Positions 1-22,094 of a DNA stretch of 22,094 nucleotides are shown one piece after another. Origin of the DNA: DATKZS01 sp035527835 [NCBI: bacterium]. GTDB lineage: Bacteria > RBG-13-61-14. The position numbers and the translations under genes were made by a program. Within the stretch, counting starts at the first letter, position 1, and the number at the start of each line of letters is the position of its first letter. The notes under the pieces are model-generated. The model did not search any database. It was given only the letters and a program-made list of their open reading frames with translations, and was not told the DNA's origin. The DNA lies in NCBI GenBank assembly GCA_035527835.1, contig DATKZS010000021.1, positions 1 through 22,094 of the forward strand, in the 5' to 3' direction.

Positions 1-32
1 GCTTGGCGAACCGGCCGACGGGAGCGCCAAGC
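1..32. repeat. Inverted repeat at the window edge
   Basis: GCTTGGCG at 1-8 is the exact reverse complement of CGCCAAGC at 25-32, giving an 8-bp stem with a 16-nt loop. It lies beyond the 3' end of the leftward DUF1254 gene and could be a terminator stem, but no T-run is visible on that strand. The left edge is cut by the window, so the element may be longer. Confidence 0.4.
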
Positions 33-81
33 AAGAAACATTCGCACCCAAGCCCTCTTAAAATCGTGTTTAAAAATAATC

Positions 82-105
82 CTTGGCGCTCTTGGCGTCT
101 TGGCG
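82..105. repeat. Three tandem CTTGGCG copies
   Basis: CTTGGCG occurs at 82-88, 91-97 and 99-105, with one further copy at 2-8 and its complement at 25-31. The 145-nt stretch at the window start holds no convincing gene. An open frame that crosses it from position 3 is antisense to the DUF1254 gene and shows no family resemblance. Function is unknown; it looks like small dispersed intergenic repeat material. Confidence 0.45.
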
Positions 106-145
106 GTTCTCCGGTCCGTTTATTTTGGACAGCACTGATAATTCA

Positions 146-721
146 TCATTCCACGGACTGGCAGGAGGCCATTTTTTGCGTCCGGATAAGGTCCTGGACC
201 TTGCTCTCGTCGGTGATCAGCATGCGGAAGAGGACCAGTCCCCGGGTCGAGGGCGACTCGACCATCTCCGCCCGATAATCCTCATTTCGCGTGACCATCC
301 AAGCCCAAAGCCACAATGAGGTCACGTTTTCACCCTCCCGGTAATCCGCGCCTTTTCTGAACAATATTATCTCCACCTTTTTACCACGCGCTTTTTTATC
401 GTTCAACACGAAGAAGTTGTCCGTATTGGCCGCGAACATGGAAACCGACCAGTAAGTGTCCTGGGGCACCGTCGCGCTGATCTTGAGGGGATGCTTGGAC
501 AGATCGTAGCCGCAGCCGGAGTAGATGAGGTCCGGGCTGGGCCTGACCACCTGCCGGCTCTCGGCCGAGACCCGCGAGCGGTGGAAGATGGTGTTGGCCG
601 AGCCCTTGCCCCTGCGGCCCAGTTCCACCATCTTGAAGTATGGGTAGGCGTAAATCGTGAGCAGGTGAAAGGCCGCGGTGAGGGCCAGCGTGGCCGCGAT
701 CCAGGGCCACGCCCGTTTCAT
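146..721 (-). CDS. DUF1254 domain membrane-anchored protein
   Basis: A 191-residue protein with one N-terminal membrane segment (about residues 7-25) followed by a DUF1254-type domain. Recognisable family motifs are NTIFHRSRV near residue 44, VVRPSPDLIYS near 58 and YWSVSMFAANTDNFFVLND near 90. The biochemical role of DUF1254 is not established; the domain is usually found fused to, or beside, DUF1214. I chose the ATG at 721 because it overlaps the upstream DUF1214 stop as ATGA and has an AGGAGG seven bases upstream. A GTG two codons further upstream (727) is possible but less favourable. The gene is the last of the leftward block and is translationally coupled to its partner, so the two products probably act together at the cell envelope. 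The domain identification is fairly sure; the function is unknown. Confidence 0.85.
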   Translation of the reverse strand: MKRAWPWIAATLALTAAFHLLTIYAYPYFKMVELGRRGKGSANTIFHRSRVSAESRQVVRPSPDLIYSGCGYDLSKHPLKISATVPQDTYWSVSMFAANTDNFFVLNDKKARGKKVEIILFRKGADYREGENVTSLWLWAWMVTRNEDYRAEMVESPSTRGLVLFRMLITDESKVQDLIRTQKMASCQSVE

Positions 722-1296
722 CGGCACCCCTCCTTGATGATCCGGGGCAGCCGGACGGTCGCGGGCCGCTCATAAAGGACCGGCTCGGGATTGTAGCAGC
801 GCAGTCCCAATGAAAGCTTCTGGTCTTTTTCCCCGGAGGGGAGCCAATTGCGGTTCTTGGCGGACCTGGAGACGAAGACCCGGTAAGCGCCGCCATCTTC
901 CCGCTTCAGGTTCTTCATATTATAGGAATAGATGCCGGGCTGGTTGGGTATTAGGAAGTTGTCCTCCCCGTACAGGGTGAGGGACCACCAGCGCGCGGGA
1001 AGATCATCTCCTTCGATCCGGTAGTCGCACTCGGAACTGAGCCTATCGCCCTCGCTGTCGTTTTCCGCGAGGTAGTAGATGGCCTCGGTCTTGTTCAGCG
1101 CCAGGAGCCCCTGCCGGGCGACGATGGCCCGGAGGTACATGCCGCCTTCCGCGCTTCCCAGCTTCAGACTGGTGACCCACGGGCCATTGGAAACAAAGAA
1201 GCCATAAGGCGGGTGATTGAGGACCCATAAGGCCGAGCCCACGCCCAGGATGATCGAGATGGCAGTGACCAGGGCCGCTTTGATCGCGAGCTTCAA
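718..1296 (-). CDS. DUF1214 domain membrane-anchored protein
   Basis: About 192 residues: an N-terminal membrane helix (LAIKAALVTAISIILGVG region), then a DUF1214 domain with the typical strings WWSLTLYGEDNFLIPN, VFVSRSAKNRNWLPSG and LGLRCYNPE. Function is not established for this family, which commonly pairs with DUF1254; here the pair is split into two overlapping genes. No ATG fits the reading frame. I prefer the TTG at 1296 because it has a purine-rich GGAG site seven bases upstream and places the membrane helix at the very N-terminus. An in-frame TTG at 1335 would add 13 residues, but it directly abuts an 11-bp hairpin and has no visible Shine-Dalgarno sequence. The start is therefore uncertain; the rest of the frame and the family assignment are solid. 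Confidence 0.82.
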   Translation of the reverse strand: MKLAIKAALVTAISIILGVGSALWVLNHPPYGFFVSNGPWVTSLKLGSAEGGMYLRAIVARQGLLALNKTEAIYYLAENDSEGDRLSSECDYRIEGDDLPARWWSLTLYGEDNFLIPNQPGIYSYNMKNLKREDGGAYRVFVSRSAKNRNWLPSGEKDQKLSLGLRCYNPEPVLYERPATVRLPRIIKEGCR

Positions 1297-1335
1297 TCCT
1301 CTTCTCCATTTTAAAGGGCCATCACCCCATGGCAA

Positions 1336-1363
1336 CGGGGCGCGGCGGCAATGCCGCGCCCCG
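1336..1363 (-). terminator. 11-bp GC hairpin after the M48 gene
   Basis: CGGGGCGCGGC (1336-1346) pairs perfectly with GCCGCGCCCCG (1353-1363) around a 6-nt loop. It lies about 23 nt beyond the stop codon of the M48 protease gene and just before the DUF1214 gene. There is no T-tract on the leftward strand, so it is not a classical intrinsic terminator. It may attenuate readthrough, stabilise the upstream mRNA, or mask translation initiation at the TTG at 1335. Confidence 0.5.
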
Positions 1364-1386
1364 CGTCGTAGCGATTGATGCCGGGC

Positions 1387-2304
1387 TTACGGAACCGGGT
1401 TCGAGCTCACCATGGCCTGGTAGCGGTCGGCCAGGTTGGGGCGGTTCACGTCCATGCCCTGTTTGTCCATGAGCTGCTTGAGCTTGGTCACGCGGGCGTC
1501 GGGCGAGGGATGGGTGGCCAGGATGTATTTCATCTGCGAGCCTTTCGTGCCTTCCGCGTCGCGGAGCCGCTTCATGTAGGAGGAGATGCCGGCGGCGGTA
1601 TAGCCCATGCGGTAGATGGTCTCGGTGCCGACCTTGTCGGCCTCGAACTCGTCGGCCTGGGAGAGCCCGGTCTTGGTCAGGATGTCAAAGCCGGCGTTGC
1701 CCAGGTTCTTGGCCAAGGTGGCCTGATTGCCGTCGAGCTTGCCCTGGGCCTGGGCGAAGTTCACGCCCCCCTCGAGCACGGCGCTCATGACCTTCTGGTT
1801 CTTGATCGCCTTCTCGATGTGGCGCTCCGAGGCGTGGGCGATCTCGTGGGCGAGCACCCCGGCGAGCTGGGCCTCGTTATTGAGCGACTTCAAGAGCCCG
1901 CGGGTCACGAAGATGTAGCCACCCGGACACGAGTAGGCGTTGATGTCGTCGGAGTTCAGGATGGCGAAGCGGTACTTGATGTCCGGCCGGTTGCCGTACG
2001 GCACCAGCCCGCGGCCGATCTTGTTCACGTAAGCGGTCCAGGCGTCGGCGCTCTTATTGCCTCTCCACACGCCGCCGAAGCTGGACGCTACTTGGGCCGC
2101 CAAAACCTCGCCCGTGGCCCGCTCCTCCGGATACGTCCAGGGCTTGGACGCATCCGCGACCTTCTTGCCCGTTTCAATCAGGCCCTTGGCCTTGTCCAGG
2201 TCTTTGAGGTCCGGCATCTTGAACTGGGCCATGACTAACGTCCCCATGACCATGAGCGCCAACATCAGCGCCGCGAATCCGATTGTCTTTTTCATGTTCT
2301 TCAT
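1387..2304 (-). CDS. M48 family zinc metalloprotease, exported
   Basis: A 305-residue exported protease. Residues 1-26 form a signal peptide or anchor ending VMA|Q. The catalytic zinc motif HEIAH is at residues 153-157, and the third ligand is the Glu of DEFEADKVG near residue 219, followed by the family's THPSPDAR segment near 264. This is the arrangement of periplasmic M48 peptidases of the BepA/LoiP type, which degrade or help fold envelope proteins; no TPR region like that of BepA is present, so it is a compact, LoiP-like form. An AGGAGG lies six bases before the ATG and overlaps the stop codon of the preceding small gene, so the two are tightly linked. All key residues are present and the enzyme is probably active. 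The substrate is unknown. Confidence 0.92.
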   Translation of the reverse strand: MKNMKKTIGFAALMLALMVMGTLVMAQFKMPDLKDLDKAKGLIETGKKVADASKPWTYPEERATGEVLAAQVASSFGGVWRGNKSADAWTAYVNKIGRGLVPYGNRPDIKYRFAILNSDDINAYSCPGGYIFVTRGLLKSLNNEAQLAGVLAHEIAHASERHIEKAIKNQKVMSAVLEGGVNFAQAQGKLDGNQATLAKNLGNAGFDILTKTGLSQADEFEADKVGTETIYRMGYTAAGISSYMKRLRDAEGTKGSQMKYILATHPSPDARVTKLKQLMDKQGMDVNRPNLADRYQAMVSSNPVP

Positions 2305-2314
2305 GGTCCGCCTC

Positions 2315-2644
2315 CTACTGACCCTGGAAGGGGCCGATCTTGCCCTCTTGGAGGAACTTCATCTCATCGTTCTCGCTGACCTTGTAGTCCTCCATGTAAT
2401 ACACCGCGTCCCAATCATAGCCGTCCTTGCCCAGCGCCTCCTCCACGTTGAGGCCCCGGACGCCCGTGACCTCGGTCTTGGCCTGGCCCGGCTGCGCGGT
2501 GTCGTTCCAGTCTATGAACACCATCCTGAAACGGTCCCAGTAACTCATCTGGTCGCTCCCGGCGAACGCCGGCACGGTGAAAATCACCGCGCCCGCCACC
2601 AGCACCATCAGCGCCGCCGCCTTCCAAAGATTTTTTTTCTTCAT
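2315..2644 (-). CDS. Small secreted protein of unknown function
   Basis: A 109-residue protein with a clear Sec signal peptide (MKKKN start, hydrophobic core about residues 8-24, predicted cleavage after AFA at residue 28). The mature part of about 80 residues is acidic and has no cysteine or further membrane segment; a central TGVRGLNVEEAL segment and a YDWDAVYYMEDY stretch stand out. I do not recognise the family. A GGGGGAG site precedes the ATG. The stop lies 10 nt before the M48 protease start, so the proteins are very likely co-produced, and the small protein may be a substrate, inhibitor or partner of that protease in the periplasm. That link is inferred from gene order only. Confidence 0.8.
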   Translation of the reverse strand: MKKKNLWKAAALMVLVAGAVIFTVPAFAGSDQMSYWDRFRMVFIDWNDTAQPGQAKTEVTGVRGLNVEEALGKDGYDWDAVYYMEDYKVSENDEMKFLQEGKIGPFQGQ

Positions 2645-2707
2645 GACTCCCCCTTTTCCCTGTGTTGATTGGCTTTCGATCCTGCTTACCTTGCCGTTCC
2701 CACTGCC

Positions 2708-3901
2708 TTATAAAGCTTCATGGACCATATCCAGAAAATAGTGCACACTCACCTCGTGGTCAACCCCGGCCCTTTCCAAGAGCGCCGCGTCCGCCGCCGA
2801 GAACACGATAAGCGACAAGGCGCCCGCCCTGGCCGCGTCATCCAGGCGCGCGCGCGCCAGCAGCCCGGCCAGGCCCGGCAGCGCGAGCTCGATCCCGCCT
2901 TCCCAGCCCAGAGGCGGCGACCATTCCCCGTGCTTTTCCATCTCCACAATCCCGACGCCGGCCCGGCCGAGGACATCGCGCGAGAGCTTCCACATCGAAG
3001 AGCGCCGGCAAAGCGCATGAGTGTCATGCACCGCGGCCCGGCCGTTGATGAGCGATGCGAGCGTGAGGCCCGCCGGCATCTTTTCCGCCACCGCTTCGAG
3101 AATGAATTTTACGGCCTTGCCCTTGAGCCTCAAGTCATCCTTCAAGGCGATCCACTCGTCCGGTTCGGCCACGATCACGGTCCTGGCCGCGCTCGCCGCG
3201 AGCGCATCCACCCAGCCCGTGTCCGGAACCAGCCCCAGGCTCTCGGCCACGCCGCCGATGGAGCCCTCATTTATGCAGGTCACGTCAATCCCGAGCTTTT
3301 TTAGCGCCTCCGCAACTCGGCCGGCCCTGCCCGCATCGCGCTTAAGCGACGGGCCCAGCACCAGCGCGGCCCCCGCGTCCCGATGCTCCGGCGCCGCGCC
3401 CGCGGCCGGCTCGCCGTAAATGCTCCCGTGCCGCTTCAAGTTCTCGGCCGCGTGATGATACGCCTCGGGCAGCGCCTCCGGCGCCGTCCGCCACAGCATC
3501 GCCCGCATCGCCCGCGCCATCCGGCCCACCGGCACCCGCTCCGGGCAGACCGGCTCGCACTGGCCGCAGGCCGCGCACAGGAACAGGCTGTCGCCGTCGT
3601 GCATGAATTCCGGCTGCGACCGGCTCGCCGCCACCGCCAGATGCATGGGCCCCAGGAATTTGCCCTCGCTCAACTCCATGACCCGGCAATGCGACGGGCA
3701 CAGGCCGCAGGCCACGCACGTCTCGAACCCGTTAAGCTCCGCGGTCTCGGCCGCCGTGAACGGAGCGATCCGGTCATCCTTGAAATAACTCCGGAACAGC
3801 TCGGCCTGGTCCTTCTTCTCGTGGGGAAGGACCTTCTTCAGCAGATGAAGATTGAAGTTGTACCCCAATACCGCAAGGGCTTTGATCCGGGCCGTGTCCA
3901 T
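2708..3901 (-). CDS. Two-[4Fe-4S] ferredoxin-type protein, HdrD/GlpC-like with degenerate C-terminal domains
   Basis: A 397-residue cytoplasmic iron-sulfur protein. Two complete CxxCxxCxxxC cluster motifs are visible: C62/C65/C68/C72 and C109/C112/C115/C119, each followed by Ser-His or Pro as in HdrC, GlpC and LutA/LudE-type proteins. The region after residue 175 has the outline of the paired cysteine-rich (CCG) domains of those families, but the CCG cysteines are missing: EGSIGG near 212 and SPPLGWEGG near 328 occupy those places. Electron transfer through two clusters is expected; heterodisulfide or thiol chemistry at CCG sites is not. The start is the ATG at 3901, whose A is shared with the preceding gene's TAA (TAATG), implying coupling. 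A longer frame running upstream to 4243 is out of frame with the remnant gene there and is rejected as an N-terminal extension. Confidence 0.85.
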   Translation of the reverse strand: MDTARIKALAVLGYNFNLHLLKKVLPHEKKDQAELFRSYFKDDRIAPFTAAETAELNGFETCVACGLCPSHCRVMELSEGKFLGPMHLAVAASRSQPEFMHDGDSLFLCAACGQCEPVCPERVPVGRMARAMRAMLWRTAPEALPEAYHHAAENLKRHGSIYGEPAAGAAPEHRDAGAALVLGPSLKRDAGRAGRVAEALKKLGIDVTCINEGSIGGVAESLGLVPDTGWVDALAASAARTVIVAEPDEWIALKDDLRLKGKAVKFILEAVAEKMPAGLTLASLINGRAAVHDTHALCRRSSMWKLSRDVLGRAGVGIVEMEKHGEWSPPLGWEGGIELALPGLAGLLARARLDDAARAGALSLIVFSAADAALLERAGVDHEVSVHYFLDMVHEAL

Positions 3902-4295
3902 TACCGCCCCTTTTTCCGGTCCACCAGTTTCAGGTATTCCTTTTTCATGACCCGCGCGTCGCCCTCCATGACCGGACTCTCGCAGATCATGATACCAGAC
4001 ACCTTGCAATCGTCCAAGGCGCGCAGCAGCGCTTTCCACCTCAGGCTCGACTCCTTGAGCATCACGTGCCTGCGCTCGCCCTTGGCGCTCCACTCGATCC
4101 CGGACATGTGCAGGTGCAGGTCCGCGAGCGCCCTTTGGCCCAGTCCCTTCTTGCCGTGGCCCCGTCCATGCGCACCCCCCGGACGAACTCGACCTCCATC
4201 GCGTCCAGCCCGAGCCGCTTAACCTCCCGAATCCCGTCCGCAATCCCCTTGCCCCTGGCGCAAATCGGAATTCCCGCGGCGCCGAAAAGGATCAT
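3901..4295 (-). pseudogene. Endonuclease IV-like (AP endonuclease family 2, TIM barrel) remnant
   Basis: The first 43 codons from the ATG at 4295 read like the start of an Nfo-type sugar-phosphate isomerase/endonuclease IV protein (FGAAGIPICARGKGIADGI, then GLDAMEVEFVRGVRM). Near 4165 the homology jumps to another frame, which continues as the family's C-terminal end: ADLHLHMSGIEWSAKGERRH, then SGIMICESPVMEGDA, ending at the TAA at 3901. Homologues have about 270-280 residues; here roughly 130 remain, so about 140-150 central residues, including most metal ligands, are gone and the two halves are out of frame. The ends are intact: it starts 11 nt after the ccdA stop and its stop overlaps the next start as TAATG, so this was once the second gene of a three-gene operon. 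An assembly collapse is the alternative explanation. Confidence 0.75.
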
Positions 4296-4306
4296 GGGTC
4301 CGCCGC

Positions 4307-5050
4307 TCACCCCCACAGGTTCACGCTGTCCGGGAGGATGAGCTGGAAGAGGTGTTTGAGGTAGTCGAAGCGGTTTATCACCATCAGCAGTCCGATGATG
4401 ACGAGCAGGGCTCCCGCTCCGATCTCGATTTTGCGGAAGTGGTTCTTGATCTTGTCGAAGGCCTTGAAGAAGGAGTCCACGGCCAGGCCGGTGATGAAGA
4501 AGGGGAGCGCCAGGCCCGCGGAATAGCAGGCCATGAGCCCGAGCGCCTTGCCCACCGTGTCCTCCCTGATGGCCAGGCCCAGGATGCCGCCCAGGATCGG
4601 GCCCACGCACGGGGTCCAGCCGAAAGCAAACGCGATGCCGAGGACAAAGGCCCGCGGCAGGCTCCCGCCCTTTCCGCCCTGGAAGCGTTTTTCCAGGTAC
4701 AGGGCCTGGATCTTGAACGCGCCCGCCATGTGCAGGCCCAGGATGATGATGATGACGCCGGCGCCGCGCACCAGCCATTCCTTGTACCGCGCCAGGGCTT
4801 GGCCGAGCGCGAAGGCGGTGGCCCCGCTGGCCATGAAGACCAGGGTGAACCCGAGCACGAACATGAGCGTGCAGGCCATCACCGGCATGAGCTTCTTCCA
4901 CTTGTCCTGGTCCTTCGCCTCCAGGTCGGAAAGCGACACGCCGGAAATGAAGGAGATGTATCCGGGCACCAGCGGCAGGACGCAGGGCGTGATAAAAGAG
5001 ATGATCCCCGCGGTAAACGCGGTCAGGTATCCTGGTACTTGCTGGAACAA
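4307..5050 (-). CDS. ccdA: CcdA-type cytochrome c biogenesis / thiol-disulfide transmembrane protein
   Basis: A 247-residue polytopic membrane protein with about six helices. It has the two signature motifs of the CcdA/DsbD transmembrane family: TPCVLP with C23 and TPCVGP with C148. This redox-active cysteine pair carries reducing equivalents from cytoplasmic thioredoxin across the membrane to extracytoplasmic partners, for cytochrome c maturation or protein disulfide reduction. The length matches stand-alone CcdA rather than three-domain DsbD. The start is a TTG at 5050; no ATG fits, and CCTCC at 5058-5062 (GGAGG on the coding strand) lies seven bases upstream. It heads the leftward block, with an iron-sulfur protein two genes downstream that may be functionally related to redox delivery. 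No thioredoxin-fold partner is encoded nearby. Confidence 0.92.
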   Translation of the reverse strand: MFQQVPGYLTAFTAGIISFITPCVLPLVPGYISFISGVSLSDLEAKDQDKWKKLMPVMACTLMFVLGFTLVFMASGATAFALGQALARYKEWLVRGAGVIIIILGLHMAGAFKIQALYLEKRFQGGKGGSLPRAFVLGIAFAFGWTPCVGPILGGILGLAIREDTVGKALGLMACYSAGLALPFFITGLAVDSFFKAFDKIKNHFRKIEIGAGALLVIIGLLMVINRFDYLKHLFQLILPDSVNLWG

Positions 5051-5177
5051 TAATTAACCTCCGCCGGGCTTCGGGCCGGCCGTCAATTCAAGGTACACGA
5101 TGCACCGGGGCCTTTCAAGCGGCCGGGCGCCACGCCTGAAGGTTGATTAATCACGGGGTTGCGGATATGTTATCCAC
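5051..5177. promoter_or_regulatory. Divergent intergenic region, ccdA / nhaC-like
   Basis: This 127-nt gap separates the leftward ccdA block from the rightward antiporter operon, so both promoters should lie here or overlap the gene ends. GGAGG for ccdA is at 5058-5062 on the complementary strand. I see no convincing Shine-Dalgarno sequence before the antiporter ATG at 5178, nor a clear -35/-10 pair on either strand. Confidence 0.4.
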
Positions 5178-7232
5178 ATGGCGGTCCCGGAAAAGTCTCC
5201 GGCCCGGCGAGCGCTGCGCGCCGTCTCCCTGCTGTTGCCCTTGAGCCTGCTGCTTGCCGCGCTGGCCATTCCCGCCACGTCCGCCCGCGCCGACGGGCCG
5301 CCGGCAGCGCCGGACCCGGTCGTCATCAATGCTCCGAGCTTATGGATCAAGGGCGTGGCCACGGAGGTCCGGGTCACGGTGAACGCGCCGCTGCCGGCCG
5401 GCGCCAGGTGCGTGCTCGCCGGCGCGTCCATTCCGCAGATGAGCCTGCCCTGTAAGAGCGGCGAGGAGGCCGTGTTCAAGGGGGTGAAGGTGGACCGCGC
5501 CGGCGCGTTCGAGCTCCGGGCGTCCGCTGATATGTACACGGCGTCGTTCTCGGCGCGGGCGCTTTACGGCCTGCTCACGCTCTTGCCCCCGCTGGTGGCC
5601 ATCGGCCTGGCGCTGGCCTTCCGGCAGGTGCTGGCGGCGTTGTGGGTGAGCATCTGGCTCGGGGCCTTGATCGCGTTCGGCTGGCACCCCTTTACCGCGG
5701 TCGCCCGCTCCATTGATTATTACATCATCGGCTCGATGGCCGACCCTGACGACGCGGCCATGCTGGTGTTCATCATCTTCATGGGCGGAATGATCGGCAT
5801 GATCGCGAAGAGCGGGGGCATCCAGGGCATTGTTGACCTGGTGGCCAAACGGGCCACCTCGGCCCGGAGCGGCCAGATTTACACCTTCTTGATGGGCATC
5901 TTCATCTTCTTCGACGACTACGCCAACACCATCATCGTGGGCAACACCATGCGTCCGATCACGGACCGGCTCCGGGTCTCGCGCGAGAAGCTCTCCTATA
6001 TCGTTGACGCGACCGCCGCTCCGGTGGCCTCGATCTTCCCCATCTCCACCTGGATCGGCTACGAGGTCGGGCTGATCAACAAGGCGCTGGAAAGTATCGG
6101 CTCGGACCAGAGCGGCTACATGGTTTTCCTGCGCTCGATTCCCTTCCGTTTTTATCCGATCCTCGCGCTGTCCCTGGTATTTTTAGTGGCGCTCACCGGC
6201 CGCGACTTCGGGCCCATGGCCCGGGCGGAGCGCCGGGCGCGGCTCGAGGGCAAGCCGTTGCGCGACGGGGCCATGCCTCTCTCCGGCCTCGATACGCGCG
6301 CGGTGGAGCCGCCCCCGGGCAAGCCGCGCCGCTGGTACAATGCGCTGGTGCCGCTGCTTTCCGTGCTGGGGATCACCTTCGGCGGGCTGTGGGTGAACGG
6401 CGCGGGCGCGCTGGGTGACGCGGGCTATGCGGAGGTCGTGGCCAAGGCGCGGGAATTCGGCGCGCTGTGGGGCCGGATTTTCATCCTGGGCGAGGTGTTC
6501 AGCGCGGCGTCGCCGAACATAGTGCTGGCGTGGGCCAGCCTGGGCGGCTGCATCATCACGGTGTTCATGGTGACCACGCAGCGCATCCTCACCATCGGCG
6601 AGACCATGCAGGCCTGGCTCAAGGGGGTCGAGTCCATGGTGATCGCCATCGTGATCCTGCTGTTGGCCTGGAGCCTGGGCCAGGTCTGCCGCGACCTGCA
6701 CACCGCCGAGTACCTTACCTCGAGCCTGGCCGGCGCGCTGTCGCCAAGGCTCCTGCCCGTCATCGTGTTTATGCTGGCCTGCGGCATCAGCTTCGCCACC
6801 GGGACCAGCTACGGGACCATGGCCATCCTGATGCCGCTTTGCATCCCCATCGCTCACCGGCTCAGCCTGGACGCCGGCTTCGGGGCCGCGGACCAGCACC
6901 TGATCCTGGTGGGCGTGGTCAGCTCGGTGCTGGCCGGCGCGGTCTTCGGCGACCACTGCTCGCCCATCTCCGACACCACCATCATGTCGAGCATGGCCTC
7001 CGGCGCCGACCACGTGGACCACGTCCGCACCCAGATGCCCTACGCCCTGCTCCCCGCCTTCCTCGGCATGTGCCTGGGCGACGTGCCCACCGCCTACGGC
7101 CTGCCCCCGGCCGTCAGCATTGTATTGGGCATCGCATTAATGGTAGGATTTTTGTATCTGTTCGGGACCCGCGTCAATTCTTCAGCCGCCGCCCCCAAGA
7201 ACCAAGCGGAGCAGGAGAGGGGTAAAGCATGA
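5178..7232 (+). CDS. NhaC-family Na+/H+ antiporter with N-terminal extracytoplasmic domain
   Basis: A 684-residue protein. A signal-peptide-like helix (about residues 14-37, ending TSARA) is followed by a beta-rich segment of roughly 90 residues (about 45-128) with two cysteines (C78, C92) that could form a disulfide; the antiporter core begins near residue 131. The core has the hallmark strings of NhaC-type transporters: [19 protein letters not shown] near 245, [20 protein letters not shown] near 280, [13 protein letters not shown] near 550 and [14 protein letters not shown] near 592. It should exchange Na+ (or a charged solute) for H+ across the inner membrane. The ATG at 5178 is the only credible start because a stop lies ten codons upstream, although its Shine-Dalgarno is weak. 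The stop overlaps the next start as ATGA, coupling it to the MCP-XylF fusion. Core NhaC proteins are usually 450-550 residues, so the N-terminal domain is an addition. Confidence 0.9.
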
Positions 7233-9871
7233 ACGGGTCAAGCCGGATCCGTTACGTCATCATACTGGGCGTCGCCAACACGCTCATCGTCTTCGTGGCC
7301 GTGGCCGTGGCCGCCATGATCGCGGGCGCCAAGGTTGCGCCCCATCTGCCGGCCCTGGCCGGATGGAGCGTGGCCGTGTCGCTCCTGATGATGGGCGCGC
7401 TCTTCCTGTTCCGGCTCTTCTCCGGCATCGGTACGTTCCAGGGCGACTCCGCGAAGAAGCTGGCGGAGGAGCTGATCCGGGCGCGGCAGGGCAAGATGGA
7501 CCTGCCGTGGGACGACATCGAGCTGACCGTGAACGGCGAGAGCAAGCTGATCCCGCTGGGCGAGGTGTACGAGCGGCTGGTGACGGTGCTGATCGAGGCC
7601 AACCGCATGAGCGGGCTCTTAAACAGCCTGGCCCACGAGATCCTGGGCCAGGCCGTGCGCCTGTCGCAGAGCGCGGAGGACCAGAGCTCCGCGGTCGGCC
7701 AGTCCACCGCCTCCATCAACCGCATAGACACGTCCATCCGCGAGGTCGTCTCCAATGTGGAGGACTTGGCGGACCTGAATGATAACGTGTCCAGCGCCAC
7801 CTTGGAGATGATCACCAGCATCGAAGAGGTGGGCCGCAACGCGGTCAACCTGAACCAGGCGGTGCAGGAGGAGGTCTCGGCCATCGAGGAGATGGTCGGG
7901 AACATTCACACCGTGGCCGACTCGACCGATTCCCTGACCCAGGCGGCGGTGCAGAGCCGGACCTCCATGGAGGAAATCAGCCGGGCCACGCACTCGATCC
8001 GCGACCGGGCGGAGGAGGCGACCAAGCTCTCGGAGGCCGCCCGCGACGGCGCGGCGCTGACCAAGGGCCTGCTGGCCAAGACGGTTTCCGGCATCCACAA
8101 GCTGGCGGACACCGTGGAGGATACGCGCCATGTCATGCGCCAGCTCGGCATCCAGTCCCGCTCCATCGGCGAGATCCTCAACGTCATCACCTCGGTGGCC
8201 GCCGACACGCACCTGCTCTCCCTTAACGCCTCCATCATGGCGGCCAAGGCCGGCGAGCACGGCCGCGGCTTTTCCGTGGTGGCGCAGGAGATCAAGACCC
8301 TGGCCAACCGCACCTCGGAGAGCGCCAAGGAAATCGAGAAGCTGATCCTCGAGACGCAGGAGAGCGTGGACAAGGCCGTGCGCTCGATCGAGGAAGGCAC
8401 CGCGCGGGTGGGCGAGGGCATGCGGCTCGCCGAGGAAGCGGACCACTCGCTGGCCGACGTGCTCTCGCGGGCGGAGGTCGCGGCCCACAACGCGCACGAC
8501 ATCGCCAGCAACACCGAGGCCCAGGCCGCCGTGAGCGAGCAGGTGTTCAAGGCGGTGGACGAGGTGGCCAAGCGCACCGAGCTGATCCGCGCCGCCATGC
8601 GCGAGCAGGAGGACGCCTCGGGCTACGTGCGCGAGCGCGCCGTCCGCACCCAGAACCTGGTGGCCCAGGTCGCCCAGGCCATGTCCGAGCAGGCCGAGTC
8701 CAGCCGCCGCATCTCCAGCGCCATGGAACGCCTCACCTCCCGCATCCAGGGCATCCGCCACGCCACCGAGGAGCAGGCCGGGAGCTCCTCCGGCGTGGTC
8801 CACGCCGTCGAGGCCATCCGCAAAAAGGCCGACCTCGTCGCCATCAGCGCCCAGAACGTCAACAACACCTCCATGAGCGTGCTCCACCAGTCCATCCTGC
8901 TCCGCCACGAGCTCAAGGACATCACCCTGCCCGAACGCCAAGCCGCCGTCACCATCGGCCTCCTCTTCGACAACCTCCGCGAGGAGCGATGGCAGCGCGA
9001 GGAAGGCATCTTCAAGCAGAAGGCCGCCGAGCTCGGCGCCGCCCTCGAGTTCCGCGTGGCCGGGGGCGACTCCGACCGCCAGCTCGAGCAGGGCGAAGAG
9101 CTGGTGAAAAAGGGCGTGGACCTGATGATCATCGTCGCGGTGAACGCCGAGGCCGCGGGCCGGATCGCCGAGAGCTCGAGAAAGGCCGGCATCCCGGTCA
9201 TCTGCTACGACCGCCTCATCAAGAACTGCGAGCTCGACCTGTTCGTGAGCTTCGACGCCAACCGCATCGGCGAGGTCCAGGCCGAGACCGCCGTGCAAAA
9301 GGCCCCCGGCCGCAACATCCTTATCCTCGCCGGCTCGCCCACCGACACGAACTCCCACATGCTCCACGCCGGCCAGATGAGAGTGCTCGGACCACTGGCC
9401 CAAAAGAAGCAGATCGCCATCGTTGACGACATCTGGGTCCCGGACTGGTCGCCCGAGCAGGCCTACAACCTGACTAAAAGGGTCATCCAAACCAAGGGGC
9501 CGATTGACGCCGTGGTCGCATCCAACGACGGCACCGCCGGAGGCGCCATCCGCGCCGTCAAGGAACTGATCAAGGACAAAAAGGTCGTCGTCACCGGCAT
9601 GGACACCGAGCTTTCCGCCTGCCGCCGCATTGTCGAGGGCTCCCAGGCCATGACCATGTACATGCCCATCAAGCTCCAGGCCGGAAGGGCCATGGAGGCC
9701 GCCATGCTCATGCTCAAGAAGGAGGAAATCCCCGGAATCACCAGCTTCGTGGACAACGGCAAAATGAAAGTCCCCGCCATCCTCTTAAAGCCCATCAAGG
9801 TGGACCTGGAAAACCTCGAAGAGGTCGTGGTCAAGGACGGGTTCCACAAAGCAGAGGACGTCTTCAAATAG
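7229..9871 (+). CDS. Methyl-accepting chemotaxis protein fused to a C-terminal XylF-like sugar-binding domain
   Basis: An 880-residue fusion. Two membrane helices (about 9-33 and 44-64) are joined by a loop of only about ten residues, so there is no normal periplasmic sensor and I see no clear HAMP. A long coiled-coil MCP signalling region follows (about 140-560), with the conserved hairpin tip at about 322-350 ([12 protein letters not shown], then [17 protein letters not shown]), the part that contacts CheA/CheW in known receptors. Residues about 575-880 align end to end, from memory, with D-xylose-binding protein Xyl[51 protein letters not shown] and the final KDGFHK. The Lys of XylF's YKPI is Met here (YMPI). 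With both helices spent before the signalling domain, the binding domain should be cytoplasmic. It is coupled to the antiporter gene by ATGA. No che genes are in the window. Confidence 0.93.
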
Positions 9872-9902
9872 AAGATTGACCCTTGACGCCCCCAAAAAAG
9901 AA

Positions 9903-9908
9903 AGGAGG
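9903..9908 (+). promoter_or_regulatory. Ribosome binding site of the lipoprotein gene
   Basis: AGGAGG lies nine bases before the ATG at 9918. It decides the start against an in-frame ATG at 9876 that would add 14 hydrophilic residues before the signal peptide. The preceding MCP gene ends 46 nt upstream of this ATG, with no clear terminator between them. Confidence 0.75.
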
Positions 9909-9917
9909 AGTAATGTT

Positions 9918-11468
9918 ATGAAAAAGGCTGGCATATCAGCGGGCGCATTGTTTATCACTTTGGCAATCCTCTATTTCTTTATACCGGGCTGTGAAGGCGG
10001 AGGAGGGAGCAATGGAGGAGGAAGAGAAGCACCTATTCCCGATAAGATGGCGGACAACGTCATCCTCATAGACGAGATTACGTCAGTCCTGCTCAGCGAT
10101 ACTACTGATGGGACTTACACCTATGACTACACAGGTGCCGCCCCTGACATCAATCCAGATGACATCCTCCTGAGCAGCGAGGGCTACGGTTACCTGCGCA
10201 AGGTGATCTCCGTAAATGACACCGGAACCTCGCTTCTGGTTGGCACCACCCAGGCCACTCTGGAAGAGGCATTTGAAAATCTGACTATTGGCCTCACTCA
10301 GGCGCTAACGCCAGCGGGCGTGCAGTCTCAACAGCCGTTGCAGGAGGGAATTTATTTTTCTAGGCCAGCCGAGATGCAGCCGCTGCTTGCGGATCAATTT
10401 TATATTAATTTTGATGGCGTCGTTTTATATGAAGAAGGCGGCAACCAGGTTGTCTTGAGCGGCGATATAACCTTCAAACCGGATCTCAATTTCCAGGCCC
10501 AGATCAGATGGTTTTCACTCAAATACCTTGTCTCTACAATCACTCTCAATGAGACCGCGAATATAAATATAACCTCAACCATCGAAATCCTGAGCCTCCA
10601 GAAAGAAGTGGAGATTGCGAGATATTATTTCGCTCCCATTCCGGCCGGGCCGGTGGAGATAGCGCCAATTCTTACGGTGATGGTGGGCATAAATGGAGAA
10701 TTATCAGTGGATATTACCACTGGTATTACACAGCAAGCCACCCTCACCGCGGGCTTGAAATATGAAAACCGGGCATGGAGCCCAATCAGTGAGTTCAGCA
10801 ATCAGTTTTCGTACCAGCCTCCGGTACTCTCCACCAATTGCTCCTTCAAGGGCTATGCAGGTCCCCAGTTGAACTTGATGATCTATGGGGTGACAGGCCC
10901 CTACATCAATACCAGCGGGTATCTGCTACTTGAAGCTGATCCATGTGATGATCCCTGGTGGAAACTATATGCTGGTCTTTTCGTGAAGGCAGGCGTCAAG
11001 ATCGAGGTGTTAAGCCATGTGATTGCCGGTTATGAGGTCAACATCATTAACCACCAGCGTCTTCTGGCCAGCGGACCGGCCGGGGAATGCGAAACTTGGA
11101 ACATGGAAATCACCGTTACCTATTCATTAGGTCCACCGGAATGCATTTGTGGACCTGCTTGTAATAATAGCTTCTTAGGTGTTTCAGGTTCCTACCCACC
11201 CTTCGAGGTCCAGCATCAGGGAAGTTCATTTTCTTCCGATTCTTGGCTGCCCAATACCATTAACGGAACAATGGATGCTGCGACAATAGAAATGTCTATT
11301 ATTCTTCCACCTGAATTGGACAATGGATGCGGTGATTTCAATAATTTCTCCGGTGAAATAAATGGTAATACTATCAGTGGAACTTACTCCGGCAATGATT
11401 GCGGGGGCGGAGATATTTGTAGTTGGGGAGGAAACTTCATCATTGGCGTAATCAAACCGAAGCCATAA
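9918..11468 (+). CDS. Large predicted lipoprotein, unknown function, AT-richer than neighbours
   Basis: A 516-residue lipoprotein. Residues 1-24 are a signal peptide with lipobox FIPGC, so C25 should be lipidated; a Gly-rich linker follows. Residues about 45-380 look beta-rich and contain a repeat-like opening (VILIDE, then a GYGYLRKVISVN segment) of a kind I associate with large secreted proteins but cannot name. The C-terminal 130 residues hold many cysteines and Gly/Asn-rich strands (CICGPACNNS, GEINGNTISGTYSG), suggesting a second, disulfide-containing beta domain. Base composition is close to 50% GC by eye, with A/T third positions common, unlike the G/C-rich genes on both sides, which suggests recent acquisition or different selection. 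It runs in the same direction as the MCP gene and converges on the barrel-protein gene. Function is unknown; a surface binding role is plausible. Confidence 0.85.
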   Translation: MKKAGISAGALFITLAILYFFIPGCEGGGGSNGGGREAPIPDKMADNVILIDEITSVLLSDTTDGTYTYDYTGAAPDINPDDILLSSEGYGYLRKVISVNDTGTSLLVGTTQATLEEAFENLTIGLTQALTPAGVQSQQPLQEGIYFSRPAEMQPLLADQFYINFDGVVLYEEGGNQVVLSGDITFKPDLNFQAQIRWFSLKYLVSTITLNETANINITSTIEILSLQKEVEIARYYFAPIPAGPVEIAPILTVMVGINGELSVDITTGITQQATLTAGLKYENRAWSPISEFSNQFSYQPPVLSTNCSFKGYAGPQLNLMIYGVTGPYINTSGYLLLEADPCDDPWWKLYAGLFVKAGVKIEVLSHVIAGYEVNIINHQRLLASGPAGECETWNMEITVTYSLGPPECICGPACNNSFLGVSGSYPPFEVQHQGSSFSSDSWLPNTINGTMDAATIEMSIILPPELDNGCGDFNNFSGEINGNTISGTYSGNDCGGGDICSWGGNFIIGVIKPKP

Positions 11469-11535
11469 ATTTCCCTCATGTCTTGTTTAAGTCAGGGTTG
11501 TTTTTTGCCTCGGGGGGATCTGTTCGGCAAGTCTC
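11469..11535. other. Convergent intergenic gap, no clear terminator
   Basis: These 67 nt separate the lipoprotein gene from the convergent barrel-protein gene. CCCT near 11472 and AGGG near 11494 followed by TTGTTTTTT could form a weak terminator for the rightward gene, but the stem is only about 4 bp, so I do not call one. Confidence 0.3.
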
Positions 11536-13107
11536 CTATTCGATGACGATCCGCCGCACGCCGCTCCGCCGCACCCGGAGAGCGCCCAGCGCCGGATCGA
11601 ACCACGCCCCCGCGCCCGCGCCCTCTCCCGCGCGCAGCTCCATCTCCCGGCCCTCCGCCATGACCCGCCGTGGAATAAACGACAGGCGCAGCGTCTCCGT
11701 CCCCTCCGCGTCAAACGCCTCGTACTCGATCCGGCCGGGCTGATACCGGACCTCCCTGATGATCGTCGAGGACGAGAGCAGGTGGTCCTCGCCCTCCGGC
11801 GCCAGCTCCGGCAGAGCGCCCATGCCGTCCAGGAAGTGCGGAACGTAATCGAAGTACCCGTCCGAGAACCACACGTCCGGGTCCGCGATGCTGAAGATCA
11901 CGATCCCGTCGCCCCGCGACAAATACGTGGCCAAAGCGAATGAGCGCAGCGCGTCCTCCCGCCACTCCGGTCCGCCGCCCGCCGCGTGCCACATCGCGCA
12001 CAGCGACGCGTAACGCGCCGTGTGCGACGACGCCACCTGCATGCAGAAGCGCTGCTCGCGCACGGCCGTGGCCCCGCGCCACTTCCCGCGGGTGTCGCCC
12101 AGCGTCTGCTTGATCCAGCCGAGCAGCATGGGCACGTGAGCGCGCCACTCCGGGTCCGCCTCCGGGCGCCTCATCAGGTACCGCGCGACCTCCCCGGGAG
12201 TGTACTGGTCCCGGTTAAAATTGCCCGGGTCCCGCACCACGTCCTCGAAATAGCCCTTCCACTTCATGGTCCGCATCGGATACGCCATCAGCCACGTCCA
12301 GGCCGCCTCCCGCGCCTCCCCGTACTTCCCCTCCCGGTCCCGGCCCAGCGCCATCAGCTCGTCAAACAGCGTCACCGGCCAGATCACCTCGCTGGTGTAC
12401 TCCTCCAGCGCCTTCCCCGTCCGCGCGTTCACCCGAAACGGCCACGGCGAATGCCGCGCGTCCCCCGGCCTCATCTTCTCCGCCAGCACCTCCGCGCAAT
12501 GCTCGGCCTCTCTTAAATATTTTTCCTCGCCGGTGAGCTGGTAGAACCTGACGTAGCCCGCGCCGGCCTGGCCCACCTTGTCCGGCTCGATCCCGTCAAT
12601 TCCTTCGTGCGACCCGCCCCGGTAATGGCCGGAGTTGTCGGCCGAGGCATAGGGCACGCGCGGCCAGGCAAAGTCCGGCGGCGTGGACTCCGCGATCAAG
12701 TGGTCGAGCGGATGGCGCGCGAGCTCGATCCACTTCCGCTCCCCGGTGTACGCCCAGTACCGCGCCACCGTCTCCACCATCATCCCGTACAGCCCCGCCG
12801 GGTTGTGCGGCCACTGCTCCGGCTCCATGTCCGGCGCGCGGAAGTCGCTGTACTGCTCGTACCACGGCAATCCGGTCGCGCCGTCCCGCGGACAGGCAGC
12901 GATGAAGTCCATGGAAAGCGCCATGACCCGGTCATAAGAGGTCCAGGGCAGGAGCTTGCCCTCCGCGTCCAGCACCGGCTCATGAAACGGAATCTCCTCG
13001 TGGAATTTCGGCGGCGCGATGAGGCGCCAGAACAGCTCGTCAGCCCGGGCCGGGCCGCCAGGCAACAGCAAGGCAAGAACCAAAAAATGCGGGGCGATTT
13101 TTTTCAT
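11536..13107 (-). CDS. Secreted (alpha/alpha) barrel protein, six-hairpin glycosidase-like
   Basis: A 523-residue exported protein. The signal peptide covers residues 1-22 (cleavage near GPARA|D). The mature chain is mostly helical with spaced aromatic and acidic motifs (ETVARYWAYTGERKWIELA, SHEGIDGIEPDKVGQAGAG, VRFYQLTGEEKYLREAEHCAE). Alternating helices with a recurrent small-residue/TG-x-x-K-Y/W pattern are typical of six-hairpin glycosidases and related polysaccharide-processing barrels. The last 75 residues are strand-like (IIREVRYQPGRIEYEAF, then LRLSFIPRRV), a probable C-terminal beta domain. I cannot assign a CAZy family, and catalytic residues are uncertain. The start at 13107 places the signal peptide first and has AGAGG upstream; an in-frame ATG at 13158 would add 17 residues before it. 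It lies 193 nt after the beta-propeller gene in the same direction but is separated from it by an inverted repeat. Confidence 0.8.
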   Translation of the reverse strand: MKKIAPHFLVLALLLPGGPARADELFWRLIAPPKFHEEIPFHEPVLDAEGKLLPWTSYDRVMALSMDFIAACPRDGATGLPWYEQYSDFRAPDMEPEQWPHNPAGLYGMMVETVARYWAYTGERKWIELARHPLDHLIAESTPPDFAWPRVPYASADNSGHYRGGSHEGIDGIEPDKVGQAGAGYVRFYQLTGEEKYLREAEHCAEVLAEKMRPGDARHSPWPFRVNARTGKALEEYTSEVIWPVTLFDELMALGRDREGKYGEAREAAWTWLMAYPMRTMKWKGYFEDVVRDPGNFNRDQYTPGEVARYLMRRPEADPEWRAHVPMLLGWIKQTLGDTRGKWRGATAVREQRFCMQVASSHTARYASLCAMWHAAGGGPEWREDALRSFALATYLSRGDGIVIFSIADPDVWFSDGYFDYVPHFLDGMGALPELAPEGEDHLLSSSTIIREVRYQPGRIEYEAFDAEGTETLRLSFIPRRVMAEGREMELRAGEGAGAGAWFDPALGALRVRRSGVRRIVIE

Positions 13108-13189
13108 GACACGCGACCTCTTTTTTATTACAACTGGTTTCATAACCAGCGCCATCATCCCAAGCCCGAAGATAAAAAAACAATGATGT

Positions 13190-13249
13190 CAAGGATTTCA
13201 AGGATAAATCCAGGGGGTTTTTTTATCCTGATTATCCTTAATATCCTTG
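13190..13249. repeat. Imperfect nested inverted repeat (AAGGATAAA type)
   Basis: AGGATAAA (13201-13208) pairs with TTTATCCT (13222-13229) around a 13-nt loop, and the outer arm CAAGGAT (13190-13196) pairs with ATCCTTG (13243-13249), with a spare ATCCTT copy at 13234-13239. It is AT-rich in a GC-rich context and lies between two leftward genes. It may terminate beta-propeller transcription or be a dispersed small palindromic element. Nothing else is visible in the gap 13108-13300. Confidence 0.5.
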
Positions 13250-13300
13250 TTTCTTTTTCTTGAAAGGGTCATGAAACCGGCTCTAGTTGAAAATAGTCGC

Positions 13301-15970
13301 CTAAAATTCCATCTTCCGCGCCGGGAACAGGTCCACCATCAGGTACGCCCGCGTGCCTCCCTTCTTGAGCTGAAGATCTTTGGGGATGGTGAGGATCGTG
13401 CGCCTGGTCCCGTCCGGGAGCAGATACCGCCGGGTGGCGGTGTTGTAGTTGATGGCCACCGGCTTACCGCTCTCCATGTCCACCAGCAGGATGGCTAGGG
13501 CGACCCGGCCCGGCCGCTTCTCATCGCTTATGACCGCGCCCGTCACCTCGCGCTTCTTCGGGTCGTAGCTTAAGCTCTTCACGGCAAGGCCGGGAAGCGG
13601 GGCCGCGTCGCCGGCAGGGAGCGCCGCCATCCGGAACGTGCCCGATGCCACGAACCGGCCCTGGTAATTGTACAGGTCCCACGGCCGCCAGATGTGATGC
13701 GAAATGTAGCCGGCCACCGTCGGACCCGAGACCAGCGCCGCGTCCCAGAAGCCCGTATCCCCGCCGCCGGAGAGTGCGCCGCCAACCCAGCTCTGCTTCC
13801 CCGAGCTCGCCTGCTCGCTCGACACGCTCAGGTTCCTGATCGTGTCCAGCATGGAAGGCGGATCCAGCTCGGCCCACAGGCTCGCGTCCCTGGCCACGCT
13901 CCCGTCCGCCAGCATGCGCCCGGAAAAACGGAACCGGTCCAGCGGAAACGGGAACGACGACTCCTCGAAAAAGCAGCTCAGCGACTCCATCATGAAATAA
14001 TCGTCCCGCACCTTGCCGGAAAGGGCGTAGAAAAGAACGCGCGAGTCAGGAATGCCCTGCTCCTCCCCGCCCGCGCTCGCGCCATACTTCTGCACTCCCC
14101 ACGCCACGAAGGTGTCGCGCCGCCGGTCGGCCTCGACGATGGAAAACGGGATGCGCATGATCGCGATGCCGATCTGGTCAAGGCTCGGTATGATGGGCGG
14201 CTGCGGAAAGGCCATGTGGGTGATGACGAAGGAGCTGGATTCGGTGAGCAGGGGAAGGAGCGGGAGAGGGCTCCCGCTCCCCTTTATTAAGTGACTGCCT
14301 TCGTTTGCGCTCTCGACCTGGAGCTTGGCCGTTCCCCGCACGGTTCCGCCGCCGCCCGTCTTGTCCACGTACCGCGCCGACACTGCGAGCGAGTAGTCGC
14401 GGCCGGGATCCAGGAGCTCGTCCGGGACCACCGCCACGGTCTTATTGTCGCCGAAGACCTCCACCCGGTGCTTAAACGGCGGCGACGCCTCCACCTTGAC
14501 CGAGGCCGGGTCGAGCAGGGTGCGCGCGATCCGGCCGTTCTCCACCACCGCCGGCCGCAGCATGATCACCTGGCCGGCATGGATCGAGAGCGACGCTTCT
14601 CCATCCACGGACTCCTTGTCAATCAGCCCGCCGGGCGACACGTAATGCCACCGCGCGCCTTCCTCGCGATACCCCTCCGACGGGTCGCGGCTCACTCCGG
14701 CCGCGCCGGCCTCAAGATAATAATCATAGGGCACGTAGAACACGTCGCCGTTGGCGTTGGCAATGGCGAGCCCCGAGCGGCCGAGCGCCGGAGAGGCGTT
14801 CAGGTTCGGATAGTCCATGCCCGGGACCAGGGCCAGGGTGTCGAGCGACCAGCGCCTATGGCCCTCCGGGTCAATCGCGTAAATGCCGCCCTGCCCGCCG
14901 CCGAAGTAGATGAGGTAATCACTAAGGCCCTCGGGGTCCGGCCCCAGCGCGGGCGATGAGCGCACCGCGTCGCCGGTGTAAAAGGTCCACCGCGCCTCGC
15001 CGGTCATGCCGTCCACCGCATACAGGAACCCGTCGGTGGACGTTACATAGACCCTGCCCTTTCCGTCAACCGCCGCGGAGGCGTAGATGTGGCTCAAGGT
15101 GCTCATGGTCCATAAGACCTTGCCGCGGCCGGGATCGAGGGCGTAGAGGTTCCCGTCAAAGCTGCCCTGGTAAATGGTCCCGTCCGGGCCGAGGGCGGGC
15201 GAGGCCACCAGCGGGTTTTTGAGGTTCTTTTTCCACTTGATCTTGCCGGTGTTCCGGTCGAGCGCGTACAGGCGCATGTCGAAGCCGGAGAAGAACATGG
15301 TCCCGTCGTCGCCAAACGCCGGCACGGACCAGATCAGGAACCCGGTGCGGGCCGCCCAGTTCATGGTCCCTTCCGGCCGGATGCTGTAGAAGAAGAAGTC
15401 GTCGTTGCCGGCGTAAACATTATGGTCCGGGCCGACCACGACGTTGCCCTCCCACCAGAAATTGGTGCCAAAGGTGTAAAGCCCCTCCGGCCGGTTGGTG
15501 GTCACGTCAAACGCCCACAGCTTGTTGCCGGCGAGGTCCAGGGCGAAAATGGCGCCGCCGGCCGGCACGTAGACCCGGCCGTCGCTCGAGAGCGCGGCGG
15601 CCGAGTCAATCAGCTCGAGCGCGTCATACTTCCAGAGCACCTGGTTACTGGCCGGGTCGAACGCGTAAAAGTAATGGTCGGCGCTGCCCACGTACACGCG
15701 CTCTTTTCCGTCTATCACCGGCGTGGAGAACACGCCGTTCCCGGTATGGAAGAACACGGGCCGCTCCGGCGCTCCGGGGGCCCGGCGCCAGTCCGGGACC
15801 AGGAACCGGCCGGTGTTTTTTAAATCCGCCCGCATCACCGGCCACGGCGCGTCCGCAAGATACGGCGATGCCCTGCCCGGCTCTCCGCTCGATGCCTGCG
15901 GGAGCAATAACATCGCGCCCAATATAAGGAGCGCCGCGCCGAAAATTGCCGCTACTGTCTTCTTGCTCAT
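13301..15970 (-). CDS. Secreted PQQ-like beta-propeller protein with Ig-like domain
   Basis: An 889-residue exported protein. The signal peptide is at residues 1-29. Residues about 40-440 form repeated propeller blades of the PQQ/BamB-like type, with recurring units such as VYVGSADHYFYAFDPASNQVLW, IYQGSFDGNLYALDPGRGKVLW and VYVTSTDGFLYAVDGMTGEARW (each cited here in part of a longer blade). Residues about 465-555 look like a bacterial Ig-like domain (VKVEASPPFKHRVEVF, then LLDPGRDYSLAVSARYV). The C-terminal 330 residues are beta-rich and unassigned. No haem-binding CxxCH or clear PQQ-dehydrogenase catalytic set is seen, so it is more likely a structural or binding propeller than an alcohol dehydrogenase. 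AGAGGAG lies before the ATG. It is divergent from the carboxylesterase gene across a 140-nt gap. Confidence 0.88.
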   Translation of the reverse strand: MSKKTVAAIFGAALLILGAMLLLPQASSGEPGRASPYLADAPWPVMRADLKNTGRFLVPDWRRAPGAPERPVFFHTGNGVFSTPVIDGKERVYVGSADHYFYAFDPASNQVLWKYDALELIDSAAALSSDGRVYVPAGGAIFALDLAGNKLWAFDVTTNRPEGLYTFGTNFWWEGNVVVGPDHNVYAGNDDFFFYSIRPEGTMNWAARTGFLIWSVPAFGDDGTMFFSGFDMRLYALDRNTGKIKWKKNLKNPLVASPALGPDGTIYQGSFDGNLYALDPGRGKVLWTMSTLSHIYASAAVDGKGRVYVTSTDGFLYAVDGMTGEARWTFYTGDAVRSSPALGPDPEGLSDYLIYFGGGQGGIYAIDPEGHRRWSLDTLALVPGMDYPNLNASPALGRSGLAIANANGDVFYVPYDYYLEAGAAGVSRDPSEGYREEGARWHYVSPGGLIDKESVDGEASLSIHAGQVIMLRPAVVENGRIARTLLDPASVKVEASPPFKHRVEVFGDNKTVAVVPDELLDPGRDYSLAVSARYVDKTGGGGTVRGTAKLQVESANEGSHLIKGSGSPLPLLPLLTESSSFVITHMAFPQPPIIPSLDQIGIAIMRIPFSIVEADRRRDTFVAWGVQKYGASAGGEEQGIPDSRVLFYALSGKVRDDYFMMESLSCFFEESSFPFPLDRFRFSGRMLADGSVARDASLWAELDPPSMLDTIRNLSVSSEQASSGKQSWVGGALSGGGDTGFWDAALVSGPTVAGYISHHIWRPWDLYNYQGRFVASGTFRMAALPAGDAAPLPGLAVKSLSYDPKKREVTGAVISDEKRPGRVALAILLVDMESGKPVAINYNTATRRYLLPDGTRRTILTIPKDLQLKKGGTRAYLMVDLFPARKMEF

Positions 15971-16110
15971 TGTTACTTCTCCTCTTAGTCAGCAACAATA
16001 TTAAACCGGCCGCCATCGCGCGTGTCAATCAGGCCTCCCGCCCGGCCCTTGATTCCATTTATAAAGAGGGGCATCATTAACCAATCAACCGCGGAGCAAG
16101 GAGGCGGATA
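15971..16110. promoter_or_regulatory. Divergent intergenic region, propeller / carboxylesterase
   Basis: This 140-nt gap separates two divergent secreted-protein genes, so both promoters are expected here. AGGAGG at 16099-16104 serves the rightward esterase and AGAGGAG on the complementary strand serves the propeller gene. An AT-rich patch around 16050-16080 could hold promoter elements, but I cannot define a -35/-10 pair. Confidence 0.4.
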
Positions 16111-17736
16111 ATGAAAAAGGCGGCGGGAGTTTTTGGTCTGGTATTGATCGCGCTCACGGCCTTTGCCGGCGCGGCGTCGGCCGCGGACCTGTGCGCGGAG
16201 CCGGTGGCCACGGCGTCGGGGCTGGTGCGCGGCATGACCAATCCTCATAACGAGGTGTGCGTCTGGCGCGGCATCCCCTACGCGGCGCCGCCGGTGGGAG
16301 AGATGCGCTGGAAGGCGCCCGCGCCCGCGGCCGGGTGGGACGGCGCGCGCGACGCGCTGGAATACGGCAAGACCTGCATGCAGGTCACGGGCAAGAAGGG
16401 GACGATGTCGGAGGACTGCCTTTACTTGAACGTCTGGCGTCCGAAGAAGTCCGGCGTGTTTCCGGTCATGGCCTGGATCCACGGCGGCGGCTACGTGATG
16501 GGCAGCGGCGGCCAAGGCGGGACCGGCCTGAATTTCGACGGCACGCGGCTCGCGGACGCCGGCGACGTGGTGGTAGTGACGTTAAATTACCGGCTCGGGG
16601 CGTTCGGCTTCATGGCCGATCCGCAGCTCCGGGCGGAGGACCCGAACCAGAGCACGGGCAACTACGGCTCGCTCGACCAGGTCGCGGCCCTCCGCTGGGT
16701 GCATGACAACATCGCGAAATTCGGCGGCGATCCCGCTAACGTCACCATCTTCGGCGAGTCCGCCGGCGGCTGGTCCGTCTGCACCATGCTGGCCACGCCG
16801 CTCAACCGCGGCATGTTCCAGCGCGCCATCATCGAGTCCGGCGGCTGCCAGAAGAGCGAGGACCTGGAAGCCGGTTACGAGCACGAGAAGATCATCGCCC
16901 GGCGCGTCCATTGCCCGTCCTCCGACCTCGCCTGTCTGCGCGCCGCCTCCGCGGAAAAAATCATGGGAGGGATCGGCGTGCTGTACCAGGAGGGCATGCC
17001 CTACGCTCCCCACCACGACGGCTGCCTCCTCACCGGCACCCCGCTCTCCATGATCCGCGCCGGCAATTACAACCGGGTCCCCCTGCTCGCCGGCTTCTGC
17101 AAGAACGAGGTGGACGCGGTGCTCTGGTTCCGGCCCCGTCTCTGGCGCGCGCTGCCCTTCCAGTACCAACGCCGCCTGAAAAATTATCTTGCGCTGACGC
17201 GGGACGAGGCGGACCGTCTCGCGGCGCTCTATCCTTTGTCCGAGTTCGAGAACAAGCCCCGGCTCGCCTATGGCAAGCTCTATACGGACTCCACCCTGGC
17301 CTGCCCCACCTATCTCGGGCTCGCCTCCGCGGCCCAAGAGTTCCCGGACGCGTACCTCTACCGCTTCGATTACGAAGGCATGAAATACGGCGACCACATC
17401 CACGCCATGCACGGCATGGAGGTCCCGTTCGTGTTCAACGTGTTCGACGGCGCGACGCTCAATTTCCTTTACGACGAGGCGCGGGCCGCCGCGGCCCGGC
17501 CGCTGGCCCATACCATTCAAAAATACTGGACCAACTTCGCCCGGACCGGCGACCCCAACGGCCCCGGCCTCGCGGCCTGGCCCAAATTCAACCAAGAGAC
17601 CCAGGAGCTTCTCGTCCTCGACACAACCATCAAGACCGAGCCCGCGCAAATGGCCGCCCGCTGCGCCTTCTGGGACGACTACGCGGGCAAGCACACCGGG
17701 TTCGAGCAGACGCTGGGACGCAGGGAAAAACAGTGA
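16111..17736 (+). CDS. Type-B carboxylesterase, secreted
   Basis: A 541-residue exported alpha/beta-hydrolase. The signal peptide is at residues 1-24 (AASA|A). The type-B carboxylesterase pattern is complete: WRGIPYAAPPVGEMRW near 52, EDCLYLNVW near 101, the oxyanion motif HGGGY at 124-128, the nucleophile S217 in GESAGG, a likely acid E333 in CKNEVD, and the catalytic H434 in HAMHGMEVPFVF. It should hydrolyse carboxylic esters outside the cytoplasm; cholinesterase-like length and cysteine pairs (C89/C103 and others) fit an exported, disulfide-stabilised form. The substrate cannot be told from sequence. AGGAGG lies six bases before the ATG. The gene is divergent from the beta-propeller gene and convergent with the ankyrin gene. 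Confidence 0.93.
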   Translation: MKKAAGVFGLVLIALTAFAGAASAADLCAEPVATASGLVRGMTNPHNEVCVWRGIPYAAPPVGEMRWKAPAPAAGWDGARDALEYGKTCMQVTGKKGTMSEDCLYLNVWRPKKSGVFPVMAWIHGGGYVMGSGGQGGTGLNFDGTRLADAGDVVVVTLNYRLGAFGFMADPQLRAEDPNQSTGNYGSLDQVAALRWVHDNIAKFGGDPANVTIFGESAGGWSVCTMLATPLNRGMFQRAIIESGGCQKSEDLEAGYEHEKIIARRVHCPSSDLACLRAASAEKIMGGIGVLYQEGMPYAPHHDGCLLTGTPLSMIRAGNYNRVPLLAGFCKNEVDAVLWFRPRLWRALPFQYQRRLKNYLALTRDEADRLAALYPLSEFENKPRLAYGKLYTDSTLACPTYLGLASAAQEFPDAYLYRFDYEGMKYGDHIHAMHGMEVPFVFNVFDGATLNFLYDEARAAAARPLAHTIQKYWTNFARTGDPNGPGLAAWPKFNQETQELLVLDTTIKTEPAQMAARCAFWDDYAGKHTGFEQTLGRREKQ

Positions 17737-17777
17737 TCCCGCGCCAGGCGGGCCGGGAAGATAACGCGGGCGAGGAA

Positions 17778-17794
17778 GGGCGGATAATCCGCCC
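17778..17794. terminator. Hairpin between convergent genes
   Basis: GGGCGGA (17778-17784) pairs perfectly with TCCGCCC (17788-17794) around a TAA loop. It lies 42 nt after the carboxylesterase stop and 27 nt after the end of the opposing ankyrin gene, a good place for a bidirectional terminator. There is no T-tract on either side. Confidence 0.5.
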
Positions 17795-17820
17795 GGGGCC
17801 TGTGGCGCAGCCGCCGGCGC

Positions 17821-18264
17821 TCAGGTCGAGCCGCCGTGCCGCTGGAACAGCGCGATCATGTCCGTGTCTTCGTTCAGGATCGCGGAGCGCAGCGGCGTGA
17901 CCCCGAACATGTCCTTGACATTCACGTCGGCGCCCCGCGACAACAGGTACTCCGCGATCACGGTGTTGCCGGTGGTCGAGGCCCAATGCAGCGGCGTCTC
18001 GCCCTCGAGGTTCCGGCCGTTGACGTCGGCGCCCCTCTCGACCATGAGCTCGACCACTTCCCGCTTGCCGGAGAGGACGGCCCACAACAGCGGCGTCGAG
18101 CCTTCCTCGTCACGGGCGCTCGCGTTCACGCCCTGGTCCAGCAGTCTCGCGCACTCGGCATAGCTGCACGATCCGGAGGCCCGGCTTAAAAGTCTCCGGT
18201 CCAGGTCGCTGATCCCCGAATTGCGGATCCCCGGCCCCTTATCTTCAGGATGTTGATCGGTCAC
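17821..18264 (-). CDS. Ankyrin repeat protein
   Basis: About 147 residues, cytoplasmic, with no signal peptide. Two well-formed ankyrin repeats are plain: GSTPLLWAVLSGKREVVELM followed by VERGADVNGRN, and GETPLHWASTTGNTVIAEYL followed by LSRGADVNVKD. They are flanked by degenerate first and last repeats, making about four in all. Ankyrin stacks bind other proteins; here the probable partner is the kinase/regulator system encoded just upstream, from which it is separated by a gap short enough for one transcript. I prefer the GTG at 18264 because TCCTTCCT at 18271-18278 (AGGAAGGA on the coding strand) is six bases upstream. An in-frame ATG at 18303 would add 13 residues but has only a GAGG directly abutting it. 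Confidence 0.82.
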   Translation of the reverse strand: MTDQHPEDKGPGIRNSGISDLDRRLLSRASGSCSYAECARLLDQGVNASARDEEGSTPLLWAVLSGKREVVELMVERGADVNGRNLEGETPLHWASTTGNTVIAEYLLSRGADVNVKDMFGVTPLRSAILNEDTDMIALFQRHGGST

Positions 18265-18327
18265 GGCAGATCCTTCCTGTTCCGGCCCATAATTCCTCCG
18301 CATCCTCGGGCTTCCCGGCCCTCAACC

Positions 18328-18702
18328 TCAAGCCCGGTCGCGGCCGAGGAGCTTCCTGATTTTTTCCCGGAGCACGCGGGGCTGAAACGGCTTGACCATG
18401 TAGTCATCGGCGCCTTTGAGGTCGCCCAGCGCCCGGGAGGGCGAGCTGCCGCGCGCGGTCAGGATCAGGACCAGCGTGCGCCGCGTCTCGGGGTTCTTCT
18501 TGATTTCCTCGCACACCGCATAGCCCCATTTGTCCGGGAGCATCAGATCGAGGACCACCAGGTCCGGCTTGAGCCGGCCCGCCATCTCCAGCGCGCCCTC
18601 TCCGTCCTCGGCTTCGTGCAGCTCGTAGCCCTCGTCTTCCAGGCTCATGCGCACCAGGCGGAGGACATTGGCGTCATCGTCCACGATCAGGATTTTCTTC
18701 AC
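18328..18702 (-). CDS. Single-domain response regulator (CheY/Spo0F-like)
   Basis: A 124-residue receiver domain with nothing after it. The acidic pocket D8/D9, phospho-acceptor D52 in VVLDLMLP, switch T82 in LILTARGS and K104 in VKPF are all present, so it should accept phosphate from the histidine kinase encoded directly upstream. It has no DNA-binding or enzymatic output domain and must act through a partner. The start is the GTG at 18702, where the receiver begins (VKKILIVDDD); an upstream-extended frame to 18990 runs antisense-free through the kinase's last codons and carries no domain. It overlaps the kinase gene by 29 nt, which implies tight coupling, and is followed 25-60 nt later by the ankyrin gene. 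Confidence 0.92.
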   Translation of the reverse strand: MKKILIVDDDANVLRLVRMSLEDEGYELHEAEDGEGALEMAGRLKPDLVVLDLMLPDKWGYAVCEEIKKNPETRRTLVLILTARGSSPSRALGDLKGADDYMVKPFQPRVLREKIRKLLGRDRA

Positions 18703-20155
18703 CTTGATCCCTCCCGGTCTTGACGTCCAGAATAAAATAGAATTCGCTGCCCTGGCCCCTCCCGTCCGCGAGCCCGATCCTGCCGCCGTGGGCCTCGATG
18801 ATCTCACGCGCCAGGGCAAGACCCACTCCGGCGCCATGTTCCCGGGGCCGGGTGAACTTGTCCACCTGCTGAAATTTATCGAAGATGCCCCGCCGGAGCT
18901 CGGGGGCAGTGCCCGGGCCGGTATCGGAGACGGAAACCTTGACGCGCGGCCGCTCCTCACCGGCCAGCATTGCAATCGAAAGTATAACACGGCCGTTGGC
19001 CGGAGTAAATTTCACGGCATTGGAGAGCAGATTGGCCATAACCTGGCTGAGCCGGTCGGCGTTGCCGCTGACCCACACCGCGGTATCGGGCAGGGCCGTC
19101 TCCAGGCTGATTTTCTTGGAATAGGCCGCTCCCCGGAACAGGTCCGCGGACTCGCGCGCGAGCCGGCTAAGGTCCAGGTCCTGGAAGTCGAGCTCCATCT
19201 TGCCCGCCGCGAACCGCTGCAAGTCGAGCAGGTCGTTGATCAGGCGCGCAAGGCGCTGGCTTTCCTTGACGATGATCTCCAGCGATAATTTCTGGTCCTG
19301 CTCGCTGAATCGGCCCAGCCGCTCCAGCATGATGGAGGCGTAGCCCTCGATGCTGGTCATGGGCGTGCGCAGGTCGTGCGAGACCAATGAAAGAAAGTTG
19401 TCCTTCATCACGTCCAGTTCCCGGAGCTTGCGGTTCGAGGCCGTTAATTCTTCGTTCAAGCGCAGCGTCTGCTTGGTCCTGTAGTTGAGCAGGCCCACGA
19501 TATAAATAATAAAGTATTCGAAAAATATCATGGTGAAGGCTATGATCAGGGAAAACGTTATCACCAGGGTAGGGGCGGTGAACAACTCCTTGAACGTGAC
19601 CCGGTCCAGGATGACCGACATGTCGGGGATGTAGCCCAGCCGGCTGAGTCCGACGGCGCCCAGGTACATGGTGACCGAGCAGAACAGGCCCCAGCGCCCG
19701 ATGCGCGGACTCATGAAGATGCTTAGGTAAGTGATGGTTATTAACAGGAACAAGGGGGCGAGGAGTCCGATCATGCCGCCGAAGAACAGGCAGATGTGGA
19801 TGAAGTTGGCAACCACCAGCACGATGGAGCAGCCCAAATAAGTGTCGCTCATGTTGTTTTGCGTGACTTTGAGAATCGGGAGCGAGATGTACCCAAGCAC
19901 GCCGCACAAGAGATACCACTTCATCACCGCCACGAAGAAGGCGAGGTTATCCGGGGAGAAATAGGCCCGGGCCGCGTCGGAGGGGATGATGATCTTCGTG
20001 AGCACCAGGTAGATTTGCAGGTTGACCAGAAAAACCAGGGTCCATAAAAAGGTCGCCCGGCCGAACAGCTCTCCCCGCTCCGCGAACGTCCAGAAAAACC
20101 CGGATGCGCGGGCCAAAATAAAACTTTTAGGCCTGGAGCCTTCAGTCATGGTCAT
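18674..20155 (-). CDS. Membrane sensor histidine kinase
   Basis: A 493-residue kinase. The N-terminal 225 residues contain about six hydrophobic helices with short loops and no large periplasmic sensor, an arrangement suited to sensing within the membrane. A linker coiled coil leads to the HisKA domain with H260 in SHDLRTP, then the ATPase domain with N box NLLSNAVKF (375-383), G1 DTGPG (411-415), F box near FDKFQQ and G2 GAGVGLALA (441-449). All catalytic motifs are intact. The partner is the overlapping receiver gene downstream. Two in-frame ATGs (20155 and 20149) are possible; the GAGG upstream is better spaced for the second. A structured intergenic element (20191-20292) lies just upstream and could be in the 5' leader of this operon. 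Confidence 0.93.
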   Translation of the reverse strand: MTMTEGSRPKSFILARASGFFWTFAERGELFGRATFLWTLVFLVNLQIYLVLTKIIIPSDAARAYFSPDNLAFFVAVMKWYLLCGVLGYISLPILKVTQNNMSDTYLGCSIVLVVANFIHICLFFGGMIGLLAPLFLLITITYLSIFMSPRIGRWGLFCSVTMYLGAVGLSRLGYIPDMSVILDRVTFKELFTAPTLVITFSLIIAFTMIFFEYFIIYIVGLLNYRTKQTLRLNEELTASNRKLRELDVMKDNFLSLVSHDLRTPMTSIEGYASIMLERLGRFSEQDQKLSLEIIVKESQRLARLINDLLDLQRFAAGKMELDFQDLDLSRLARESADLFRGAAYSKKISLETALPDTAVWVSGNADRLSQVMANLLSNAVKFTPANGRVILSIAMLAGEERPRVKVSVSDTGPGTAPELRRGIFDKFQQVDKFTRPREHGAGVGLALAREIIEAHGGRIGLADGRGQGSEFYFILDVKTGRDQGEENPDRGR

Positions 20156-20190
20156 CGCCTCGTTAGAGTGACGCTAATCTTCATGCGGGG

Positions 20191-20292
20191 CAGCGGACCA
20201 CCGGAGCGGTGGGCCCGACACTCTTGTCGGGCCATCGCCCCTGAGGGTCAGGGAGCGCGGGACAAAAGTGTCCCGCCTACCATTGTCCGCTG
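20191..20292. repeat. Branched multi-hairpin intergenic element
   Basis: Arms CAGCGGAC (20191-20198) and GTCCGCTG (20285-20292) pair over 8 bp and enclose four perfect hairpins: CCACCG/CGGTGG with loop GAG (20198-20212), GCCCGACA/TGTCGGGC with loop CTCT (20213-20232), CCCTGA/TCAGGG with loop GGG (20239-20253), and GCGGGACA/TGTCCCGC with loop AAAG (20257-20276). The second and fourth hairpins are inverted, related copies differing by compensating CC/GG swaps. It fills the gap between the acyl-CoA synthetase gene and the kinase operon. It could be a dispersed REP/MITE-like element, a terminator cluster or a structured RNA. No long T-run follows on either strand. Confidence 0.65.
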
Positions 20293-20305
20293 AAACTCGC
20301 ACCAA

Positions 20306-21775
20306 TTAAAATGTGCCGCGGCCTTGCCCTTCCTTCCATTCATGATACCTTGCCCCCGCGCTGATGGCCGCGCAGCCGGATTCGATGGTGGGAAAGAGCG
20401 AGACGTGGTCCGGCCCGGGCACGCCGTTGCCGGCCTCGCCGGCGGGGTTGAAGTTGGAGACGACGTAGATGGGGACCCGGAGCTCGCGCATTTTCTTGAG
20501 CAGGGCGTCGCCGAAGGCCGCGAACATTTTGGACATGGCCTTCCACATTTTATGGAGCTGCTCGGTCTGGGGGTTCCTGGCGGCTTGCTCCTGCTCCTTG
20601 CTGCGGGGCGGGCCGATGAAGAGCAGCAGCAGGGAATCAATCTCGCCGCTTTTCATGAGCAGGTCCATTACCGGCATGACCACCTGGAAGTTCATGCCCG
20701 CCACCAGGTCCACCGGATTGCCCGGCGACCACCAGGCCGGCATCATGGCGCCGATCCTGGCGAGCGTCCCTTCCGACAGCTTCACCACGTCGAGCCCCAG
20801 CTCGGCGCACGTGTCCGCCGCCACCACTCCGAGCCCGCCGCCGCCGGTGATGATCCCGACCCTTTTGCCGCGCGGCAGCGGCCGGTTCAGGAACGAGCCG
20901 GCGATGATCCCGGCCTCGTCCATGGTCCGCGCCCGCACAATGCCCGCCTGCCGGCACGCCGCCTCGAACAGGCGGTCGTCCACCGCCATCGCGCCCGTGT
21001 GCGAGCGGGCCGCGCTGATCCCGGAACTCGTGCGCCCGCCCTTGAGCGCGATGATCGGCTTGATGGCGCCGGCCCGGCGCGCGCCCTCGATGAACCGACG
21101 GCCGTCGGTCACGCCCTCGATGTAAGAAAGGATCACCTCGGTCTCCGGGTCGTTCGCCAGATACTCGTAATAGTCCTCCGAGCGCAGGTCCGCCTCGTTC
21201 CCGCTCGACACCCCCTTCGAGACCCCGAACCCGGCCTTCTGCACCTCCTCCACCAGGATCCCCTGCACGTTCCCGCTCTGCGAGATCACCGCCACCTTCC
21301 CCGGCCGCGGAAAATAAAGGTGCGGCATCCAGGCAAAAAGCTTCGCGGCGGGATTGCAGATGCCCTGGCCGTTCGGGCCGACCAGCACCATGCCCCCGGC
21401 GCGGGCCTTCCTCACCATTTCCATTTCCACGTCCGCCCACTCGCCGCCCAGCTCCTTGAACCCGGCGCTGATCACCACGCCCGCCTTCACCCGCTTCATC
21501 AGGCAGTCGTCGAGCGCGGCCGGGACCTCCCTGGCCGGCACCGTGAACACGGCAAGGTCAACCTCGCCGGGAATATCGCGCACCGACGGGTATGCCGTGA
21601 GGCCGAGCACGGTCTCGCGGCCCGGGTTCACCGGGTAGAGCTTGCCCTCGTACCCGCCGGTGATCAGGTTGTTGAACACGATGAAGCCCCATTTCTGGAG
21701 CTTCTCCGTGGCCCCCACGAACGCCACGGAACGTGGACGGAACAAATAATCGAGCGCTCTTAAACGTTGGTCCAT
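20306..21775 (-). CDS. CoA-binding acyl-CoA synthetase (ADP-forming) alpha-type subunit
   Basis: A 489-residue cytoplasmic protein. Residues about 8-140 are a CoA-binding Rossmann domain (RPRSVAFVGAT, YPVNP, ISAGFKELGG, VGPNGQGI), about 155-290 a CoA-ligase domain (VAVISQSGNVQG, SSGNEADL, and RSHTGAMA with the probable phospho-histidine H259), and about 300-465 a succinyl-CoA ligase-like third domain (GITGG-type loop GIITGGGGLGVVAAD). This is the alpha-half layout of acetyl/acyl-CoA synthetases (ADP-forming), which make ATP from acyl-CoA. The ATP-grasp beta-half is neither fused nor downstream in the window. The ATG at 21775 begins right at the domain; AGAGG lies about a dozen bases upstream. 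A heptamer repeat array begins some 40-100 nt upstream of the start. Confidence 0.88.
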   Translation of the reverse strand: MDQRLRALDYLFRPRSVAFVGATEKLQKWGFIVFNNLITGGYEGKLYPVNPGRETVLGLTAYPSVRDIPGEVDLAVFTVPAREVPAALDDCLMKRVKAGVVISAGFKELGGEWADVEMEMVRKARAGGMVLVGPNGQGICNPAAKLFAWMPHLYFPRPGKVAVISQSGNVQGILVEEVQKAGFGVSKGVSSGNEADLRSEDYYEYLANDPETEVILSYIEGVTDGRRFIEGARRAGAIKPIIALKGGRTSSGISAARSHTGAMAVDDRLFEAACRQAGIVRARTMDEAGIIAGSFLNRPLPRGKRVGIITGGGGLGVVAADTCAELGLDVVKLSEGTLARIGAMMPAWWSPGNPVDLVAGMNFQVVMPVMDLLMKSGEIDSLLLLFIGPPRSKEQEQAARNPQTEQLHKMWKAMSKMFAAFGDALLKKMRELRVPIYVVSNFNPAGEAGNGVPGPDHVSLFPTIESGCAAISAGARYHEWKEGQGRGTF

Positions 21776-21813
21776 TTAATCTCAGCACCTCTTCACAGGT
21801 TGGCCGGGGATGC

Positions 21814-21848
21814 GGCGTGGGGCGTGGGGCTTGAGGCCTGAGGCTTGA
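21814..21848. repeat. Inverted copy of the heptamer repeat, 5 units
   Basis: Five 7-bp units, GGCGTGG twice, GGCTTGA, GGCCTGA and GGCTTGA, are the reverse complements of the CCACGCC/TCAAGCC units in the large array that follows. A 27-nt non-repeat spacer (21849-21875) separates the two. GGCTTGAGG at 21842-21850 pairs perfectly with CCTCAAGCC at 21874-21882, so a hairpin can form. Confidence 0.8.
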
Positions 21849-21875
21849 GGAAGAAAACGGATCCAGGCCGCGCCC

Positions 21876-22094
21876 TCAAGCCCCAAGCCTCAAGCCTCAA
21901 GCCCCAAGCCTCAAGCCCCAAGCCCCAAGCCTCAAGCCCCAAGCCCCACGCCTCAAGCCCCAAGCCTCAAGCCCCACGCCCCAAGCCCCACGCCCCAAGC
22001 CTCACGCCCCACGCCCCAAGCCTCAAGCCCCAAGCCCCAAGCCCCAAGCCTCAAGCCCCAAGCCCCAAGCCTCAAGCCCCAAGCCCCAAGCCTC
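21876..22094. repeat. 7-bp tandem repeat array, at least 31 units
   Basis: From 21876 to 22092 there are exactly 31 consecutive heptamers with no insertion or deletion, and the window stops two bases into the next. Consensus is YCAMGCC: only position 1 (T in 11 units, C in 20) and position 4 (C in five units, A in the rest) vary. Units 11, 15, 17, 19 and 20 carry the C at position 4, clustered mid-array. It lies upstream of the leftward acyl-CoA synthetase gene. There is no gene in 21776-22094. A coding role is unlikely, since the period is not a multiple of three and no start or RBS is present. Confidence 0.92.

Follow-up and report, generated by a model that had tools for sequence, protein, structure and literature searches.

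The window analysed here, a 22,094-nucleotide stretch of contig DATKZS010000021.1, encodes on its forward strand (7229..9871) an 880-amino-acid protein that joins an N-terminal membrane hairpin and an MCP signalling coiled coil to a XylF-type domain. The frame opens with an ATG and contains no internal stops. Pfam profiles identified MCPsignal at residues 294-448 (E 9.6e-40, 136.7 bits against a cut-off of 34.6) and Peripla_BP_4 at residues 588-832 (E 6e-46, 157.5 bits against a cut-off of 35.1). In phmmer searches of PDB chains, 4ywh matched residues 573-880 (E 1.9e-74) and Escherichia coli XylF 3m9w residues 574-877 (E 9.8e-72); together these matches bear out a sequence-only reading of the locus, which had described an MCP followed by a complete XylF-type domain. 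The GC content at the third codon position lies between 0.85 and 0.98 in all eight 330-base blocks of the frame, junction included, and thus gives no hint of a frameshift or of two merged genes, in line with the earlier view of one gene rather than two. The fusion is a single intact protein, in which a pair of membrane helices at the N-terminus is followed by an MCP signalling hairpin and then by a complete XylF-type domain. Immediately upstream, a gene with a Pfam match to Na_H_antiporter (NhaC-type; 5178..7232, forward strand) ends in a stop codon that overlaps the fusion start (ATGA), which points to one transcript, and the two genes are probably co-transcribed. No xylose gene was found beside the fusion among the frames of the window searched with Pfam.

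Full-length homologues with the same domain order were identified in two other genomes (loci L001 and L016; MCPsignal 135.8 and 124.3 bits), and the protein of the window is 42% identical to each over its whole length. Identity is highest in the hairpin tip (63-67%), followed by the XylF domain (46-48%), the returning arm (44-45%), the outgoing arm (34.5%), the membrane part (26-28%) and the linker (17%). No support was found for an artificial join of an MCP gene and a xylF gene in sequencing or assembly, and this reading can be given next to no weight, since the layout recurs at this divergence in two other genomes and the codon-position GC is uniform over the junction. The three fusions form one group in both the XylF tree (21 rows, including 18 of the 21 stand-alone sequences considered below; support 100/99) and the MCP tree (15 rows; support 100/100), where a long-branch warning for L011 and L012 relative to spirochaete MCPs leaves the fusion group unaffected. 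A single clade in both halves fits an origin of the MCP-XylF join by one old fusion.

Among 192 relatives of genome G001, for which mostly four candidates per genome were scored, eight had matches with E of 1e-60 or less; full-length matches came from G001 and G002 alone. XylF-domain matches at E up to 1e-40 were obtained in 82 of 392 Spirochaetota genomes, many of them with only five candidates scored; among the matches listed, the two frames longer than 450 residues (849 in G328 and 580 in G251) encode XylF-type proteins with no MCP part. A 735-residue frame considered as a further MCP-XylF fusion (G004 C96) instead carries a CsgG-type domain plus XylF. A scan of a genome collection with short exact patterns, which can miss relatives and did not return the G002 copy, yielded five loci, with L001 as the only full-length match and L002-L005 matching the MCP parts only; L002 and L003, read as candidate fusions, both encode MCPs without XylF. 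In none of the 4531 plasmid records that matched does a single place account for 80% of the query, and no relative was found in viral contigs.

Hydropathy analysis places two membrane helices at residues 10-28 (7256..7312; hydropathy 2.72) and 43-61 (7355..7411; hydropathy 2.05), with a weaker hydrophobic segment at residues 36-54 overlapping the second. Their spacing of 14 residues agrees with the tiny loop proposed from the sequence and leaves no room for a periplasmic sensor. Past residue 100, the highest 19-residue hydropathy mean is 1.32 at residues 629-647, a segment that takes in a predicted strand and the first part of a helix within the sugar-binding fold, and hydropathy revealed no third membrane helix that would place the XylF-type domain outside. 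The domain is thus predicted to be cytoplasmic, as the sequence-only reading had held. HAMP domains are common in MCPs but are not required. Conservation between the fusions is lowest in the linker (residues 62-109; 7412..7555), with 16.9% identity over residues 67-125, and a HAMP search admitting E values up to 1, in which weak matches can be filtered out, gave no match in any of the three. A HAMP domain or a periplasmic sensor in the N-terminal part was rejected, as neither was found by hydropathy or by the HAMP profile.

The outgoing coiled-coil arm (residues about 110-326; 7556..8206) was identified by Pfam and phmmer and is helical in a low-confidence model. It leads to the hairpin tip at residues 327-347 (8207..8269), which is the CheA/CheW-contact region of known MCPs, and to the returning arm at residues 348-568 (8270..8932). 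The latter carries a strict methylation-type motif at residues 455-464, and each fusion contains one such motif by sequence pattern. A tip motif ending in [HQ]GRGF is present in all three fusions, and a related motif occurs in the paralogues L007, L019, L020 and L021. Ten loci of the lineage (L007-L013 and L019-L021) were compared for arm length: L007, L020 and L021 end 241 residues after the start of the tip motif, the distance is 252-259 residues in L008, L009 and L019 and 160 in L012, L010 and L013 gave no tip motif, and L011 is cut off by the locus end. With the tip of the fusion at residue 327, an arm of 241 residues would end at residue 568, where the XylF domain starts, so that the domain should sit at the membrane-proximal base of the hairpin, separated from the tip by the full length of an arm. 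The earlier placement of the domain next to the CheA-binding tip region is therefore not upheld. The transmembrane MCPs L007, L020 and L021, which come from the same genomes, share this distance and a related tip sequence with the fusion, but their hairpin is preceded by a long N-terminal region and they end at the arm, whereas the fusion continues into XylF; HAMP is present in both paralogues scanned (L007 and L021), in contrast to the fusion. A structure model of the full-length fusion was poor (pLDDT 49) and uninformative on domain placement.

The XylF-type domain spans residues 572-880 (8942..9868), as delimited by Pfam, phmmer and a structure model. The best of five AlphaFold models of the domain (pLDDT 82.1, pTM 0.78) agrees with the fold of XylF 3m9w (TM 0.87/0.90; Z 33.8, rmsd 2.4 over 302 residues), and the nearest structures are 4ywh (Z 35.4) and XylF 3m9w/3ma0. 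The TIGR02634 xylF profile scores 283.5 bits on the fusion, below its equivalog cut-off of 389.55; among stand-alone proteins, L022 also falls below this cut-off (313.6) and L023 lies above it (408.5). The XylF protein of the XylFGH ABC transporter (3m9w, 3ma0; relative 4ywh) resembles the fusion domain in fold and throughout its sequence (39-41% in the structure alignment). XylF, however, is a separate exported protein with Lys242 and Gln221, whereas the fusion domain is receptor-fused, begins at residue 572 behind only two N-terminal hydrophobic helices, is cytoplasmic by hydropathy and has Met at both positions.

Ten columns of the presumed binding pocket, that of XylF Lys242 among them, were compared with 21 stand-alone XylF-type proteins, a chosen subset of the XylF-domain matches plus E. 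coli XylF. Met812 (9662..9664) occupies the Lys242 position, giving YMPI in place of YKPI, and Met791 (9599..9601) the Gln221 position. The first substitution, already noticed from the sequence, is real: Met occurs in 3/3 fusions and Lys in 21/21 stand-alone proteins. At the Gln221 position, all three fusions again have Met and 20 of the 21 stand-alone proteins have Gln. L031, L032 and the second XylF/ChvE-like proteins in L034, L044, L045 and L047 were omitted before this count; by eye, these rows also have Lys at the Lys242 position. The remaining eight columns (R587, W588, D661, R662, N708, W740, N766 and D792) do not vary between the three fusions and recur in 20 or more of the 21 stand-alone proteins. 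The two Met residues suggest that the ligand is not simply xylose. They would also suit a genuine receptor whose XylF domain reads a non-pentose, for example a deoxy or O-acetylated sugar or an intracellular signal molecule, but the eight unchanged columns speak against this reading, which we consider rather unlikely. A ligand-free role of the domain, as a mere structural cap or platform for docking at the receptor base, appears improbable: two polar pocket residues have been lost, but the other eight were kept in all three fusions while the linker fell to 17% identity.

In L001, the fusion is adjoined by a xylulokinase gene (TIGR01312, 576 bits against a cut-off of 380), beyond which lies a BD-FAE-type esterase, and in L016 by a xylulokinase fragment at the contig end. 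The neighbouring kinase likewise argues against a non-pentose ligand. In both loci, the kinase lies within one common gene order that includes unrelated genes; the adjacency therefore counts once and may be an inherited linkage. Genome G003 contains a xylulokinase, and no fusion was matched there. CheA, CheR and PilT are each present in all three related genomes of the lineage, in which no match to flagellin was found.

We favour, with a probability of about 0.62, a membrane-anchored chemoreceptor with no outside sensor, whose C-terminal XylF-type domain would read a cytosolic pentose or a related product. Input would come from the Venus-flytrap domain, which would hang from the base of the coiled-coil hairpin into the cytoplasm, near the membrane; an imported free pentose or a product of one (D-xylose, D-xylulose or a close relative) would bind between its lobes. 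On lobe closure, the two arms would pack differently at the base, and this change would pass through the bundle as far as the tip and alter CheA activity. We infer the ligand class, the coupling through lobe closure, the direction in which the cell responds and the output, which may be type IV pili and not flagella. According to PMC2467413, cytosolic arabinose and maltose in E. coli are 20- to 200-fold below outside levels, and an internal sensor would thus work at low concentrations. XylF-based cytosolic xylose sensors were dropped as a precedent already built, as in that paper sensors were made for arabinose and maltose and those for xylose were only proposed. More tentatively, and with the odds against so specific a version, the Met/Met-retuned pocket might report an intermediate of pentose metabolism in the cytosol. 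This could be D-xylulose, on which the kinase encoded next to the fusion in two relatives acts; motility, for which type IV pili are a candidate, would then follow sugar already taken up and not sugar outside.

In known sugar chemotaxis, binding proteins act outside the cell and sensing is indirect, as in Trg with RbsB or MglB; in XylFII-LytS, too, a sugar-binding protein feeds a receptor. These systems resemble our reading of the fusion in that a sugar-binding protein feeds a signalling receptor, but there it is separate and outside the inner membrane, whereas in the fusion it is built in. The hybrid two-component sensor BT1754 (2x7x), matched in sequence and structure, likewise has a sugar-binding-protein fold in a sensor, but there the domain is periplasmic, according to the entry title, and belongs to a two-component system. 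The sequence-only reading knew of no described system of this layout, which overstates its novelty: according to PMC7390727, MCPs with a C-terminal ligand-binding domain are a described class of at least 17 types, with CZB by far the commonest. By sequence, the fusion likewise has a ligand-binding-type domain (Peripla_BP_4) C-terminal to MCPsignal; its sensor is a complete two-lobed solute-binding protein, which may or may not be among those 17 types. No C-terminal XylF domain on an MCP was found in open-access titles, abstracts and passages on MCPs with C-terminal or periplasmic-binding-type sensor domains.

The two Met substitutions provide a sharp, testable prediction of a ligand change, and the fusion offers one polypeptide for testing how flytrap closure couples to a chemoreceptor bundle. 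If our reading is true, a native fusion with this binding fold at the inner, membrane-proximal end of a receptor would sense uptake and metabolism directly. On the more specific version, this lineage of uncultured bacteria would have turned its sugar sensing inside out by acquiring a solute-binding protein at the receptor's inner end.

The fusion gene (7229-9871, forward strand) is an 880-residue frame uninterrupted by stop codons and contains Pfam matches to MCPsignal (residues 294-448) and Peripla_BP_4 (residues 588-832), both far over the cut-off. Compared with solved structures, its coiled coil (residues 187-484) resembles MCPs such as 2ch7, while residues 573-880 resemble the related structure 4ywh and residues 574-877 E. 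coli XylF (3m9w), in agreement with the sequence-only reading of a complete XylF-like domain following a signalling coiled coil. The C-terminal part scores 283.5 bits against the NCBIfam xylF model, under the equivalog cut-off of 389.55. An AlphaFold model of residues 565-880, built from an input alignment of two sequences, likewise matched XylF; the best of five versions reached a pLDDT of 82.1 (range 82.1 to 53.7) and a pTM of 0.78, and its nearest structures were 4ywh and XylF in open and closed form (3m9w, TM 0.87/0.90), with structure-comparison Z values of 35.4 for 4ywh, 34.5 for 3ma0 (XylF) and 33.8 for 3m9w.

An artefactual join was rejected because third-position GC is even along the frame (0.85-0.98 across all eight blocks) and the same layout occurs in two relatives; together with the uninterrupted frame, this upholds the earlier view of one gene over a frameshift between two. 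Both relatives comprise 882 aa in the same order, from the membrane hairpin to the DGFH end: L001 (7764-10412), whose bin carries the title "uncultured delta proteobacterium", as well as L016 (1446-4094). Each shares 42% identity with the window fusion and 75% with the other. Two of the three genomes returned by the phylum search (G001 and G002, those of L001 and L016) encode the fusion, and the best XylF match in the third, G003, is a stand-alone protein with a lipoprotein-like start as judged by eye. The window probably belongs to the same lineage as these genomes, since its CoA-binding synthetase-like protein (20309-21775) is most similar to a G003 protein (65%). The three fusions group together in trees of the XylF part (21 rows, support 100/99) and of the signalling part (15 rows, support 100/100), which fits, but does not prove, a single old fusion inherited since.

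Hydropathy identified two hydrophobic segments in the window fusion (residues 10-28 and 43-61), separated by 14 residues, and none comparable past residue 100, consistent with the proposed pair of N-terminal helices and with the lack of a third. The same pair is present in both relatives, with an additional weak segment between the pair in L001 (25-43, 1.52) and within the coiled coil in L016 (524-542, 1.37). At E up to 1, none of the three fusions gave a HAMP match. Because the MCP part has to face CheA, this hydropathy-based topology would place the XylF domain in the cytoplasm, as previously suggested.

MCPs form a hairpin in which one arm runs from the membrane to the tip and the other returns. 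The tip motif of the fusion starts at residue 327, and the distance from this point to the protein end is 241 residues in paralogues L007, L020 and L021, 252-259 in L008, L009 and L019, and 160 in the shorter L012; L011 was cut off by its locus, and L010 and L013 yielded no tip motif. The predicted arm end (327+241 = 568) nearly coincides with the XylF domain start (~572), so by sequence the domain extends a returning arm of full length. Its expected position is the membrane-proximal base, ~240 helix residues from the tip. The initially proposed placement beside the CheA-binding tip region is therefore unlikely.

At the tip itself (residues 327-347; window 8207-8269), Met and Lys (IMAAKAGE) take the place of the Glu and Arg found in E. 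coli receptors. Among eight lineage MCP tips read, six contain Ile and Gln (IIAAQAG) and two Glu and Gly, so the trimer/CheA contact may differ in much of the lineage.

In an alignment of the three fusions with 21 stand-alone XylF-type proteins, each of R587, W588, D661, R662, N708, W740, N766 and D792 is invariant among the fusions and shared by at least 20 of the stand-alone proteins. These columns belong to the XylF pocket, which includes the xylose contacts. The replacement of the binding-site Lys by Met was confirmed: Met812 occupies the XylF Lys242 position (XylF numbering from the aligned 3m9w chain) in every fusion, versus Lys in 21/21 stand-alone proteins. Furthermore, Met791 replaces Gln221 in all three (Gln in 20/21, Ala in 1/21 stand-alone proteins). 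Loss of both polar groups as a pair suggests that the predicted pocket was retuned, not lost, with the fusions counting as about two independent witnesses because L001 and L016 are closely related.

An NhaC-type gene precedes the fusion, its stop codon sharing bases with the fusion's start codon (ATGA), and the next gene encodes a lipoprotein-like protein (by eye) with no family match. Two long frames, 9876-11468 (forward) and 11536-13158 (reverse), have export-like starts by eye and no match in Pfam (E up to 0.001) or NCBIfam (E up to 0.01). A histidine kinase (HisKA, HATPase_c) adjoining a Response_reg receiver frame forms a two-component pair (18331-20155, reverse). No xylose genes were seen among the frames scanned, a part of those in the window. 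In L001, a convergent xylulokinase gene (scoring 576 bits against a cut-off of 380) neighbors the fusion; a BD-FAE-type esterase, seen only in G001, comes after it, and two glycoside-hydrolase-like genes lie upstream. In L016, a xylulokinase fragment (4091-4717, reverse) overlaps the fusion end; the remainder is probably the piece at the end of contig C374. Gene order past xylulokinase, including two genes that appear efflux-pump-like by eye, is common to G001 and G002, so the fusion-xylulokinase link constitutes one observation, not two. G003 also encodes a xylulokinase, but no fusion was matched there.

A poorly characterized chemoreceptor subfamily carries its ligand-binding domain in a C-terminal extension, with at least 17 domain types, CZB by far the commonest (PMC7390727), and a table row in another lists Peripla_BP_5 once (PMC8547431). 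The open-access listings and passages covered did not describe an MCP with an XylF-type domain at its C-terminus; we thus rate the fusion as a new variation on a known class. A Spirochaetaceae frame (L031, 2597-4573, reverse) combines a CsgG-type domain with a following XylF-type protein.

Ligand binding, coupling, response sign and output of the fusion are matters that we infer. As the receptor has no outside sensor, the XylF domain would be its sensible input. A pentose that enters the cell unphosphorylated, or its isomer xylulose, would be encountered in the cytoplasm. Lobe closure at the base would exert its effect at the point from which ordinary receptors are controlled by their membrane helices and HAMP. 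Periplasmic binding proteins engineered as arabinose and maltose sensors worked in the E. coli cytosol, where levels were 20- to 200-fold under those outside, and xylose sensors were proposed (PMC2467413). G001-G003 all contain CheA (two or three matches of this type per genome), CheR and PilT matches over the cut-off, and no flagellin match was obtained in these incomplete bins. Given PilT and no flagellin match, motility by type IV pili could be the output, and chemoreceptor arrays may steer these pili.
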